A stretch of DNA of 64,000 bases from Trinickia mobilis (GTDB lineage Bacteria > Pseudomonadota > Gammaproteobacteria > Burkholderiales > Burkholderiaceae): the NCBI RefSeq assembly GCF_017315705.1, contig NZ_JAFLRF010000011.1:178410-242409 (forward strand). The letters are read 5' to 3'. The translations under genes were made by a program, and so were the position numbers. Each line of letters starts with the position of its first letter. The stretch's first letter is position 1. This document shows, in pieces, positions 1 through 64,000 of this stretch. The notes under the pieces were generated by a model that was not told where the DNA came from, did no database searches, and saw only the letters and a program-made list of their open reading frames with translations.

Positions 1-86
1 CGACGTGGTCCGCAACTAAGCTGCTTTTGTCAAGGTATGATCGTTCCGGTATAGCCATACGGCGATACACACATACGGAGCGAGAC

Positions 87-188
87 ATGCTGGAGACCTT
101 ATTCATAACCGCGCCATGCGGGCAACCAGCCCGCGTCATCGGGCGCTTTTCGTGCTGTACCGCGCGTGCGGGAGGAATGCGTCGATGA
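87..188 (+). CDS. Possible 33-codon upstream ORF coupled to the aldolase gene
   Basis: An ATG at 87 follows a GGAG at 78-81 with five bases between. The frame runs 33 codons to a TGA at 186-188, which overlaps the aldolase ATG as ATGA. This geometry suits translational coupling or a leader peptide. The peptide has three Cys and several Arg and matches no family I know. It is too short to judge by composition, so chance remains possible. Confidence 0.35.
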   Translation: MLETLFITAPCGQPARVIGRFSCCTARAGGMRR

Positions 189-967
189 GCGCCCTGACCA
201 ATCCCCTCAAGCAACGCCTGAAGGAAGCCGGCCCGCTCTACGGGCTGTGGCTGTCGCTCGGCAGCGAGAACGCGGCCGAGGCGCTCGCGCATGCCGGCTT
301 CGACTGGCTTTGCATCGACATGGAACACGCGCCGAACGATTCCGGCGATGTCACCGCGCAACTGCGCGCGATCGCCGCGGCGCACTTGCCGAGCGAGCCC
401 GTCGTGCGCGTGCCCGCCAAAGATCCATGGCTCGTGAAGCGCGTGCTCGATGCGGGCGCGCGCACGATCATGTTCCCGAATATCGAATCGGCCGACGATG
501 CGTTGCACGCGGTGCGGCTCACGCAATACCAGAACACGGAATCGCCCGAGGGCTTGCGCGGCGTCGCCGGCGTGGTGCGGGCGGCGGCCTTCGGCATGCG
601 GCGCGATTACGTGCTGACGGCCAACGCGCAGATCGCGACGATCGTGCAGATCGAATCGGCCCGCGCGCTCGAGAATGTCGAAGCGATCGCGGCGACGCCG
701 GGCGTCGACTGCTTGTTCATCGGCCCGGCCGATCTGTCGGCGAGCCTCGGTCATCTCGGGGACACCAAGCATCCGGAAGTGCAGGCGGCGATGGCGCGCA
801 TTGCGGACGCGGCGCAGCGCGCCGGGGTCGCCACCGGCATCTTCGCGCTCGACAGCGCCGGCGCGCGCCAGTATCGCGATGCCGGTTTTCGATTCATCGC
901 GCTTGCGGCCGACGTCATGTGGCTGCTGCGTGCGACGCGGCAAGCGTTACAGGAGGTGCGGTCATGA
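185..967 (+). CDS. HpcH/HpaI aldolase family protein
   Basis: A 260-residue class II (metal-dependent) aldolase of the HpcH/HpaI family, a TIM-barrel enzyme that cleaves or forms 4-hydroxy-2-oxoacids to pyruvate or a related oxoacid plus an aldehyde. Visible marks are the N-terminal GLWLSLGS, the metal-site region CIDMEHAPND, PNIESADDA, VQIESARAL, and the C-terminal FIGPADLSASLG signature. The start at 185 is chosen because GGAGG lies at 171-175; a longer frame from 116 lacks such a site. Its stop overlaps the Sel1 gene start by ATGA, so the two are coupled. The natural substrate cannot be read from sequence; 2,4-dihydroxyhept-2-enedioate aldolase is the usual annotation. Confidence 0.88.
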   Translation: MSALTNPLKQRLKEAGPLYGLWLSLGSENAAEALAHAGFDWLCIDMEHAPNDSGDVTAQLRAIAAAHLPSEPVVRVPAKDPWLVKRVLDAGARTIMFPNIESADDALHAVRLTQYQNTESPEGLRGVAGVVRAAAFGMRRDYVLTANAQIATIVQIESARALENVEAIAATPGVDCLFIGPADLSASLGHLGDTKHPEVQAAMARIADAAQRAGVATGIFALDSAGARQYRDAGFRFIALAADVMWLLRATRQALQEVRS

Positions 968-1719
968 GCAAACGGGCTACAACGAAGGCTTGGGCCATTG
1001 CGCCCTGGGCCATTCCGGTCCGGGCCGTCGCGGCCTGCGCGGGCGCGGCGCTCTGCGGCATCTTGGCGGTGAGCGTACCCGCCCATGCGCAGACGATGAC
1101 GCAGGAGGCCCCCGACGCGGAAACGCAGACGGCCGTCGCCGACTACAACGCCGGCAATCTTCCCGTCGCGTTGAAGGAATTCCGCCATGCCGCCGAGCAC
1201 GGCAGCCGGCTCGCCGAATTCAACTACGCGATGATGCTGCTGAACGGCGAGGGGACGTCGGCGAACGTCGATGAAGGCAAGAAATGGCTGCGCAAGGCGG
1301 CCGACGCGAACATGTCGCACGCGCAATACGTGTACGGGAAGATGTACGACGACGGCGATTTCGTCGCGCGTGACCCGGCGGAGGCGCATCGCTGGTTCCT
1401 GAAGGCTGCGCAGCAAGGCCACGTGCAGGCGGAACTCGCGCTCGCGAATCAGTTCCTCGACGGGCGCGGCACGATGCGCGACAACCAGCAGGCGTTCGTC
1501 TGGTACAAGAAGGCCGCCGAAGGCGGCGACATGACCGCGCAATACGTGACGGGGTCGTTTTATGAACGCGGCGGGGATGGCGTCGAGCAGAACCTGAACG
1601 TGGCGCGCGCGTACTACGCCGCCGCTGCGGCGCAGGGCGATCCGGCGGCGCGTCTGAAGTACCAGCAGCTCAGCACGCAATTGCAGCAGAAGGGGAAACC
1701 GCAAGCGCAGTCGCAGTAG
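964..1719 (+). CDS. Secreted Sel1-repeat (SLR/TPR-like) protein
   Basis: A 251-residue protein with a signal peptide (hydrophobic stretch at about 20-38, probable cleavage after AHA). The mature part holds four to five Sel1-like repeats of about 36 residues with the typical AE..YA..L..G.G / A..W..KAA pattern, for example WLRKAADANMSHAQYVYG and WFLKAAQQGHVQAELALA. Such solenoids act as protein-binding scaffolds, often periplasmic. The ATG at 964 overlaps the aldolase stop by four bases, so it is cotranslated with it; there is no obvious functional link. No enzymatic motif is visible. The specific partner is unknown. Confidence 0.85.
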   Translation: MSKRATTKAWAIAPWAIPVRAVAACAGAALCGILAVSVPAHAQTMTQEAPDAETQTAVADYNAGNLPVALKEFRHAAEHGSRLAEFNYAMMLLNGEGTSANVDEGKKWLRKAADANMSHAQYVYGKMYDDGDFVARDPAEAHRWFLKAAQQGHVQAELALANQFLDGRGTMRDNQQAFVWYKKAAEGGDMTAQYVTGSFYERGGDGVEQNLNVARAYYAAAAAQGDPAARLKYQQLSTQLQQKGKPQAQSQ

Positions 1720-1755
1720 CGAACCGCAATCGCAATCACGATCGCAAGCAAAGAC

Positions 1756-1805
1756 GAACGCCGCGCTGGTTGGGGCCTAAAATCAAGACCCCCAGCGCGG
1801 CGTTC
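1756..1805. terminator. Hairpin between convergent sel1-repeat gene and rodA
   Basis: A perfect 14-bp stem (GAACGCCGCGCTGG at 1756-1769 with its complement at 1792-1805) lies between the two convergent genes and overlaps the last bases of rodA. The plus strand continues AGCTTTT; the minus strand continues with GTCTTTGCTTG. It probably terminates both transcripts, though neither T tract is strong. Confidence 0.55.
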
Positions 1806-2952
1806 AGCTTTTCATGAGCCGCTTCTGCCGCCCGACGCTCATGATGAGGCCGACCGCGACGCCGAGCGTGGTGAGGGCGGTGCCCCCGTAACTCATGAAC
1901 GGCAGCGGCACGCCGACGACCGGGAGAATCCCGCTCACCATCCCGATGTTGACGAACGCGTAGGTGAAGAACGCCATCGTGAGCGATCCGGCCAATAATC
2001 GCCCGAACAGTGTCGCGCCGTTGGCGGCGACATATAGGCCGCGCGCGATCAGCAGCATGTACAGCACGAGCAGCACGAGCCCGCCCGCGAGCCCGAATTC
2101 CTCGGAGAACACGGCGAAGATGAAGTCGGTATGCTTTTCGGGGATGAATTCGAGGTGCGCCTGCGTGCCCTTGAGCCAGCCCTTGCCGAGCGGACCGCCC
2201 GAGCCGATCGCGATGACGGCCTGGATCGTGTGGAAACCTTTGCCGAGCGGATCGGAGGTCGGGTCGAGCAGCGTGCAGACGCGGTGCTTCTGGTAGTCGT
2301 GCATCAGCGGCCACTGCACTTCGGGCTGGCAGATCTTGTCCTGGAACGTCGCGATCAACGCCACCGACATGACGACGGCGACCAGCACCGGTGCGATCAG
2401 CTTGAACGACAGCCCCGCGAAATAGATGACGAAGAGGCCCGCGGCGAATACGAGCATCGCCGTGCCGAGGTCCGGCTGCTTGGCGATCAGGCCGACCGGC
2501 ACCGCGAGAATGGCGAAGCCGACGAGAAAGTCCCACCAGCGCAGCCCGCCTTCGCGCTTCTGGTAGTACCACGCGAGCATGAGCGGCGTGGCGATCTTGA
2601 GGATTTCCGACGGCTGGATCACGACGCCCACGTTGATCCAGCGTTTCGCCCCCTTCTTCGTGATCCCGAACAGCGCCACGCCGACCAAGAGCGCGATCCC
2701 GATCGTATAGAGCGGCATGGCAAAGCGCATGAGCGTCGTCGGCGGCAGGTTGGCGAGCGCCCACATGAGGATGAAGGTGAAGACGATGTTGCGCAGTTGG
2801 TCTTCGACCTTGCCGGGCATGTCGAGCGTCGCGCTATAAAGCGTCACGATGCCGACGCACAGCAACAGGAACACCGTCAGCGCGAGCGCGCGATCGAAGC
2901 CCACGAACATCTGCTTGACGCGTTCGATCCAGATACGCTTGTCGAATTGCAT
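1804..2952 (-). CDS. rodA: Peptidoglycan glycosyltransferase RodA (SEDS family)
   Basis: A 382-residue multi-pass inner-membrane SEDS protein that polymerises lipid II into glycan strands for lateral wall growth, working with PBP2. Visible marks include about ten hydrophobic segments, the KQPDLGTA motif (conserved catalytic Asp region) and the C-terminal MSYGGT motif typical of RodA/FtsW. The ATG at 2952 has GGAG five to six bases upstream. The frame could be extended to a TTG at 2967, but that would overlap the PBP2 stop and lacks a better ribosome site. It is the last gene of mreB-mreC-mreD-mrdA-rodA, 11 bases after mrdA. Confidence 0.96.
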   Translation of the reverse strand: MQFDKRIWIERVKQMFVGFDRALALTVFLLLCVGIVTLYSATLDMPGKVEDQLRNIVFTFILMWALANLPPTTLMRFAMPLYTIGIALLVGVALFGITKKGAKRWINVGVVIQPSEILKIATPLMLAWYYQKREGGLRWWDFLVGFAILAVPVGLIAKQPDLGTAMLVFAAGLFVIYFAGLSFKLIAPVLVAVVMSVALIATFQDKICQPEVQWPLMHDYQKHRVCTLLDPTSDPLGKGFHTIQAVIAIGSGGPLGKGWLKGTQAHLEFIPEKHTDFIFAVFSEEFGLAGGLVLLVLYMLLIARGLYVAANGATLFGRLLAGSLTMAFFTYAFVNIGMVSGILPVVGVPLPFMSYGGTALTTLGVAVGLIMSVGRQKRLMKS

Positions 2953-2963
2953 GCCTTTCTCCG

Positions 2964-5273
2964 TCAATCGTCGATGCCGGACGAGGCCGGCGTGGAGGGG
3001 GTGGCGGACGGCGAGTTGTTCTCGTCGCGCGACGGCGGCGCGATGGCGACGTCGGGTGTATCGCTGGCGGGGCGCGGTTTGCGCGGCGCGGGCTTGTTGG
3101 CCGCGGCGGGGGCGGCCGCGGCGGTGCTCGAAGCGCTCGAAGCGCCCGCTGCGCCCGACGCCGGAAGCGCACCGGCGGCACCGGAGGCGGAGGCATCGGA
3201 AGCCGCAGCGTCAGACGCCGGCGTCGGCGGCACAGGCGACGCCAGCGGCGTGAAGCCCGCGGCAATCTTGACCACCGGCACGGAGCCGCCGGTCGCCTCG
3301 GATGCGCCGATCACGGGCGCGGCGATGCCTTGCGTTGCCGAGGCCGCCGCCGCGACCGCCGCCGCTTCCACACCTGACTTCTGGCGCTCGAGCAGCCAGA
3401 AGTCGAGCACGCGGCGTGCGATCGGGCCGGCCGCCTGCGCGCCCCAGCCGCCGTTTTCGACGACCAGTGCGACCGCGATCTGCGGCTTGTCGGCAGGAGC
3501 GAACGCGATGAAGAGCGCGTGGTCGCGCAGATTTTCGGCAAGCGCATGGCCGTGGTATTTCGCGCCTTGCAGCGAGAACACCTGCGCCGTGCCGGTCTTG
3601 CCTGCCACGGTGTACGGCGCGTCGCGGAAAACCTGATAGGCGGTGCCCGACGGATTGCTCGTCACGTTGACCATGCCCCGCTTGACGACGTCGATATCGT
3701 CCTGGGACACGTTGATCCGTCCGTTGTCCTTCGGCACGGTCAGCCGCATCTCGTGGGAGATCGGGTTCTCGATTTCCTTCACCAAGTGCGGCTTCATGAC
3801 GACGCCGTCGTTCGCGAGCGTCGCCGTTGCGTGCGCGAGCTGCAGGATCGTGTAGGAGTTGTAGCCCTGGCCGATCCCGAGGCTGATCGTCTCGCCTTCG
3901 TACCAGCGCTGCTGTTCGGGCTTGCGATACGCCTTCTTCTTCCACTCGGTCGACGGCAGCACGCCGCGCGCTTCGCCCGCGATGTCGATGCCGGTGATCT
4001 GCCCGAAGCCCCACGGCTTCATGAAGTTGGCGATCGCGTTGACGCCCAGGTCGTGCGCGAGCATGTAGAAGTAGGTGTCGTTCGACACCATGATCGCGCG
4101 ATTCATGTCGATCCAGCCCTGGCCCTGCGGCACGTCGTTGCGGAACGTGTGGCCGCCGAACGTGTACGAGCCCGGGTCCTGGAACCCCCACTGCGGCGTG
4201 CGCTTGTGCAGCGTCAGCGCCGCGAGCGCCATGAACGGCTTGTACGTCGAGCCTGGCGGATAGGTGCCGTGCAGCGGGCGGTTCAGGAGCGGGTGGTCGG
4301 ACGAGTTGTTCAGTTCGTCCCAGGTTTGCTGATCGATGCCGTCGACGAACGCGTTCGGATCGAAGCTCGGCGACGACACGAACGCGAGCACGTCGCCCGT
4401 CGACGGCTCAATGGCAACGAGCGCGCCGCGCTTTCCCGCGAACGCCTGCTCGGCGACTTCCTGCAGCCCGATGTCGAGCGACAGCACGAGGTTGTTGCCG
4501 GGCGTCGCCTGCGTGCGCGAGAGCGTGCGCACGGGCCGGCCGCCTGCCGTCACTTCGACTTCCTCGAAGCCGGTCATGCCGTGCAGTTCGGTCTCGTAGC
4601 TCTGCTCGACGCCGATCTTGCCGATGTAGTCGGTGCCCTTGTAGTTGTTCGCGTCGAGGCGCGGATCGTAGTGATCCGGGTCGCTGTCGTTCTGGTCGCT
4701 GATGTCGTCGATGCGCTCCTGGTCGCGCTGCGAGATTCGCCCGATGTAGCCGATGACGTGCGCCGCCGTCGTGCCGAGCGGATATTGGCGGAACAGGCGC
4801 GCGCGCACGTCGACGCCCGGGAAGCGGAAGCGCTGAGCGGTGAACTTCGCGACTTCGTCGTCGGTGAGGCGGGTGCGGATCGGCAGGCTCTCGAAGTTCT
4901 TCGAGTCTTCGAGCAGCTTCTTGAAGCGGCGGCGGTCGCGCTGGTCGATCGTGATGACGGTCGACAGCTTGTCGATCACGTTGTCGAGCGTGTCGTCGAT
5001 CTTCGAGGGCGTGATTTCGAGCGTGTACGCCGAGTAGTTCTTCGCCAGCACGACGCCGTTGCGGTCGGTGATGATGCCGCGATTCGGCACGATCGGCGCG
5101 ACGGAAATGCGGTTTTCCTCGGCTTGCAGCGAGTATTTGCTGTAGCGCCAGACCTGCAGGTCCAGAAAGCGCAGCACCAGGAGCCCGAAGCAGACGAACA
5201 CGAACAGCCCGGCCGCCGCGACGCGCAGGCGGAACCTGGTGAGCTGTTGCTGGGTGTCCTTGAATTCGGTCAT
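2964..5273 (-). CDS. mrdA: Penicillin-binding protein 2 (elongasome transpeptidase)
   Basis: A 769-residue class B PBP that cross-links peptidoglycan during rod elongation, partner of RodA. It has a short cytoplasmic N-terminus, one membrane helix at about 17-36, a pedestal domain, then the transpeptidase domain with STYK (catalytic Ser342, Lys345), SND near 396 and KTGT near 558. Enzymes of this group are usually about 620-660 residues. Here roughly 120 extra C-terminal residues, rich in Ala, Pro and Ser, follow the domain. The ATG at 5273 is 16 bases after mreD. The sequence supports full function; the role of the tail is unknown. Confidence 0.96.
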   Translation of the reverse strand: MTEFKDTQQQLTRFRLRVAAAGLFVFVCFGLLVLRFLDLQVWRYSKYSLQAEENRISVAPIVPNRGIITDRNGVVLAKNYSAYTLEITPSKIDDTLDNVIDKLSTVITIDQRDRRRFKKLLEDSKNFESLPIRTRLTDDEVAKFTAQRFRFPGVDVRARLFRQYPLGTTAAHVIGYIGRISQRDQERIDDISDQNDSDPDHYDPRLDANNYKGTDYIGKIGVEQSYETELHGMTGFEEVEVTAGGRPVRTLSRTQATPGNNLVLSLDIGLQEVAEQAFAGKRGALVAIEPSTGDVLAFVSSPSFDPNAFVDGIDQQTWDELNNSSDHPLLNRPLHGTYPPGSTYKPFMALAALTLHKRTPQWGFQDPGSYTFGGHTFRNDVPQGQGWIDMNRAIMVSNDTYFYMLAHDLGVNAIANFMKPWGFGQITGIDIAGEARGVLPSTEWKKKAYRKPEQQRWYEGETISLGIGQGYNSYTILQLAHATATLANDGVVMKPHLVKEIENPISHEMRLTVPKDNGRINVSQDDIDVVKRGMVNVTSNPSGTAYQVFRDAPYTVAGKTGTAQVFSLQGAKYHGHALAENLRDHALFIAFAPADKPQIAVALVVENGGWGAQAAGPIARRVLDFWLLERQKSGVEAAAVAAAASATQGIAAPVIGASEATGGSVPVVKIAAGFTPLASPVPPTPASDAAASDASASGAAGALPASGAAGASSASSTAAAAPAAANKPAPRKPRPASDTPDVAIAPPSRDENNSPSATPSTPASSGIDD

Positions 5274-5289
5274 GCGATTCGGGGGCGGC

Positions 5290-5802
5290 TCAGATCGGCC
5301 GGGTGTCGTCCGGATCTTCCGGGCGGCGCTGCGGCATCAGGAGCAGCGTGCTCGCGACCGGCCAGAGCGCGGCCTCGACGAAGCCGTTGATCAGATAACC
5401 CCAGCCGGGAAACGCGGCGCCCATCAAAAGGCGAATCACGAACGGCACGATCTGCGCGCCGACCAGGAGCGGCGCGACGGCGAACATCTGCACGCCGAGC
5501 GTCATCCACAGCACGCGACGGTGAATCGTGATCGCACCGTAGGAGAGCAGCGTGTAGGCGAGCGCGTGCTCGCCGAGCAGGCTCGCGTTGTGCACGTCCA
5601 TCAGGATGCCGAGCAGGAACGCGATGCCCATCCCGACCTTGCGCGGCTGATGCACGTTCCAGAACAGCAGCACGAGCGCGACGAAGTCGGGCACGGCGAC
5701 GAGGCGCCCCCACGGCATCAGGTTCAGCAGGAACGCGGCGGCGAGACTGAACGCGATGAAGTACGGATTCACCGGCAGCAAGATGTATTGCGGGCGGTTC
5801 AT
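5290..5802 (-). CDS. mreD: Rod shape-determining protein MreD
   Basis: A 170-residue integral membrane protein of the elongasome, with five or so hydrophobic segments and the usual MreD length. Recognisable stretches include FLLNLMPWG near the N-terminus, GILMDVHNASLLGEHALAY in the middle and GAAFPGWGYLINGFVEA. It sits between mreC (its start overlaps the mreC stop as ATGA) and mrdA, the standard order, and links MreC and MreB to the wall synthases at the membrane. Confidence 0.94.
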   Translation of the reverse strand: MNRPQYILLPVNPYFIAFSLAAAFLLNLMPWGRLVAVPDFVALVLLFWNVHQPRKVGMGIAFLLGILMDVHNASLLGEHALAYTLLSYGAITIHRRVLWMTLGVQMFAVAPLLVGAQIVPFVIRLLMGAAFPGWGYLINGFVEAALWPVASTLLLMPQRRPEDPDDTRPI

Positions 5803-6797
5803 CGCTTGGCCCCCGACGCGGCTACGGCTTTATCGGCGGTGGGCGCCTTCGCGTTCTTGTCGGCGGGTTTGTCCTTGTCCGCTGCCTTCACCGCTTTCTT
5901 GCCCTTGGCGTCCTTGCCCGCCGTCGCGGACGCCGCTTCCGGCTCTTCCGGACTCGGCGGCACGTTGCTCTGATAGTGCAGCACCAAGAACTGCTTTGCG
6001 CCGCGCACGGTGGCGATCGGCTGGCAGACGACGCGTGCGAACGCCGTATCGGCGAGCTTGTCGACGCGCGTCACTTTCGCGACCGGCAGGCCCGGCGGAT
6101 AAACACCGTCGAGGCCGCTCGTCACGAGCTCGTCGCCGGCGACCACATCGGCGCTGATCGGCACGAAGCGCATTTCGAGCGCGTCGCCCTTCGGCGTGCC
6201 GTAAATGACGCTGCGCAGCCCGGTGCGCACGACTTGCACGGGCACGGCTTGATCCTTATCGCTGAGGAGCGTCACTTCCGACTGCATCGGATACACGCGC
6301 GTGACCTGGCCGACGACGCCGTTCTCGCTCACCACCGGCGAACCGTTCTGGATGTCCTGATGCGACCCGACGCCGATCACGACCTTCTGCGTGAACGGAT
6401 CGCTCGTGTCGTACTGGATTTCGGCGGGGATGGCTTGCGTCGTGATCTGCTTGGACAGATTCAAGAGGGCGCGCAGATGCGCGTTTTCGGCTTCGAGCGC
6501 GGCGGCTTGGTTCGCTTGCAGCGAGAGCTGCAGGTTGCGCGCGGTGAGCTTCTGGTTTTCCGTGCGCAACGTGGCGCTCGTGACGGCGAGATCGGCGGCG
6601 CCCACGAAGACGTCGCGCGGCACGAGGGCCGCGCGCTGCAGCGGATAGAGCCCCGCGCCAAGCACGCCGCGCACGATTTCAAGCGTCTTGAAACGCGCAT
6701 CGGAAATGAGCAGCGCGAGCGCGAGCATGACAAAAAAGACCAGCCGCGCGAGCGCAGACGGGCCTTGCTTGAAAAGAGGCGGCGGACTGTATTCCAT
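5799..6797 (-). CDS. mreC: Rod shape-determining protein MreC
   Basis: A 332-residue bitopic protein: short cytoplasmic N-terminus, one membrane helix at about 18-35, a coiled coil at about 70-115, then the periplasmic beta-domain pair that contacts PBP2 and activates it. Typical stretches are VIGVGSHQDIQNGSPVV, GVVGQV and DGVYPPGLPVAKV. The C-terminal 60 or so residues are a Lys/Ala/Asp-rich low-complexity tail common in betaproteobacterial MreC. It lies 107 bases after mreB and overlaps mreD by four bases. Confidence 0.95.
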   Translation of the reverse strand: MEYSPPPLFKQGPSALARLVFFVMLALALLISDARFKTLEIVRGVLGAGLYPLQRAALVPRDVFVGAADLAVTSATLRTENQKLTARNLQLSLQANQAAALEAENAHLRALLNLSKQITTQAIPAEIQYDTSDPFTQKVVIGVGSHQDIQNGSPVVSENGVVGQVTRVYPMQSEVTLLSDKDQAVPVQVVRTGLRSVIYGTPKGDALEMRFVPISADVVAGDELVTSGLDGVYPPGLPVAKVTRVDKLADTAFARVVCQPIATVRGAKQFLVLHYQSNVPPSPEEPEAASATAGKDAKGKKAVKAADKDKPADKNAKAPTADKAVAASGAKR

Positions 6798-6836
6798 GGT
6801 CGGCGCCGGGGGCGTGAACGTGTGAGTGAAGCTACG

Positions 6837-6851
6837 GCGCGCTTAGCGCGC
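6837..6851. repeat. GCGCGC-TTA-GCGCGC palindrome in the mreB-mreC gap
   Basis: A perfect 6-bp inverted repeat with a 3-base spacer sits in the 107-base gap between mreB and mreC. In the mRNA it forms a short stable hairpin without a T tract. It could slow readthrough or protect the mreB 3' end, which would fit the higher dose of MreB needed, but this is inference. Confidence 0.35.
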
Positions 6852-6904
6852 GGCGGCTCGCCGAAGAGGCTGTGAGCGCCGCGCAACTGCGGATGTCACG
6901 GGGT

Positions 6905-8348
<1,444 letters not shown>

Positions 8349-8648
8349 ATGCCTTTGACCCTGACCGATGTTAAACGCATCGCGCACTTGGCGCGCCTCG
8401 AATTGGCCGACGCCGATGCCGAGCACACCCTCACCCAGCTCAACGATTTCTTCGGGCTCGTCGAGCAGATGCAAGCCGTCGATACGACCGGCATCGCGCC
8501 GCTCGCCCACCCGATCGAGCACATCGAAGACGTCGCACTGCGGCTGCGCGAGGACGCCGTCACCGAGTCCGTCGACCGCGACTCGTATCAGCGCCCGGCG
8601 CCCGCTGTGCAGGATGGTCTGTACCTCGTCCCGAAAGTGATCGAATAA
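8349..8648 (+). CDS. gatC: Asp-tRNA(Asn)/Glu-tRNA(Gln) amidotransferase subunit C
   Basis: A 99-residue GatC, the small clamp that holds GatA and GatB together in the transamidosome. The family pattern is clear: N-terminal [29 protein letters not shown], and the C-terminal REDAVTES followed by [13 protein letters not shown]. It is first in gatC-gatA-gatB, with 23 bases before gatA. Such organisms form Gln-tRNA or Asn-tRNA indirectly through this complex. Confidence 0.97.
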
Positions 8649-8671
8649 CCGTCTTCAGGAACGCAATCCCA

Positions 8672-10246
8672 ATGCACGCAAAGAGTTTGACCGAGCTGCG
8701 CGCGCTCATCACGTCGAAGGAATGTTCGGCGCTCGAGCTGGCGCAGCACTATCTGAAGCGAATCGACGCCGCGAGCGCGCTCAACGCGTTCATCCAGGTC
8801 GATCCCGAGCTGACGCTCGCGCAGGCGAAGGCCGCCGACGAGCGCATCGCGCAGGGCGACGCCGGCCCGCTCGCCGGCTTGCCGATCGCGCACAAGGACG
8901 TGTTCGTCACGCGCGGCTGGCGTTCTACCGCCGGCTCCAAGATGCTTGCCGATTACGTGAGCCCGTTCGATGCAACGGTCGTCGAGCGCTTTGCGCGCGC
9001 CGGCATGGTGACGCTCGGCAAGACCAACATGGACGAGTTCGCGATGGGCTCGTCGAACGAGAATTCGGCGTTCGGCCCCGTGAAGAACCCGTGGGATACG
9101 AGAGCGGTGCCGGGCGGCTCGTCGGGCGGCTCGGCCGCGGCCGTGGCCGCGCGCCTCGCGCCCGCCGCGACGGCCACCGATACCGGCGGCTCGATCCGCC
9201 AGCCGGCGTCGTTCTCGGGCGTGACCGGCATCAAGCCGACCTACGGCCGCGTGTCGCGCTACGGCATGATCGCGTTCGCGTCGTCGCTCGACCAGGGCGG
9301 CCCGATGGCGCAGAGCGCCGCCGATTGCGCGACGCTGCTCAACGCGATGGCGGGCTTCGACGAGCGCGATTCGACGAGCTTGAAGCGCGACGACGAAGAC
9401 TACACGCGCTATCTCGGCAAGACATGGTCGGCCGACGGCACGTCCGCCAAGCCGCTCGCGGGGCTGCGCATCGGCTTGCCCAAGGAGTACTTCGGCGCCG
9501 GTCTCGCCGACGACGTGCGCGCCGCCGTGGACGCCGCGCTCAAGCAATACGAAGCGCTCGGCGCGACGCTCGTGCCCGTGACGCTCCCGAAGACGGAACT
9601 GTCCATCCCGGTCTATTACGTGATCGCGCCGGCGGAAGCCTCGTCGAACCTCTCGCGTTTCGACGGCGTGCGCTACGGCCATCGCGCGGCGGAATACCGC
9701 GATCTGCTCGACATGTACAAGAAGTCGCGCGCCGAAGGCTTCGGGCACGAAGTGAAGCGCCGCATTCTGGTCGGCACGTATGTGCTCTCGCACGGCTACT
9801 ACGACGCGTACTACCTGCAGGCGCAGAAGATCCGCCGCATCATCGCGCAAGACTTCCAGGAAGCGTTCAAGACCTGCGACGTGATCATGGGGCCGGTCGC
9901 GCCGTCGGTGGCGTGGGAGATCGGCGCGAAGGGCGACGATCCGCTGCAGATGTATCTCGCCGACGTCTACACGCTGTCGATCAGCCTCGCAGGCCTCCCC
10001 GGCATGAGCGTGCCGTGCGGATTCGGCGCGGGCGCGAACGCGAAGCGTCCGGTCGGCTTGCAGATCGTCGGCAATTATTTCAATGAAGGCCGGATGCTGC
10101 AGGTCGCAGACGCGTTCCAGCGTGCCACCGATTGGCACAAGCAATCCCCGGCAGGAGCATGGGATGAACCCCCACGCTTACAACAACGTTCGCTGCCCCC
10201 CGAGGGGGCGCATGCCTCCCTTGAGGCGGCTCGGCGGGAGGCATGA
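8672..10246 (+). CDS. gatA: Asp/Glu-tRNA amidotransferase subunit A, with repeat-derived C-terminus
   Basis: A 524-residue amidase that hydrolyses glutamine and channels ammonia to GatB. The catalytic triad Lys75, cis-Ser150 and Ser174 is visible (IAHKDVF, the GGSSGGS motif, [10 protein letters not shown]), with the spacing expected of GatA. The family usually ends shortly after the ATDWH segment, at about 490-500 residues. Here the last 27 residues (from about 498) are encoded by an 80-bp palindromic repeat at 10164-10242. The stop at 10244-10246 overlaps the first possible gatB ATG. The tail lies outside the amidase domain, so activity is probably intact. Confidence 0.97.
10164..10242 (+). 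repeat. GC-rich palindromic repeat, copy inside gatA 3' end
   Basis: About 79 bp closely matching the two copies at 22505-22666: it starts ATGAACCCCCACGCTTA, then has TTCGCTGCCCCCCGAGGGGG, and ends CGGCGGGAGGC. Each copy can form a CCCCC-GA-GGGGG hairpin and a longer stem between GCCTCCC and GGGAGGC. Here it is translated as the gatA tail, and its last bases act as the gatB ribosome-binding site. Confidence 0.85.
10236..10241 (+). promoter_or_regulatory. gatB ribosome-binding site provided by the repeat
   Basis: GGGAGG at 10236-10241 is the terminal stem arm of the repeat. It lies seven bases before the ATG at 10249 and only one base before the ATG at 10243, so it favours 10249 as the gatB start. 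Confidence 0.6.
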
Positions 10247-10248
10247 AC

Positions 10249-11718
10249 ATGGAGTGGGAAGTCGTTATCGGCCTGGAGACGCACACACAGCTCTCGACGG
10301 CCTCGAAGATTTTCTCGGGCGCCTCGACGCAATTCGGCGCCGAGCCGAACACGCAGGCGTGCCCCGTCGATCTCGCGCTGCCGGGCGTGCTGCCGGTGAT
10401 GAACAAGGGCGCCGTCGAGCGCGCGATCCGCTTCGGTCTTGCGATCGGCGCGACGGTCGCGCCGCGCAGCATCTTCGCGCGCAAGAATTATTTCTACCCC
10501 GATCTGCCGAAGGGCTACCAGATCAGCCAGTACGAGATCCCCGTCGTGCAGGGCGGCCAGATCACGATTCAGGTGCCGGCCAACGACAAGGCCGGCACAG
10601 CCGCGTACGAGAAGACCGTCAACCTCACGCGCGCTCACCTCGAAGAGGACGCCGGCAAGTCGCTGCATGAAGACTTCGCGGGCATGACCGGCATCGACTT
10701 GAATCGCGCCGGCACGCCGCTGCTCGAAATCGTCACCGAGCCGGAAATGCGCAGCGCCGCCGAGGCGGTGGCGTACGCGAAGGCGCTTCATGGGCTCGTC
10801 ATGTGGCTCGGCATCTGCGACGGCAACATGCAGGAAGGCTCGTTCCGCTGCGACGCGAACGTGTCGGTACGTCCGGTTGGGCAGAAGGCATTCGGCACGC
10901 GCGCGGAGATCAAGAACCTGAACTCGTTCCGCTTCCTCGAAGAAGCGATCCAGTACGAAGTGCGCCGCCAGATCGAGCTGATCGAAGACGGCGGCACCGT
11001 CGTGCAGGAAACGCGTCTGTACGATCCGGACAAGCGCGAAACGCGCTCGATGCGCAGCAAGGAAGACGCGCACGACTACCGCTATTTCCCCGACCCCGAC
11101 CTGATGCCGCTCGTGATCGACGCGGCGTGGGTCGAGCGCGTGAAGGGCGAGATGCCCGAGTTGCCCGCCGGCATGCAGAAGCGCTTCGTCGACCAATACG
11201 GCGTGACGCCGTACGACGCCGGCGCGCTGACGTCGAGCAAGGCGATGGCGGCGTACTTCGAGGCGGTCGTCGCGAAAGCCGGGGTTGCGCAGGCAAAGAC
11301 GGCGGCGAACTGGCTGATGGGCGAAGTGTCGTCGCAACTGAACCGCGACGGGCTCGACATCGCCGACAGCCCCGTCTCCGCCGCGCAGCTCGCGCTGGTG
11401 CTGCAACGCATCGCCGACGGCACGATCTCGAACAAGATCGCGAAGGAAATTTTCCTCGCGATCGGGGACGAGCGCGCCACCGACGAAGCCGCCGCCGACC
11501 GCATCATCGAAGCGAAAGGCTTGAAGCAGATCTCGGATACCGGCGCGCTGGAAGCGATCATCGACGAAGTGCTTGCCGCGAACCAGAAGTCGGTCGAGGA
11601 ATTCCGCGCGGGAAAGGAAAAGGCGTTCAACGCGCTGATCGGCCAGGCGATGAAGGCGACCAAGGGCAAGGCGAACCCGCAGCAGGTCAACGAGCTGCTG
11701 AAGAAGAAGCTGTCTTGA
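10249..11718 (+). CDS. gatB: Asp/Glu-tRNA amidotransferase subunit B
   Basis: A 489-residue subunit that binds the mischarged tRNA and phosphorylates Glu or Asp before transfer of ammonia from GatA. Family marks are the N-terminal [31 protein letters not shown], and [13 protein letters not shown], with the C-terminal GatB/Yqey helical domain ending [16 protein letters not shown]. Two in-frame ATGs occur at 10243 and 10249. The second has the better-placed GGGAGG and gives the N-terminus usual for the family. The first overlaps the gatA stop by ATGA. Confidence 0.97.
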
Positions 11719-11772
11719 TGGCGTTTTGATCGAAATGAATCGCCGGCTCGCAGGAGCCGGCGCGATGTGACA

Positions 11773-11818
11773 ACGGGCTGTTGCCGGACCTGAATACGGG
11801 GCGACGGCCCGTTTTGTT
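11773..11818 (+). terminator. Rho-independent terminator after gatB
   Basis: A 13-bp stem (arms 11773-11785 and 11800-11812, two G-T pairs, 14-base loop) is followed by TTTGTTT. It lies 55 bases after the gatB stop and before the ppk2 gene. Confidence 0.85.
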
Positions 11819-11866
11819 TGGGCTGGCCCATCACGGGCCCGGCAACCCGATCCCAGGGGAGTGCGC

Positions 11867-12706
11867 ATGTCGAAGCAACCGAATCTGGACGACTTTCGCG
11901 TCCCGTACACCGGCAACGGCAAGAAAACCGAGAAATTCGCGCTGACCGATTTCGACACCGCATCGAAGCCGTTTTCGATGGGATCGAAAGACGCCGACCG
12001 CGCGCGCCTGTCGGAGATCGGCAAGCGCCTCGACGAGCTGCAGGAGCGCCTTCACGCGCAGCGCCGCCAGCGCGTGCTGCTGGTGCTGCAGGGCATGGAC
12101 ACGAGCGGCAAGGATGGCACCGTGCGCGCCGTGTTTCACGAAGTCGATCCGCTCGGCTTGCGCATCGTGCCCTTCAAGGCGCCAACGCCGATCGAGACCG
12201 CGCACGATTTCCTGTGGCGCGTGCATGCGAACGCGCCGGCGGCCGGCGAACTGACGGTCTTCAACCGCAGCCACTACGAAGACGTGCTCGTGCCGCGCGT
12301 GCTCAAGCAGATCGACGCCGCCGAGATCGAGCGCCGCTACCAGCACATCCGGCAATTTGAGGAACTGCTCGCCGATACGGGCGCAACGATCGTCAAGTGC
12401 TTCCTGCACATCTCGAAGGATGAGCAACGGAGCCGCTTGCAGGCCCGCATCGACGATCCGACGAAACACTGGAAGTTCGACGTCTCGGACATCGAAGCGC
12501 GCGAGTACTGGGACGCGTATCAGGAAGCCTATCGCGACGCGCTCGCGGCAACTTCGACGGAATACGCGCCGTGGTACGTGATTCCCGCCGATTCGAAAAC
12601 GCACCGCAACCTGATGATCGCCGAGCTGCTGCTGCGCGTGTTCGAGGGCATGAAGCTCGAATACCCGCCCGCGAAGGAATCGCTCAAAGGCGTCAAGGTC
12701 GAATGA
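11867..12706 (+). CDS. ppk2: PPK2-family polyphosphate kinase / nucleotide phosphotransferase
   Basis: A 279-residue one-domain PPK2 enzyme, which uses polyphosphate to phosphorylate nucleotides. The Walker A loop GMDTSGKDG, the lid region beginning HEVDPLGLRIVPFKAP and the Walker B-type NRSHYEDV are present, and a basic segment follows. Length fits the class of short PPK2 enzymes; whether it acts on AMP, ADP or both cannot be decided here. The ATG at 11867 has AGGGGA six bases upstream; a GTG at 11861 is less likely. It stands alone after the gatB terminator and 72 bases before exonuclease III. Confidence 0.93.
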   Translation: MSKQPNLDDFRVPYTGNGKKTEKFALTDFDTASKPFSMGSKDADRARLSEIGKRLDELQERLHAQRRQRVLLVLQGMDTSGKDGTVRAVFHEVDPLGLRIVPFKAPTPIETAHDFLWRVHANAPAAGELTVFNRSHYEDVLVPRVLKQIDAAEIERRYQHIRQFEELLADTGATIVKCFLHISKDEQRSRLQARIDDPTKHWKFDVSDIEAREYWDAYQEAYRDALAATSTEYAPWYVIPADSKTHRNLMIAELLLRVFEGMKLEYPPAKESLKGVKVE

Positions 12707-12778
12707 CCGCCATCGCGCGACGCACGGCGCTTCGCGCATCGAACCGACTCCATTCACCGACAAGAACCAGGGAACACC

Positions 12779-13558
12779 ATGCTGCGTGTGATTACCGCCA
12801 ATCTGAACGGCATCCGCTCCGCCGCGAAAAAGGGCTTTTTCGAGTGGTTCGGCGAGCAGAAGGCCGACGTGCTTTGCGTGCAGGAACTGAAGTGCTCGCA
12901 GGACGACATGACGCCCGAGTTTCTCGCGCCGCACGGCTTTGCCGGCTACTTCCAGCATGCGGAGAAAAAAGGCTATAGCGGCGCGGGCGTCTATACACGC
13001 CACGAACCCGACGATGTGATCATCGGCTTCGGCAGCGAAGAGTTCGACCCGGAAGGGCGCTATGTGGAGGCGCGTTTCCGCAAGCTGTCGGTGGTGTCGG
13101 TGTACGTGCCGTCCGGCTCGAGCGGCGACGATCGCCAGCAGGCGAAGTACCGCTTCATGGACGAGTTCATGCCTCACCTCGCGGCGCTCTCCAAAAAGCG
13201 CGAAGTGATCCTGTGCGGCGACGTGAACATCGTCCACAAGGAAATCGACATCAAGAACTGGAAGAGCAATCAGAAGAATTCGGGCTGCCTGCCCGAAGAG
13301 CGCGCGTGGCTGACCCATCTCTTCGACGAAGTCGGCTACGTCGACGTGTTCCGCACGCTCGATCAGCGGCCCGAGCAGTACACGTGGTGGAGCAATCGCG
13401 GGCAGGCGTATGCGAAGAACGTCGGGTGGCGGATCGACTATCAGATCGCGACGCCGGGCATCGCGGGCACGGCGAAAAGCACGTCGATCTTCCGCGATAT
13501 CAAGTTCAGCGACCACGCGCCGCTGACGGTCGATTACGACCATAAGGTGAAGGGTTGA
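12779..13558 (+). CDS. xthA: Exodeoxyribonuclease III (AP endonuclease family)
   Basis: A 259-residue member of the exonuclease III/AP endonuclease family for base-excision repair: it cuts 5' to abasic sites and trims 3' ends. Visible are NLNGIRSA at the N-terminus, the metal ligand in QELKCSQDD, LCGDVNIVHKEID, WWSNRGQAYAKNVGWRIDY, and the catalytic SDHAPL near the C-terminus. An AGGGAA lies before the ATG. It is convergent with the M48 protease gene across a GC-rich hairpin. Confidence 0.95.
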   Translation: MLRVITANLNGIRSAAKKGFFEWFGEQKADVLCVQELKCSQDDMTPEFLAPHGFAGYFQHAEKKGYSGAGVYTRHEPDDVIIGFGSEEFDPEGRYVEARFRKLSVVSVYVPSGSSGDDRQQAKYRFMDEFMPHLAALSKKREVILCGDVNIVHKEIDIKNWKSNQKNSGCLPEERAWLTHLFDEVGYVDVFRTLDQRPEQYTWWSNRGQAYAKNVGWRIDYQIATPGIAGTAKSTSIFRDIKFSDHAPLTVDYDHKVKG

Positions 13559-13587
13559 GGCTACCCGGGCCGACGCGCACGACGCAT

Positions 13588-13620
13588 GCGGCGCGGCGAT
13601 CGAACGGCGCGCCGCGCCGC
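13588..13620. terminator. GC-rich hairpin between convergent xthA and M48 protease genes
   Basis: A perfect 10-bp stem (GCGGCGCGGC at 13588-13597 with its complement at 13611-13620) and a 13-base loop fill most of the 66-base gap. There is no T tract on either side, so termination may be Rho-assisted. Confidence 0.45.
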
Positions 13621-13624
13621 TTCG

Positions 13625-14617
13625 TCAGTCGCGCGCTGCGGTGCCCCGGCGTGCCGCGCTGATGCCCGCGTAGTCGGGCAACGAATCGACCGGCACGCCC
13701 TTCGCCTTCGCGTACAGCACGAGCATGTCGGGCAGGCGCTTCATGATGTCGTGACGCCGCGCCGCGCTGTACGGGTGCACGTAGATGAAGCCTTGCTCCT
13801 TGTTCGCGTGCGTCGCAGCGGCGAGCTTGTCCCATAGCGTGACCGCCGCGCGCGGGTCGAAGTCCGCGCGCGCGGCGATGTCGCTGCCGATCACGTCGGC
13901 CTCGGTTTCGTCGGTCGGCGTATAGCGCATCGCAAGGAGCTGCGAGCCGATGCCGAGCGGCGTCGCGCCCAGATCGGCGAGGCCGAAGAGCTGCGGAATC
14001 GTCCCGGCGCCAAGCTGCGCCGACTGCTGCTCGCCGAGCCGTTCGCGCGCATGTTCGCGCAGCGCATGCGCGATTTCGTTGCCGAACAGCACGCCGAGTT
14101 CGTCTTCGTTCAGATGCACGCGATCCAGCAGCCCGCTGTAGACGACGATCTTGCCGCCCGGCAGGCAGTACATGCGGATCTCCGTCGAGCGGACCACGTT
14201 GACTTCCCACCTCCAGTTCTTCACGCGGTCGTTCCACTTCAACGCGTACGGCGTCACCCTCGCGGCGATGTCGCGCGCGAGTTTGACGCGCGGATCGGAA
14301 TCCGGCAGCAGGCGGCCGGTTTGTTCGGCGCCGTGCAGGATGTCGGCGTATTCATCGGCGGCCTGTTCGTCGAGCACCGGAGACGGGATCAGATTGCGGA
14401 ACGTGGTCGCGTTGCCGAAGCGCACCTGCAGATTGCGGTCCGGTTGATAGGCGGCAGCCGCTGCGGGTGCGCTTGCCGCAGGGGCGGGCGGCGCACTTGC
14501 GGGCGTAGTGGACGCTGCCTCTGCTGCAACAGCGGCGACCGACAGGTTCGAAAGCAGCGCTGCGGCACAGAGAAGCACCGCAACGCGCCGTAGTGCCGAC
14601 GCAGCCGATGCGCTCAC
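13625..14617 (-). CDS. Periplasmic M48-family peptidase homologue with altered HEXXH
   Basis: A 330-residue secreted or lipid-anchored-type M48 (LoiP/BepA-like) peptidase. A hydrophobic signal segment at about 10-30 is followed by an Ala/Pro linker, then the M48 domain: MYCLPGGKIVVYSGLL, the zinc helix region, and the ETEAD third-ligand motif. The expected HEXXH reads NEIAH here: the first His is Asn, although the downstream REHARER and ETEAD are kept. The start is a GTG at 14617 with GGAGGG upstream, overlapping the ampG stop as GTGA, so it is coupled to ampG. It may have reduced or no zinc protease activity. Confidence 0.85.
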   Translation of the reverse strand: MSASAASALRRVAVLLCAAALLSNLSVAAVAAEAASTTPASAPPAPAASAPAAAAAYQPDRNLQVRFGNATTFRNLIPSPVLDEQAADEYADILHGAEQTGRLLPDSDPRVKLARDIAARVTPYALKWNDRVKNWRWEVNVVRSTEIRMYCLPGGKIVVYSGLLDRVHLNEDELGVLFGNEIAHALREHARERLGEQQSAQLGAGTIPQLFGLADLGATPLGIGSQLLAMRYTPTDETEADVIGSDIAARADFDPRAAVTLWDKLAAATHANKEQGFIYVHPYSAARRHDIMKRLPDMLVLYAKAKGVPVDSLPDYAGISAARRGTAARD

Positions 14618-15954
14618 GACCGTGCCCTCCACGGCGCGATCATCGGCAACAGCAGCATCCCGGGCAGCGCGAGCACGGCGCAAACGATGAAGTAATCGAA
14701 CCAGCCGATCTGCGCGACGACAAAGCCGCTCGAGGCCGAAGCCAGCGTGCGCGGCACCGAGGCGAGACTCGTGAAGAGCGCGAATTGCGTCGCGGTATAG
14801 CGCGGATCGGTGGTGCTCGCGATATAAGCCGTGAACGCCGCGAGTGTGAGCCCGGTCGAGAACGTTTCGAAGCCGTAGATCAGCGCGAGCGCGGCGGGCG
14901 ACGGGCCGATCTTCGCGAGCCACGCGAAGCCGAGCGTCGACACGATCTGCACGACCCCGAAAATCCACAACCCGCGCGCAATGCCGATCTTCACGAGCCA
15001 CGCGCCGCCGATGATGCCGCCCGCGATGCTGGCCCAGAACGCCGTGGTCTTCGCGATCACGCCGATCTGCGTCTTGTCGAAGCCGATGTCGAGGAAGAAC
15101 GACGTCGACAGCGTGGTCGCCATCGTATCGCCGAGCTTGTAAAGGAAGATGAAGCCGAGCACGAGGAGCGCCGCGCGCCAGCCGTCGCGCGAGACGAACT
15201 CGGAGAACGGCAGCACGATCGCATCGCGCAGATTCTTCGGCGGCGCGCCGTGGATCTCGGGTTCGCGCACGACGAGCGACAGCACCATGCCCGGCAGCAT
15301 GAACGCGGCGGTCACGGCGAACACGACGTTCCACGGCATGTGGTCGGAGAGAATCAGCGCGAGCGAGCCGGGAATCAGCGCGGCGATCTTGTACGCGTTC
15401 ACGTGGACCGCATTGCCGAGCCCTTGTTCGGTGTCGCGCAGCAGTTCGCGCCGGTAGGCGTCGACGACGATGTCCTGGCTCGCGCCGAAGAGCGCAACAA
15501 GCGCCGTGAGCGCGGCCACCGTCCAGATGTCGTTGCGCGGCGAGACGAACCCGAGCGAGGCGATCGCGCCCGCGACGAGCAATTGCGTCACGAGCATCCA
15601 GCCGCGCCGCCGCCCCGGACGCCAGCCGGGCAGGCGCGGGACGTAGCGGTCCATCAGCGGCGCCCAGATGAACTTCCAGGTGTACGGGAACTGGATCAGC
15701 GCAAAGAGGCCGATTTCCTTGAGATTGACCCCTTCCGAGCGCAGCCACGCCTGCACGAGATAGACGAGCGTGAAGAGCGGCAATCCGGACGTGAAGCCGA
15801 GAAAGACGCAGATCAGCATGTGCCGGTTCAGGAACGCCCGCCAGCCGGGATGCGCCTCGTGGGCGCTCAGCGCGGGCGGCTCGTGGTGCTCGGGGTGCTC
15901 GTGCGGCGGCTTCCGGTCCTGTTCCTGTGCCTGCTCATTTGACTGATTGGGCAT
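14614..15954 (-). CDS. ampG: AmpG-family muropeptide permease (MFS)
   Basis: A 446-residue MFS transporter with about twelve hydrophobic segments. AmpG imports GlcNAc-anhydroMurNAc peptides for wall recycling and shapes AmpC beta-lactamase induction. Typical features are GFTSGLPLFTLVYLVQAWLR early, IKFIW-like FIWAPLMDRYVPR, GASQDIVVDAYRRELL and GDTMATTLSTSFFLDIGF. The N-terminus is long and charged, with a His/Glu/Pro-rich stretch before the first helix. It lies 16 bases after metW in a metX-metW-ampG-M48 run. Confidence 0.9.
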   Translation of the reverse strand: MPNQSNEQAQEQDRKPPHEHPEHHEPPALSAHEAHPGWRAFLNRHMLICVFLGFTSGLPLFTLVYLVQAWLRSEGVNLKEIGLFALIQFPYTWKFIWAPLMDRYVPRLPGWRPGRRRGWMLVTQLLVAGAIASLGFVSPRNDIWTVAALTALVALFGASQDIVVDAYRRELLRDTEQGLGNAVHVNAYKIAALIPGSLALILSDHMPWNVVFAVTAAFMLPGMVLSLVVREPEIHGAPPKNLRDAIVLPFSEFVSRDGWRAALLVLGFIFLYKLGDTMATTLSTSFFLDIGFDKTQIGVIAKTTAFWASIAGGIIGGAWLVKIGIARGLWIFGVVQIVSTLGFAWLAKIGPSPAALALIYGFETFSTGLTLAAFTAYIASTTDPRYTATQFALFTSLASVPRTLASASSGFVVAQIGWFDYFIVCAVLALPGMLLLPMIAPWRARS

Positions 15955-15970
15955 GTCTCGTTTGATGGCG

Positions 15971-16579
15971 CTACCCTTTTTTCACGCGATAGACCGCAAG
16001 ACTACCACGCCAGTTAACACCCCACCTCACGGTCTGGCCGCCGTGCAGCACGACGCGGTCCAGAATTTCGATGCCGACTTCCGGCGCGAGCGCCTCGAAG
16101 TCCTTGATCGTCAGCACCCGCACGTTCGGCGTGTTGTGCCACTGGTAAGGCAGCGATTTCGACACCGGCATGCGTCCGTGCAGCACCGACAACCGGTGCG
16201 TCCAGAAGCCGAAATTCGGAAACGACACGATGCATTGCTTGCCGACGCGCACCGTCTCGCGCAGGATCGCGGCGGTCTGGTGGATGGTCTGCAGCGTCTG
16301 CGACAGGATCGCGAAATCGAAGCTGCCGTCCTCGAACAGGCGCAGGCCGTCTTCGAGATTCTGCTGGATCACGTTCACGCCGTTCTTCGCGCACGCGAGC
16401 ACGCCGGCGTCGTTGATCTCGATCCCATAGCCCGAGACTTCGAGCTCTTCGGAGAGGAGCTGGAGCAGGGTTCCGTCGCCGCAGCCGAGGTCGAGCACCG
16501 TCGAGCGCGGCTCGACCCAGCGGGCGATCGCGCGGAAGTCGGAGCGTGCAGTCAGGTTGTCGATAGCGTGCTGGTTCAT
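15971..16579 (-). CDS. metW: Methionine biosynthesis protein MetW
   Basis: A 202-residue class I SAM-dependent methyltransferase-like protein. The glycine-rich SAM loop [15 protein letters not shown], the acidic EINDAGVLA and the [15 protein letters not shown] region are standard MetW. Its ATG overlaps the metX stop by four bases. In Proteobacteria MetW partners MetX in making the activated homoserine ester for homocysteine synthesis; its own chemistry is not settled. Confidence 0.95.
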
Positions 16580-17721
16580 GCGCCCACCTCCTCGGCAATG
16601 CGTTCGTAATAGGCGCGCATCAGGTTGTGATAGCGCGCGTCGTCGAGCAGGAAGGCGTCGTGGCCGTGCGGCGCGTCGATCTCCGCGTAGGTGACCTGCC
16701 GCTTGTGGTCGAGCAGCGCCTTCACGAGCTCGCGCGAGCGCGCGGGGGCGAAGCGCCAGTCGGTCGAGAAGCTCGCGATCAGGTACTTTGCCTGGGTGTG
16801 CGCGAGCGCGGCGGTGAGGTCGCCGTCGAACGCCTTGGCCGGGTCGAAGTAGTCGAGCGCGCGCGTGATCAGGAGGTAGGTGTTCGCGTCGAAGTAGTCG
16901 GCGAACTTGTCGCCCTGGTAGCGCAGGTACGACTCCACCTCGAATTCGACATCGAAGTTGAAGTTGTACTCGTCGAGCGCGCCTTCGGCCCGGCGCAGCG
17001 CGCGGCCGAATTTGGCGGCCATGTCGTCGTCGGACAAATACGTGATGTGGCCGATCATTCGCGCCACGCGCAGGCCGCGCTTCGGCTTCACGCCGTGCGC
17101 GTAGTAGTCGCCGCCGTGGAAGTCCGGGTCCGACAGGATCGCCGAGCGCGCGACCTCATTGAACGCAATGTTTTGCGCGGAGAGCTTCGGCGTCGACGCG
17201 ACCACGATGCAGTGGCCGAGACGCTCCGGATACATCAGGCTCCACGCGAGCGCCTGCATGCCGCCGAGGCTGCCGCCCATCACGGCCGCGAAGCGTTCGA
17301 TGCCGAACGCGTCGGCGACGCGCACCTGAGCGTTCACCCAATCCTCGACCGTGACGACCGGGAAGCTCGCGCCATACGGCTTGCCGGTGGCGGGATTGAG
17401 GCTCATCGGCCCGGTCGAGCCGAAGCACGAGCCGAGGTTGTTCACGCCGATCACGAAGAAGCGGTTCGTATCGAGCGGCTTGCCGGGGCCGACCATGTTG
17501 TCCCACCAGCCGACGTTCTTGGGCTCGTCCGCGTAGACGCCCGCCACGTGATGCGACGCGTTGAGCGCATGGCAAACGAGCACCGCGTTCGAGCGCGCGG
17601 CGTTGAGCGTGCCGTAGGTTTCGACCATGAGGTCGTAGCTGGCGAGCGAGCTGCCGTTTTGCATGGCGAGCGGCTCGGTGAACAGCATTTTTTGTGGAGC
17701 GACGATACCGATCGATTCCAT
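16576..17721 (-). CDS. metX: Homoserine O-acyltransferase MetX
   Basis: A 381-residue alpha/beta-hydrolase-fold enzyme that acylates homoserine, the committed step to methionine. The nucleophile elbow [10 protein letters not shown] and the catalytic Asp-His region [12 protein letters not shown] are present, as is [12 protein letters not shown]. Betaproteobacterial enzymes of this type often use succinyl-CoA, which sequence alone cannot confirm. The ATG at 17721 has an AAGGCGG just upstream. It starts the metX-metW-ampG run and has a long leader with possible alternative pairings. Confidence 0.96.
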
Positions 17722-17927
17722 TCATTCCGCCTTCTGACAGGGGCGGCTAAATGGTGTCGGCGATGCGCGGGGGAGAGGGTGCGCGGCTGACGACCTCTTT
17801 AGCCGCATTTATAGTGAACCTCAGATTTCGAAGGTTCGCGCGCCCGCAATCGAGTCAGCAAATCGGCGCGCTGTGAATGATTCCGCTGCAAGTGCGCAGC
17901 GAATTTCACGAAAGAGGGCAAAGTATA
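17722..17927 (-). promoter_or_regulatory. Long structured leader of metX with a candidate -10 box
   Basis: On the minus strand a TATACT (17927 to 17922) could serve as the -10 element, giving a leader of about 190 bases. Within it GCGGCTAAA (RNA sense, 17806 to 17798) can pair either with AGCCGC about 12 bases downstream or with a perfect complement at 17751-17743. The two choices exclude each other. This looks like an attenuator or riboswitch, but I recognise no known class. Nothing else is visible in the 310-base gap to the LysR gene. Confidence 0.4.
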
Positions 17928-18031
17928 GCGGAAAAAATTCTGCGGCGACGGCGCCGCGCGCATAGCCGCCATTACGGCGACGGATGCGGCGCGCGTCGCC
18001 TTTGGCGCTCGCTTGCCCGGGCCGCGCGGGC

Positions 18032-18982
18032 TTACAGCAGCAACTCGATCGAATGAAACAGCCGCCGCCGTTCCGGATCGTCCGAGCGCGCGCCCTCGTC
18101 GATCACCTCGCGCAAGCATTCGAGAAAGCACGCCCCGGCCGGGCTCGCTGGCGCGCCGCGGCGCGAGACCACGCTCACGATCGTCTCCTCGACCGTCTCG
18201 CGCAGCGGCAGCGCCCGCAGGTTCTCCTTGCCGATGCTCACCTCGACGAGTGGCCACGGAAAGATGCTGAGCATGTCGGTCTTCGCGAGCAGTCCGAGCA
18301 CGATGGCGAGCGAATGCGCGAGATGAATCGTGCGCGGCACATTCATGCCGTGGCTGAGAAATACGTTCTCGGAGATCGACTCGCGGCTCGCCGGGTCCCA
18401 GTTCAGGACCCATTCGGCGTCTTCGAGTTCGACGAGGTTGCGGCATTGGGCCAGCGGATGATCGCGCCGCGCGACCACGGCCGAGTGCGTCGAAAAGAGC
18501 GGCACGTTCTGAAACTCCGACTGCGGCGACGCGGGCGGCGGCCGTCCAATCGAGAAATCGAGGCTGCCGTCGCGCAGGCGCGGCTGCACAACGGCCAGGA
18601 GCCCCTCGAAGAATTCGAGCTGGACTTCGGGCATGCGCTGCCGGAAGCGCTGCACGGTCTGGGGCAGGAACGTCAGTGCGACCCATGGCGTGACGCCGAT
18701 CGACAGCTTCCCGGCCGAACGCCCGCGCATCGCGTCGAGTTCGGCTTCGGCGCGCGCGAGCTGGCCGAGCACGAGCCGCGCATGGACGACGAGCGCGCGG
18801 CCGTACTCGGTGAACGTGATCCCGCTCGTGCCGCGGATCACGAGCGGCGCGCGCAGGTCGGCTTCGAGTTCGCGCACGGCCTTCGTCGCCGCGGCCGGCG
18901 AGACGCCGAGCGAGCGTGCGGCGGCGCGGATGCTGCCGGTGTCGGCGATCGCCGCGAGCGTGGTGAGTTGATGGAGTTTCAT
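18032..18982 (-). CDS. LysR-family transcriptional regulator
   Basis: A 316-residue LTTR: N-terminal winged helix-turn-helix (TGSIRAAARSLGVSPAAATK at about 15-34), linker helix, then the two-lobed effector-binding domain with VTPWVALTFLPQTV and SIGRPPPASP. It is divergent from an M20 amidohydrolase and an MFS symporter across 165 bases, so it most likely controls them. The effector may be the N-acyl or N-aroyl amino acid handled by those genes, which is inference. Confidence 0.9.
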   Translation of the reverse strand: MKLHQLTTLAAIADTGSIRAAARSLGVSPAAATKAVRELEADLRAPLVIRGTSGITFTEYGRALVVHARLVLGQLARAEAELDAMRGRSAGKLSIGVTPWVALTFLPQTVQRFRQRMPEVQLEFFEGLLAVVQPRLRDGSLDFSIGRPPPASPQSEFQNVPLFSTHSAVVARRDHPLAQCRNLVELEDAEWVLNWDPASRESISENVFLSHGMNVPRTIHLAHSLAIVLGLLAKTDMLSIFPWPLVEVSIGKENLRALPLRETVEETIVSVVSRRGAPASPAGACFLECLREVIDEGARSDDPERRRLFHSIELLL

Positions 18983-19147
18983 CGGACCAAATTGCCTGCC
19001 GCTTGGTGTTCGCTTGGTACTGATCGACGCGTGGAGCTGGCACGCGGCATGGCAACCACAGGTTGCTGCCGCGAAGATTCTACGCCTGTCCGTCGAGCCA
19101 TCCGCTGGCTATGCTGCATCGATGCCAATCATCGAGGAAGACAACGC

Positions 19148-20320
19148 ATGAACACGATGGCAATCCCGTCCGGCATCGCCGATCTGGAAGAGGAAATGAT
19201 AGCGTTGCGGCGCCGGATCCACGCGCATCCGGAGCTGGCGTACGAGGAAGTGGCGACGGGCAATCTGGTCGCCGAGCGGCTCGAAGCATGGGGCTACACG
19301 GTCCATCGCGGGCTCGGGAAAACCGGCGTGGTAGGGCAACTGAAAGTGGGCAATGGCACGCGGCGCCTCGGCCTGCGCGCCGACATGGACGCGCTGCCGA
19401 TCCACGAGCAGACCGGCCTGCCGTACGCGAGCAAGCTCCCCGGCAAGATGCACGCGTGCGGCCACGACGGCCACACGGCGATGCTGCTCGCCGCCGCGCA
19501 GCACCTGGCGCAAGAGAAATCGTTCGACGGCACGCTTAACCTGATTTTCCAGCCGGCGGAGGAAGGGTTCGCGGGCGCCGAGAAAATGCTCGAAGACGGC
19601 CTGTTCGAGCGCTTCCCGTGCGACGCCGTGTTCGCCATGCACAACATGCCCGGCCATCCGACCGGCAAGTTTGGCTTCCTGCCGGGCTCGTTCATGGCGT
19701 CGTCCGATACGGTGATCGCGAAAGTGACCGGGCGCGGCGGCCACGGCGCGATGCCGCACAAGGCGGTCGATCCGGTCGTCGTGTGCGCGCAGATCGTGCT
19801 CGCGCTGCAGACGATCGTCGCGCGCAACGTGGCGCCGCTCGACATGGCGATCATCACGGTCGGCGCGATCCACGCGGGCGAGGCGCCGAACGTGATTCCC
19901 GAGAGCGCGGAAATGCGGCTGTCGGTGCGTGCGCTGAAGCGCGAGGTTCGCGATTTCCTCGAAGAGCGCATCACCGACGTGATTCACGCTCAGGCGGCCG
20001 TGTACGGGGCGCGCGCCGAGATCGACTATCAGCGCCGCTACCCCGTGCTCGTCAACGACGCGCAAATGACGGACTTCGCGCGTCAGGTCGCGCTCGACTG
20101 GGTCGGCGAGGCCGGTCTGATCCGGGACATGGAACCGCTCACCGGCAGCGAGGACTTCGCGTTCATGCTCGAATGCTGCGCGGGCAGCTACCTGATCATC
20201 GGCAATGGCGACGGGGAGGGCGGCTGCATGGTCCACAACCCGGGCTACGACTTCAACGACGACTGTCTCGCGACAGGCGCCGCCTACTGGGTGAAGCTCG
20301 CCGAGGCTTTCCTCGCGTGA
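19148..20320 (+). CDS. M20-family amidohydrolase (hippurate hydrolase-like)
   Basis: A 390-residue metal-dependent aminoacylase. The dinuclear metal site is visible as RADMDALP, HACGHDGHTAML, EEGFAGAEKM and HNMPGHPTGKFG, with the dimerisation domain in the middle and GSEDFAFML near the C-terminus. Such enzymes hydrolyse N-acyl or N-benzoyl amino acids. The ATG at 19148 follows GAGGAAG. It is followed 73 bases later by an MFS symporter, suggesting uptake and cleavage of the same compound under the divergent LysR regulator. Confidence 0.92.
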   Translation: MNTMAIPSGIADLEEEMIALRRRIHAHPELAYEEVATGNLVAERLEAWGYTVHRGLGKTGVVGQLKVGNGTRRLGLRADMDALPIHEQTGLPYASKLPGKMHACGHDGHTAMLLAAAQHLAQEKSFDGTLNLIFQPAEEGFAGAEKMLEDGLFERFPCDAVFAMHNMPGHPTGKFGFLPGSFMASSDTVIAKVTGRGGHGAMPHKAVDPVVVCAQIVLALQTIVARNVAPLDMAIITVGAIHAGEAPNVIPESAEMRLSVRALKREVRDFLEERITDVIHAQAAVYGARAEIDYQRRYPVLVNDAQMTDFARQVALDWVGEAGLIRDMEPLTGSEDFAFMLECCAGSYLIIGNGDGEGGCMVHNPGYDFNDDCLATGAAYWVKLAEAFLA

Positions 20321-20393
20321 GCTTGATTGAGCGACCGAAACCGCCCGAGCGGCAAGCGCAGGACATCGGCTTTGCTTGGGACCCGGGAGAGAC

Positions 20394-21764
20394 ATGGACT
20401 ATTCCGCCACTGAGGCGACCGGCCCGCAGAGCGCCGGCGCCGCCACCGCACCAACCAAGCGCATCTCGCAGCCGAAGGCGATCGCCGCAATCACGATCGG
20501 CAACGGCCTCGAATTTTTCGACTTCACGATCTACAGCTTCTTCGCGACGATCATCGGCAAGCTGTACTTCCCGGTCGAGGGGCAGCTCGGGCAACTGATG
20601 CTCGCGGTCGGCACGTTCGGCGTCGGCTTCATCATGCGGCCGATCGGCGGCGTCGTGCTCGGCGGTTACGCGGACCGCGCCGGCCGCAAGGCCGCGATGA
20701 GCCTCACGCTGTGGCTCATGACGCTCGGCTCGGCGATCATCGCGTTCGCGCCGACTTACGCGACGATCGGCCTCGCTGCGCCGGCGCTCATCATCCTCGC
20801 GCGGCTGATCCAGGGCTTTGCCATCGGCGGCGAGGTCGGCGCGTCGACCTCGCTCCTGCTCGAATACGGCGGCGACCGCACGCGCGGCTTCTACGGCAGT
20901 TGGCAGTTCGTGAGCCAGGGGCTCAACACGGTGTGCGGGTCGCTGCTTGGCGTCGTGCTGGCGGCGAGCTTGTCGACGCCGTCGCTCGAGAGCTGGGGCT
21001 GGCGCATTCCGTTCGTGATCGGGATGGCGATGGGGCCGATCGGCACCTATATCCGCCGGCATCTGAACGAGACGCTGCCGGGCGTCGAGACCGCCGATCA
21101 CCGGCCGCAGGCGTTGCCCGCAGCCGAACGCACCGGGCCCGCCGTCCATCCCACCCATCCCGCGCGCACGATCTTCCGCCACCACGCGGGCTCGATCACG
21201 GCGGGCGTGGCGACGACGATCGGCGGCACCGCGGCGAACTACATCGTGCTGTTCTATCTGTCGACCTACGCGATCCGGATGCTGAACATGCCGATGTCGC
21301 TGGCGTTGTGGGCTTCGTGGACCGCCGCCCTCATGACCGTGATCTGCTCGCCGTTTGCCGGCGCGCTGTCGGACCGGGTCGGGCGCAAGCCGGTGCTGTG
21401 GGTGTCGCGGGTGTTGCTGACGCTCGCGATCTATCCGGCGTTCAAGCTCATCAACGCGTATCCGACCGTGCCGGTTCTGCTGGCGGTGGTCGCGGTTCTC
21501 GCGGTGCTGGTCGCGTTCACGGCGGTGCCGAACATCGTGATGCTGCCCGAAATGTTTCCGCGCGAAATTCGGGCGACCGGGATGTCGATCGTCTATTGCC
21601 TCGGCGTGTCGATTTTCGGCGGCTTCGCGCAATTCTTCGCGACGTGGCTGATTCAGTTGTCGGGCAATCCGATCGCGCCCGCGTGGTACCTGATCGGCTG
21701 CGGGACCGTGTCGCTGCTCGCGCTGCCGTTCGTCCGCGAGACGGCGGGGCGGCCGATCGGCTGA
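20394..21764 (+). CDS. MFS metabolite:H+ symporter (MHS family)
   Basis: A 456-residue twelve-segment MFS transporter of the metabolite:H+ symporter type (citrate/shikimate/proline-betaine relatives). Marks are the early IGNGLEFFDFTIYSFFAT, the loop 2-3 motif GGYADRAGRKAAM, RLIQGFAIGGEVGAST and the repeat-related GALSDRVGRKPVL in the second half. The ATG at 20394 has GGGAGA close upstream. Paired with the M20 amidohydrolase, it probably brings in an organic acid or acyl amino acid. Confidence 0.92.
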   Translation: MDYSATEATGPQSAGAATAPTKRISQPKAIAAITIGNGLEFFDFTIYSFFATIIGKLYFPVEGQLGQLMLAVGTFGVGFIMRPIGGVVLGGYADRAGRKAAMSLTLWLMTLGSAIIAFAPTYATIGLAAPALIILARLIQGFAIGGEVGASTSLLLEYGGDRTRGFYGSWQFVSQGLNTVCGSLLGVVLAASLSTPSLESWGWRIPFVIGMAMGPIGTYIRRHLNETLPGVETADHRPQALPAAERTGPAVHPTHPARTIFRHHAGSITAGVATTIGGTAANYIVLFYLSTYAIRMLNMPMSLALWASWTAALMTVICSPFAGALSDRVGRKPVLWVSRVLLTLAIYPAFKLINAYPTVPVLLAVVAVLAVLVAFTAVPNIVMLPEMFPREIRATGMSIVYCLGVSIFGGFAQFFATWLIQLSGNPIAPAWYLIGCGTVSLLALPFVRETAGRPIG

Positions 21765-21785
21765 CGGCCGCCGAGACTGCCGGGA

Positions 21786-22487
21786 CTATTGAAGAATCAG
21801 CCGCAGTTGCGCGTCGGCGTGCTCGCCCGGCGTGCGCGCGAACCCGCTTTTCGTGTAGCGGTGCCAGCGGCCGAGCACATAGCTGATGACGAGGCTCGCG
21901 CGCACCGCCGGGTCGTAATCGGTCGGCAGCGGCACCGCGGCATCGGCCGATTTCTGGTTGGCCTCCATCAAGCCGAGCCGCAGGCACTGCTTGAGCGATG
22001 CCTCGATGCGCTCGAGCATCTGCGTGACCCGCTCGGCGAGGCGCTCGTGCTCGCCGACGAGCGCCTCGCCCGTCAGCACGCGTGTCATGCCGGGATTTTT
22101 CGCGGAAAAGTTGAGCAGCATCAAGCCGATCGCACGCGCCTGGAGCACGCCGTTCGGCTCCTTCGCCGTGATCTGGTTGACGAGGCCGAAAAACGTCTCT
22201 TCGATGAACTCGATCAGCGCCTCGAACATTTGCGCCTTGCTCGCGAAATGCCGGTAGAGCGCCGCCTCCGACACGCCGAGCCGCGCGGCCAGCGCCGCGG
22301 TCGTGATCTTTTCGCTTTTGGGGGTCTCCAGCATCGCGGCGAGCGTCTGGAGGATGTGGACCCGCCGCTCGCCGGGCTTTAGGCGCGGCGCACGCGCGCC
22401 TGCTGAAGTTGCGTCTTCCGCGTGGTCTTGCTGGTCCTGCGCGTGTTCGCTGTTTACCGCCGTGTCAGGCTTTTGAGTCGGCTGCAT
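21786..22487 (-). CDS. slmA: Nucleoid occlusion factor SlmA (TetR family)
   Basis: A 233-residue TetR-fold protein. The HTH region (ITTAALAARLGVSEAALYRH) and the following FIEETFF, AKNPGMTRVLTGEALVGEHE and ERIEASLKQCLR match SlmA, which binds chromosomal SBS sites and blocks FtsZ rings over the nucleoid. It carries about 45 residues before the domain, more than the E. coli protein, rich in Gln, Asp, Glu and Ala. An ATG at 22487 is used; no strong ribosome site is visible. Two tandem palindromic repeats begin 17 bases upstream. Its neighbours (HAD, argB) are typical for Burkholderiaceae. Confidence 0.9.
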   Translation of the reverse strand: MQPTQKPDTAVNSEHAQDQQDHAEDATSAGARAPRLKPGERRVHILQTLAAMLETPKSEKITTAALAARLGVSEAALYRHFASKAQMFEALIEFIEETFFGLVNQITAKEPNGVLQARAIGLMLLNFSAKNPGMTRVLTGEALVGEHERLAERVTQMLERIEASLKQCLRLGLMEANQKSADAAVPLPTDYDPAVRASLVISYVLGRWHRYTKSGFARTPGEHADAQLRLILQ

Positions 22488-22504
22488 ATCTGTTGCCCCG
22501 ATGG

Positions 22505-22584
22505 ATGACCGATCCCCACGCTCACTATCGTTCGCTGCCCCCCGAGGGGGCGGGCGCCTCCCTTGGGGCGGCCCGGCGGGAGGC
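22505..22584 (+). repeat. GC-rich palindromic repeat, tandem copy A
   Basis: An 80-bp unit beginning ATGACCGATCCCCACGCT and ending CGGCGGGAGGC, with the CCCCC-GA-GGGGG hairpin inside. It is nearly identical to copy B, which starts 82 bases later. It lies just upstream of the slmA start, in opposite orientation. Confidence 0.9.
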
Positions 22585-22586
22585 GC

Positions 22587-22666
22587 ATGAACGACCCCCA
22601 CGCTCACTATCGTTCGCTGCCCCCCGAGGGGGCGGGCGCCTCCCTTGGGGCGGCCCGGCGGGAGGC
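22587..22666 (+). repeat. GC-rich palindromic repeat, tandem copy B
   Basis: An 80-bp unit beginning ATGAACGACCCCCACGCT and ending CGGCGGGAGGC. Its complement encodes the last 19 residues and the stop codon of the HAD phosphatase gene (TAG at 22609-22607). Confidence 0.9.
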
Positions 22667-23398
22667 GCGAGTGCCCAGCCGAAGCGATTTTAACGAACGA
22701 ATGCGACGATCGACATAGTGGGGACGTCCGGTGCCGGGCTGGCGCGCCGGCGTGCCGTTTGCCTTCGACGCCGCGGGGAGATGGCCGACGATCCAGACCG
22801 TCCGAATTCCCAGGCGCTTGTAGCGCTTCAGGTGTCCGCGCGTGTCTTCGACGAGGATCGCATCGGCAAGCGGCACGTGCGCGTCGCGCATCGCCCGGCG
22901 CAGCATCGATGCGTCGGGCTTCGCGCGCCACGCGCGACGGTCGCGCATGTGCTCGATTGCGATCACCCGCTCGAACAGGCGCTCGATGGAGAGCTCCCGC
23001 AGCACCGCGTGCGCGTAGGCCTCCGGCCCATTGGTCAGCACCAACTTGCGTCCTGGCAGCGCCGCGATAAGGCGCGCGAGACCGCGCTCGGCGCGCACCA
23101 TCGAGCCGAGGTCGGGGAACGTGTGGACTTCTTTCAGGAAGTCGTGCGGGTCGATCAGGTGATGCCGCGTCAAGCCGAGCAGCGCCGCACCGTAGCGCTG
23201 CGTGTAGCCGGTGCGCAGGCGGTTCGCCACATCGCGCTCGACTTGCAGCGCGTCGATGATGTATTGCGTCATCGCCTGGTTGATCGCCGGGAAGATCTTG
23301 TACGACGCGTGGTGCAGGGTGTTGTCGAGGTCGAACAGCCAGACGGGGCTGCCCGCGTTGACGTGCGGCCGGCGCCGCTTGGGGCGAGAGATGGGCAT
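22607..23398 (-). CDS. HAD-superfamily hydrolase (pyrimidine 5'-nucleotidase-like)
   Basis: A 263-residue HAD phosphatase. Motif I is FDLDNTLHHA near residue 22, motif II is LTNGPEAYA, the motif III Lys region is AWRAKPDAS and motif IV is VEDTRGH. It resembles the SDT1/YjjG-like nucleotidases normally found beside argB in Burkholderiaceae. A basic N-terminus (RPKRRRP) precedes the domain. The last 19 residues are translated from repeat copy B and so have no family equivalent. The substrate is inferred only from family. Confidence 0.88.
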   Translation of the reverse strand: MPISRPKRRRPHVNAGSPVWLFDLDNTLHHASYKIFPAINQAMTQYIIDALQVERDVANRLRTGYTQRYGAALLGLTRHHLIDPHDFLKEVHTFPDLGSMVRAERGLARLIAALPGRKLVLTNGPEAYAHAVLRELSIERLFERVIAIEHMRDRRAWRAKPDASMLRRAMRDAHVPLADAILVEDTRGHLKRYKRLGIRTVWIVGHLPAASKANGTPARQPGTGRPHYVDRRIRSLKSLRLGTRASRRAAPREAPAPSGGSER

Positions 23399-23474
23399 GG
23401 CGGTGGGGGAGGAGACGCCCGAACAGCAGGCGAAGCGCGGCGCATTGATGCGCGCCGTGCTTCGCCGGGCATGC

Positions 23475-24530
<1,056 letters not shown>

Positions 24531-24584
24531 TCATGCATTTATCCACTTGATTCGACTCTGTTTCCATTGTTGTTTCGACGCGTC

Positions 24585-24833
24585 ATGACTCGCTCAGGCT
24601 CGACTTCCACGACCCGCTCCGCGCCGCCGGCCGGCGGGAGCGCACGCTGCCCGCGCTGCGGCCGCGCGTTCGATTGCGGCAAGCGCGCCGACGCGTCCGA
24701 GCCGTTCAAGTGCTGGTGCACGTCGATGCCTGCCTTGCCGCCCGAGCGCTTGGTACCCAATATGCGTTGCCTGTGCCCGGAGTGTTTCGCCGAGGCGATC
24801 GTCACGGTGTCCCCGGAAGCGCCCAGCGGTTAA
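24585..24833 (+). CDS. Cysteine-rich CWC family small protein
   Basis: An 82-residue small protein with the CWC pattern: CPRCGRAFDCG, then FKCWCTSMP and a C-terminal RCLCPECF. The seven Cys probably bind one or more zinc ions. The family is widespread in Beta- and Gammaproteobacteria and has no assigned function. The ATG at 24585 is chosen because the conserved part starts just after it; an upstream ATG at 24525 is possible. It ends nine bases before regB and may be cotranscribed with it. Confidence 0.78.
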   Translation: MTRSGSTSTTRSAPPAGGSARCPRCGRAFDCGKRADASEPFKCWCTSMPALPPERLVPNMRCLCPECFAEAIVTVSPEAPSG

Positions 24834-24842
24834 ACTGGCCCG

Positions 24843-26138
24843 ATGCACCGTATATCCAACACCGGCCGCGTCAATCTCGGCCACTTGTTTTGGCTGCGCT
24901 GCCTGGCGATCATCGGCCAGCTCGTCACCATCTCTGTGGTCCAGATCTTCTTCGGCGTGCATTTGCCGTTGCCGGCCATGCTCATGGTGATCGCGCTCGA
25001 AGTGGTCTTCAATGCGCTGACCTGGATACGCGTCGCGCGGGCGCGGCCGGAGACCAATTTCGAGCTGCTCGGCCAGTTGTGGGTCGACCTCGCTGCGTTG
25101 TCCGCACTGCTTTTTCTGTCCGGCGGCACGACGAATCCGTTCGTGTCGCTGTATCTGCCCTCGCTTGCGATTGCCGCTGCCGTGCTGCCGTGGCACCTGA
25201 TGGTCTGGCTCGCGGTCTTCGCCGTCTGCTGCTACGCGGCGCTCGGATTCGATTCGATCCCGCTCAACATGGACAACCCCGCCAACCTGTTCGACTACTA
25301 CCGGGCGGGCATGTGGGTGAACTTCATGGTGAGCGTCGGGCTGATTGCGTGGTTCGTCGCGCGCATGTCGAACGGGCTGCGCCTGCGCGATGCGGCGCTC
25401 GCGGAGGCGCAGCAGCGCCTCTTGCGCGACGAGCGGGCGGTCGCGCTCGGCGTGCAGGCGGCCACGGTCGCTCACGAAATGGGCACGCCGCTCTCGACCA
25501 TCGCGATGCTGTCCGAAGAGTTGCGCGACGCGGCTCGCAGCGACAGCGGGCTCGCGCCGTATTCCGCCGATCTGGAACTGCTCGAGCAACAGATGGCGCT
25601 CTGCACGTCGGCGCTCGCGCGCTTGCGAAGCCGCGCATTGGTGGCGTCGCACCGGCAGACGCTCGACGAATGGCTCGAAAGCTTTGCCGTCCAGTGGCGG
25701 CTGCGTCATCCGCACGTGAAATTCGAACGGATCGGCACTGCGCCCACGGGCGTGTGGCTTGACGACACGGTCGCGGTCAGCCAGATTCTGACCATCCTGC
25801 TCGACAACGCCGCGCGCGCGAGCCGCGATCGCGTGACGCTCGCCGCGTCGAGCGTGAACGGCAAAGTCGAGTTCGAAGTTTGCGATTCAGGGCCGGGCAT
25901 TCCTCCGTCGTTGCGCGCCACGCTCGGCTCGATGCCGGTAGGCAGCACGCAGGGCGGCCACGGCGTGGGGCTCTATCTGGCTTTCACGGCTGCCGCACGG
26001 CTTGGCGGCGAGATCGAGCTTGCCGACGGCAAGCCGCACGGCACGCGGGCGGTGCTTCGTCTGCCCGCCGCTAAAGAGGAGGCAGGTGCAGGCCACGCCG
26101 CTTCCGATTCAACCGATACGAGGGAGAAAAACACATGA
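24843..26138 (+). CDS. regB: RegB/PrrB-type redox-sensing histidine kinase
   Basis: A 431-residue kinase with about six membrane segments in the first 175 residues. The ubiquinone-linked GGTTNPF heptapeptide is at 94-100. The H-box VAHEMGTPLSTI has His211 as phosphoacceptor, and the conserved redox Cys is at 254 (MALCTSALAR). The HATPase domain carries DNAARAS, CDSGPGIP and GGHGVGLYLAF. In this family the kinase responds to the oxidation state of the quinone pool and controls respiration and carbon use. It overlaps regA by ATGA. Confidence 0.92.
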   Translation: MHRISNTGRVNLGHLFWLRCLAIIGQLVTISVVQIFFGVHLPLPAMLMVIALEVVFNALTWIRVARARPETNFELLGQLWVDLAALSALLFLSGGTTNPFVSLYLPSLAIAAAVLPWHLMVWLAVFAVCCYAALGFDSIPLNMDNPANLFDYYRAGMWVNFMVSVGLIAWFVARMSNGLRLRDAALAEAQQRLLRDERAVALGVQAATVAHEMGTPLSTIAMLSEELRDAARSDSGLAPYSADLELLEQQMALCTSALARLRSRALVASHRQTLDEWLESFAVQWRLRHPHVKFERIGTAPTGVWLDDTVAVSQILTILLDNAARASRDRVTLAASSVNGKVEFEVCDSGPGIPPSLRATLGSMPVGSTQGGHGVGLYLAFTAAARLGGEIELADGKPHGTRAVLRLPAAKEEAGAGHAASDSTDTREKNT

Positions 26139-26677
26139 GCGATATGAATTTCCTGGTCATCGACGACGACGAAGTGTTCTCGGGGATTCTCGCCCGCGGG
26201 CTGACGCGCCGGGGCTACACGGTCCACACCGCGCCGAACGCCGAGGAGGCGATCAAGCTCGCGAACCAGCACAGGTTCGGGCAGATCACGGTCGACCTGC
26301 ATTTGGGCGGTGATTCGGGCTTGAGCCTCGTCGCGCCGCTGCGCGAGCTGCAGCCCGACGCGCGGATGCTGATTCTCACCGGTTACGCGAGCATCGCGAC
26401 GGCCGTGCAAGCCGTGAAGGACGGCGCCGACAACTATCTCGCAAAGCCGGCCAACGTGGAATCGATTCTGGCTGCGTTGCAGAAGGAGGCGAGCGTGGCG
26501 CAAGCGGAGGAGGCCATCGAGCATCCGGCGCTGCTTTCCGTCGCGCGGCTCGAGTGGGAACACATCCAGCGGGCGCTCGCTGAAAACGGCGGCAACGTTT
26601 CGGCGACGGCGCGCGCGCTGAACATGCATCGGCGCACGTTGCAGCGCAAGCTCTCGAAGCGGCCGGTGAAGCAGTAA
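26135..26677 (+). CDS. regA: RegA/PrrA/ActR-type response regulator
   Basis: A 180-residue two-domain regulator. The receiver has the acidic pocket Asp10-Asp12 and the phospho-acceptor Asp54 (ITVDLHLGGDSG), with the conserved Lys in NYLAKPAN. The C-terminal Fis-type helix-turn-helix (GGNVSATARALNMHRRTLQR) is nearly invariant in RegA orthologues and fixes the identification. It is translationally coupled to regB and followed by a strong terminator. Confidence 0.95.
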   Translation: MSDMNFLVIDDDEVFSGILARGLTRRGYTVHTAPNAEEAIKLANQHRFGQITVDLHLGGDSGLSLVAPLRELQPDARMLILTGYASIATAVQAVKDGADNYLAKPANVESILAALQKEASVAQAEEAIEHPALLSVARLEWEHIQRALAENGGNVSATARALNMHRRTLQRKLSKRPVKQ

Positions 26678-26717
26678 TGTTTTTTCACGCTCTTGTTCAC
26701 GCGTTACGCGTCGAATT

Positions 26718-26757
26718 AAAAACGGGCGGTCCTGCGAAATGCAGGCCGCCCGTTTTC
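26718..26757. terminator. Strong bidirectional terminator between regA and hslU
   Basis: ACGGGCGGTCCTGC pairs with GCAGGCCGCCCGT around a GAAAT loop, flanked by AAAAA on the left and TTTTCT on the right. It can end both the regBA and hslVU transcripts, which converge here. Confidence 0.92.
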
Positions 26758-26786
26758 TATTGGCTTAACGCTTTACGCGCTGCCCG

Positions 26787-28136
26787 TTACAGCACATAGC
26801 GCGACAGATCCTCGCTTTGCGCGACTTCGTCCAGCGCGCGATCGACATACGCCGCGTCGATCTTCACCGCCTGGCCCGAGTGGTTGCCTGCTGCGAACGA
26901 GACTTCCTCGAGCAGCTTCTCGATCACCGTATACAGGCGCCGCGCACCGATGTTCTCGGTCTTCTCGTTGACCGCGAACGCAATTTCGGCCATCCGGCGG
27001 ATGCCGTCCGCGGCAAATTCGAGCTGCACGTCTTCGGTTGCCAGCAGCGCCTGGTATTGCTTGACGAGGCTGGCATCGGTGGCGACGAGAATTGCTTCGA
27101 AGTCCTCAACCGAAAGCGAATCGAGTTCGACGCGAATCGGGAAGCGCCCTTGCAGCTCGGGGATCAAGTCGCTCGGCTTCGACAGGTGGAACGCGCCGCT
27201 CGCGATGAAGAGGATGTGGTCCGTCTTCACCGTGCCGTACTTCGTGTTGATCGTCGTGCCTTCGACGAGCGGCAGCAGATCGCGCTGCACGCCCTGACGG
27301 GATACCTCGGCGCCGCCCGTTTCGCTGCGCGACGCAATCTTGTCGATTTCGTCGAGGAACACGATGCCGTTCTGCTCGACGTTCTGCACAGCCTTCGCTT
27401 TCACTTCCTCGTCGTTGAGCATCTTCGATGCTTCTTCGTCGGTGAGCACCTTCAGAGCTTCCCTGACCTTCAGCTTGCGGCGCGTTTTCTTGCCGCCGCC
27501 CAGGTTCGCGAACATCGAGCGGATCTGCTCGGTCATGTCTTCCATGCCCGGCGGGCCCATGATGTCCATGCCGATTTGCGGCGATTCGACGTCGAGCTCG
27601 ATTTCCTTGTCGTCGAGCGAGCCCTCGCGCAGGCGCTTCCTGAACGTCTGGCGCGTGGCGTTGCCATCGTCGCCATGGTCGCTCGAGCTCGACGCCGCCG
27701 AGCCGAAGCCGACCGGGCGCGCGCTCGGCAGCAGGATGTCGAGAATGCGGTCTTCGGCCTGGTCTTGCGCCTTCGTGCGGACCTTGCGCATTTCGGTCTC
27801 GCGCGTCTCCTTGACCGAGATTTCGATCAGGTCGCGCACGATGCTGTCGACATCGCGCCCTACGTAGCCGACTTCGGTGAACTTGGTCGCTTCGATCTTG
27901 ATGAACGGCGCGTCGGCGAGCTTCGCGAGACGCCGCGCGATTTCGGTCTTGCCGACGCCCGTCGGCCCGATCATCAGAATGTTCTTCGGCGTGATTTCCT
28001 GGCGCAGCGGCTCGGCGACCTGCTGGCGGCGCCAGCGATTGCGCAGCGCGACGGCGACCGCACGTTTCGCGCGCTTCTGCCCGATGATGTTCTTGTCGAG
28101 TTCCGAAACGATCTCGGCGGGGGTCATGGTGCTCAT
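26787..28136 (-). CDS. hslU: ATP-dependent protease ATPase subunit HslU
   Basis: A 449-residue AAA+ unfoldase of the HslUV (ClpYQ) protease. The Walker [14 protein letters not shown], the GYVGRDVD pore loop, the Walker [10 protein letters not shown] and the intermediate domain (about 150-240) are present, with the C-terminal RYVL tail that docks into HslV. The ATG at 28136 follows GAGGAAACG. It lies seven bases after hslV. Confidence 0.97.
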
Positions 28137-28143
28137 CGTTTCC

Positions 28144-28680
28144 TCACTCGATCGTCTCGATGACGCGGTTATGGTTGGTATAGATGCACATGTCGCCGGC
28201 GATCCCCAAAGATTTTTCGACGATGTCGCGCGGAGAAAGATCCGTGTTTTCGGCGAGCGCGCGGGCCGCGGCCTGCGCATAGGCCCCGCCCGAGCCGATC
28301 GCGCAGATCCCGCCCTCGGGGTCGAGCACGTCGCCGTTGCCGGTGATGACGAGGGTGGTTTGCGCGTCGGCGGTGATCAGCATCGCTTCGAGGCGGCGCA
28401 GCATGCGGTCGGTGCGCCAGTCTTTCGCGAGTTCGACCGCGGCGCGCGTCAGGTTGCCCTGATGTTTTTCGAGCTTGGCTTCGAAGCGGTCGAGCAGCGA
28501 AAACGCATCGGCCGTGCCGCCGGCGAAGCCGACGAGCACCTTGCCGTTGTAAATGCGCCGGACTTTCTTCGCGCCGCCTTTCATGACGATGTTGCCGAGC
28601 GTTACCTGGCCGTCGCCGCCGAGCGCGACCTTGTCGCCGCGACGCACGGATACGATCGTCGTGCCGTGAAATTGCTCCAT
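28144..28680 (-). CDS. hslV: ATP-dependent protease peptidase subunit HslV
   Basis: A 178-residue proteasome-like peptidase. The start gives a short propeptide MEQFHG followed by the catalytic Thr of [18 protein letters not shown], then [17 protein letters not shown] and [16 protein letters not shown]. It assembles as two hexameric rings capped by HslU and degrades regulators and misfolded proteins during heat stress. A sigma-32-like promoter lies about 125 bases upstream. Confidence 0.97.
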
Positions 28681-28805
28681 GTGCGTTCCTTTAGAAAAGC
28701 TGAAGGTCCCGGGCGGTGCTAGTGACCTGTTCCGCCCGAGCATATCGGGTGGGCGGCCGAGGCGCGGCTTGATGCGCGCGCGCTCATGCAACGCACGTCC
28801 GGATA

Positions 28806-28833
28806 ATTTTAGGGCGTGCAGCGCTTTATCAAG
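28806..28833 (-). promoter_or_regulatory. Candidate heat-shock (sigma-32) promoter for hslVU
   Basis: On the minus strand CTTGATA (28833-28827) is followed after 12 bases by CCCTAAAAT (28814-28806). This resembles the sigma-32 consensus CTTGAAA / CCCCATNT. The predicted leader is about 120 bases. HslUV is a classic heat-shock operon, which fits. Confidence 0.5.
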
Positions 28834-28992
28834 AGGCAGCCGAAGGGCATAGGACGGAAATTGGCCCGCAGGCGAGGTAAAAGCTGCGCGAGCGGAGCAG
28901 CCGACGTCAGACCAGCGCCCGTAACGGCTGTCATGACGCAGGCTGGAGAGACACAGGGAGCGCGCGGTGCGATCGCACAGCTTTGCATGGGA

Positions 28993-29022
28993 CCGGAGTA
29001 AGTGCTGAAGCACTAACTCCGG
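28993..29022. repeat. 30-bp near-perfect palindrome downstream of dksA
   Basis: CCGGAGTAAGTGCT and AGCACTAACTCCGG face each other around GA, with one mismatch. It has no adjacent T tract and lies just beyond the dksA terminator, in the 432-base hslV-dksA gap. It looks like an extragenic palindrome; no second copy occurs in this window. Confidence 0.5.
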
Positions 29023-29028
29023 TCGACA

Positions 29029-29062
29029 AAAGAAAAAGGCGCGCGGTTCACCGTGCGCCTCT
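29029..29062 (-). terminator. Rho-independent terminator of dksA
   Basis: On the minus strand AGGCGCACGG pairs with CCGCGCGCCT (one mismatch, TGAA loop) and is followed by TTTTCTTTTG. It lies about 50 bases after the dksA stop and separates dksA from hslVU. Confidence 0.85.
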
Positions 29063-29112
29063 TTGACGAAGCAGCGTATCCGGCGCGCGAGCGGGCCGCG
29101 CGGTTCCAGCAA

Positions 29113-29532
29113 TCAGTCGCCGAACAGCTTCTGGCGCAACTCGCGGCGCTCCTGCGCTTCGAGCGACAGGGTGGCCGTGGGCCGTGCGATCAGACGCGGA
29201 ATGCCGATCGGCTCGCCGGTTTCCTCGCACCAGCCGTACTCGCCCGATTCGATGCGCGCGAGCGATTGCTGCACCTTCTTCAGCAGCTTGCGTTCGCGAT
29301 CGCGCGTGCGCAGCTCGAGCGCATGCTCTTCTTCGATCGTCGCGCGATCGGCCGGGTCCGGCACGATCACGGTTTCGCGCAGGTTCTCGGTCGTCTGGCC
29401 GGCATTGCGGAGGATTTCCGCCTGCAGCTGTTCGAGCCGGTTCTTGAAGAAAGCGAGCTGATCCTCATTCATGTAATCCTTCTCGCTCATCTTCAGGATT
29501 TCGGCTTCGGTCAAGAGTCGTTTCGTCGTCAT
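29113..29532 (-). CDS. dksA: RNA polymerase-binding factor DksA (low-cysteine type)
   Basis: A 139-residue DksA: N-terminal helix (MSEKDYMNEDQLAFFKNRLE), coiled coil with the conserved DPADRATIEEE tip, and the C-terminal globular part GEYGWCEETGEPIGIPRL. It enters the polymerase secondary channel and, with ppGpp, adjusts rRNA and amino-acid promoters. The classical four-Cys zinc site is mostly absent: only the first Cys of GWCEETG remains, and the second pair reads LSLEAQE. The fold is then presumably zinc-independent. I believe this form is normal in Burkholderia. Confidence 0.93.
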   Translation of the reverse strand: MTTKRLLTEAEILKMSEKDYMNEDQLAFFKNRLEQLQAEILRNAGQTTENLRETVIVPDPADRATIEEEHALELRTRDRERKLLKKVQQSLARIESGEYGWCEETGEPIGIPRLIARPTATLSLEAQERRELRQKLFGD

Positions 29533-30129
29533 CTGCGTGCTTCTTCAATGTGAGGCAAAACTCTTACATATTGCCCGCACTTTCGTGTTGCCCGCAACCA
29601 GCGTCAATCAGGCGCAGACGAACACGGACGCTGGGCTGTCGTGACGCCCATCGCGCCGCTGCGGGGCCGAACTCCTCTGGAAACCGATCCTCGGATGCCC
29701 CCGAGCATCTCGATGCCGGACTGCGCGCTAACTGACAAACCGGCGTGCAGGCCGGCGCTTCGGCATTGTTTCGGCATGATCCGGATGAGGTTTTCCGGCG
29801 CCGTTTATACGCCCGGCATCGTTGCGCGACGTCCAGCGGGTGCGCCAGACAATGCGCGGGCAAGTCGTTGTCATTCTCCAGTGGGCACGTATTGTAACTG
29901 AATCAGAATGCGGTTCCGCAACCGAGAGATCCCCACGACGGATGAACGTGCTATCCCGAAAATATAGCGCGCGAGCCGTCAAAAAGCGATGATCATCCGG
30001 CCCCTTCTATCATAGGGCTTTCACCTGTTTTACCACGGGCGGCGGCACCGGCGAACCGGTTTGGGTGCCATAGCGCACACAAACCGGCCGCGCCAGTGTG
30101 AGGGACCAATAACGGTTCGAAACGCGGTC
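29533..30129. other. Gene-free region between dksA and the COG0523 GTPase gene
   Basis: A 597-base stretch with no credible coding sequence; short frames on both strands lack family features. It must hold the dksA promoter. A TATATT on the minus strand near 29960 is one possible -10 element, but no convincing -35 precedes it. I see no riboswitch, tRNA or repeat copy. Confidence 0.55.
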
Positions 30130-31206
30130 TTACGCGAGGCAGGCGTCGAGGCCGTCGGTGATGAGGTCTTGCGGAAGGTCTACGCCGATGAAAACCATCT
30201 TATTGGTCTTCTTCTCGATCGGCAGCCACTTCGCGGCGAGGTCGCTGCCCATCATCTGGTGCACGCCCTGGAACACGACTTTGCGGTCGACGCCTTTCAT
30301 ATAGAGCACGCCCTTGTAGCGCAACAGACGCTCGCCGTAGATCTGCAGGATGCCGCCGAGGAAGTCTTCAAGCTTGTTCGGGTCGAACGGGCGGTCGTTG
30401 CGATAGACGAACGACTTGATCTTGTCGTCGTGATGCGCGTGGTGATGGTGGTGGTGCCCGTCGTGCCCCTCGTGCTCGCAGTGGCCGTGATCATGGTCGC
30501 AATGCTCGTGGTCATCGCCATGATCGTGGCCGTGGCGCGCGTGGTCGTGATCGTCCTCGGCGAGGAAATCGGGATCGATTTCGAGCTTCGCGTTCAGGTT
30601 GAAGCCGCGCAGATCGAAGATTTCCTTGATGTCCGCCTCGCCGAAATTGACGACCTTGATCGTCGCTTTCGGGTTCATGTGCACGAGGCGGTGGCGCAGG
30701 TCGGAAAGCTCGGCTTCGTCGACGAGGTCCGACTTCGTGACGAAGAGGCGGTCCGCGAAGCCCACTTGGCGCTGCACGACTTCGTGCTCGTCGAGTTGAA
30801 GGTTCGCGTGCTTGGCGTCGACGAGCGTGATGATCGCGTCGAGCAGGAATTCGTCGGCAATTTCGTTATCGATGAAGAAGGTCTGCGCGACCGGGCCCGG
30901 GTTGGCGAGGCCGGTGGTTTCGATCACGACGCGATCGAACTGGAGCTCGCCCGACTGCTTTTTCGCTGCCAGGTCGCCGAGCGCCAGCGCGAGATCGCCG
31001 CGAATCGTGCAGCAGATGCAGCCGTTGCTCATCTGGACGATCTGCTCGGCCGAATCTTGCACGAGGATTTCGTTGTCGATGTTTTCTTCGCCGAACTCGT
31101 TTTCGATCACGGCGATCTTCATGCCGTGCTTTTCGTTCAGGATGCGCTTGAGCAGCGTGGTTTTGCCGCTGCCGAGGAAGCCGGTCAGGATAGTGACGGG
31201 AATCAT
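30130..31206 (-). CDS. CobW/COG0523 family GTPase, putative zinc metallochaperone
   Basis: A 358-residue G3E GTPase. The Walker A GFLGSGKTTLLKRI is at the N-terminus, the metal-binding GCICC motif near residue 65 and the TKSDLVDE base motif near 160. A very His/Asp-rich linker at about 210-255 contains a run of six His and many HDH repeats, then the CobW C-terminal domain follows. Such proteins deliver zinc or other metals to client enzymes. The ATG at 31206 places the Walker motif at the usual distance. No Zur-like box is clear upstream. Confidence 0.9.
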   Translation of the reverse strand: MIPVTILTGFLGSGKTTLLKRILNEKHGMKIAVIENEFGEENIDNEILVQDSAEQIVQMSNGCICCTIRGDLALALGDLAAKKQSGELQFDRVVIETTGLANPGPVAQTFFIDNEIADEFLLDAIITLVDAKHANLQLDEHEVVQRQVGFADRLFVTKSDLVDEAELSDLRHRLVHMNPKATIKVVNFGEADIKEIFDLRGFNLNAKLEIDPDFLAEDDHDHARHGHDHGDDHEHCDHDHGHCEHEGHDGHHHHHHAHHDDKIKSFVYRNDRPFDPNKLEDFLGGILQIYGERLLRYKGVLYMKGVDRKVVFQGVHQMMGSDLAAKWLPIEKKTNKMVFIGVDLPQDLITDGLDACLA

Positions 31207-31355
31207 GTGAGTCGCCTGTAGTTCGTGAATCGGTGTCAATGCGTCAACAGCCCACTATTGAAGCACATCTGTCAAGCGCCCGTGGTCCGCCCGGTTCGTC
31301 GCTTGCCACGGGCTTGCGCTTGCCGGCCAGCCGCAATTCGGCTGCAAGACGCGCC

Positions 31356-31397
31356 ATGGACGGCCCCCACGCTCGCTTGCGTTCGCGGGGGGGCGTC
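31356..31397 (+). repeat. Truncated copy of the palindromic repeat
   Basis: ATGGACGGCCCCCACGCT followed by TTGCGTTCGCGGGGGGGCG resembles the first half of the repeat units at 10164 and 22505-22666 and then stops. It lies in the 214-base gap between the COG0523 GTPase gene and rlmI. Confidence 0.5.
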
Positions 31398-31420
31398 AAA
31401 TGTCCGCTAACTATGGGCAT

Positions 31421-32704
31421 TCAGGCGATTTGCAACAATAGCCCTTTCAGATATTCGCCTTCCGGAAACGCCGTGAGGAGCGGGTGATCGACCCCGGCGC
31501 CCAGGCGCTTCAGGATGCGGGCATCGACGCGCGCGTCGGCCGCGGCGCCGGCGACGATCTTCTGGAACAGGTCGGCGTCGATCGCGCCCGAGCACGAGTA
31601 CGTGAACAAGAGGCCGCCCGGGCGCAGCAGCTTGAAGCCGCTCAGGTTGATGTCCTTGTAGGCGCGCGCGGCGCGGTCGACGTGCTCGCGCGACGGCGCG
31701 AATTTCGGCGGATCGAGCACGACGAGGTCGAAGCGCTCGCCGTCGTCGTAGAGGCGGCGCAGGGTCTTGAACGCGTCAGCGTCGAGCCAGTCGGCGCGGC
31801 TTGGGTCGAAGTCGTTGGCGGTGACGTTCTGCCGGGCGAGCGCGAGTGCTTCGCCAGACGAGTCGATCGACACCACCCGCTTAGCGCCGCCCTTCAACGC
31901 GGCCAGCGAAAAGCCCCCGGTGTAGCAGAAGCAGTTGAGCACGTCGCGCCCGTCCGCGTAGGCTTGGACGAGCGCGCGGTTGTCGCGCTGGTCGACGTAG
32001 AAGCCTGTCTTGTGGCCGCTCCTGACATCGACGTGGTAGCGCACGCCGTTTTCGTTCGTAATCAGCGTGTCGGGTGGCGGGTCGCCGGCCAGCACGCCGG
32101 TGGTCTGAGCGAGGCCTTCTTTTTCGCGGATCGACACGTCCGAGCGCTCGTAGACGTTCGGGCAGCCGGTCGCGCCGACGAGCGCCGCAACGATCACCTC
32201 CTTCCACGCCTCGACGCCCACCGCCATGAACTGGCAGACGAGCTGGCCGCGCTTTTCGGCGTCGTCCCCCAATCCCCCAAGTGGATTTCCTGCGGGGCGG
32301 GGGACTTCCTGCGGGGCGCCCCGCAAGGGGACTTCCTGCGGGGCGTCGGTAACGTAGTAGTCGGCGATGAGCCCCGGCAGTCCGTCTGCTTCGCCGAAGA
32401 TCAGCCGCACCGCGCCCGTGCCGTGGACGAGCGCTTGCCGGTGCGCGATCGCGCGCTGCACACGGCGCTTGAAAAAGGCGTGATCGATCGGCTCGGCTTC
32501 GTCGAAGCTCCAGACGCGCACGCGGATCTGCGATTGCGGGCTGTATGCGGCGCGGGCGAGAAAGCGGCCGTCGTGCGCGCGCACGATCACGGTGGCGCCC
32601 GGTGCGGGCTTGCCGTCGATGCGGTCGATCGCGTTCGCATAAACCCACGGATGGCGGCGCAGCAGCGATTTTTCCTTCGACGGCTTCAGCGTTACGGTAT
32701 TCAT
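31421..32704 (-). CDS. rlmI: 23S rRNA (cytosine-5) methyltransferase RlmI with in-frame repeat insertion
   Basis: A 427-residue enzyme: N-terminal PUA domain (LRRHPWVYANAIDR) and a class I methyltransferase domain with VLNCFCYTGGFSLAAL, DLVVLDPPKF and the catalytic-type YSCSGA. RlmI methylates C1962 of 23S rRNA. E. coli RlmI has 396 residues. Here about 28 extra residues (121-148, Pro/Gly-rich with PQEVP repeated) come from a tandem DNA repeat at 32283-32345 and flanking bases. They fall in a loop between GLIADYY and QLVCQF, so the fold can probably bear them. Confidence 0.92.
   Translation of the reverse strand: MNTVTLKPSKEKSLLRRHPWVYANAIDRIDGKPAPGATVIVRAHDGRFLARAAYSPQSQIRVRVWSFDEAEPIDHAFFKRRVQRAIAHRQALVHGTGAVRLIFGEADGLPGLIADYYVTDAPQEVPLRGAPQEVPRPAGNPLGGLGDDAEKRGQLVCQFMAVGVEAWKEVIVAALVGATGCPNVYERSDVSIREKEGLAQTTGVLAGDPPPDTLITNENGVRYHVDVRSGHKTGFYVDQRDNRALVQAYADGRDVLNCFCYTGGFSLAALKGGAKRVVSIDSSGEALALARQNVTANDFDPSRADWLDADAFKTLRRLYDDGERFDLVVLDPPKFAPSREHVDRAARAYKDINLSGFKLLRPGGLLFTYSCSGAIDADLFQKIVAGAAADARVDARILKRLGAGVDHPLLTAFPEGEYLKGLLLQIA
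32283..32345 (-). repeat. Tandem GGACTTCCTGCGGGGCG repeats inside rlmI
   Basis: Three units of the motif (plus strand, starting at 32283, 32302 and 32329; the first has one change) plus a perfect 14-bp palindrome GCGGGGCGCCCCGC at 32311-32324. They differ in sequence from the 80-bp repeat family. They are translated in frame within rlmI. Confidence 0.85.
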
Positions 32705-32809
32705 AAATGATCAAATGCAAGTTTCTGCCGCGCGAATCGTGCGCGGCGGGGTGATGGCTGTGGCCGGTCACGGCGCGGATTGCACGGCATCGCCAAGCGG
32801 GACCGGAGC

Positions 32810-32829
32810 GGCCGGCAAGATCGCCGGCC
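32810..32829. terminator. GC-rich hairpin after xerC
   Basis: GGCCGGC (32810-32816) and its exact complement (32823-32829) lie about 30 bases after the xerC stop in the 152-base gap to rlmI. There is no T tract, so termination is uncertain. Confidence 0.35.
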
Positions 32830-32856
32830 GGGCAATGACGCGGATGAATGAACCGC

Positions 32857-33786
32857 TCAGTCGCGCTTTTTCGCGCGCGGATGCGCCTTGTCGTACACCT
32901 GAGCGAGATGCTGGAAATCGAGCGCGGTATAGACTTGCGTCGCTGTGATGCTCGCGTGGCCGAGCAGCTCCTGCACCGCGCGCAGGTCGCCGCTCGATTG
33001 CAGCACGTGCGTCGCGAACGAATGGCGCAGCACGTGAGGATGCACGTTGGCCGGAATGCCGGCCGCGAGTGCCGCGCGCTTCACGCGGTCGCGCACGACG
33101 TTCGGCGACATCCGGTTGCCGCGCACCGACAGAAAGAGCGGATGCGGATCGAGCTTCACGAACTCGCCGCGCGCGGCGAGCCAGCTCTTGAGCGCATCGA
33201 GCGCCTTGCTGCCGACCGGCACCGTGCGCCGCCGGTTGCCCTTGCCGAGCACCGTCACTTCCGCCGCCTGCAGGTCGAGCCAGCCGGCGGAGCGGTAGCC
33301 GTCCGCATCGGCGAAGGCGACATCGAGGCCGACCAGCTCGGCGAGCCGCAGCCCCGACGAGTAGAACAGCTCGAGCATCGCGTGATCGCGCAGGCCTTCG
33401 GTGTTCGGGGCGGCGGGGGCTTCCATCAGCGCGTTGGCGTCGTCGACGGAAAGCGCCTTCGGCAGCGTCTTCGCTTGCTTCGGTGCGCGCACGGTCGCGA
33501 CCGGGTTCGCGGGCAGATCGATGCGCCCGGCGAGCCAGCGGTAGAACGCGCGCCACGCCGAAAGGCGGTGCCCGATCGAGCGCGCCGATAGCCCGCCCGC
33601 GTGCGCGCGCGCCACGGCGCCGCGCATGTCGGTGGCGGTAAGGCTTTCGAGCGGACGGCCTTTCGCGAGCTTCTTCAGCTCGTCGAGTTCATGCGTGTAG
33701 CCGCGCAGCGTATGTGCCGACAGCCGCCGCTCGTGCTCGAGGCTGGAGAGGTAAGCGGCAATCGGGTCGTGGTCGGCCGCGGTCAC
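32857..33786 (-). CDS. xerC: Tyrosine recombinase XerC
   Basis: A 309-residue tyrosine recombinase that with XerD resolves chromosome dimers at dif. The N-terminal SAM-like domain is followed by the catalytic domain with Arg in SGLRLAELVGLD, Lys in GKGNRRRTVPV, His/Arg in HVLRHSFATH, His in LLGHASI and Tyr in TQVYT. The start is a GTG at 33786, as no nearby ATG gives the usual N-terminus. It lies 54 bases after the DUF484 gene, the conserved dapF-DUF484-xerC order of Proteobacteria, which identifies it as XerC rather than XerD. Confidence 0.94.
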   Translation of the reverse strand: MTAADHDPIAAYLSSLEHERRLSAHTLRGYTHELDELKKLAKGRPLESLTATDMRGAVARAHAGGLSARSIGHRLSAWRAFYRWLAGRIDLPANPVATVRAPKQAKTLPKALSVDDANALMEAPAAPNTEGLRDHAMLELFYSSGLRLAELVGLDVAFADADGYRSAGWLDLQAAEVTVLGKGNRRRTVPVGSKALDALKSWLAARGEFVKLDPHPLFLSVRGNRMSPNVVRDRVKRAALAAGIPANVHPHVLRHSFATHVLQSSGDLRAVQELLGHASITATQVYTALDFQHLAQVYDKAHPRAKKRD

Positions 33787-33840
33787 AGGGCGGATTCCGG
33801 ATCGATGGGGGCGCGGATCAAGACGAATACTGCGCGCGCA

Positions 33841-34575
33841 TCAGCGTGCAAGCAGCCGGCTCAGCGCGGCGCTCGCGAGTCCGCCGATCTGGGCGAGGAA
33901 ATCGGTCGCCATGCCTTCGTGGAAACGGCGCGGGTCCGGCGAGCCCATCACGAGGAGGCCGAACGTCGCGACTTCGTCGCCGGCGCGCGGGTCGCGCAGC
34001 GCGACAAGCGCGATCGATTGCGTTGCGGCGCCTTCGGCTGCGGCGGGGTCGGCGGCGGAATCGCTCGCCGCGCTCGCGGCCGCCGCGGCGGCTTCTCCCG
34101 AGATCAGCCACTGTGCCGCCTCAAAGCCCGTGTTCGCGCCGCAATAAGGCGCGGCGAGGCTGTTCGCGAAGATCCGCACTTCCTCGCCCACGTGGCGCGC
34201 GAACTCCGCTTCGCGGTACGGCTCGGCCAAGTCCCAGACCCGCAGCGCCGCCTGCGGCACGTCGAACACTTCGGTGAGCCCTTGCGAGACGGCGCGCGGC
34301 AGCGCGTAGGCGTCGCGCTCGGCCATCACGCGCATCGTCCAGCGATTGAACTTCACCGCGATGCTGTCGTTTTCGTGGCCGTAGCGCAGCAGCTCGGCGA
34401 GACGTCGCTCGAGATGCTTGTTCTTTTCGCGCAGCATCTCCATCTGCCGCTCCTGCAGCGACACCGCGGCCTTGCCGTGCGGATTCGCAAGCCGGATCGT
34501 CGCGAGCAGCTCGGCGTGCTCGTCGAAAAATCCGGGGTTGGCGAGCAGGTATTCAGCGACTTCGCGATCGTTCAT
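33841..34575 (-). CDS. DUF484 family (GAF-like) protein
   Basis: A 244-residue DUF484 protein with N-terminal VAEYLLANPGFFDEHAELLA, a coiled coil (QERQMEMLREKNKHLERRL) and a GAF-like domain containing FGLLVMGSPDPRRFHEGMAT. An Ala-rich insertion occurs at about 170-195. The family is found between dapF and xerC throughout Proteobacteria; its function is unknown. The ATG at 34575 gives the conserved N-terminus. Confidence 0.9.
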   Translation of the reverse strand: MNDREVAEYLLANPGFFDEHAELLATIRLANPHGKAAVSLQERQMEMLREKNKHLERRLAELLRYGHENDSIAVKFNRWTMRVMAERDAYALPRAVSQGLTEVFDVPQAALRVWDLAEPYREAEFARHVGEEVRIFANSLAAPYCGANTGFEAAQWLISGEAAAAAASAASDSAADPAAAEGAATQSIALVALRDPRAGDEVATFGLLVMGSPDPRRFHEGMATDFLAQIGGLASAALSRLLAR

Positions 34576-34612
34576 GGTCTCGGCAATAAGGAATGCGCAG
34601 GGAATTGGGGGA

Positions 34613-35488
34613 TCAGTCGGCGATCTCGATCTCGCCTTCGAAGACGGTCGCGGCCGGCCCTGCCATCGTGAGCGGGGCGGTTTCGTCGCGCGCGCCGGCC
34701 CAGGCAATGCTCAGCACGCCGCCGTGCGTGTGCACGGTCACCGGCGAATCGAGGAGGCCGCGGCGGATGCCGGCGGCCACTGCCGCGCACGCGCCCGTGC
34801 CGCAGGCGAGGGTTTCCCCGGCGCCGCGCTCGAATACGCGCAGCTTGATCTCGCTGCGCGACACGATTTGCATGAAGCCGGCGTTGACGCGCTGCGCAAA
34901 GCGCGGGTGATGCTCGACAGCCGGCCCGACCTGGCCGACCGGATATTGCTCGACGTCGTCGACGACTTGCACCGCATGCGGATTACCCATCGAGACGACC
35001 GAGATCCAGTGCGTTTCGCCGTCCGCGCCGGTCAACAGGAGGGGCCAGAGCGTATCGGCGCCCTCGCGACGCCCTTCGAGGCCGCTCGCATCGAACGGCA
35101 CGCGTGCCGGCACGAACACCGGCTGCCCCATATCGACGACGACCTCGCCGTTCTCATGCATCGTCAGCGTGATGACGCCGTTTTGCACCTGCACGCGCAC
35201 GCTGCGCTTGTCGGTGAGGCGCGTGTCGCGGACGAACTTGACGAAGCAGCGCGCGCCGTTGCCGCAATGCTCGACTTCGCCGCCGTCGCAATTGAAGATC
35301 CGATACTTGAAATCGACGCCGTCGATCGTGGGCCGCTCGACGAGCAGCAGCTGATCGGCGCCGACGCCGAAATGCCGGTTCGCGAGCGCGCGCACCTGCT
35401 CGCTCGTCAGCGCGAGCGGCCGGGTGTAGCCGTCGAGCACGACGAAGTCGTTGCCCGCGCCATGCATTTTGGTGAACTTGAGCTTCAT
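34613..35488 (-). CDS. dapF: Diaminopimelate epimerase
   Basis: A 291-residue two-domain cofactor-free epimerase converting LL- to meso-diaminopimelate for lysine and peptidoglycan. Both catalytic Cys motifs are present: [10 protein letters not shown] in the N-terminal half and [11 protein letters not shown] in the C-terminal half; the N-terminus [16 protein letters not shown] is canonical. It lies 62 bases after the lipid A acyltransferase gene and is followed by DUF484 and xerC. Confidence 0.97.
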
Positions 35489-35550
35489 GGGCGCTATTGT
35501 AAGTGACTCGGCTCGCCGCGTCGGCGTCTAAATCGGCTGCGAAACGGGCA

Positions 35551-36435
35551 TCAATAGAAGCCCGGCTCGCCCTCCGGGCGGGTCTTGAAGCGCTTGTGCA
35601 CCCAGTAATACTGCTCGACGATCCGCGGAATCTGCTCCTCTAGAAACGCGTTCATCCGGCGCGCGTCGGTGTCGTCGTCGCCGCTCGGGTAGTGGTCCCA
35701 CGGCTTGAAGACCTTGAGCCGGTAGCCCTTGTAGTTCGGCAGTACTTCGCCGATGAACGGGAGGACCTGTGCGTGTCCCACCTTGGCGAACCGGCCGACG
35801 GCGGTCAGCGTGCAAGTGGGAATTCCGAAGAACGGCACGAAAGTGGAATTGCGCATGCCGTAGTCCATGTCGGCGCCGAGCATGACCGGCTTGCGCTCGC
35901 GCAGCCAGCGCAGCACGACGCGCGCGCTGTCGGCGCGGCTTGCCATGTCGGCGCCGAAACGGCCGCGCGCCTGCTTGGCGATTTCATCGAGCTCCTGATT
36001 CTTCATCGGCTGATAGAGCGCGCCGCACCGGCGCCGCAGCGCGTGATTGATGAAGACCGAGCCTGCCTCGATGCCGACGAAGTGGAGACCGAGCAGCAGC
36101 GTAGGCGGCATGTCGGGATCGGTCAGGTCGACTTCGCTATCGACCTGCACCAGCTTCTCCATCTTCTTCAACGAGCCGAACCACTGGACGCTGCGCTCGA
36201 CGTAGCTGCGAATCGCGTGCCGGAAGTGCTTTTGCGCGATGTCTTCGCGCTTTTCGTCGCTCCACTCGGGAAAGCACAGCTTCAGGTTGATGTGGACGAT
36301 GCGGCGGCGCCGGCTGGGGATCTGGTAGAGCAGCCAGCCGAGCCCGTCGCCGAGGCGCGCGACGAACCCGTAAGGGAGGATGGCGAGAAACTTAAGCAGC
36401 GCGATGCCGAGTTTGCTCCCGAGCCGGCCTAGCAT
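35551..36435 (-). CDS. lpxL: Lipid A biosynthesis acyltransferase (LpxL/HtrB family)
   Basis: A 294-residue LpxL-type acyltransferase adding a secondary acyl chain to lipid A at the inner membrane. An N-terminal hydrophobic anchor is followed by the active-site HX4E (HFVGIE), RWLRERKPV and the MRNSTFVPFFGIPT segment. Acyl-chain choice (lauroyl or myristoyl) cannot be read here. The adjacency to dapF and the divergent metK is standard in Burkholderia, where two lpxL paralogues may occur. Confidence 0.9.
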   Translation of the reverse strand: MLGRLGSKLGIALLKFLAILPYGFVARLGDGLGWLLYQIPSRRRRIVHINLKLCFPEWSDEKREDIAQKHFRHAIRSYVERSVQWFGSLKKMEKLVQVDSEVDLTDPDMPPTLLLGLHFVGIEAGSVFINHALRRRCGALYQPMKNQELDEIAKQARGRFGADMASRADSARVVLRWLRERKPVMLGADMDYGMRNSTFVPFFGIPTCTLTAVGRFAKVGHAQVLPFIGEVLPNYKGYRLKVFKPWDHYPSGDDDTDARRMNAFLEEQIPRIVEQYYWVHKRFKTRPEGEPGFY

Positions 36436-36540
36436 CCCACGGCTCCGTTGACGGCCTGAAAGCGTGCGGAGAGTCCGCCCGCCATGGGTTGATGAAGTGA
36501 CGCCAAAACGAAATGAGGATACTGCACGCGTGCACGCCCT

Positions 36541-36567
36541 GTGACAATTCTGAGAAGACGCTATAAT
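36541..36567 (+). promoter_or_regulatory. Promoter of metK
   Basis: TATAAT at 36562-36567 is a perfect -10; GTGACA at 36541-36546 is a near-consensus -35 with a short 15-base spacer. It predicts a metK leader of about 150 bases. Confidence 0.65.
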
Positions 36568-36596
36568 ACGGAATTCGCCGAGTTAATAGACAACTT

Positions 36597-36681
36597 GCGG
36601 GGCGAAGCCGCCGGACGCATATCGAACGTCCGGACGGTCCAGGAAATCCGCTAAAGCGTCGCCGCTTCAGGCTCCCGAAGC
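36597..36681 (+). promoter_or_regulatory. Structured metK leader (three hairpins)
   Basis: Three consecutive hairpins can form: GCGG/CCGC (about 36597-36611), CCGGACG/CGTCCGG (36611-36633, nine-base loop) and GCTTC/GAAGC (about 36664-36681). The last lies about 30 bases before the GGAG of metK. No known SAM riboswitch consensus is apparent. Confidence 0.4.
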
Positions 36682-36721
36682 TGGCTACGTGAAAAACAAC
36701 CGTAACCATGGAGTCTGCAAA

Positions 36722-37909
36722 GTGGCAAACGACTATCTCTTCACCTCTGAATCCGTTTCCGAAGGCCATCCCGACAAGGTCGCCGACCAGATCTCGGACG
36801 CGATCCTCGACGCAATCCTTTCCCAAGACAAATACTCGCGCGTTGCCGCCGAAACGCTGTGCAACACGGGTCTCGTCGTGCTCGCCGGTGAGATCACCAC
36901 GACGGCGAACGTCGACTACATCCAGGTCGCGCGCGATACGATCAAGCGCATCGGCTACGACAACACCGACTACGGCATCGACTACAAGGGCTGTGCGGTG
37001 CTCGTGGCCTACGACAAGCAATCGCCGGACATCGCCCAGGGCGTCGACCGCGCGCACGACAACAATCTCGATCAAGGCGCCGGCGACCAAGGCCTGATGT
37101 TCGGCTTCGCCTGCGACGAAACGCCCGAGCTGATGCCGCTGCCGATCCACCTGTCGCACCGTCTGGTCGAGCGCCAGGCGAGCCTGCGCCGCGACGGCCG
37201 CCTGCCCTGGCTGCGTCCGGACGCGAAGTCGCAGGTCACGGTCCGCTACGTCGACGGCAAGCCGCATTCGATTGACACCGTCGTGCTGTCCACGCAGCAC
37301 TCGCCGGACATCGAACTGTCGACGCTGCGCGAAGCGGTGATCGAAGAAGTCATCAAGCCGACGCTGCCGGCTGAACTCGTCAAGGGCGACATCAAGTTCC
37401 TCGTGAACCCGACCGGCCGGTTCGTGATCGGCGGCCCGCAAGGCGATTGCGGTCTGACGGGCCGGAAGATCATCGTCGATACGTACGGCGGCGCGGCTCC
37501 GCACGGCGGCGGCGCGTTCTCGGGCAAGGATCCGTCGAAGGTGGACCGCTCGGCCGCTTACGCCGGCCGCTACGTCGCGAAGAACATCGTGGCCGCCGGC
37601 CTCGCGTCGCGCTGCCTGATTCAAGTGTCCTACGCGATCGGTGTCGCGCAGCCGACGTCGGTGATGGTCAACACGTTCGGCACGGGCCGCGTGTCCGATG
37701 CGACGATCACCCGTCTCGTGCGTGAGCACTTCGACCTGCGTCCGAAGGGCATCATCCAGATGCTCGACCTGCTGCGCCCGGTCTACGAAAAGACCGCGGC
37801 CTACGGCCACTTCGGCCGCGAAGAGCCGGAATTCTCGTGGGAAGCGACCGACAAGGCGCTGGCACTCGCCGAAGCCGCTGGCACGGAAGCCGTGGCCGCG
37901 GTGGCCTGA
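36722..37909 (+). CDS. metK: S-adenosylmethionine synthetase
   Basis: A 395-residue enzyme making SAM from methionine and ATP. Marks: [17 protein letters not shown] at the N-terminus, the ATP-binding [12 protein letters not shown], the P-loop-like [19 protein letters not shown] and [13 protein letters not shown]. The start is a GTG at 36722 with GGAG (36710-36713) eight bases upstream; it yields [12 protein letters not shown], the usual beginning. An upstream GTG at 36689 has no good site. It is divergent from lpxL and followed by a strong terminator. Confidence 0.97.
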
Positions 37910-37960
37910 GGCTGTTCGGAGTCACGCGCCTGGGTTGAATGGCGCGAACGCAGTCGATCA

Positions 37961-37995
37961 AAAAACCCCGGTGCTTGCGCCGGGGTTTTCTTTTT
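37961..37995 (+). terminator. Rho-independent terminator after metK
   Basis: CCCCGGTGC and GCGCCGGGG form a GC-rich stem flanked by AAAAA and TTTTCTTTTT, about 50 bases after the metK stop. Confidence 0.92.
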
Positions 37996-38018
37996 CTACG
38001 ACCTGATCAGCGCCAGCG

Positions 38019-38384
38019 TCAGCGCGCAGCGAACGCGAACCAGCCGGCGCTGGCCGCGAGGCGGCGCGGACGGCGGTTCGCGCCGTGCAGCGAGCCGTCC
38101 GGCGTGCGGCGCGAAGTCAGCGCATGGAGCGTCACCGGCGGCTTGGGCAGCAGCGTGCGCAGCGAGAAGCGCGAGAACGGACGCGCGCCGGCGCGCATGC
38201 GCAGGATCGAGAAGAGCGTTTGGAACCAGGCGCGGAAGCCGTCGGCCGACCAGGCCTGCCGTTGTTGCGCGAGCTGGCGGGTGCGCGCCGCGTGATGGCG
38301 CAGCGCGCGCACGATCTGGCGTCGTGCGGGGCGGGCCGCCTTCAAGGCGACGCGCTTGATACGGGTAGTCAGACGAGTGTGCAT
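38019..38384 (-). CDS. Hypothetical Arg-rich protein
   Basis: A 121-residue frame facing metK. The product is very basic, rich in Arg, Ala and Leu, with RIKRVALKAARPARRQIVR near the start and WSADGFRAWFQTLFSILRM in the middle. No ribosome site is clear before the ATG at 38384 and no family is recognised. Arg/Ala-rich frames arise easily in GC-rich DNA, so this is tentative; its position just after the metK terminator leaves room for a real gene. Confidence 0.35.
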   Translation of the reverse strand: MHTRLTTRIKRVALKAARPARRQIVRALRHHAARTRQLAQQRQAWSADGFRAWFQTLFSILRMRAGARPFSRFSLRTLLPKPPVTLHALTSRRTPDGSLHGANRRPRRLAASAGWFAFAAR

Positions 38385-38760
38385 GGTTCGAGCGAAAGGG
38401 GAAGGGCGTCGCGGGACGTGGGCGGCGGCAGGCTAGACGCAGCAGCATATGTGCCAGCACGCGGGACGTCGTGGCCCGAATCGAGGCCCGACGCGGCGGC
38501 GATTCCGGCGGACCGCTCGCAGAAAGGGGAGACAATCGACATCGGTGCAGACTACACGCGAATCGTGACGCGCGAAAGTCTCAGTGCTCCAACTGAGGTT
38601 AGGGGTTTTTACGGAGAAAGATCGCATTGTTTTCACGGAAGTTGTGAACAAATTGCGTGCATCGATGCTCCTGCACCGTGCAGTGCGCGCGCGCCGATCA
38701 TGCCCGTTTTACAATCGATCCATTCACCAAAACGTCAACCTGCGTAGAACGGAACGCCTC
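38385..38760. other. Gene-free region upstream of the PhyH gene
   Basis: A 376-base gap. It holds a 6-bp hairpin CTCAGT/ACTGAG at 38580-38597 followed by AGGGGTTTTT, and a TACAAT at 38710-38715 that could be a -10 element for the PhyH gene 46 bases later. The part from 38560 to 38760 is less GC-rich than its surroundings. No other feature is seen. Confidence 0.5.
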
Positions 38761-39522
38761 ATGCCAGAGCATTCAAAAAAGGAACAGGTGCAATTGCTGC
38801 GGGAACGCGGCTTCGTGGTCGTGCCGGGACTCGTTTCGCCCGAGCGGTGCGCCGCGCTCAGGGCGCTGGCGCAGCAGCAGCTCGAAGAAGCGGCCGCGCC
38901 GCTCGAATTCGAGGCCGATTTGCGCTATCCGGGCGCGCCGGACTCGAAAGAGGCGCCGGGCGGCCACACGGTGCGGCGTCTGCTCGACGCCTATGTGCGT
39001 CATGCGCTCTTGCGCGAGTGGGCGACGGCGCCCGAAATCAAGGGCTGGATGGAGCTCTATTTCGGCGAGGAGCCGCGCCTGTCGCGCGCGCATCACAACT
39101 GCCTGATGACCAAGCACCCGCGCTACGGCAGCCTGACCGGCTGGCACCGCGATGCGCGCTACTGGTCGTTCGAGCGAGATGATCTGGTTTCGACGTGGCT
39201 TGCGCTCGGACCCGAGGCCGTGAGCAACGGTGGTTTATGGTTCGTGCCGGGTTCGCACAGCGTCGCGTTCACTTCCGATCGCTTCGACGAGGCGAAGTTT
39301 TTCCGCTCCGATCTGCCCGAGAATCAGGCGCTGATTCATACGGCCGTGTCGCCTGAGCTGCAGCCGGGCGACGTCGTCCTATTCCACTGCAATACGCTGC
39401 ATTCGGCGGGACAGAACTTGTCCGACGACGTGAAGTTTTCGCTCGTCTTCACGTATCACGGCGCGAGCAACGTGCCGCTGCCGGGTTCGCGCTCGGCGTC
39501 GAAACCCGAAGTGGCGCTTTAA
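38761..39522 (+). CDS. Phytanoyl-CoA dioxygenase (PhyH) family protein
   Basis: A 253-residue non-heme Fe(II)/2-oxoglutarate oxygenase-type protein. The iron triad is visible as HRD in GWHRDARYWSF and the distal His in LFHCNTLHSAGQN; the N-terminal GFVVVPGLVSPERCAALRAL is typical. The Arg that would bind 2-oxoglutarate is not obvious. The ATG at 38761 begins the conserved part. It stands alone, with no pathway neighbours; substrates in this family range from fatty acyl-CoAs to small metabolites. Confidence 0.82.
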   Translation: MPEHSKKEQVQLLRERGFVVVPGLVSPERCAALRALAQQQLEEAAAPLEFEADLRYPGAPDSKEAPGGHTVRRLLDAYVRHALLREWATAPEIKGWMELYFGEEPRLSRAHHNCLMTKHPRYGSLTGWHRDARYWSFERDDLVSTWLALGPEAVSNGGLWFVPGSHSVAFTSDRFDEAKFFRSDLPENQALIHTAVSPELQPGDVVLFHCNTLHSAGQNLSDDVKFSLVFTYHGASNVPLPGSRSASKPEVAL

Positions 39523-39624
39523 GAGCGGCGGCAAGCGGGGCGCCGGCGGCGGTGTTGGCGACCTCGGCGGCGCTGCTCGATCCACCCGCACCGCTCTTGT
39601 GCGCCGCTGCCCGGTACGTCCGCG

Positions 39625-39831
39625 TCAATGCTTGCCCGATGACGATGCGAGGCCGATCAGCCCGGCCACCGTCGCGACGATACCGCCCGCGATCAGCATG
39701 ATCGTCTTGTTGGTCGGCGCGCCGGTGAACACGCGCGACATGTCGTTGGCAAACGAGTGAAACGATTGCCCGCCGAAATACAGCAGTACGACGCCGCCGA
39801 CGATCAGCGCGAGCGAAATCGCCTTGATCAT
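39625..39831 (-). CDS. DUF3185 family small membrane protein
   Basis: A 68-residue protein with two membrane segments (LALIVGGVVLLYFGG and IMLIAGGIVATVAGLIGL) around a conserved SFANDMSRVFTGAPTNKT loop. This layout matches DUF3185, a small protein of unknown function common in Proteobacteria. The ATG at 39831 starts the first membrane segment directly; a frame extension to 39888 is less likely. Confidence 0.75.
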   Translation of the reverse strand: MIKAISLALIVGGVVLLYFGGQSFHSFANDMSRVFTGAPTNKTIMLIAGGIVATVAGLIGLASSSGKH

Positions 39832-40074
39832 AAGAATCCCCCATCGATAAAAACGCGGACGCGGCAGTGTATGAGACCTGCATGGCATCGTCCATCCCTT
39901 GCGCGGGCGGTGCCCGGCGCCTCGATTGCGGCATTCAGGCGGACCGCAGCGCGCTGGATCCCACTATCCGGGCTCTTTGCTGCCGTCAGCACGGACAGAC
40001 GCGTTTAGCTAACATACCCGGTTGGGCGGCCGGGCGAGGCCGTGCATTCTTCCACGCTTTCATCGAGGATTCAC

Positions 40075-41118
40075 ATGGCCTACGAAGCAGCAACGGAACG
40101 CTATACGGACATGCAGTACCGCGTGTGCGGCAAGTCGGGGCTCAAGCTGCCGGCACTTTCGCTCGGGTTGTGGCACAACTTCGGCGACACGGCGCCGCTC
40201 TCGACGCAACGCGACATCCTGCGTACGGCGTTCGATCTGGGCATCACGCACTTCGATCTCGCGAACAACTACGGTCCGCCGTACGGGAGCGCCGAAACCA
40301 ATTTCGGGCGGCTCTTCAAAGACGATTTCAAGCCGTATCGCGACGAGCTCTTGATCTCGTCGAAGGCCGGCTGGGACATGTGGCCCGGCCCGTACGGCCA
40401 AGGCGGCGGTTCGCGCAAATATGTGCTCGCCAGCCTCGACCAGAGCTTGACGCGCATGGGGCTCGATTACGTCGACATCTTCTACTCGCACCGCTTCGAC
40501 GCCGATACGCCGCTCGAAGAAACGGCTGGCGCGCTCGCGACCGCCGTACAGCAGGGCAAGGCGCTCTACATCGGCATCTCGTCGTATTCGGCCGCGAAGA
40601 CGCGCGAGATGGCGAAGCTGTTGCGCGAACACAAGGTGCCGCTCCTGATTCATCAGCCGGCGTACAACATGCTCAACCGCTGGATCGAGAGCGAGCTGCT
40701 CGACACGCTCGATGACGTGGGCGCGGGCAGCATCGCGTTCACGCCGCTGGCGCAAGGGCTTCTGACCGCGAAGTACCTGAACGGCGCGCCTGCCGATGCT
40801 CGCATCAACAAGCCGGGCGGCGGTTCGCTGCAGCAGGGCCATCTGAGCGCTGAGAACATCGAGCACGTGCGCAAGCTCAACGCGATTGCCGAGCGGCGCG
40901 GCCAGAGCCTCGCGCAAATGGCGCTCGCGTGGGTGCTGCGCGATTCGCGCGTGACCTCGGCGCTGATCGGCGCGAGCAAGCCGGAGCAGGTGCGGGAGAA
41001 CGTCGGAGCGCTGAAGAACCTCGCGTTCACGCAAGAGGAACTGGCGGAAATCGATCGCTACGCCACCGAGGGCGGCATCAATCTGTGGGAAAAACCGTCG
41101 ACCGATCAGGCGATTTGA
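40075..41118 (+). CDS. Aldo-keto reductase, YghZ (L-glyceraldehyde 3-phosphate reductase) type
   Basis: A 347-residue AKR. The catalytic tetrad is visible: Asp and Tyr in FDLANNYGPPYGSAE, Lys in LISSKAGWDMW, His in IFYSHRFD. The C-terminal NADPH site includes LIGASKPEQVRENV. The GYGGG-like GPYGQGGGSRKY loop and overall length match YghZ, which reduces L-glyceraldehyde 3-phosphate and methylglyoxal. The ATG at 40075 follows GAGGAT. It is a single gene with a small membrane-protein gene convergent to it. Confidence 0.9.
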   Translation: MAYEAATERYTDMQYRVCGKSGLKLPALSLGLWHNFGDTAPLSTQRDILRTAFDLGITHFDLANNYGPPYGSAETNFGRLFKDDFKPYRDELLISSKAGWDMWPGPYGQGGGSRKYVLASLDQSLTRMGLDYVDIFYSHRFDADTPLEETAGALATAVQQGKALYIGISSYSAAKTREMAKLLREHKVPLLIHQPAYNMLNRWIESELLDTLDDVGAGSIAFTPLAQGLLTAKYLNGAPADARINKPGGGSLQQGHLSAENIEHVRKLNAIAERRGQSLAQMALAWVLRDSRVTSALIGASKPEQVRENVGALKNLAFTQEELAEIDRYATEGGINLWEKPSTDQAI

Positions 41119-41239
41119 ACCGCGCGCGTCGAGGCAAATGAGGCGCACCGGCGTCGCTGACGACGGCCGGTGCCGACCTTCGAGAAGGCGCAAGCGGCCT
41201 GACGGATGTCAGGCGTGCGAAGCGCTCGCGAAGCAAGCG

Positions 41240-41425
41240 CTACATGAGAACAGGAAGTCCTTCGACCAGCACCACCGCGAAGGCCGCGCCGAGCAGCGCG
41301 CCTAGCACGCGCAGCGCGTTGTGCTTGAATGCGGACGACGTCGGCAGCGCACCGAGAAAGAGTGCGCCGGCAAGCGCCATCGGAATGACCAGGATGAAAT
41401 CGCCGATGGTGAAGTAGGTCGTCAT
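41240..41425 (-). CDS. Small two-segment membrane protein, unknown
   Basis: A 61-residue protein with two hydrophobic stretches (FILVIPMALAGALFLGALP and VLGALLGAAFAVVLVEGLP) joined by a short SSAFKHN loop. The ATG at 41425 is preceded by AAGGAGACAC, a good ribosome site. No family is recognised. Tight start and hydrophobic pattern argue that it is real. Confidence 0.6.
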   Translation of the reverse strand: MTTYFTIGDFILVIPMALAGALFLGALPTSSAFKHNALRVLGALLGAAFAVVLVEGLPVLM

Positions 41426-42074
41426 GCTGTGTCTCCTTGTCCCATGCAAAGCTCTAATGGCCGTTGGCTCGTCGTGTGTGCCGGGCAAGCCCGGTGAACC
41501 GCGCAGACGTTGCGTCGCGCCAGGCGACCCGTCTGCATTAACTGAGTATAGGAGGCGAATCGAGCGGTGCCGGGTAGTGAGCGGCGCTGCGCGGCATCGC
41601 CTCCTATAGCGGAAAGCCCCGTGCGGCGCGGCCTGCAGGGCAATGCTGCCAATCGTTCAACGGCTCGCGCGGCGTGTGCTTACACTTGCGTTCGCCTTTC
41701 ATCCATGCACCACGGGTTCGCGCAAACTGCGGTTACGTAGCCCCGTGCGTTCGCCGTGCCGTCATGGCTTCGATGAAGCGGCAAGGGACTTCATGCAGCG
41801 CCATTTCGAATGACATATGCGCGGCGGTTTATCATGGTGCCGCTCCGGTCCCATGCAACGCTGCGGTGGCTGAGCGGTTTCCATCGAAACGCAGTCAGGC
41901 ATTCGTAAGCGCGATCACGGGAAGTAGAGGCATTTGTACTATTAGCTTTGGCTTTCCCGCATCCGTTAGTGCGGGAACAATTAGATGCACGCGCAACGGC
42001 TTGTCCGTCGCGCCGTTTGACCGCCAGGGCAGTTCGCTCTGGCTTTGCCGGCAACATAGAACGGGGGAAATATC
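41426..42074. other. 649-base region without a convincing gene
   Basis: Short frames on both strands lack ribosome sites or family features. The part from about 41800 to 42000 is less GC-rich than average. A 7-bp hairpin TCCCGCA/TGCGGGA lies near 41955-41975. A stretch at about 41872 resembles the tRNA A-box but no B-box follows. The end carries the GGGGGA ribosome site of the next small gene. Confidence 0.5.
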
Positions 42075-42287
42075 ATGCAAGTCGGTTCGATCGTCCGGTC
42101 CGGGCATATTGCCGTGCCTGCAGGCGCGCGCGGCATTGTGATGCGTATTCTCGGGGACATGGCGATGGTGGTCTGGTATGCCGGCGAGCCCGGCGCGTCG
42201 CTGCAACTCAACACTGAACCGTTCTTTTTGGAAGATCTGATCGACACCGGCGACCTCGTGCGGCCGGCTTCGGAATTGATGCATTGA
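42075..42287 (+). CDS. Small hypothetical protein
   Basis: A 70-residue protein with a good ribosome site (CGGGGGAAATATC before ATG). It contains VGSIVRSGHIAVPAGARGIV and WYAGEPGASLQLNTEPFF, a beta-rich pattern that recalls small SH3-like barrels, although I do not recognise the family. It lies 81 bases before the kinase gene. Function unknown. Confidence 0.6.
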   Translation: MQVGSIVRSGHIAVPAGARGIVMRILGDMAMVVWYAGEPGASLQLNTEPFFLEDLIDTGDLVRPASELMH

Positions 42288-42368
42288 ATGTAGGGCTTTA
42301 AGGTCTTTTTGCCTGCTTGTGCGGCGGCGCGCGTGATGGCAAGCGCGCTCATGCGGCACAATGCGGGC

Positions 42369-43421
42369 ATGAACGACGCCAATTTCGATCCCTCCTCCGA
42401 AGCGGACGGCGAACCCGCCGATCGCGGCGCGGCCGCCCATCCGTTCACCCGGCTCACGCCCGAATGCGTGCTCGACGCCGTCGACAGCGTGCTCATCGAC
42501 ACCGGCGTGCGCACCGACGGGCGCCTGCTCCCGCTCAACAGCTACGAAAACCGCGTGTACCAAGTGGGCGTCGAAGACGGTCCGCCCGTGATCGCGAAGT
42601 TTTACCGGCCGCAGCGCTGGTCGAACGAAGCGATTCTCGAAGAGCACGCGTTCGTCGGCGAACTCGCTGCGCGCGAGATTCCCGCGGTGCCGCCACGCGT
42701 AACGGACGGGCAAACGCTCCACGAATTCGACGGCTTTCGCTTCGCGATCTTCGAGCGGCGCGGCGGCCGCGCGCCCGAGATCGACCGGCGCGACACGCTC
42801 GAATGGCTCGGACGCTTCATCGGCCGCATACACGCGGTTGGGGCGAGCGAGCCGTATGTCGCGCGGCCGGCGCTCGATATCCAGGCGTTCGGCTACGAGC
42901 CGCGCGACTATCTGCTAGCCAGCGATTTCGTCCCGCTCGACGTGCGCGCGCCGTACGAGGCGGCGGTGACGCTGGCGCTGGAAGGTGTCGAGCGCGCCTT
43001 CGAGCGCGCGGGCGATGTGCGCCAGTTGCGCCTGCACGGCGACTGCCATCCGAGCAATGTGCTCTGGACCGACGCCGGTCCGCATTTCGTCGACTTCGAC
43101 GACAGCCGCATGGGCCCCGCCGTGCAGGACTTGTGGCTGCTGCTGCCGGGCGGCCGCGCCGACGCGTCGCGCGCGCTTGCCGATCTGCTGGCGGGCTACG
43201 AGGACTTCTGCGAATTCGAGCCGCGCGAGCTGCATCTGGTGGAGGCGCTGCGCACGCTGCGGCTCATTCACTACGCGGCATGGCTCGCGCGGCGCTGGGA
43301 CGATCCGGCGTTTCCCGCCGCGTTTCCGTGGTTCAACACGCAGCGCTACTGGGAAGAGCGCGTGCTCGAGTTGCGCGAGCAGATCGGGGCGATGCAGGAG
43401 GGGCCGCTCTGGGCGGTTTAG
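42369..43421 (+). CDS. srkA: SrkA/YihE-type stress response Ser/Thr kinase
   Basis: A 350-residue protein of the choline-kinase/APH fold. Visible are the N-terminal PLNSYENRVYQVGVED nucleotide region, VIAKFYRPQRWS with the conserved Lys, the catalytic loop LHGDCHPSNVLW and the DFG-equivalent VDFDDSRMGPAVQD. SrkA phosphorylates proteins and protects against stress-induced death in E. coli. The ATG at 42369 is picked because the conserved part follows at a usual distance; a longer frame from 42309 exists. Confidence 0.9.
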   Translation: MNDANFDPSSEADGEPADRGAAAHPFTRLTPECVLDAVDSVLIDTGVRTDGRLLPLNSYENRVYQVGVEDGPPVIAKFYRPQRWSNEAILEEHAFVGELAAREIPAVPPRVTDGQTLHEFDGFRFAIFERRGGRAPEIDRRDTLEWLGRFIGRIHAVGASEPYVARPALDIQAFGYEPRDYLLASDFVPLDVRAPYEAAVTLALEGVERAFERAGDVRQLRLHGDCHPSNVLWTDAGPHFVDFDDSRMGPAVQDLWLLLPGGRADASRALADLLAGYEDFCEFEPRELHLVEALRTLRLIHYAAWLARRWDDPAFPAAFPWFNTQRYWEERVLELREQIGAMQEGPLWAV

Positions 43422-43522
43422 CGGGCTTCGCCGGCGGGTGAGGCGATTCGAATTTGAGATGTGTCCGGATCATCGCTTGATACATTCAGCGCTCGTTTAC
43501 CTCTGGGGGCTGAAAGATAAGT

Positions 43523-43954
43523 ATGAGCGACAACCGTTATACGTATTTTCACTATCGTGACCTGAAGCCGGGCGAGTTGTTCTTTTTCATCGCAATGGAA
43601 GAGACACGAAAGGAGTTGGGGCTGACCGATCTTGCGGCGGCGTCGGCAATTTTGCTCGGGGAGCGAGCTTTGCCCGTCAGTGGAAAGGTTGCAGGCGCTA
43701 CGGAAGGAACTTCAGTTCTATCAATGGTGTCGCGCAATTTGTTCCGTCAGAAATTGCAACACCGCTTACCGACGATTATTCGAGGAGCTAATGGTTTTCT
43801 TCGGATCTCTCTTACACGGAGTCTCGGTGCATTCGTCGGGCGGACGATACCGGTGGTGGGTACCGTAATGCTCGCGGCTGACGCATTCATCATTGCGTCG
43901 AACACAGTGCGTTCATATAACCGAATTGTTCGACCTGAAGATCGGGTGTTTTGA
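43523..43954 (+). CDS. Small hydrophobic-tail protein, partner of DUF1493 gene
   Basis: A 143-residue protein. The first part is polar (YRDLKPGELFFFIAMEETRK), the middle basic, and the C-terminal third has one or two membrane-like stretches (GAFVGRTIPVVGTVMLAADA). It resembles the small membrane proteins (STM2215-like) that precede DUF1493 genes in enterobacteria, but that link is from memory. Its TGA overlaps the next ATG by one base (TGATG), so the two are coupled. Base composition is clearly less GC-rich than the flanking genes, suggesting transfer. Confidence 0.7.
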   Translation: MSDNRYTYFHYRDLKPGELFFFIAMEETRKELGLTDLAAASAILLGERALPVSGKVAGATEGTSVLSMVSRNLFRQKLQHRLPTIIRGANGFLRISLTRSLGAFVGRTIPVVGTVMLAADAFIIASNTVRSYNRIVRPEDRVF

Positions 43955-44325
43955 TGGAAGACGATACTTGGGTTCGAATCGAAGCGTTTGCGCGAGAGGA
44001 GTTCGGCAAGCCGCTTTTTGGAGGTCGATTAACGCTCACGCCCGCAACGCGGCTCGAAGAAGATGTTCAGATAACGGGCATCGACGCTATCGAATTCATC
44101 GATAAGTGGCTGACGACATTTGGCATTGCGGTAACCGAGTTTCCCTACAACCGGTACTTTGGGCCCGAAAGCTCTGATCTCCTTGGGGCCTTGCTGGGAA
44201 TATTCGCCAAGCGCTTTCGGCCTTCCCCGTTGGTCCCCATCACGCTAGGCATGCTCGCCGAGGCCACCCGGCTCGGCCGCTGGGATACCGACGAAATCGA
44301 AGCGTGGGCGAGAGACGCGAACTGA
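43954..44325 (+). CDS. DUF1493 family protein
   Basis: A 123-residue protein. The pattern LTPATRLEEDVQITGIDAIE followed by FIDKWLTTFGI is that of DUF1493, whose fold has been likened to acyl carrier proteins; the position of the phosphopantetheine Ser is here Ala (GIDAIEF). The C-terminal half holds FAKRFRPSPLVPITLGML and a final acidic-basic helix. It is coupled to the preceding hydrophobic-tail gene. Function is unknown; the family occurs in accessory regions. The end of the gene is more GC-rich than its start. Confidence 0.75.
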   Translation: MEDDTWVRIEAFAREEFGKPLFGGRLTLTPATRLEEDVQITGIDAIEFIDKWLTTFGIAVTEFPYNRYFGPESSDLLGALLGIFAKRFRPSPLVPITLGMLAEATRLGRWDTDEIEAWARDAN

Positions 44326-44345
44326 GCCGCGATTCGCCCATACCG

Positions 44346-44844
44346 CTACCGCTTCATCATGAATTTCAGAATCGCGTGAAAGCGCCGCCCGTGGGGCGGT
44401 GCGATCAGCGCGCGCGCATTGACGCGCGATTGCGTGAGCACCGGCTTCATCTTCGAGAACGTCACGATGCCGTCGTAGCCGTGGTACGCGCCCATTCCGC
44501 TCGCGCCGACGCCGCCGAACGGCAGGTCGTCGCACGCGATGTGCATCAGCGTTTCGTTGACCGCCACGCCGCCGGAAATCGTCTCGTGCAGCGTTGAGCG
44601 CGGCGTCGATCTCGTTTTTCGCGAGAAAGATCTCTGACAGCAGCACTTCCTCTTTCGCGCGATTGCCGAAATCGGCGCAGACCGCTGCAGCGAGCGCATC
44701 GCGATTGTCGAGCAGCATCGCGCGCAACGCCTTCAAGTGCGACGAGCGCGCTTCCCACGAAGGAAACGGCGTCAGCCATTGCGCTTGCCGCTGCTCGCGC
44801 CACAACGCTTGGAGCGCGGCATAGCCAGGCAGATCGTTTTTCAT
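44346..44844 (-). pseudogene. Aldehyde dehydrogenase (coniferyl aldehyde type) with large internal deletion
   Basis: The frame starting at 44844 encodes the first 80 or so residues of a coniferyl-aldehyde-dehydrogenase-like protein (LLDNRDALAAAVCADFGNR, LSEIFLAKNEID). At about 44588-44600 it breaks. The remaining sequence encodes, in another frame, only the C-terminal part (ISGGVAVNETLMHIACDDLP, FGGVGASGMGAYHGYDG, then FHAILKFMMKR). Intact enzymes have about 475 residues, so roughly 300 codons including the catalytic Cys and the NAD site are missing, with a frameshift. It lies five bases after aidB and was presumably its operon partner. Confidence 0.88.
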
Positions 44845-44849
44845 GATGC

Positions 44850-46568
44850 CTAAAACGCGCGCGCGACGATCGCCGCATGGTCGAACGTCGCAGGCAGCGT
44901 GCCGTAGACGCGGCCGCATGGGCTGTCTGCAAGGCGCGTGGAGATGAACGCGTCGGCGACTGGCGCAGGCGCATGGCGCAGCAACAGCACCGCTTGCGCG
45001 GCGAGCACGAGTTGCTGCGCGGTGCGCCGCGCGAGCGGTTCGCGCGTGTCGGACGCGGCGGCGAGCGTCGCGGCGAGCCGTTCGAGCGAGGCACGCAATG
45101 CGGCATGACCCTGCGCGTCGGCAAGCCACGATGCAAGCAATGCCTGCGAGCCTTCCGGATCGCGCTCGATGCCGCGCAGCACGTCGAGACACATCACGTT
45201 GCCCGAGCCTTCCCAGATCGAATTGACGGGCGCCTCGCGATAAAAGCGCGCCATCGGACCCTCCTCGACATAACCGTTGCCGCCCCACACTTCCATCGCC
45301 TCGCCCGTGAATTCGAGCGCGCGCTTGCAGACCCAGAACTTCGCGGCAGGCGTGACGATGCGCCGCCATGCGCGATCCTCCGGCGACGCGGTGGCCGGGT
45401 CGGAATCGAAAGCGCGCGCGAGTCGCATGAAGAGCACGGTCGCCGCTTCGGATTCGAGCGCGAGATCGGCCAGCACGTTTGACATCAGCGGCTGTTCGAC
45501 AAGCCGCTTGCCGAACGCGACGCGATGGCGCGTGTGATGGATCGCCTGCACGAGCGCCGCACGCATCAGCGCGGCGCTGCCGATCACGCAATCGAGCCGC
45601 GTGTAGTTCGCCATTTCGATGATGGTCGGCACGCCGCGTCCTTCTTCGCCGATCATCACGCCGTATGCGTCGAGGAACTCGACTTCACTGCTCGCGTTCG
45701 AGCGGTTGCCGAGCTTGTCCTTCAAGCGCTGGATCCGGACGGCGTTCTTCGTGCCGTCCGGTGCGAAACGCGGGACGAAGAAGCACGACAGTCCCTCGTG
45801 CGTATCGGTGCGTGCGAGCACGAGGTGCGCGTCGCACTGCGGCGCGGAGAAGAACCACTTGTGGCCGACGAGCCGGTACTCCGCGCCGCGGCCCGCGTGC
45901 TGCACCGCATGGGCGCGCGTCTGATTGCTGCGCACATCCGACCCGCCTTGCTTCTCCGTCATCCCCATGCCGACCATCATCGAGCGCTTTTGCGCGAGCG
46001 GGATGTCGCGCGGATCGTGTTCGCGCGACAACAGCTTGTCGCGCAATGCTGCGTAGAGCGCCGGCTCGCGTTGCAGAACGGGGATGCTCGCGAAGGTCAT
46101 CGTCAGCGGACACAGCGAGCCGGATTCGAGCTGCGCGTGCAGAAAGTAGCCGGCGCAGCGCGCGGGCATCGCGCCCGGCTGCGGTTGTTCGAAGGGCAGC
46201 GCGTGCAGGCCTTCGCGGCGCAAGAGCACGAGCAGCTGGTGCCAGCTCGGGTGGAATTCGAGCGCGTCGATGCGTTCGCCGCGCGGGCTGAACGTGAAGA
46301 GTTCCGGCTCGTGACGGTTCGCGGCGCCGGCGAGCGCGAGCGTTGCGGGCTCGCCGAGCGTCGCACCGTCGATCGACAGCGCGGCCCGGTGCCAGCCCGC
46401 ACCCTCACGCTCGACCGCCGCGACGAGGGCCGTATCGCTTTCGAAGAAGTTGTAGTTTTCGAGCGGCGGAACCTGGTTCGTGACTTCGTGCGTTGCCGCA
46501 GGGGCTTGCGAGGACAGGATGCCTTCCTTGGGAGGCAGCGAGCGCAAGTGAGCGTGGGGGTCGTTCAT
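44850..46568 (-). CDS. aidB: AidB-like acyl-CoA dehydrogenase
   Basis: A 572-residue flavoprotein of the acyl-CoA dehydrogenase superfamily, matching E. coli AidB (alkylation response) throughout: SLCPLTMTFASIPVL, GMGMTEKQGGSDVRSNQTRA, HKWFFSAPQCDAHLVLA, LKDKLGNRSNASSEVEF and the C-terminal PVNSIWEGSGNVMCLDVLRG. AidB binds DNA and FAD and is thought to limit alkylation damage. The only good start is the ATG at 46568 with AGGAG five bases upstream. The first 25 or so residues come from a repeat fragment and have no family counterpart. Confidence 0.92.
   Translation of the reverse strand: MNDPHAHLRSLPPKEGILSSQAPAATHEVTNQVPPLENYNFFESDTALVAAVEREGAGWHRAALSIDGATLGEPATLALAGAANRHEPELFTFSPRGERIDALEFHPSWHQLLVLLRREGLHALPFEQPQPGAMPARCAGYFLHAQLESGSLCPLTMTFASIPVLQREPALYAALRDKLLSREHDPRDIPLAQKRSMMVGMGMTEKQGGSDVRSNQTRAHAVQHAGRGAEYRLVGHKWFFSAPQCDAHLVLARTDTHEGLSCFFVPRFAPDGTKNAVRIQRLKDKLGNRSNASSEVEFLDAYGVMIGEEGRGVPTIIEMANYTRLDCVIGSAALMRAALVQAIHHTRHRVAFGKRLVEQPLMSNVLADLALESEAATVLFMRLARAFDSDPATASPEDRAWRRIVTPAAKFWVCKRALEFTGEAMEVWGGNGYVEEGPMARFYREAPVNSIWEGSGNVMCLDVLRGIERDPEGSQALLASWLADAQGHAALRASLERLAATLAAASDTREPLARRTAQQLVLAAQAVLLLRHAPAPVADAFISTRLADSPCGRVYGTLPATFDHAAIVARAF
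46519..46568 (-). repeat. Repeat fragment forming the aidB start
   Basis: On the minus strand ATGAACGACCCCCACGCTCA is identical to the start of the 80-bp repeat at 22587, then continues with about 20 more matching bases (TGCG-CTCGCTGCC) before diverging. It provides the aidB ATG and codons for NDPHAHLRSLPP. Confidence 0.75.
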
Positions 46569-46740
46569 GACGTCTCCTGATTGCCCTTGCATGATAGGTT
46601 TGCGCCGCGCGATCCGTTTAGAGGAATCGCTCTTGCCGCGCCGCGCCGCTCATCGGCGGCAATACCGACGCGCCGGCCGTGATGATCGGCGAGCGCGCGG
46701 CCGATTTCAGCGCGGCGGCGCGTCACACCGGCGGCAGCGC

Positions 46741-47682
46741 TCAGTCTTCCGGCGTACCGGTGAGCCTGCGCGAGCGCGTGAAGGCGAAGTCGTCGCCGGG
46801 CTGGCCGGGCAGCGTCTCGCGCGCGACCGCGAGCCACGCGCGGGCCGCGTGCGACAGGTAGCCGTTCTTGCGCCAGCCGACGGCCATCTGCCATTGAATC
46901 TCCGGCTCGACGACGGGCCGGCACGTGAAATGCGCCGTGTCGAGCCGCTTGCAATACGGCGCCGGCAACAGCGCGATGCCGACGCCCGCATGCACGAGCG
47001 CCGCCATGAAATCCCAGTGACTGCTGCGGCCGACGATCGCGGGCGTGAAGCCGATCTTGCGGCACGCCTCGGTGACCACATCGTTGAGCGTCAAGCTCTC
47101 GTTGTAGAAGACGAAGGGCTCGCGCGCAAGATCGGAGAGCGGCACGCTTTGCGCGTCGTCCCAGCGCGAGCCGCGGCGCGCGACGATCCAGAGCAATTGG
47201 TTAGTCATCGGCAGCACGTCGAACGTATTCGGGTCGACCGGCTGCAGCACGCCGCCGAGTTCCAATTCGCCCGCGATGAGCGCCGCCTCGATCGCTCGCG
47301 ACCCGTGCTCGAAGAGCTTCTGCTCGATCTTCGGATAGCGCCGGCGGAACTCGGCGATGGTCGGCGTGAAGAGCGACCCGCCCATCGGCGGAATACCGAT
47401 GGCGAGCTCGCCGCGGCCGAGCGTGCCGACGTCGTCGAGTTCGGCCTGCAACTGCGCCTGCGCGGCGAGCACCTCCTGGCCGCGCTGAAAGACGATCCGG
47501 CCCTCGTCGGTCAGCACCATCTGGCGGCCCTCGCGCAACAGCAGCGGGGCGCCGATTTCGTCTTCGAGCGCCTTGACCATCTTGCTGATGGTCGGCTGCG
47601 TGACGAACATCCGCTCGGCGGCGACGGTGAAGCTCTGCTGGCGCACGACTTCCACGAAATAGCGCAGCGCGCGGAGTTCCAT
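46741..47682 (-). CDS. LysR-family regulator, likely controlling lrgAB (CidR-like)
   Basis: A 313-residue LTTR with the N-terminal helix-turn-helix QQSFTVAAERMFVTQPTISK (about 15-34) and an effector domain including GIPPMGGSLFTPTIAEFRRR and GVGIALLPAPYC. It is divergent from lrgA across 113 AT-rich bases that contain a perfect LysR-type inverted repeat. The association with LrgA/LrgB-type genes recalls CidR of Gram-positive bacteria, which responds to acetate metabolism. Confidence 0.9.
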   Translation of the reverse strand: MELRALRYFVEVVRQQSFTVAAERMFVTQPTISKMVKALEDEIGAPLLLREGRQMVLTDEGRIVFQRGQEVLAAQAQLQAELDDVGTLGRGELAIGIPPMGGSLFTPTIAEFRRRYPKIEQKLFEHGSRAIEAALIAGELELGGVLQPVDPNTFDVLPMTNQLLWIVARRGSRWDDAQSVPLSDLAREPFVFYNESLTLNDVVTEACRKIGFTPAIVGRSSHWDFMAALVHAGVGIALLPAPYCKRLDTAHFTCRPVVEPEIQWQMAVGWRKNGYLSHAARAWLAVARETLPGQPGDDFAFTRSRRLTGTPED

Positions 47683-47699
47683 GGCCGGGTTCCCTTTGA

Positions 47700-47714
47700 A
47701 TTCCGATTTGGAAT
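47700..47714. promoter_or_regulatory. LysR-type operator, ATTCC-N5-GGAAT
   Basis: A perfect inverted repeat with the T-N11-A core, 18 bases upstream of the LysR start codon and 80 bases before lrgA. It is well placed for autoregulation and for activation of lrgA. Confidence 0.65.
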
Positions 47715-47742
47715 GAAAGCGATGATTCTAAGTCATTTTATT

Positions 47743-47765
47743 TATACTTTGGCGATTCCTATACT
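47743..47765 (+). promoter_or_regulatory. Candidate lrgA promoter elements
   Basis: Two TATACT hexamers at 47743-47748 and 47760-47765 lie in the AT-rich gap. Either may be the -10 box; no strong -35 is seen, as expected for a LysR-activated promoter. Confidence 0.4.
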
Positions 47766-47795
47766 TGCTGCGTGAGATCAAACAAGGTTGCTGCC

Positions 47796-48251
47796 ATGAC
47801 ACCCAGTCGTTCCATCAGCCTCGCAGCGACGCGGTTGGGCGGCGTCGCGGTGCGAGCCGGCAAGATCGCGTTGCAAACCGCCGCAATTGCAGCCGTATGG
47901 TTCGTCGCCGATTTCATCGTGCGCCGGACCGGGTTGCCCGTTTCGGGCGGTGTGGCGGGGTTGGGCCTGTTGCTCGTCTTGTTGATGTACGGCGGCGTCG
48001 CGACTCGCTGGGTCGAAGACGGCGCTAACTGGTTGTTGTCCGACATGCTGCTGTTCTTCATCCCCGCGGCGATCGCGGCGGTCAAATACGGCGGCTTGTT
48101 CGAGAAAGACGGCTGGCGCATTGCGCTGGTCGTGGTCGCCGGGACGGTGAGCGTGATGGTCGCCGTGGCGTTTGCGGTCGATATGGCCGCGCGATTCGAG
48201 CGCCGGCTTGCGTTGCGCCGGGCGTTTGCTGCGCGGGATTCGCGCAACTGA
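47796..48251 (+). CDS. lrgA: CidA/LrgA family membrane protein
   Basis: A 151-residue holin-like protein with four hydrophobic segments. The family segment TGLPVSGGVAGLGLLLVLLM and the WLLSDMLLFFIPAAIAAVKY stretch are clear; the usual GSVIGM-type motif is replaced by PVSGGVAGL. Paired with LrgB it is linked to murein hydrolase control, or to pyruvate or acetate transport in some bacteria. The ATG at 47796 is preferred; a GTG at 47772 in frame is possible. Confidence 0.85.
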   Translation: MTPSRSISLAATRLGGVAVRAGKIALQTAAIAAVWFVADFIVRRTGLPVSGGVAGLGLLLVLLMYGGVATRWVEDGANWLLSDMLLFFIPAAIAAVKYGGLFEKDGWRIALVVVAGTVSVMVAVAFAVDMAARFERRLALRRAFAARDSRN

Positions 48252-48302
48252 TGGAGCGGGCCTGGGCACTGAATGCCGAGTGCGCCGGCCCGGGTATCGA
48301 AC

Positions 48303-49028
48303 ATGAACACGATTTCTTCTGCGTTTTTTGCCGGTGTTCCGCCGCGGTGGATTGCCGCCGGCTGCTTTGCCCTGACCGTCGCGCTGTATTTCGGCATGAA
48401 GCGTGTGTACACGAGCCACAATAAGCCGTATTCCGCGCCGTTCATCGCCGTGCCGGTGCTGATAATCGGCCTCCTGGTGGCCGAACACATTCCGTATGCC
48501 GTGTACTTTCAAGACACGCGCTGGCTGCTGTGGCTGCTCGGCCCGGCGACCGTCGCGTTCGCGGTGCCCATCTATCACTACCGCGACTTGATGAAGCGGC
48601 ATTGGCTCTCGCTCGCGGTGGGCGTGACGGTCGGCATCATCGCGGCGGTCGGCGGCTCGCTGATTCTCGCGAAATGGCTGCACCTGTCGCCGGATTTGCA
48701 GCGCAGCCTGCTGACCCGCTCGGTTTCGACGCCGTTCGCGCTCGCCGTCTCCGACAAGATCCATGCGCCCAAGGAATTGACCGCGTTGTTCGTGATCGCG
48801 ACCGGCATGTGCGGCATGCTGTTCGGCGAGCTGGTGCTCGCGCTCATTCCGGCCAGGACGCGGCTTGCGCGCGGCGCGCTGTATGGGGCGTCGTCGCATG
48901 CGGTCGGGATGTCGAAGGCGCGCGAGCTTGGCGGAGAGGAAGGAGTGGTCGCGAGCCTGACGATGATGATGACGGGCATCGTCATGGTGGTGATCGCCCC
49001 GCTGCTGCCGTTGATCCTGCCAATTTAG
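48303..49028 (+). CDS. lrgB: LrgB/CidB family membrane protein
   Basis: A 241-residue membrane protein with six or so hydrophobic segments. The LrgB hallmarks SVSTPFALAVSDKIHAPKEL, IATGMCGMLFGE, and YGASSHAVGMSKARELGGEE are well conserved. It lies 51 bases after lrgA. The ATG at 48303 is chosen; an in-frame ATG at 48273 would add ten residues. Confidence 0.92.
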   Translation: MNTISSAFFAGVPPRWIAAGCFALTVALYFGMKRVYTSHNKPYSAPFIAVPVLIIGLLVAEHIPYAVYFQDTRWLLWLLGPATVAFAVPIYHYRDLMKRHWLSLAVGVTVGIIAAVGGSLILAKWLHLSPDLQRSLLTRSVSTPFALAVSDKIHAPKELTALFVIATGMCGMLFGELVLALIPARTRLARGALYGASSHAVGMSKARELGGEEGVVASLTMMMTGIVMVVIAPLLPLILPI

Positions 49029-49044
49029 GGTGCGAACCGCTTTG

Positions 49045-49074
49045 GGCAGCGTGCGCTGAACGCGGCGCGCTGCC
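49045..49074 (+). terminator. Hairpin after lrgB
   Basis: GGCAGCG (49045-49051) and CGCTGCC (49068-49074) enclose a further GC-rich stem. There is no T tract; it may still separate lrgAB from the ahcY promoter at 49110. Confidence 0.35.
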
Positions 49075-49109
49075 TGCCAAACACCTCCCATAACTCTGTC
49101 TTCATTTGC

Positions 49110-49115
49110 TACAAT
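49110..49115 (+). promoter_or_regulatory. -10 box (TACAAT) of the ahcY operon
   Basis: TACAAT lies 11 bases before the first riboswitch base, so transcription would begin right at the aptamer. The -35 region is weak. Confidence 0.55.
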
Positions 49116-49125
49116 CGCGCTTCGT

Positions 49126-49228
49126 TCCGAGGAGCGTTGCGACGGATCACTCCGCCAGGCTCGGACACTTCAATCGGACCGCAAGCACGCACTTACCGCG
49201 CTTGCCGGCTCCATCGAACGGCGCTCAC
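49126..49228 (+). promoter_or_regulatory. S-adenosylhomocysteine (SAH) riboswitch
   Basis: The leader matches the SAH aptamer consensus: TCCGAGGAGCGTTGCGAC at 49126-49143, the closing strand GCCAGGCTCGGA at 49154-49165, and the distal AACGGCGCTC at 49217-49226 that pairs with GAGCGTT. P1, P2 and the pseudoknot-forming strands are thus all present. SAH riboswitches turn on ahcY expression when SAH builds up, and they are typical in front of ahcY-metF in Beta- and Gammaproteobacteria. The ahcY ribosome site follows about 30 bases later. Confidence 0.92.
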
Positions 49229-49266
49229 GTCTTAAATTTCTAGAACTTTTTAGAAAGGAGGGCGTG

Positions 49267-50685
49267 ATGAACGCCGCCGTTTACGATTCCAAGACTCAAG
49301 ATTTCGTCGTTGCCGATCTGTCGCTGGCCGACTGGGGCCGCAAGGAACTGAACATCGCCGAGACCGAAATGCCCGGTCTCATGCAAATCCGCGAAGAGTA
49401 CAAGGCGCAGCAGCCGCTGAAGGGCGCGCGCATCGCGGGCTCGCTCCACATGACGATCCAGACGGCCGTGCTGATCGAGACGCTCAAGGCGCTCGGCGCG
49501 GACGTGCGCTGGGCCTCGTGCAACATCTTCTCGACGCAAGACCACGCTGCCGCCGCAATCGCGAAGGGCGGCACGCCGGTGTTCGCGTTCAAGGGCGAAT
49601 CGCTCGACGAATACTGGGAGTTCTCGCACCGTATCTTCGAATGGCCGAACGGCGAGTTCGCGAACATGATCCTCGACGACGGCGGCGACGCCACGTTGCT
49701 CTTGATCCTCGGCTCGAAGGCGGAGAAAGACCGCTCGGTCATCGCCAAGCCGACCAACGAGGAAGAAGTCGCGCTCTACAAATCGATCGAACGCCACCTC
49801 GAAATCGATCCGACGTGGTACTCGAAGCGCCTCGCGCAAGTGAAGGGCGTCACCGAGGAAACGACGACCGGCGTGCACCGCCTCTATCAGATGGAGAAGG
49901 ACGGCCGCCTGCCGTTCCCCGCCATCAACGTCAACGATTCGGTCACGAAGTCGAAGTTCGACAACCTGTACGGCTGCCGCGAGTCGCTCGTCGACGGCAT
50001 CAAGCGCGCGACCGACGTGATGATCGCCGGCAAGATCGCGGTCGTGGCAGGCTACGGCGACGTGGGCAAGGGCTGCGCGCAATCGCTGCGCGGCCTGGGC
50101 GCAACGGTGTGGGTCACCGAAATCGATCCGATCTGCGCGCTGCAGGCGGCGATGGAGGGCTACCGCGTCGTGACGATGGAGTACGCGGCCGACAAGGCCG
50201 ACATCTTCGTGACGGCCACCGGCAACTACCACGTGATCGACCACGATCACATGAAGGCGATGCGCCACAACGCGATCGTCTGCAACATCGGCCACTTCGA
50301 TTCGGAAATCGACGTCGCGTCGACGCGCCAGTACCAGTGGGAAAACATCAAGCCGCAAGTCGACCACATCATTTTCCCGGACGGCAAGCGCGTGATCCTG
50401 CTCGCCGAGGGCCGCCTCGTGAACCTGGGCTGCGCGACGGGCCACCCGTCGTTCGTGATGTCGAACTCGTTCGCGAACCAGACGCTCGCGCAAATCGAGC
50501 TGTTCACGCGCGGCAATCAGTACGAGAACAAGGTGTACGTGCTGCCGAAGCACCTGGACGAGAAGGTCGCGCGTCTGCACCTCGCGCGCATCGGCGTCAA
50601 CCTGACCGTGCTGTCGGACGAGCAGGCCGGCTACATCGGCGTCGGCAAGAACGGCCCGTTCAAGCCGAACCACTACCGTTACTAA
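49267..50685 (+). CDS. ahcY: Adenosylhomocysteinase (SAH hydrolase)
   Basis: A 472-residue NAD-dependent enzyme cleaving SAH to homocysteine and adenosine, relieving product inhibition of methyltransferases. Marks: [29 protein letters not shown], the NAD-binding [17 protein letters not shown], and the C-terminal [10 protein letters not shown] plus [10 protein letters not shown]. An AAGGAGGG lies just before the ATG at 49267. It is the first gene of ahcY / holin-like / metF under the SAH riboswitch. Confidence 0.98.
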
Positions 50686-50813
50686 GCAGGAACCCGGCAA
50701 CGCGCGAGCGCATCATGCGCCGCGCCAAGCCGCTTGGTGTTCGTTGCCGATGCCGCCGCGCGCCGCACAGCGCGCGGCGGCCTTCATTGTGCCGGGCTAA
50801 AAAGGAGCTTTCG

Positions 50814-51167
50814 ATGACTTGGCTGCTGACTTGGGTGATCAACGCACTCGCGCTTCTGATCATCACCTACCTCGTGCCGTCGATTCACATCCGCAGCTTC
50901 GGCACGGCACTCATCATTGCGCTCGTGCTCGGGCTCATCAACTCGATCATCCGGCCCGTCCTGATCGTGCTGACGCTGCCGGTCACGATCCTCACGCTCG
51001 GCCTCTTCATCTTGGTGATCAACGCGCTGTGCTTCTGGCTGTGCGCGTCGCTCTTGAAGGGCTTCGAAGTGTCCGGCTTCTGGGCGGCGTTCTTCGGCTC
51101 GATCCTCTACAGCATCGTGTCGTGGCTGCTGTCCGCGCTGATCTTCGGCAATCGCAACCTCGTCTGA
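50814..51167 (+). CDS. YvlD / phage-holin-superfamily IV membrane protein
   Basis: A 117-residue protein with four hydrophobic segments: TWVINALALLIITYLVPSIH, ALIIALVLGLINSIIRPVLI, LTLGLFILVINALCFWLCAS and FFGSILYSIVSWLLSALIF. The I.RP.L..LTLP.T.LTLGLF pattern identifies the family, annotated as mycobacterial 4-TM holin superfamily or YvlD. The ATG at 50814 follows AAAGGAG. It lies between ahcY and metF, a placement found in other Betaproteobacteria; its role there is unknown. Confidence 0.85.
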   Translation: MTWLLTWVINALALLIITYLVPSIHIRSFGTALIIALVLGLINSIIRPVLIVLTLPVTILTLGLFILVINALCFWLCASLLKGFEVSGFWAAFFGSILYSIVSWLLSALIFGNRNLV

Positions 51168-51196
51168 GCCGGTCGCGGCCGATCCATTCACACATC

Positions 51197-52027
51197 ATGA
51201 AACCGATCGAAATTTCATTCGAGTTCTTCCCGCCGAAGACACCCGAAGGCATCGACAAACTGCGCGCCACGCGCACGCAGCTCGCTTTGTTGAAGCCCAA
51301 GTTCGTGTCCGTCACGTTCGGCGCGGGCGGCTCGACGCAGCAAGGCACGCTCGACACCGTCCTCGACATGGCCGCCGACGGCCTCGAGGCGGCGCCACAC
51401 CTGTCGTGCATCGGCTCGTCGAAGGACAGCCTGCGCGCGATCCTCAACCAGTACCGCGCGCACGGCATCCGTCATATCGTCGCGCTGCGCGGCGACCTGC
51501 CTTCGGGCATGGGCGAAGTCGGCGAGCTGCGCTATGCGTCGGAGCTCGTGAGCTTCATTCGCGCGGAATACGGCGACTGGTTCTGGATCGAAGTGGCGGG
51601 CTACCCGGAATACCATCCTCAGTCGCGCTCGCCGAAGCACGATCTCGAGAACTTCGCGCGCAAGGTGAAGGCCGGCGCGAATTCGGCGATCACGCAGTAT
51701 TTCTTCAACGCAGACGCGTACTTCCGCTTCGTCGACGACGCGAAAAAGCTCGGCGTCGAAGTGCCGATCGTGCCGGGCATCATGCCGATCACGAACTTCT
51801 CGCAACTGATGCGCTTCTCGGAGATGTGCGGCGCCGAAGTGCCGCGCTGGATCGCCCGCCGGCTCGAAAGCTTCGGCGACGACAAGGAAGCGATTCGCGC
51901 CTTCGGGGTCGATGTCGTGACCGGATTGTGTCAGCGGCTCGTCGACCAGGGCGTGCCGGGGCTGCATTTCTACACGCTCAACGCCGCCACGGCGACCAAG
52001 GCGATTTGCCAGCGCCTGGGCGCTTGA
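51197..52027 (+). CDS. metF: Methylenetetrahydrofolate reductase
   Basis: A 276-residue flavoprotein that reduces 5,10-methylene-THF to 5-methyl-THF, the methyl donor for homocysteine. FEFFPPKTPEG at the N-terminus, VSVTFGAGGSTQQGT, HIVALRGDLPSG, and PGIMPITNFSQL with the C-terminal GVPGLHFYTLNAATAT are canonical. It is 29 bases after the holin-like gene and so shares the SAH-controlled transcript, balancing homocysteine made by AhcY. Confidence 0.97.
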   Translation: MKPIEISFEFFPPKTPEGIDKLRATRTQLALLKPKFVSVTFGAGGSTQQGTLDTVLDMAADGLEAAPHLSCIGSSKDSLRAILNQYRAHGIRHIVALRGDLPSGMGEVGELRYASELVSFIRAEYGDWFWIEVAGYPEYHPQSRSPKHDLENFARKVKAGANSAITQYFFNADAYFRFVDDAKKLGVEVPIVPGIMPITNFSQLMRFSEMCGAEVPRWIARRLESFGDDKEAIRAFGVDVVTGLCQRLVDQGVPGLHFYTLNAATATKAICQRLGA

Positions 52028-52037
52028 GCCGTCCGGC

Positions 52038-52065
52038 CGGGTCGCGGCGTCCCCGCCGCGGCCCG
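52038..52065 (+). terminator. Terminator-like hairpin after metF
   Basis: A 12-bp stem (arms 52038-52049 and 52054-52065, one G-T pair, four-base loop) starts ten bases after the metF stop. It is followed by TCCTTCG rather than a T run, but the stem is very strong. Confidence 0.5.
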
Positions 52066-52179
52066 TCCTTCGTAAGATCGGCGTAATCCCTGTCTTCGCC
52101 ACGGAAAATATTGACTAAGCTACGATCACGTCGCTGAACGCATCGCTCGAACCAGAACGGTTACTAAAAGGAGCGCGTC

Positions 52180-53814
52180 ATGTCGAAAGATCGTCGGCTG
52201 TCTGTTGTGCGCCTGACTGCTTTTCTCGTGGCTTTCGGCCTTTTCCTCGGCAGTTCGATGACCCCGTCCCGCGCGGCGCCGCTGCCCAGCAAAACCCTCG
52301 TCTACTGTTCCGAAGGCAGCCCCGCCGGCTTCGACCCCGCGCAGTACACGACGAGCGTCGAATTCACCGCGGCGGCCTACACCGTCTATAACCGGCTCGT
52401 CGAATTCCAGCACGGCGGCACGAAAGTGGAGCCCGGACTCGCTCAATCGTGGGACATCTCGCCGGACGGCCTCACCTACACGTTCCATCTGCGCCATGGC
52501 GTGAAGTTCCAGACGACCTCGTTCTTCACCCCCACCCGCGAATTCAACGCCGACGACGTGATGCTGACGTTCGAACGGATGTTCGATCCGAACAACCCGT
52601 TCCACAAGGCGTACCCGGTGCCGCTCCCGTACTTCACGGACATGGGGCTCGACAAGAGCATCTCGAAGATCGAGAAGCTCGACCCGTACACGGTCCGCTT
52701 CACGCTGAACTCGGTCAACGCGCCGTTCCTGCAGGAAATCGCGATGCCGTTCGCATCGATCCTGTCCGCCGAGTACGTGGATCAGTTGATGAAGGCCGGC
52801 AAGCCGGGCGATATCAATTCGTATCCGGTCGGCACCGGGCCGTTCATTTTCCGCAGCTACACGAAGGACGCGACGATCCGCTTCGACGGCAATCCTGATT
52901 ATTGGAAACCGGGTGTCGTGCAGGTCGGCAAGCTGATCTTCTCGATCGCGACCGATCCGGCCGTGCGCGAGCAGAAGCTGCGGCAGAACGAGTGCCAGGT
53001 GATGAGCTATCCGCGGCCGCAGGACATTGCGTCGCTGAAGACCGATCCCGATTTGCAGCTGCCGAGCGAAGTCGGCTTCAATCTCGGCTATCTCGCCTAC
53101 AACGTGACGCACAAGCCGCTCGACAACGTCCAAGTGCGTCAGGCGCTCGACATGGCGATCAACAAGAAGGCGATCATCGATTCGGTGTACCAGGGCGCGG
53201 GGCAGGCGGCGACGAACCCGATGCCGCCGACGCAATGGTCCTACGACAAGAGCCTGCGCGATGCGCCTTACGACCCCGACAAGGCCAAGGCGATGCTCGC
53301 CAAGGCGGGCTACCCGGACGGCTTCGACATCACGCTGTGGGCGATGCCGGTGCAGCGCCCGTACAACCCGAATGCGCGCCTGATGGCCGAGATGATCCAG
53401 GCGGACTGGGCGAAGATCGGCGTGCGGGCGAAGATCGTCACGTACGAGTGGGGCGAGTACATCAAGCGCGCGCACGCGAGCGAGCACGACGCGATCCTGA
53501 TCGGCTGGACCGGCGACAACGGCGACCCCGACAACTGGCTCGGCGTGCTGCTCGGCTGCGATGCGGTGAACGGCAGCAATTTCGCTAAGTGGTGCTACAA
53601 GCCGTTCGAAGAGCTGATCCAGAAGGGCCGCTCGACCACGGACGTGGCGGAGCGCACGAATTACTACACGCAGGCACAGGAATTGTTCAAGCAGCAAGTG
53701 CCGTTTACGCCGATTGCGCATTCCACGGTCTATCAGCCGCTGCGCAAGGGCGTCACGGGCTTCAAGATCGATCCGTTCGGGCCGACGCAGTTCTGGTATG
53801 TGGGGCTCAAATAG
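52180..53814 (+). CDS. dppA: Dipeptide ABC transporter substrate-binding protein, first copy
   Basis: A 544-residue family 5 binding protein with a signal peptide (hydrophobic to about 28, cleavage near SRAA). The DppA signature KTLVYCSEGSPAGFDPAQY follows directly, with GTGPFIFRSYTKDATIRFDG, NECQVMSYPRPQD and GWTGDNGDPDNWLG. A strong AAAAGGAG precedes the ATG. A close paralogue follows 187 bases later, and the permease and ATPase genes lie after that. It most likely binds dipeptides or related small peptides in the periplasm. Confidence 0.94.
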   Translation: MSKDRRLSVVRLTAFLVAFGLFLGSSMTPSRAAPLPSKTLVYCSEGSPAGFDPAQYTTSVEFTAAAYTVYNRLVEFQHGGTKVEPGLAQSWDISPDGLTYTFHLRHGVKFQTTSFFTPTREFNADDVMLTFERMFDPNNPFHKAYPVPLPYFTDMGLDKSISKIEKLDPYTVRFTLNSVNAPFLQEIAMPFASILSAEYVDQLMKAGKPGDINSYPVGTGPFIFRSYTKDATIRFDGNPDYWKPGVVQVGKLIFSIATDPAVREQKLRQNECQVMSYPRPQDIASLKTDPDLQLPSEVGFNLGYLAYNVTHKPLDNVQVRQALDMAINKKAIIDSVYQGAGQAATNPMPPTQWSYDKSLRDAPYDPDKAKAMLAKAGYPDGFDITLWAMPVQRPYNPNARLMAEMIQADWAKIGVRAKIVTYEWGEYIKRAHASEHDAILIGWTGDNGDPDNWLGVLLGCDAVNGSNFAKWCYKPFEELIQKGRSTTDVAERTNYYTQAQELFKQQVPFTPIAHSTVYQPLRKGVTGFKIDPFGPTQFWYVGLK

Positions 53815-54001
53815 CGCGAGGGCGATGCAATAGCGCAGGCGGAAAGCGGCGTGCCGAGTGTCCGCGTGAAGTGCCGCGAAACGGACTCAGCACGGGATTC
53901 CGCAGCTTGGCAATGCCTATTTTCGACCGCTTGTTCGGCTAATCAAAGGTCAGTAATATCGCGCTACGCCGGCCCAAGCCGGCTTGAGAACTGGAGGAAA
54001 C

Positions 54002-55633
54002 ATGAAGCAAACCCGACTGTTGCGCGCCATGCGTACGACCATGCTCGCGGGCGTCGCCGCAGCGGCATCGCTGGGCGCTGCGACGATCTCGCACGCCGCG
54101 ATCCCGAACAAGACCCTGGTTTACTGCTCAGAAGGCAGTCCCGCGGGCTTCGATCCCGGTCAATACACGACCGGCACCGATTTCACCGCCAATACGTTTA
54201 CGGTCTACAACCGCCTCGTCGAGTTCGAGCGCGGCGGCACCAAGGTCGAACCCGGCCTCGCCGAGAAGTGGGAGGTGTCTCCGGACGGCCTCACGTACAC
54301 GTTCCATCTGCGTCACGGCGTCAAATTCCAGACGACGTCCTACTTCAAGCCGACCCGCGAATTCAACGCGGACGACGTGGTATTCACGTTCGAGCGCATG
54401 CTGGACCCGAACCAGCCGTTCCGCAAAGCCTACCCGGTGCAGTTCCCGTACTTCTCCGACATGGGCCTCGACAAGCTGATCACGAAGGTCGAGAAGGTCG
54501 ATCCGTACACCGTGCGCTTTACGCTCAAAGAAGTGAACGCGCCGTTCATCCAGAACATGGCGATGGAGTACGCGTCGATCCTGTCGGCTGAATACGCGGA
54601 CCAGTTGCTCAAGGCCGGCAAGGCCGCGGACATCAACCAGTATCCGGTCGGCACGGGCCCCTTCATCTTCCGCAGCTACACGAAGGACGCGACGATCCGC
54701 TTCGATGGCAATCCTGACTATTGGAAGCCGGACACCGTGAAGGTCTCGAAGCTGATCTTCGCGATCACCCCCGACCCGGGCGTGCGCGTGCAAAAGCTCA
54801 AGCGCGACGAATGCCAGGTGATGGCGTATCCGCGTCCGGCCGATATCGCGACGCTGAAGGCCGATCCGAACCTCGACATGCCGTCGCAGCCGGGCTTCAA
54901 CCTCGGCTACCTGTCGTACAACGTGACGCACAAGCCGCTCGACAACGTCCAGGTGCGCCAGGCCCTCGACATGGCGATCAACAAGAAGGCGATCATCGAT
55001 TCCGTGTACCAGGGCGCAGGCCAGCTCGCGGCGGCGCCGATGCCGCCCACGCAATGGTCATACGACAAGAACCTGAAGCTCGCGTCGTACGATCCGGCGA
55101 AGGCGAAGGACCTGCTGACGAAGGCCGGCTTCCCGAACGGCATGGACATCACGCTGTGGGCGATGCCGGTGCAGCGTCCGTACAACCCGAACGCGCGCCT
55201 GATGTCGGAAATGATCCAGGCCGACTGGGCGAAGATCGGCGTGCGCGCGAAGATCGTCACGTATGAGTGGGGCGAGTACATCAAGCGCGCCCACGCCGGC
55301 GAGGACGACACGATGCTGATCGGCTGGACCGGCGACAACGGCGATCCGGACAACTGGCTCGGCACGCTGCTCGGCTGCGATGCGGTGAACGGCAGCAACT
55401 TCGGCAAGTGGTGCTACAAGCCGTTCGACGATCTGGTCAAGAAGGGCCGCGAAACGGCGGATCAGACGCAGCGCTCGCAGATCTACACGCAGGCACAACA
55501 GCTCTGGGCCCAGCAGCTGCCGTTCTCGCCGATCGCGCATTCCACCGTGTATCAGCCGGTCAGCAAGAAGGTGACCGACATGCGGATCGACCCGCTCGGC
55601 TATCTGCGGTTTGACGGCGTCGGCGTGAAATAA
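54002..55633 (+). CDS. dppA: Dipeptide ABC transporter substrate-binding protein, second copy
   Basis: A 543-residue paralogue of the preceding gene, with signal peptide (cleavage near SHAA) and the same signatures (KTLVYCSEGSPAGFDPGQY, GWTGDNGDPDNWLGTLLGCD). Long stretches are identical, for example AMPVQRPYNPNARLM and VTYEWGEYIKRAHA, so the pair arose by tandem duplication. The ATG at 54002 follows GGAGGAAAC. Differences cluster in the N-terminal lobe and around residues 225-245 and 345-365, which may alter specificity. Confidence 0.94.
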   Translation: MKQTRLLRAMRTTMLAGVAAAASLGAATISHAAIPNKTLVYCSEGSPAGFDPGQYTTGTDFTANTFTVYNRLVEFERGGTKVEPGLAEKWEVSPDGLTYTFHLRHGVKFQTTSYFKPTREFNADDVVFTFERMLDPNQPFRKAYPVQFPYFSDMGLDKLITKVEKVDPYTVRFTLKEVNAPFIQNMAMEYASILSAEYADQLLKAGKAADINQYPVGTGPFIFRSYTKDATIRFDGNPDYWKPDTVKVSKLIFAITPDPGVRVQKLKRDECQVMAYPRPADIATLKADPNLDMPSQPGFNLGYLSYNVTHKPLDNVQVRQALDMAINKKAIIDSVYQGAGQLAAAPMPPTQWSYDKNLKLASYDPAKAKDLLTKAGFPNGMDITLWAMPVQRPYNPNARLMSEMIQADWAKIGVRAKIVTYEWGEYIKRAHAGEDDTMLIGWTGDNGDPDNWLGTLLGCDAVNGSNFGKWCYKPFDDLVKKGRETADQTQRSQIYTQAQQLWAQQLPFSPIAHSTVYQPVSKKVTDMRIDPLGYLRFDGVGVK

Positions 55634-55639
55634 GGCTCG

Positions 55640-55679
55640 CCGTACGGCTTGCCGTAAGGCAGGCAAGGTACGCTTTTTA
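55640..55679 (+). terminator. Terminator-like hairpin between dppA2 and dppB
   Basis: CGTAC-GGCTTGCC pairs with GGCAGGC-AAG-GTACG around GTAA, followed by CTTTTTAA. It probably ends most binding-protein transcripts and lets some continue into dppBCDF. Confidence 0.7.
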
Positions 55680-55705
55680 ACGATCGCTGAAAGTCCTCAC
55701 AAAGT

Positions 55706-55749
55706 CCGGCGACGGGGGTCACGAGCCCCTTGTCGCCGGTCGCGTTTTT
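55706..55749 (+). terminator. Second hairpin between dppA2 and dppB
   Basis: CCGGCGAC (from 55706) pairs with GTCGCCGG (to 55739), with an inner GGGG/CCCC, and a TTTTT begins at 55745. Together with the preceding hairpin it would lower permease and ATPase expression relative to the binding proteins. Confidence 0.6.
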
Positions 55750-55775
55750 CCTCCTCGAAGATTTAGGGACGAACC

Positions 55776-56786
55776 ATGTTCCGATTCGTTTTGCGCCGCA
55801 TCGGCATGGTGATACCGACATTCATCGGCATTACCATCCTCGCTTTCGCACTCATCCACCTGATACCGGGCGACCCCATCGAATTGATGATGGGCGAGCG
55901 CGGCGTCGACCCGGCCATGCACGCCGCAGCGCTCCACCAGCTCGGGCTCGACGAGCCGCTGCCGCTGCAGTATCTCCACTACGTCGGCCGCGCGCTGCAC
56001 GGCAACCTCGGCATGTCGCTGATCACCAATACGAGCGTGATGGGCGAATTCCTCGCGCGCTTTCCGGCGACCGTCGAGCTGTCGTTCTGCGCCATGCTGT
56101 TTGCGCTGATCGTCGGCCTGCCGGCCGGCGTGTTCGCGGCGCTCAAGCGCGGCACGGTGGTCGATCACGGCGTGATGGGCACCGCGCTCACCGGCTACTC
56201 GATGCCGATCTTCTGGTGGGGCTTGATCCTCATCATGTTCTTCTCGGCCGATCTCGGCTGGACGCCGGTGTCGGGCCGCATCGCGGTCGAATACGACATT
56301 CCGCACGTTACCGGCTTCATGCTGATCGATGCGCTGCTCGCGCCGGACGAAGGCTCGTTCAAGTCGGCGGTGAGCCACTTGATCCTGCCGGCGATCGTGC
56401 TCGGCACGATTCCGCTCGCCGTCGTCGCGCGGATGACGCGCTCGTCGATGCTCGAGGTGCTGCGCGAGGATTACATCCGGACGGCGCGCGCGAAGGGGCT
56501 CTCGCCGGTGCGGGTCGTCGTCGTGCATGCGCTGCGCAATGCGCTGATTCCGGTCGTGACCGTGATCGGCCTGCAGGTCGGCACGCTGCTCGCGGGGGCC
56601 GTGCTGACCGAGACGCTGTTCTCATGGCCGGGCGTCGGCAAATGGCTCATCGATGCGATCAGCCGGCGCGACTATCCGGTGGTGCAAGGAGGGATTCTGA
56701 TGATCGCGACGCTCGTGATCGTCGTGAATCTCGTGGTCGATTTGTTGTACGGCGTGCTCAACCCGCGCATTCGCCATACGAGGTGA
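55776..56786 (+). CDS. dppB: Dipeptide ABC transporter permease DppB
   Basis: A 336-residue inner-membrane permease with six segments. The N-terminal RRIGMVIPTFIGITILAFA and GDPIELMMGERG are typical, and the EAA-type coupling helix reads DYIRTARAKGLSPVRVVVVH. It lies eight bases before dppC and forms the translocation channel with it. Confidence 0.96.
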   Translation: MFRFVLRRIGMVIPTFIGITILAFALIHLIPGDPIELMMGERGVDPAMHAAALHQLGLDEPLPLQYLHYVGRALHGNLGMSLITNTSVMGEFLARFPATVELSFCAMLFALIVGLPAGVFAALKRGTVVDHGVMGTALTGYSMPIFWWGLILIMFFSADLGWTPVSGRIAVEYDIPHVTGFMLIDALLAPDEGSFKSAVSHLILPAIVLGTIPLAVVARMTRSSMLEVLREDYIRTARAKGLSPVRVVVVHALRNALIPVVTVIGLQVGTLLAGAVLTETLFSWPGVGKWLIDAISRRDYPVVQGGILMIATLVIVVNLVVDLLYGVLNPRIRHTR

Positions 56787-56793
56787 TCTAAAT

Positions 56794-57711
56794 ATGGCAG
56801 ACATCCAAAACACCGTCCCCCAAGCCGTCACGCCGCCCGGCGGCCGCGCGCTCGCGCTGCGCGAGTTCTGGGCCAACTTCTCGCGCAACCGCGGCGCCGT
56901 CACGGCGGGCGCCATCGTGCTCGTGCTGATCTTCATCGCGATCTTCGCGCCGCTGATCGCGCCGCACAGCCCGATCGAGCAATACCGCGACAACGTGAAG
57001 ATCCCGCCCGCCTGGCTCGACGGCGGCAACTGGAGGTTCGTCCTCGGCACCGACGAAGCGGGCCGCGATATCTTGTCCCGCCTGATGTACGGCGCGCGGA
57101 TGTCGTTCTGGATCGGCTTCGTGTCGGTCGTGCTCGCGCTGATTCCCGGTATCGTGCTCGGCCTCGTCGCCGCGTTCTTCGACAAGTGGGCCGATACGCC
57201 GATCATGCGTCTCATGGACGTGCTGCTCGCGCTGCCGTCGCTGCTGCTCGCGGTGGCCGTGGTCGCGATCATCGGCCCGGGCCTCACGAACACGATGTTC
57301 GCGATCGCGATCGTCGCGCTGCCGGGCTACGTGCGCTTGACGCGCGCATCCGCGCAAGGCGAATTGCCGAAGGAGTACGTGACCGCCTCGCGCGTGGCCG
57401 GCGCCGGCACGCTGCGGCTGATGTTCTCGCAGGTGCTGCCGAACTGCACGGCGCCGCTGATCGTGCAGGCGACGCTCGGCTTTTCGTCGGCGATTCTCGA
57501 CGCGGCCGCGCTCGGCTTCCTCGGCCTCGGCGTGCAGCCGCCGGCCGCGGAGTGGGGCGCGATGCTCGCCTCGGCGCGCGACTACATCGACAACGCCTGG
57601 TGGATCGTGACGATGCCTGGCCTTTCCATCCTGATCTCGGTGCTTGCAATCAACCTGCTCGGTGACGGACTGCGCGACGCGCTCGACCCCAAACTGAAAC
57701 GGATGGCCTGA
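56794..57711 (+). CDS. dppC: Dipeptide ABC transporter permease DppC
   Basis: A 305-residue permease with an N-terminal cytoplasmic region and six membrane segments. The [20 protein letters not shown] segment, the coupling loop [20 protein letters not shown] and [16 protein letters not shown] are diagnostic for DppC/OppC. It overlaps neither neighbour: eight bases after dppB and two before dppD. Confidence 0.96.
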
Positions 57712-57713
57712 AC

Positions 57714-58714
57714 ATGAATTTACTGACCGTCCGCAACCTGCGGGTGAATTTCAGCGGCCTGCCCGCTGTCGACGGCGTCGACATCAGCATCGCCCCGGGC
57801 GAAGTCATCGGCATCGTCGGTGAATCCGGCTCGGGCAAGAGCGTGACGATGATGGCGCTGATGGGCTTGATCGACGCGCCCGGCATCGTGACCGCCGACG
57901 AAATCACCTTCAACGGCTGCGACCTCCTGAAAGCGACGCCGAAGGAGCGCCGCAAGATCGTCGGCAAGGACATCGCGATGGTGTTCCAGGACGCGCTGAC
58001 GAGCCTGAACCCGAGCTACACCGTCGGCTACCAGATCAAGGAAGTGCTGAAGCTGCACGAAGGCTTGCGCGGCGACGCGCTCCACAAGCGCGCGCTCGAG
58101 CTGCTCGACCAGGTCGGCATTCCCGACGCGAAGAACCGGATCACCTCGTTTCCGCACCAGATGTCGGGCGGGATGAACCAGCGCGTGATGATCGCGATGG
58201 CCGTCGCGTGCAACCCGAAGCTCCTGATCGCCGACGAGCCGACCACCGCGCTCGACGTCACGATCCAGGCCCAGATCATGGACCTGCTCGTGAAGCTGCA
58301 GAAGGAGCGCGGGATGGCGCTCGTGCTGATCTCGCACGACCTGGCGGTCGTGTCCGAGGTCGCGCAGCGCGTCGCGGTGATGTACGCGGGCGAGGTGATC
58401 GAGACGAACCGCGTGCCGGACATCTTCGCCGCGCCGCATCATCCGTACACGGAGGCGTTGCTCGCTGCGATTCCCGAGCACAATGTCGGGGCGGTGCGGC
58501 TCGCCGCGTTGCCGGGCATGGTGCCGGGCCGCGACGACCGGCCGAAGGGGTGCATGTTCGCGCCGCGCTGCAAGTATGTGGTGGACGATTGCATGAAGGC
58601 GAGGCCGGCGCTTGCTATGCTTGACGCGCCCGACGAACGCATGCGGACGCGCTGCATCAAGCCGCTCAACCTCGACTCGATCCATTCGAACTCCACCCCG
58701 CACGGAGGCGCATG

Positions 58715-58715
<1 letters not shown>
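57714..58715 (+). CDS. dppD: Dipeptide ABC transporter ATPase DppD
   Basis: A 333-residue ABC ATPase. Walker A is [13 protein letters not shown], the signature is [15 protein letters not shown], Walker B is [12 protein letters not shown], and the C-terminal oligopeptide-type extension has the Cys-rich [16 protein letters not shown] (probable Fe-S or metal motif of the DppD/OppD group). Its stop overlaps the dppF start region, so the ATPases are coupled. Confidence 0.96.
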
Positions 58716-59723
<1,008 letters not shown>

Positions 59724-59731
<8 letters not shown>

Positions 59732-60890
59732 AGCGCGGGCGGCGCGTCGCATTGCGCGCCGCTTGCACGAAGGCGGCGACAGCGCCGCTTTCGCGCGGCG
59801 CTGGACAGCGCTCCTCTTCGTGAGCGCTGCGCTTGCGCTCATCCCGCGCGGCTCCGACGTACTGATAGGGATAGCGCAGGCCGCCGGCGCACCCGTCAAT
59901 ACGGCGATGCCGCCGGCGCATTTGCCGGTGCCGTCGCCGGCTCCCTCCGGGACGCGGGCGACCGGCCAGCCGCCGGCTGCGCTGCCCGGTTTTCATCCGC
60001 CGCCGATGCCGAGCACGAGCGGCGGCACGACCGCAAGCGGGCCGGTGCAGGTGCAGCCTGCGCATATGCCGTTCTATGTCGCCACCAAAGGGCAGACGAC
60101 GATTTACCTGCTCGGGACGCTGCATGTCGGCGATCCCGCCGACTATCCGGCGAGCCAGCCGTTTCGGCGGCCGATCTTGGCGGCTTTGGCCGCGTCTTCG
60201 ACGCTTGCGCTAGAGCTGTCGCCGGACGATCTGATCGAGTCGCAGGACGACGTGACGAAATACGGCGTGTGCGCGCGCGAGTGTCTGCCGCGTTTGTTGC
60301 CTGATGCTTTGTGGCGCAAGCTCGCCCATCGCTTGCGTGGCAATCCTGCCGCGCTCGATGAGATCAAGAAGACGCGGCCGTGGCTCGCCGCGCTCTTGGT
60401 CGAGACGTACGATTCGCTCGCCGCGGGGCTGCAGACGGAGTACGGATCGGAAGCGCAGTTGCAGAACGTCTATCTGAGGACGAAAGGCCGGGTGGCGGGG
60501 CTGGAGACGCTAGGCGAGCAGATGCGGGCATTCACCGGACTGACGCTCGCGGAGCAGCGCGAGATGCTCGCGCAGGATCTCGCGCAGACGCCGGCCGAAA
60601 ACGTTGCGGACGTGGTGGAACTGCACCGCCTATGGCGCATCGGCGATGCGGACGCGATCGCCGCCTGGGCGGCGGCGAAGTCCGACAAGCTCGCGCGCTC
60701 GCAGCGCATTTCGGATGCGATCGACAACAAGATCGTCTACGAGCGGAACCGGCGCTTCGTCGCGCGGATGATGTTGATCGCGGCGCCGAACAAGCCGGTC
60801 TTCGTGGCGATCGGCGCGCTGCATTTGGGCGGGCCGAAGGGCGTGCTGGCGTTGCTGCGCCAGCACGGGTTCGTGGTGGAGCCGGGCTGA
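59724..60890 (+). CDS. TraB/GumN (YbaP) family protein
   Basis: A 388-residue protein. An N-terminal basic stretch and hydrophobic segment (WTALLFVSAALALIPRG) suggest export, followed by a Pro/Thr/Gly-rich linker to about 130. The TraB/GumN domain then begins TIYLLGTLHVGDPADYP and ends FVAIGALHLGGPKGVLALLR; both GTLH and GALHLGG are family hallmarks linked to putative metal-dependent protease (TIKI-like) activity. The ATG at 59724 overlaps the end of dppF and has GGGGGAGG upstream, so it may be read with the transporter operon, though no functional tie is evident. Confidence 0.85.
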
Positions 60891-61088
60891 GCCTTTCTTC
60901 GCGCTGCGTCCGATGCGTTCCATGCACCGCTCGCAGCGTCTGCCGTCACAGGGACATCAAGAAGTCCTTTATGCGGTGTTCGTTTCTTATGTACGCTGGC
61001 TCGATCAAAGCGGGAGGATGCTGTCATCCAAGCGCTGGGGCGCGTTGCCGCCCCAGCGGGCGCGGATTTGCTCCGGTGTTTCAGGCGG

Positions 61089-61554
61089 TCACTTCACGCC
61101 CAGCTTGATGATGCGGTCGCGGATTTCGGTGAGTTTTTTCGATGTTTCCGAGTTGGGAGAGCGAGCGTTTCTATTGATGTCATCCGAAAGAACCAATGGA
61201 AAGGAAATGCCATTGATGTTGTAGGTATTGGGATGCGCTCCATGATCAAGGAGATAAGCAATTTGATTCAGCCCGTTGTTCATTAAAGCTTCGTAAAGTG
61301 GCGTATTGCGCAATGAATCTCGCTTGTCTACATTCGCGCCACGGGCAATCAGCAGCTTGAGCGATTCAAAGGTTCGTTCCTTCGTTACGAAAAAAATTAT
61401 CGGCGTGTCACCTTCGGTCGTTGTATTGGCATCAACGCCGGCATCCAGCAACGTGCGTAGGAATTCCGGTGGTTGACTGTTCAGCACTACTCGTAGCGCG
61501 CTGCCGAAGTTTGGCACTTCATGGTTTAGGTCTGCGCCCGCTTTGACCAGTCCG
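61089..61554 (-). pseudogene. Ankyrin-repeat protein remnant, 5' end lost at an IS element
   Basis: About 155 codons of the C-terminal part of an ankyrin-repeat protein: LVKAGADLNHEVPNFGSALR, LLDAGVDANTTTEGDTPI, LLIARGANVDKRDSLRNTPL and LLDHGAHPNTYNINGI give four repeats, ending KKLTEIRDRIIKLGVK. The expected N-terminal part and start are absent: the frame runs directly into the terminal repeat of the IS630 element at 61555. A chimeric frame continues into the IS, with an ATG at 61604. The DNA is less GC-rich than the surrounding core genes. Confidence 0.82.
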
Positions 61555-62602
61555 TTGAACCGGATGAATTGCACCGGATGCGTCGAGGATCGGAATACTT
61601 CCATTTCAACGGGGCAGCCTGCTTGTTGTATTGGCGGATATAGCGCATGAGCTTTTTGTCGAGGTCTTTGGTGCTGGTGAATACCCCGCGCGTGATGACG
61701 TCGCGCTGGATGCGGGCAAACCAGTTCTCGACCTGGTTCAACCATGACGAATACGTGGGGGTGTAAAGTATCGAGACGTTCGTATGGTCCGCCAGAAAGG
61801 TTTGAACGGCGTCGGTTTTATGGCTGCTCACGTTGTCGCAGATCACGTGAATCTCCTTTCTGGCCGGCTGCGCCGATACCACCTCGGTGAGGAACGCGAC
61901 GAACTGGGCACTGGTATGGCGTGGCGCAGTCTTGCCCAGCACTTCGCCGGTGGCGACATTCAGCGCTGCAAACAGGCTCGGGGTGCCGTTGCGTTTGTAT
62001 TCGAAGCCGTGACTTTCGGCGCGCCCGGGCGAGAGCGGCAACATCCGGTCTTTGCGATCAAGCGCCTGAATGGCCGTTTTCTCATCCACGCAGAACACCG
62101 CCGCATGCAACGGCGGGTTCAGGTACAGGCCGATCACATCGGCAGCCTTGGCCTCAAAGTCGGGATCGTTCGACACCATGTGGGCATCGAGACGATGCGG
62201 CCGAACGTCGTGCTTGCGCCAGATGCGTTGGACCGTCATGAAGGGCACGCCCAGCTGCGCGGCCAACTTGCGGCTGCTCCGATGCGTCGAGCCGTCGGCC
62301 GGTTTGCGCCGCAGCGTGTAGTCGAGCACTTTCGCCTCAAGGCGCGCCTGGTCACGGCGCGGCGCACGACCTGGGTGCCTGCCATACAGGCCTGCCAGAC
62401 GCTCACTGGCGAAGCGGGTTTGCCATGTGGTGATGAAACGCGAATCGCATCGCAATTCGTTCATGATCGCCCCGCGCGAGGCACCTTCGTGGAGCAGCAG
62501 GATCAGCCGCGCTCGCCTTACCTGACCAACGGCCATCGTTCGGCTGCGCTGCATCGACAGCAATTCTTCGCGCTCGGCTTCACTCAGATTCATTTTTCCC
62601 AT
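61526..62602 (-). CDS. IS630-family transposase
   Basis: A 358-residue DDE transposase. The N-terminal helix-turn-helix region (ASRGAIMNELRCDSRFITTW) precedes a second HTH (HRSSRKLAAQLGVPFMTVQR). The catalytic residues are Asp in VFCVDEKTAIQA, Asp in VICDNVSSHKT and Glu in WLNQVENWFARI. The last nine or so codons and the stop lie outside the left inverted repeat, in ankyrin-gene DNA. The frame is otherwise intact, so the enzyme may be active. Confidence 0.92.
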   Translation of the reverse strand: MGKMNLSEAEREELLSMQRSRTMAVGQVRRARLILLLHEGASRGAIMNELRCDSRFITTWQTRFASERLAGLYGRHPGRAPRRDQARLEAKVLDYTLRRKPADGSTHRSSRKLAAQLGVPFMTVQRIWRKHDVRPHRLDAHMVSNDPDFEAKAADVIGLYLNPPLHAAVFCVDEKTAIQALDRKDRMLPLSPGRAESHGFEYKRNGTPSLFAALNVATGEVLGKTAPRHTSAQFVAFLTEVVSAQPARKEIHVICDNVSSHKTDAVQTFLADHTNVSILYTPTYSSWLNQVENWFARIQRDVITRGVFTSTKDLDKKLMRYIRQYNKQAAPLKWKYSDPRRIRCNSSGSTDWSKRAQT

Positions 62603-62636
62603 GCACCTTTAGATCGGTGCAATTTCATTGGTTCAA
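61555..62636 (-). mobile_element. IS630-family insertion sequence
   Basis: The element of about 1.08 kb is bounded by imperfect 22-bp inverted repeats: left TTGAACCGGATGAATTGCAC at 61555 and right (minus strand) TTGAACCAATGAAATTGCAC from 62636, 17 of 22 positions matching. IS630 elements duplicate a TA target. A TA lies just outside the right end (62641-62642), but none abuts the left. Flanks are an ankyrin fragment and the 3' end of a YCF48 gene, so the two sides do not form one gene. Confidence 0.82.
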
Positions 62637-62660
62637 TGCCTAGTATCGAGCCGTCCTTCA

Positions 62661-63632
62661 TCAATTGCTTGTCACGACGCCGTCTTTTGAAAACAGAACG
62701 GGGGCATGTGTGCGCGATAACACGACAGCCGTCAGCGCTTCGCGGTCCTCGCGATGCTTCGGAGCATATCGCTGCGCATTGGTTTTGCCGGCGATCAGCA
62801 GGCCGTCGAGTCCGACGCCAAACAGCGTGTCTCCCGCCGTAACCAGATCGGTGATGGAACTGGTTGTACCGGACTCGACTGTGCTCCAAGTGTCTCCATC
62901 GTCACGGCTGACATAAAGATGGCCGAGCAAGCCCCCAACAAACACCGCCCCGTCTTCTGCAGCCGTACCCGCCCAAAGGCTGCCTTTTCCGCCGGTACGC
63001 CGGTATTCCCAGCTGGCGCCATTGTCTTTCGAACGAAGCACAAACCCCTGCTCCGCAGCCACAAACAACGTGCCATCCTTACCTGCAAAGATACAAAGCA
63101 GATTGCGATCCGCCTTGCCACCGCCCGGCGGCGGGGGCAGCTTGACCGTCGTCCAATGTGCGCCGCCATCGTCGGTCTTCAGCATCAAGGACCACAACCC
63201 CACCGCCCAGCCATGAAGCGGATCAGAGAAGTAAACCGAGAAAAGCGGCTGATCCGTGGATGTGTCCGAGCGTTGCAACTTCCACGTTTCACCTCCGTCT
63301 TCGGTCGCCACGATGACGCCCCATTGGCCAACGGCCCATCCGTGCGAATCATCTGCGAAATACACGCCGGTTAGCGTTGAAGACACCGGCACCGAGCGGG
63401 CCTGCCTGTAGGTCTTACCATCGTCGTCCGACAGCAGCACAATGCCGTGCTCTCCGACGGCAACCATGCGCGAACCCGACCGCGCCGCGGCAAGCAGCAT
63501 CAGATGTGTGGGGTTATTCCAGTCATGTGCCGGCGTGATCTGGAGCGCAGCCGCCGTCGGGTCGTCTGCCTGTGCAGCGGCGCACAGGGAAATGCACAAA
63601 CACGCTGCAATACCGATTAGTTTCTTTCGCAT
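62661..63632 (-). CDS. YCF48/BNR-repeat beta-propeller protein
   Basis: A 323-residue exported protein with signal peptide (KLIGIAACLCISLCAAAQA). It is a beta-propeller of photosystem-assembly (YCF48) and BNR type: repeats such as GWAVGQWGVIVATEDGGETW, GWAVGLWSLMLKTDDGGAHW and FVLRSKDNGASWEYR. In Proteobacteria such proteins sit next to MMPL/RND transporters and DUF1302/DUF1329 genes and are tied to export or uptake of hydrophobic compounds. The ATG at 63632 follows GGACT. It is 29 bases after the transporter gene. Confidence 0.88.
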   Translation of the reverse strand: MRKKLIGIAACLCISLCAAAQADDPTAAALQITPAHDWNNPTHLMLLAAARSGSRMVAVGEHGIVLLSDDDGKTYRQARSVPVSSTLTGVYFADDSHGWAVGQWGVIVATEDGGETWKLQRSDTSTDQPLFSVYFSDPLHGWAVGLWSLMLKTDDGGAHWTTVKLPPPPGGGKADRNLLCIFAGKDGTLFVAAEQGFVLRSKDNGASWEYRRTGGKGSLWAGTAAEDGAVFVGGLLGHLYVSRDDGDTWSTVESGTTSSITDLVTAGDTLFGVGLDGLLIAGKTNAQRYAPKHREDREALTAVVLSRTHAPVLFSKDGVVTSN

Positions 63633-63661
63633 GAAAAGTCCTTCGTAACGCATGCTTCAAA

Positions 63662-64000
63662 TCAATGGCTGAGAAGCCCTGGCGCCTTGACCGGAGTACG
63701 ACGGGGAAACCACCTTTCCAGAACGACTGCGAGTGCCGGCAAGGCGGTCATCGCCATCACCAGGTTGACGATAAACATGAAGGCGAGCAGCTTGCCCATG
63801 TCCGCCTGGAATTTGAGTGCCGAGAAACTCCAGGTGGCGACGCCGACTGCGAGGGTGATCGCGGTGAATATCGTTGCAACACCCACCTCCAGCATTGCGT
63901 GCTCGACGGCCTTCACGATGGACTGGCCATTCGCCATATGCAACTGAAGGCGGTTATAGATGTAAAACGCGTAGTCGACGCCGATGCCGACCGCCAGCAC
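63662..64000 (-). CDS. RND/MMPL-family transporter, C-terminal part (runs off the window)
   Basis: The last 112 codons of a large RND-superfamily (MMPL-like) permease. The GIGVDYAFYIYNRLQ stretch is the conserved acidic motif of a transmembrane segment, and it is followed by VATIFTAITLAVGVATWSFS, FMFIVNLVMAMTALPALAVV and a short cytoplasmic tail. Its 5' part lies beyond the end of the window. With the YCF48 gene it forms the end of a hydrophobic-compound (steroid, terpene or lipid) transport operon. Confidence 0.85.
   Translation of the reverse strand: MLAVGIGVDYAFYIYNRLQLHMANGQSIVKAVEHAMLEVGVATIFTAITLAVGVATWSFSALKFQADMGKLLAFMFIVNLVMAMTALPALAVVLERWFPRRTPVKAPGLLSH

Follow-up and report, generated by a model that had tools for sequence, protein, structure and literature searches.

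The junction between gatA and gatB in the genome under study raises the question of what a palindromic repeat does when it covers the end of one gene and the start of the next. The window was the whole stretch of 64,000 nt of Trinickia mobilis DNA that was analysed. It was taken from a source genome (G000) of 8.0 Mb in 123 contigs, whose nearest named GatA relatives were in Burkholderia and Paraburkholderia. The features are listed in Table 1.

Table 1. Positions of the features in the window.
Feature	Position	Strand	Basis
gatA, with repeat-encoded C-terminal tail	8672..10246	+	frames; Pfam Amidase residues 22-476
AGGAG, likely former gatB Shine-Dalgarno sequence	10153..10157	+	aligned with GGCAGGAGTCTGA(A/G)TATGG of G001/G002
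Palindromic repeat unit, encoding GatA 497-524	~10160..10243	+	boundaries approximate, against repeat-free relatives
Hairpin 1, GCCCCC/GGGGGC	10195..10209	+	arm pairing and RNA fold
Hairpin 2, CATGCCTCCC/GGGAGGCATG, inner stem	10211..10245	+	arm pairing, RNA fold, family covariation
GGGAGG, gatB Shine-Dalgarno sequence, 7 nt before ATG 10249	10236..10241	+	sequence
gatA stop TGA, 2 nt before ATG 10249	10244..10246	+	sequence and frames
gatB	10249..11718	+	start aligned with G001/G002; Pfam GatB_N, GatB_Yqey
Two tandem family units, exception to the start-site rule	22505..22668	+	no co-oriented gene start

The gatA frame had 524 codons, and its stop overlapped an ATG at 10243. The Pfam Amidase domain ended at residue 476, and the last 28 residues were encoded by the repeat. 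The original prediction was that a palindromic repeat forms both the gatA tail and the ribosome-binding site of gatB. The sequence, the frames and the junctions of the two same-genus genomes compared (G001 and G002) agreed with this; the tail was indeed repeat-encoded, with 28 residues instead of the predicted 27. G001 and G002 had a short, repeat-free junction, ...GGCAGGAGTCTGA(A/G)TATGGA(G/A)TGG, and their GatA was 28 residues shorter. Since these short junctions lack the repeat, GatA most likely ends normally at residue 496 and gatB starts at 10249. The comparison of junctions proposed with the prediction yielded repeat-free alleles, in which AGGAG preceded the same gatB ATG. The corresponding AGGAG of the source genome is now within the gatA coding sequence.

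Hairpin 2, which encloses an inner stem, had perfect 10-bp arms, CATGCCTCCC (10211-10220) and GGGAGGCATG (10236-10245). Within them, GGGAGG paired with CCTCCC (10215-10220), and the gatB Shine-Dalgarno sequence was contained in the right arm. Both the favourable distance of GGGAGG from the gatB ATG and its inclusion in a hairpin had been anticipated. The RNA fold of 10140-10260 had an energy of -57.6 kcal/mol (z -2.7), and 2 of 200 shuffles were as good. An Rfam search of 9900-10500 gave no covariance-model match up to E=1. Translation of gatB would rely on this ribosome-binding signal carried by the repeat.

Copies of the repeat in the source genome

A BLAST search of the source genome with the repeat gave at least 53 matches, itself included, with a best E value of 3.5e-22 among the others (scores were computed for 40 of the 135 candidate places). 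The right hairpin, searched as a 31-mer with three mismatches allowed, gave 63 matches, and its reversed control gave none. The family comprised at least 66 units in 58 arrays, and seven arrays were tandem.

The position of the arrays relative to genes was investigated. Fifty-three of the 58 were at, near or fused to a gene: 48 directly at a gene start, three at 17-34 nt from one (L191, L219, L225), and two (L194, L197) fused in frame to the N-terminus of a gene without its own start there. No gene start followed four arrays (L200, L205, L227 and the window copy at 22505-22668), and one array, followed by N, could not be judged. In 42 arrays, ATG or GTG at +2 or +3 after GGGAGGCA opened a frame of at least 100 codons, against 9,633 of 327,824 positions (2.9 percent) of the same loci as a control. 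All 42 encoded proteins had a Pfam match with E below 1e-5. For one of them (L196, minus strand), the coding frame began within an incomplete second unit joined to it in frame. The 16 arrays outside the 42 included the gatB array, four with a shortened or diverged second unit ending at the gene start (L182, L184, L188, L195) and L187 with a 70-codon frame at +2. The gatA-gatB repeat is one case of a start-site rule. The earlier description of an intergenic-type repeat was too narrow, as most copies in the source genome were exactly at start codons and inside an open frame.

Repeat-free counterparts were looked up for 16 genes, and 13 had one in G001 or G002. At L181, L186, L194, L197 and L207, the left flank aligned closely up to the ATG and the alignment resumed from the ATG onward. 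For example, G002 had GAGAA-ATGAGCAGC, and the source genome had GAGAA-ATGAACCACCCCC...GGGAGGCATC-ATGAGCAGC. L193 showed the same pattern with small differences. At the L197 site, the repeat was present in G001 too; at panC (L186), G001 was empty, G002 had a short form and the source genome a long form. L178 and L202 had no counterpart among the G001 and G002 matches, and L189 had more distant ones only. These empty sites in relatives show insertion at the start codon. In the alignments, the element enters directly in front of the start codon or just after it; the left flank, with the former Shine-Dalgarno sequence of the gene, and all sequence from the ATG on are preserved. The bases behind the left and right ATG were mostly unlike, so a target-site duplication would comprise ATG at most.

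Leader frame and hairpin

An open frame ran through 62 of the 66 units, with its start codon 66 nt or more upstream; this criterion was loose, and some frames opened far upstream and some starts were TTG. The other four (L192, L203, L226, L227) had no start in the standard frame. In 43 units, the stop was a TGA at +3 overlapping a start at +2. The leader frame had 28 codons, or 44 with a 48-nt extra module; this module of 16 codons was present in 20 or more units and left their frame intact. Tandem units were joined by a TGA/ATG overlap or as one frame with an 81-nt period (L190, L216, L223). Tetramers resembling a Shine-Dalgarno sequence preceded 35 of 45 non-tandem leader starts, compared with 86 of 765 control windows.

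The leader peptide showed no excess of synonymous changes among distinct short copies (11 against 13.6 +/- 2.7 expected) or distinct long copies (16 against 16.5 +/- 3.0 expected), which speaks against a function of the peptide. Three single changes would give a stop on the consensus, and the actual units differed at the neighbouring base too; real stops were found in L192 and L226 only, both frame-shifted. It looks as if the peptide sequence is unimportant and the open frame and structure are kept. Translation of the leader frame would be indicated by frame retention rather than by codon selection. A leader-peptide attenuator sensing an amino acid was rejected, as the synonymous excess was absent among distinct copies.

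Covariation was analysed in 47 of 50 distinct cores; three that shifted or broke the alignment were left out. Seven pairs, each of them in the right hairpin, had changes in both partners (shuffled mean 2.7), with 31 cells of both-side changes (shuffled mean 4.2), and none of 500 shuffles reached the observed values. No pair of the left hairpin was changed on both sides in these cores. The mean predicted unpaired probability of the repeat's GGGAGG, folded with its flanks, was 0.068 at 45 filled sites. The GA-richest hexamer at 18 repeat-free starts had a predicted value of 0.399; three of these 18 hexamers did not resemble a Shine-Dalgarno sequence. The hairpin in which GGGAGG is predicted to pair is maintained by compensatory changes. 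The spacing between GGGAGG and the start was 4 nt in the common form (start at +2) and 7 nt at gatB. A spacing of 4 nt is at the short end of the usual Shine-Dalgarno range, which slightly lowers confidence in the explanation given below.

The results suggested that the junction is probably one copy of a mobile family of palindromes of Burkholderiales, which inserts at start codons and forms a complete unit of translational coupling. The element would insert at a start codon, and the old Shine-Dalgarno sequence would then serve the leader frame. This frame would mostly be ended by a TGA overlapping the gene start, with the new GGGAGG closed in the hairpin. A ribosome on the leader frame would open the hairpin and terminate beside the start, and the gene would be translated in proportion. 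The gatA-gatB copy is a variant of this design, in which the upstream gene itself replaces the leader frame: ribosomes translating gatA would run through the 28 codons of the repeat, unfold the hairpin and terminate 2 nt ahead of the gatB ATG. Such a design would explain why insertions into the starts of needed genes are tolerated.

Distribution among relatives and rival explanations

The gatA-gatB junction could be read in 155 of 159 loci; the other four had no recognisable gatB start. Inspection by eye and a search for the core that allowed six mismatches both found the repeat at nine of the 155 junctions, contrary to the possibility that all relatives share the tail, which the original prediction had named as its refutation. 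The distribution was patchy, with one carrier among three genomes of the source genome's own genus and eight among 132 of a neighbouring genus, g20 (L015, L149, L150, L151, L152, L153, L157 and L167). For this genus, 132 of 144 genomes were readable, in batches of 3, 29 and 100, and in none of the 12 unread genomes was the query tail matched to its end. One unread genome (G212) had a tail match in two pieces, up to residue 517, with a stop inside. Repeat-free junctions at L018-L020, L344, L351 and L355 finished with GGGGGCATGA or GGGAGGCATGA, and the final GatA residues were REA or WEA in five of these six. Such endings may be decayed remains or convergence.

The history of the repeat at this junction was investigated with a gatA-gatB tree, built without the junction, which comprised 141 of the 155 sequences. 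The nine carriers required at least eight changes, and 91 of 500 label shuffles were as low. A single old insertion followed by plain descent would need 28 losses. Counts of the exact gatA-gatB sequence type in 21 genomes gave one copy in eight of the nine carriers and two in G146. G021 and G182 had one copy each, at another gene, and G146 carried its second copy at the counterpart of that gene. The pattern may reflect repeated insertion, which would take at least eight changes, yet the sequence type was nearly single-copy in the g20 carriers; exchange between lineages may also be its source.

A rival explanation is that the gatA-gatB repeat is a functionally neutral allele. According to it, gatB is expressed normally from a Shine-Dalgarno sequence that is still good, the longer GatA does no harm, and the patchiness results from drift, loss and recombination. 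The unclustered carriers, the many losses that a single gain would need, and the absence of the repeat from most relatives read all fit this account, as does the nearly single-copy sequence type in g20, which makes fresh insertion from a local stock not obvious. It does not predict that in all nine carriers the GatA frame continues across the repeat to ...EAARREA and a TGA beside gatB, although their tail lengths vary by whole codons. Nor does it predict the near-identity of the 29-base right hairpin, which is the same in eight carriers and has a single changed base in the other one. Neutrality of this allele is regarded as a tentative possibility, somewhat less probable than not. Even with a coupling unit, the gatA-gatB copy may behave unlike the amplified type, because its own type is almost single-copy per genome.

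The family was also searched for in other genomes. In G001 and G002, six loci per genome were read together with their flanks, and 11 of these 12 reached a start between +2 and +7. L427 (G001) and L428 (G002) had no in-frame leader start, and L431 (G002) had an unlike leader. Among 150 sampled genomes of the order, family matches were found in 15 (the source genome included), from 13 of 92 genera. At eight of 25 such loci (L248, L249, L250, L251, L255, L256, L271 and L274), an ATG within 12 nt behind the match opened at least 100 codons. In some other genera, the related repeats were simple tandem arrays whose stems differed from those of the family (L254, L266 and L275 are examples). Twelve plasmid records matched the family, five of them with gene tables. 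Azoarcus sp. KH32C, Variovorax sp. PBL-E5 and Burkholderia stagnalis had copies between co-oriented genes, which were of kinase and cheB type in the first and encoded an ABC transporter in the second; one Paraburkholderia record had a copy inside an annotated gene start, and the Acidovorax copy was between genes of the other strand.

A further explanation is that the family is selfish DNA of the REP or MITE type, whose hairpin serves transposition and not translation. It would insert at any ATG-like target and persist at starts since its right end resembles a ribosome-binding site with ATG. The need for a DNA hairpin would also yield covariation, and the leader peptide without synonymous bias, the tandem units, and the related repeats that elsewhere are often away from starts are compatible with it. 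However, if ATGs were hit at random, many copies would be expected at ATGs other than gene starts, whereas 48 of 58 arrays were directly at a gene start; the two strands of the window together had 1,646 ATGs, of which 158 opened at least 100 codons, spurious frames included. Frame-keeping changes, such as the 48-nt module and the fused tandem units of 81-nt period, are also unexpected for an element acting purely at the DNA level. This explanation was considered unlikely. That the tail is ordinary conserved GatA sequence and a palindrome by chance was rejected as having practically no probability, since the source genome holds at least 53 matches of the repeat (itself included) and GatA is repeat-free in G001, G002 and most relatives read.

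The start-codon-inserting coupling unit is the preferred explanation, and several observations weaken it. Four of 58 arrays had no gene start behind them. Six units (L192, L203, L226, L227, L427, L428) lacked a start in the standard frame, and the L431 leader was unlike. Related repeats in some other genera were tandem arrays, and eight of 25 such loci had a nearby ATG that opened at least 100 codons.

Comparison with known systems

Rickettsia palindromic elements (RPE) and other bacterial MITE-like repeats with open reading frames are small palindromes, about 100-200 bp long, whose coding frame occurs joined in frame to that of host genes, as described in the parts of the two accounts consulted (PMC2229807, PMC10969869). 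By these descriptions, the present family shares the palindrome, the open frame and the fusion to host genes (the GatA tail; L194 and L197). Insertion was described there inside coding frames or between genes. In the consulted parts of both accounts, neither a start-codon position, nor a leader frame ending on the next start, nor a Shine-Dalgarno sequence in a stem was mentioned, and the term 'start codon' had no occurrence in either main text.

REP and BIME elements with RAYT (Y1) proteins share with the present family GC-rich palindromes, many dispersed and tandem copies, and a Y1-type protein in the genome. A search for RAYT by PF01797 gave one match in the source genome, at 27.3 bits (cut-off 23). 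Its locus of 3.3 kb contained no repeat core, only two weak matches to shorter pieces, the full-length protein had no Pfam match at 1e-5, and no link between it and the family was found. REP are extragenic by name, whereas the copies here were mostly in open frames at starts. A RAYT-mobilised REP was rejected: the copies were dispersed palindromes, but mostly not extragenic, and the one PF01797 match was not flanked by them.

ORF-11 of attI1 in class 1 integrons is described as a short leader that has a Shine-Dalgarno sequence of its own and, by coupling, increases translation of the gene behind it (PMC8876359, seen in part). The likeness lies in a short leader frame on a mobile element that couples translation of the gene behind it. 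As far as that source goes, ORF-11 is fixed in attI1 and genes come to it, while the leader proposed here goes to the genes; unlike in ORF-11, a hairpin contains the newly supplied Shine-Dalgarno sequence.

In the translational coupling of overlapping genes (ATGA), an inhibitory structure covers the downstream ribosome-binding site and upstream translation is needed, according to the portion of PMC12548453 consulted. The present units resemble this, with coupling predicted from sequence: stop and start overlapped or were a few nucleotides apart (TGA at +3 in 43 of 66 units; 2 nt between gatA and gatB), and the downstream Shine-Dalgarno sequence was structured by prediction (0.068 against 0.399) and by covariation. 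The proposed mechanism would be of the RNA-unfolding or reinitiation kind outlined there. The difference is that the coupling unit here is a repeated mobile sequence. Overlapping or closely spaced gene pairs are enriched among complex subunits, as stated in the part of PMC10666635 consulted, which suits GatA and GatB.

Among the matches listed from the open-licence literature (titles and abstract openings), there was no account of start-codon-inserting palindromic repeats in Burkholderiales, and none of a repeat family with a hairpin-held Shine-Dalgarno sequence at start codons. Within the literature seen, coding palindromic repeats and leader coupling by integron ORF-11 are already known; siting at start codons with a Shine-Dalgarno sequence held in a hairpin appears to be a new variant.

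It is conceivable, but still doubtful, that the family targets and rewires start codons, so that about 50 unrelated genes have come under a common dependence on leader translation and possibly a shared switch. A switch through pausing at PPE/PPG codons before the hairpin would be speculation. Pantothenate synthesis and an amidotransferase subunit are represented among the affected genes.

Palindromic repeats of this small size are mostly regarded as filler between genes or as inserts that proteins carry passively. Annotated starts and C-termini at repeat sites, such as that of GatA here, call for caution. The filled and empty sites of close relatives would be a test bed for how an upstream ribosome opens a locked start. 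If the explanation is true, an element of about 84 bases with a leader, a stop, a Shine-Dalgarno sequence and a hairpin would be a natural route to retune the translation of many genes.

GatA-gatB junctions without the family copy and sequence type at another gene

Among the repeat-free gatA-gatB junctions, six (L018-L020, L344, L351, and L355) have ends reading GGGGGCATGA or GGGAGGCATGA. The last GatA residues were REA or WEA in five of the six. These ends may be remains of old insertions or the result of convergence.

In three genomes of a neighbouring genus, a unit of the gatA-gatB sequence type also occupies the start of a single further gene, which encodes ...ADIQNTVPQ or ADLQNTVPQ. The Duganella aquatilis locus (L079) has a palindromic repeat of another kind in the gatA-gatB interval, 3' of the GatA stop codon; this repeat was absent from L077 and L078.

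Coordinates and loci of the repeat-associated features
Feature	Location	Strand	Remark
Tandem pair of units	window 22505-22668		antisense to neighbouring genes
Presumed hydrolase frame	window 22607-23398	(-)	overlaps the tandem pair
Other-gene sites of the gatA-gatB sequence type	L411 (G021), L414 (G182), L419 (G146)		

Tandem pair of units

The minus-strand frame overlapping the tandem pair encodes a putative HAD-type hydrolase. Its C-terminus enters the reverse complement of a unit, and its tail would therefore be repeat-encoded, the opposite way round. A related copy sharing the right flank with that of the window was found in a same-genus genome (G001, L421).

Leader frames and gene starts

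The panC start is one site with three states in three genomes of one genus: long-form in the T. mobilis genome (L186), short-form in G002 (L376), and empty in G001 (L377).

At L191, the gene start behind the unit carries a tandem duplication (32 nt) of the downstream gene's first 11 codons, which creates an additional short frame separating the leader from the gene. On a Paraburkholderia largidicola plasmid (L240), a succinate dehydrogenase assembly factor gene is annotated as starting upstream of a family copy; the annotation may therefore include the leader frame, or the start may be misplaced. At two T. mobilis loci, L194 and L197 (upstream copy), the leader frame runs on into the gene, which at the junction lacks a start codon of its own. 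The repeat peptide may therefore be the N-terminus of both gene products.
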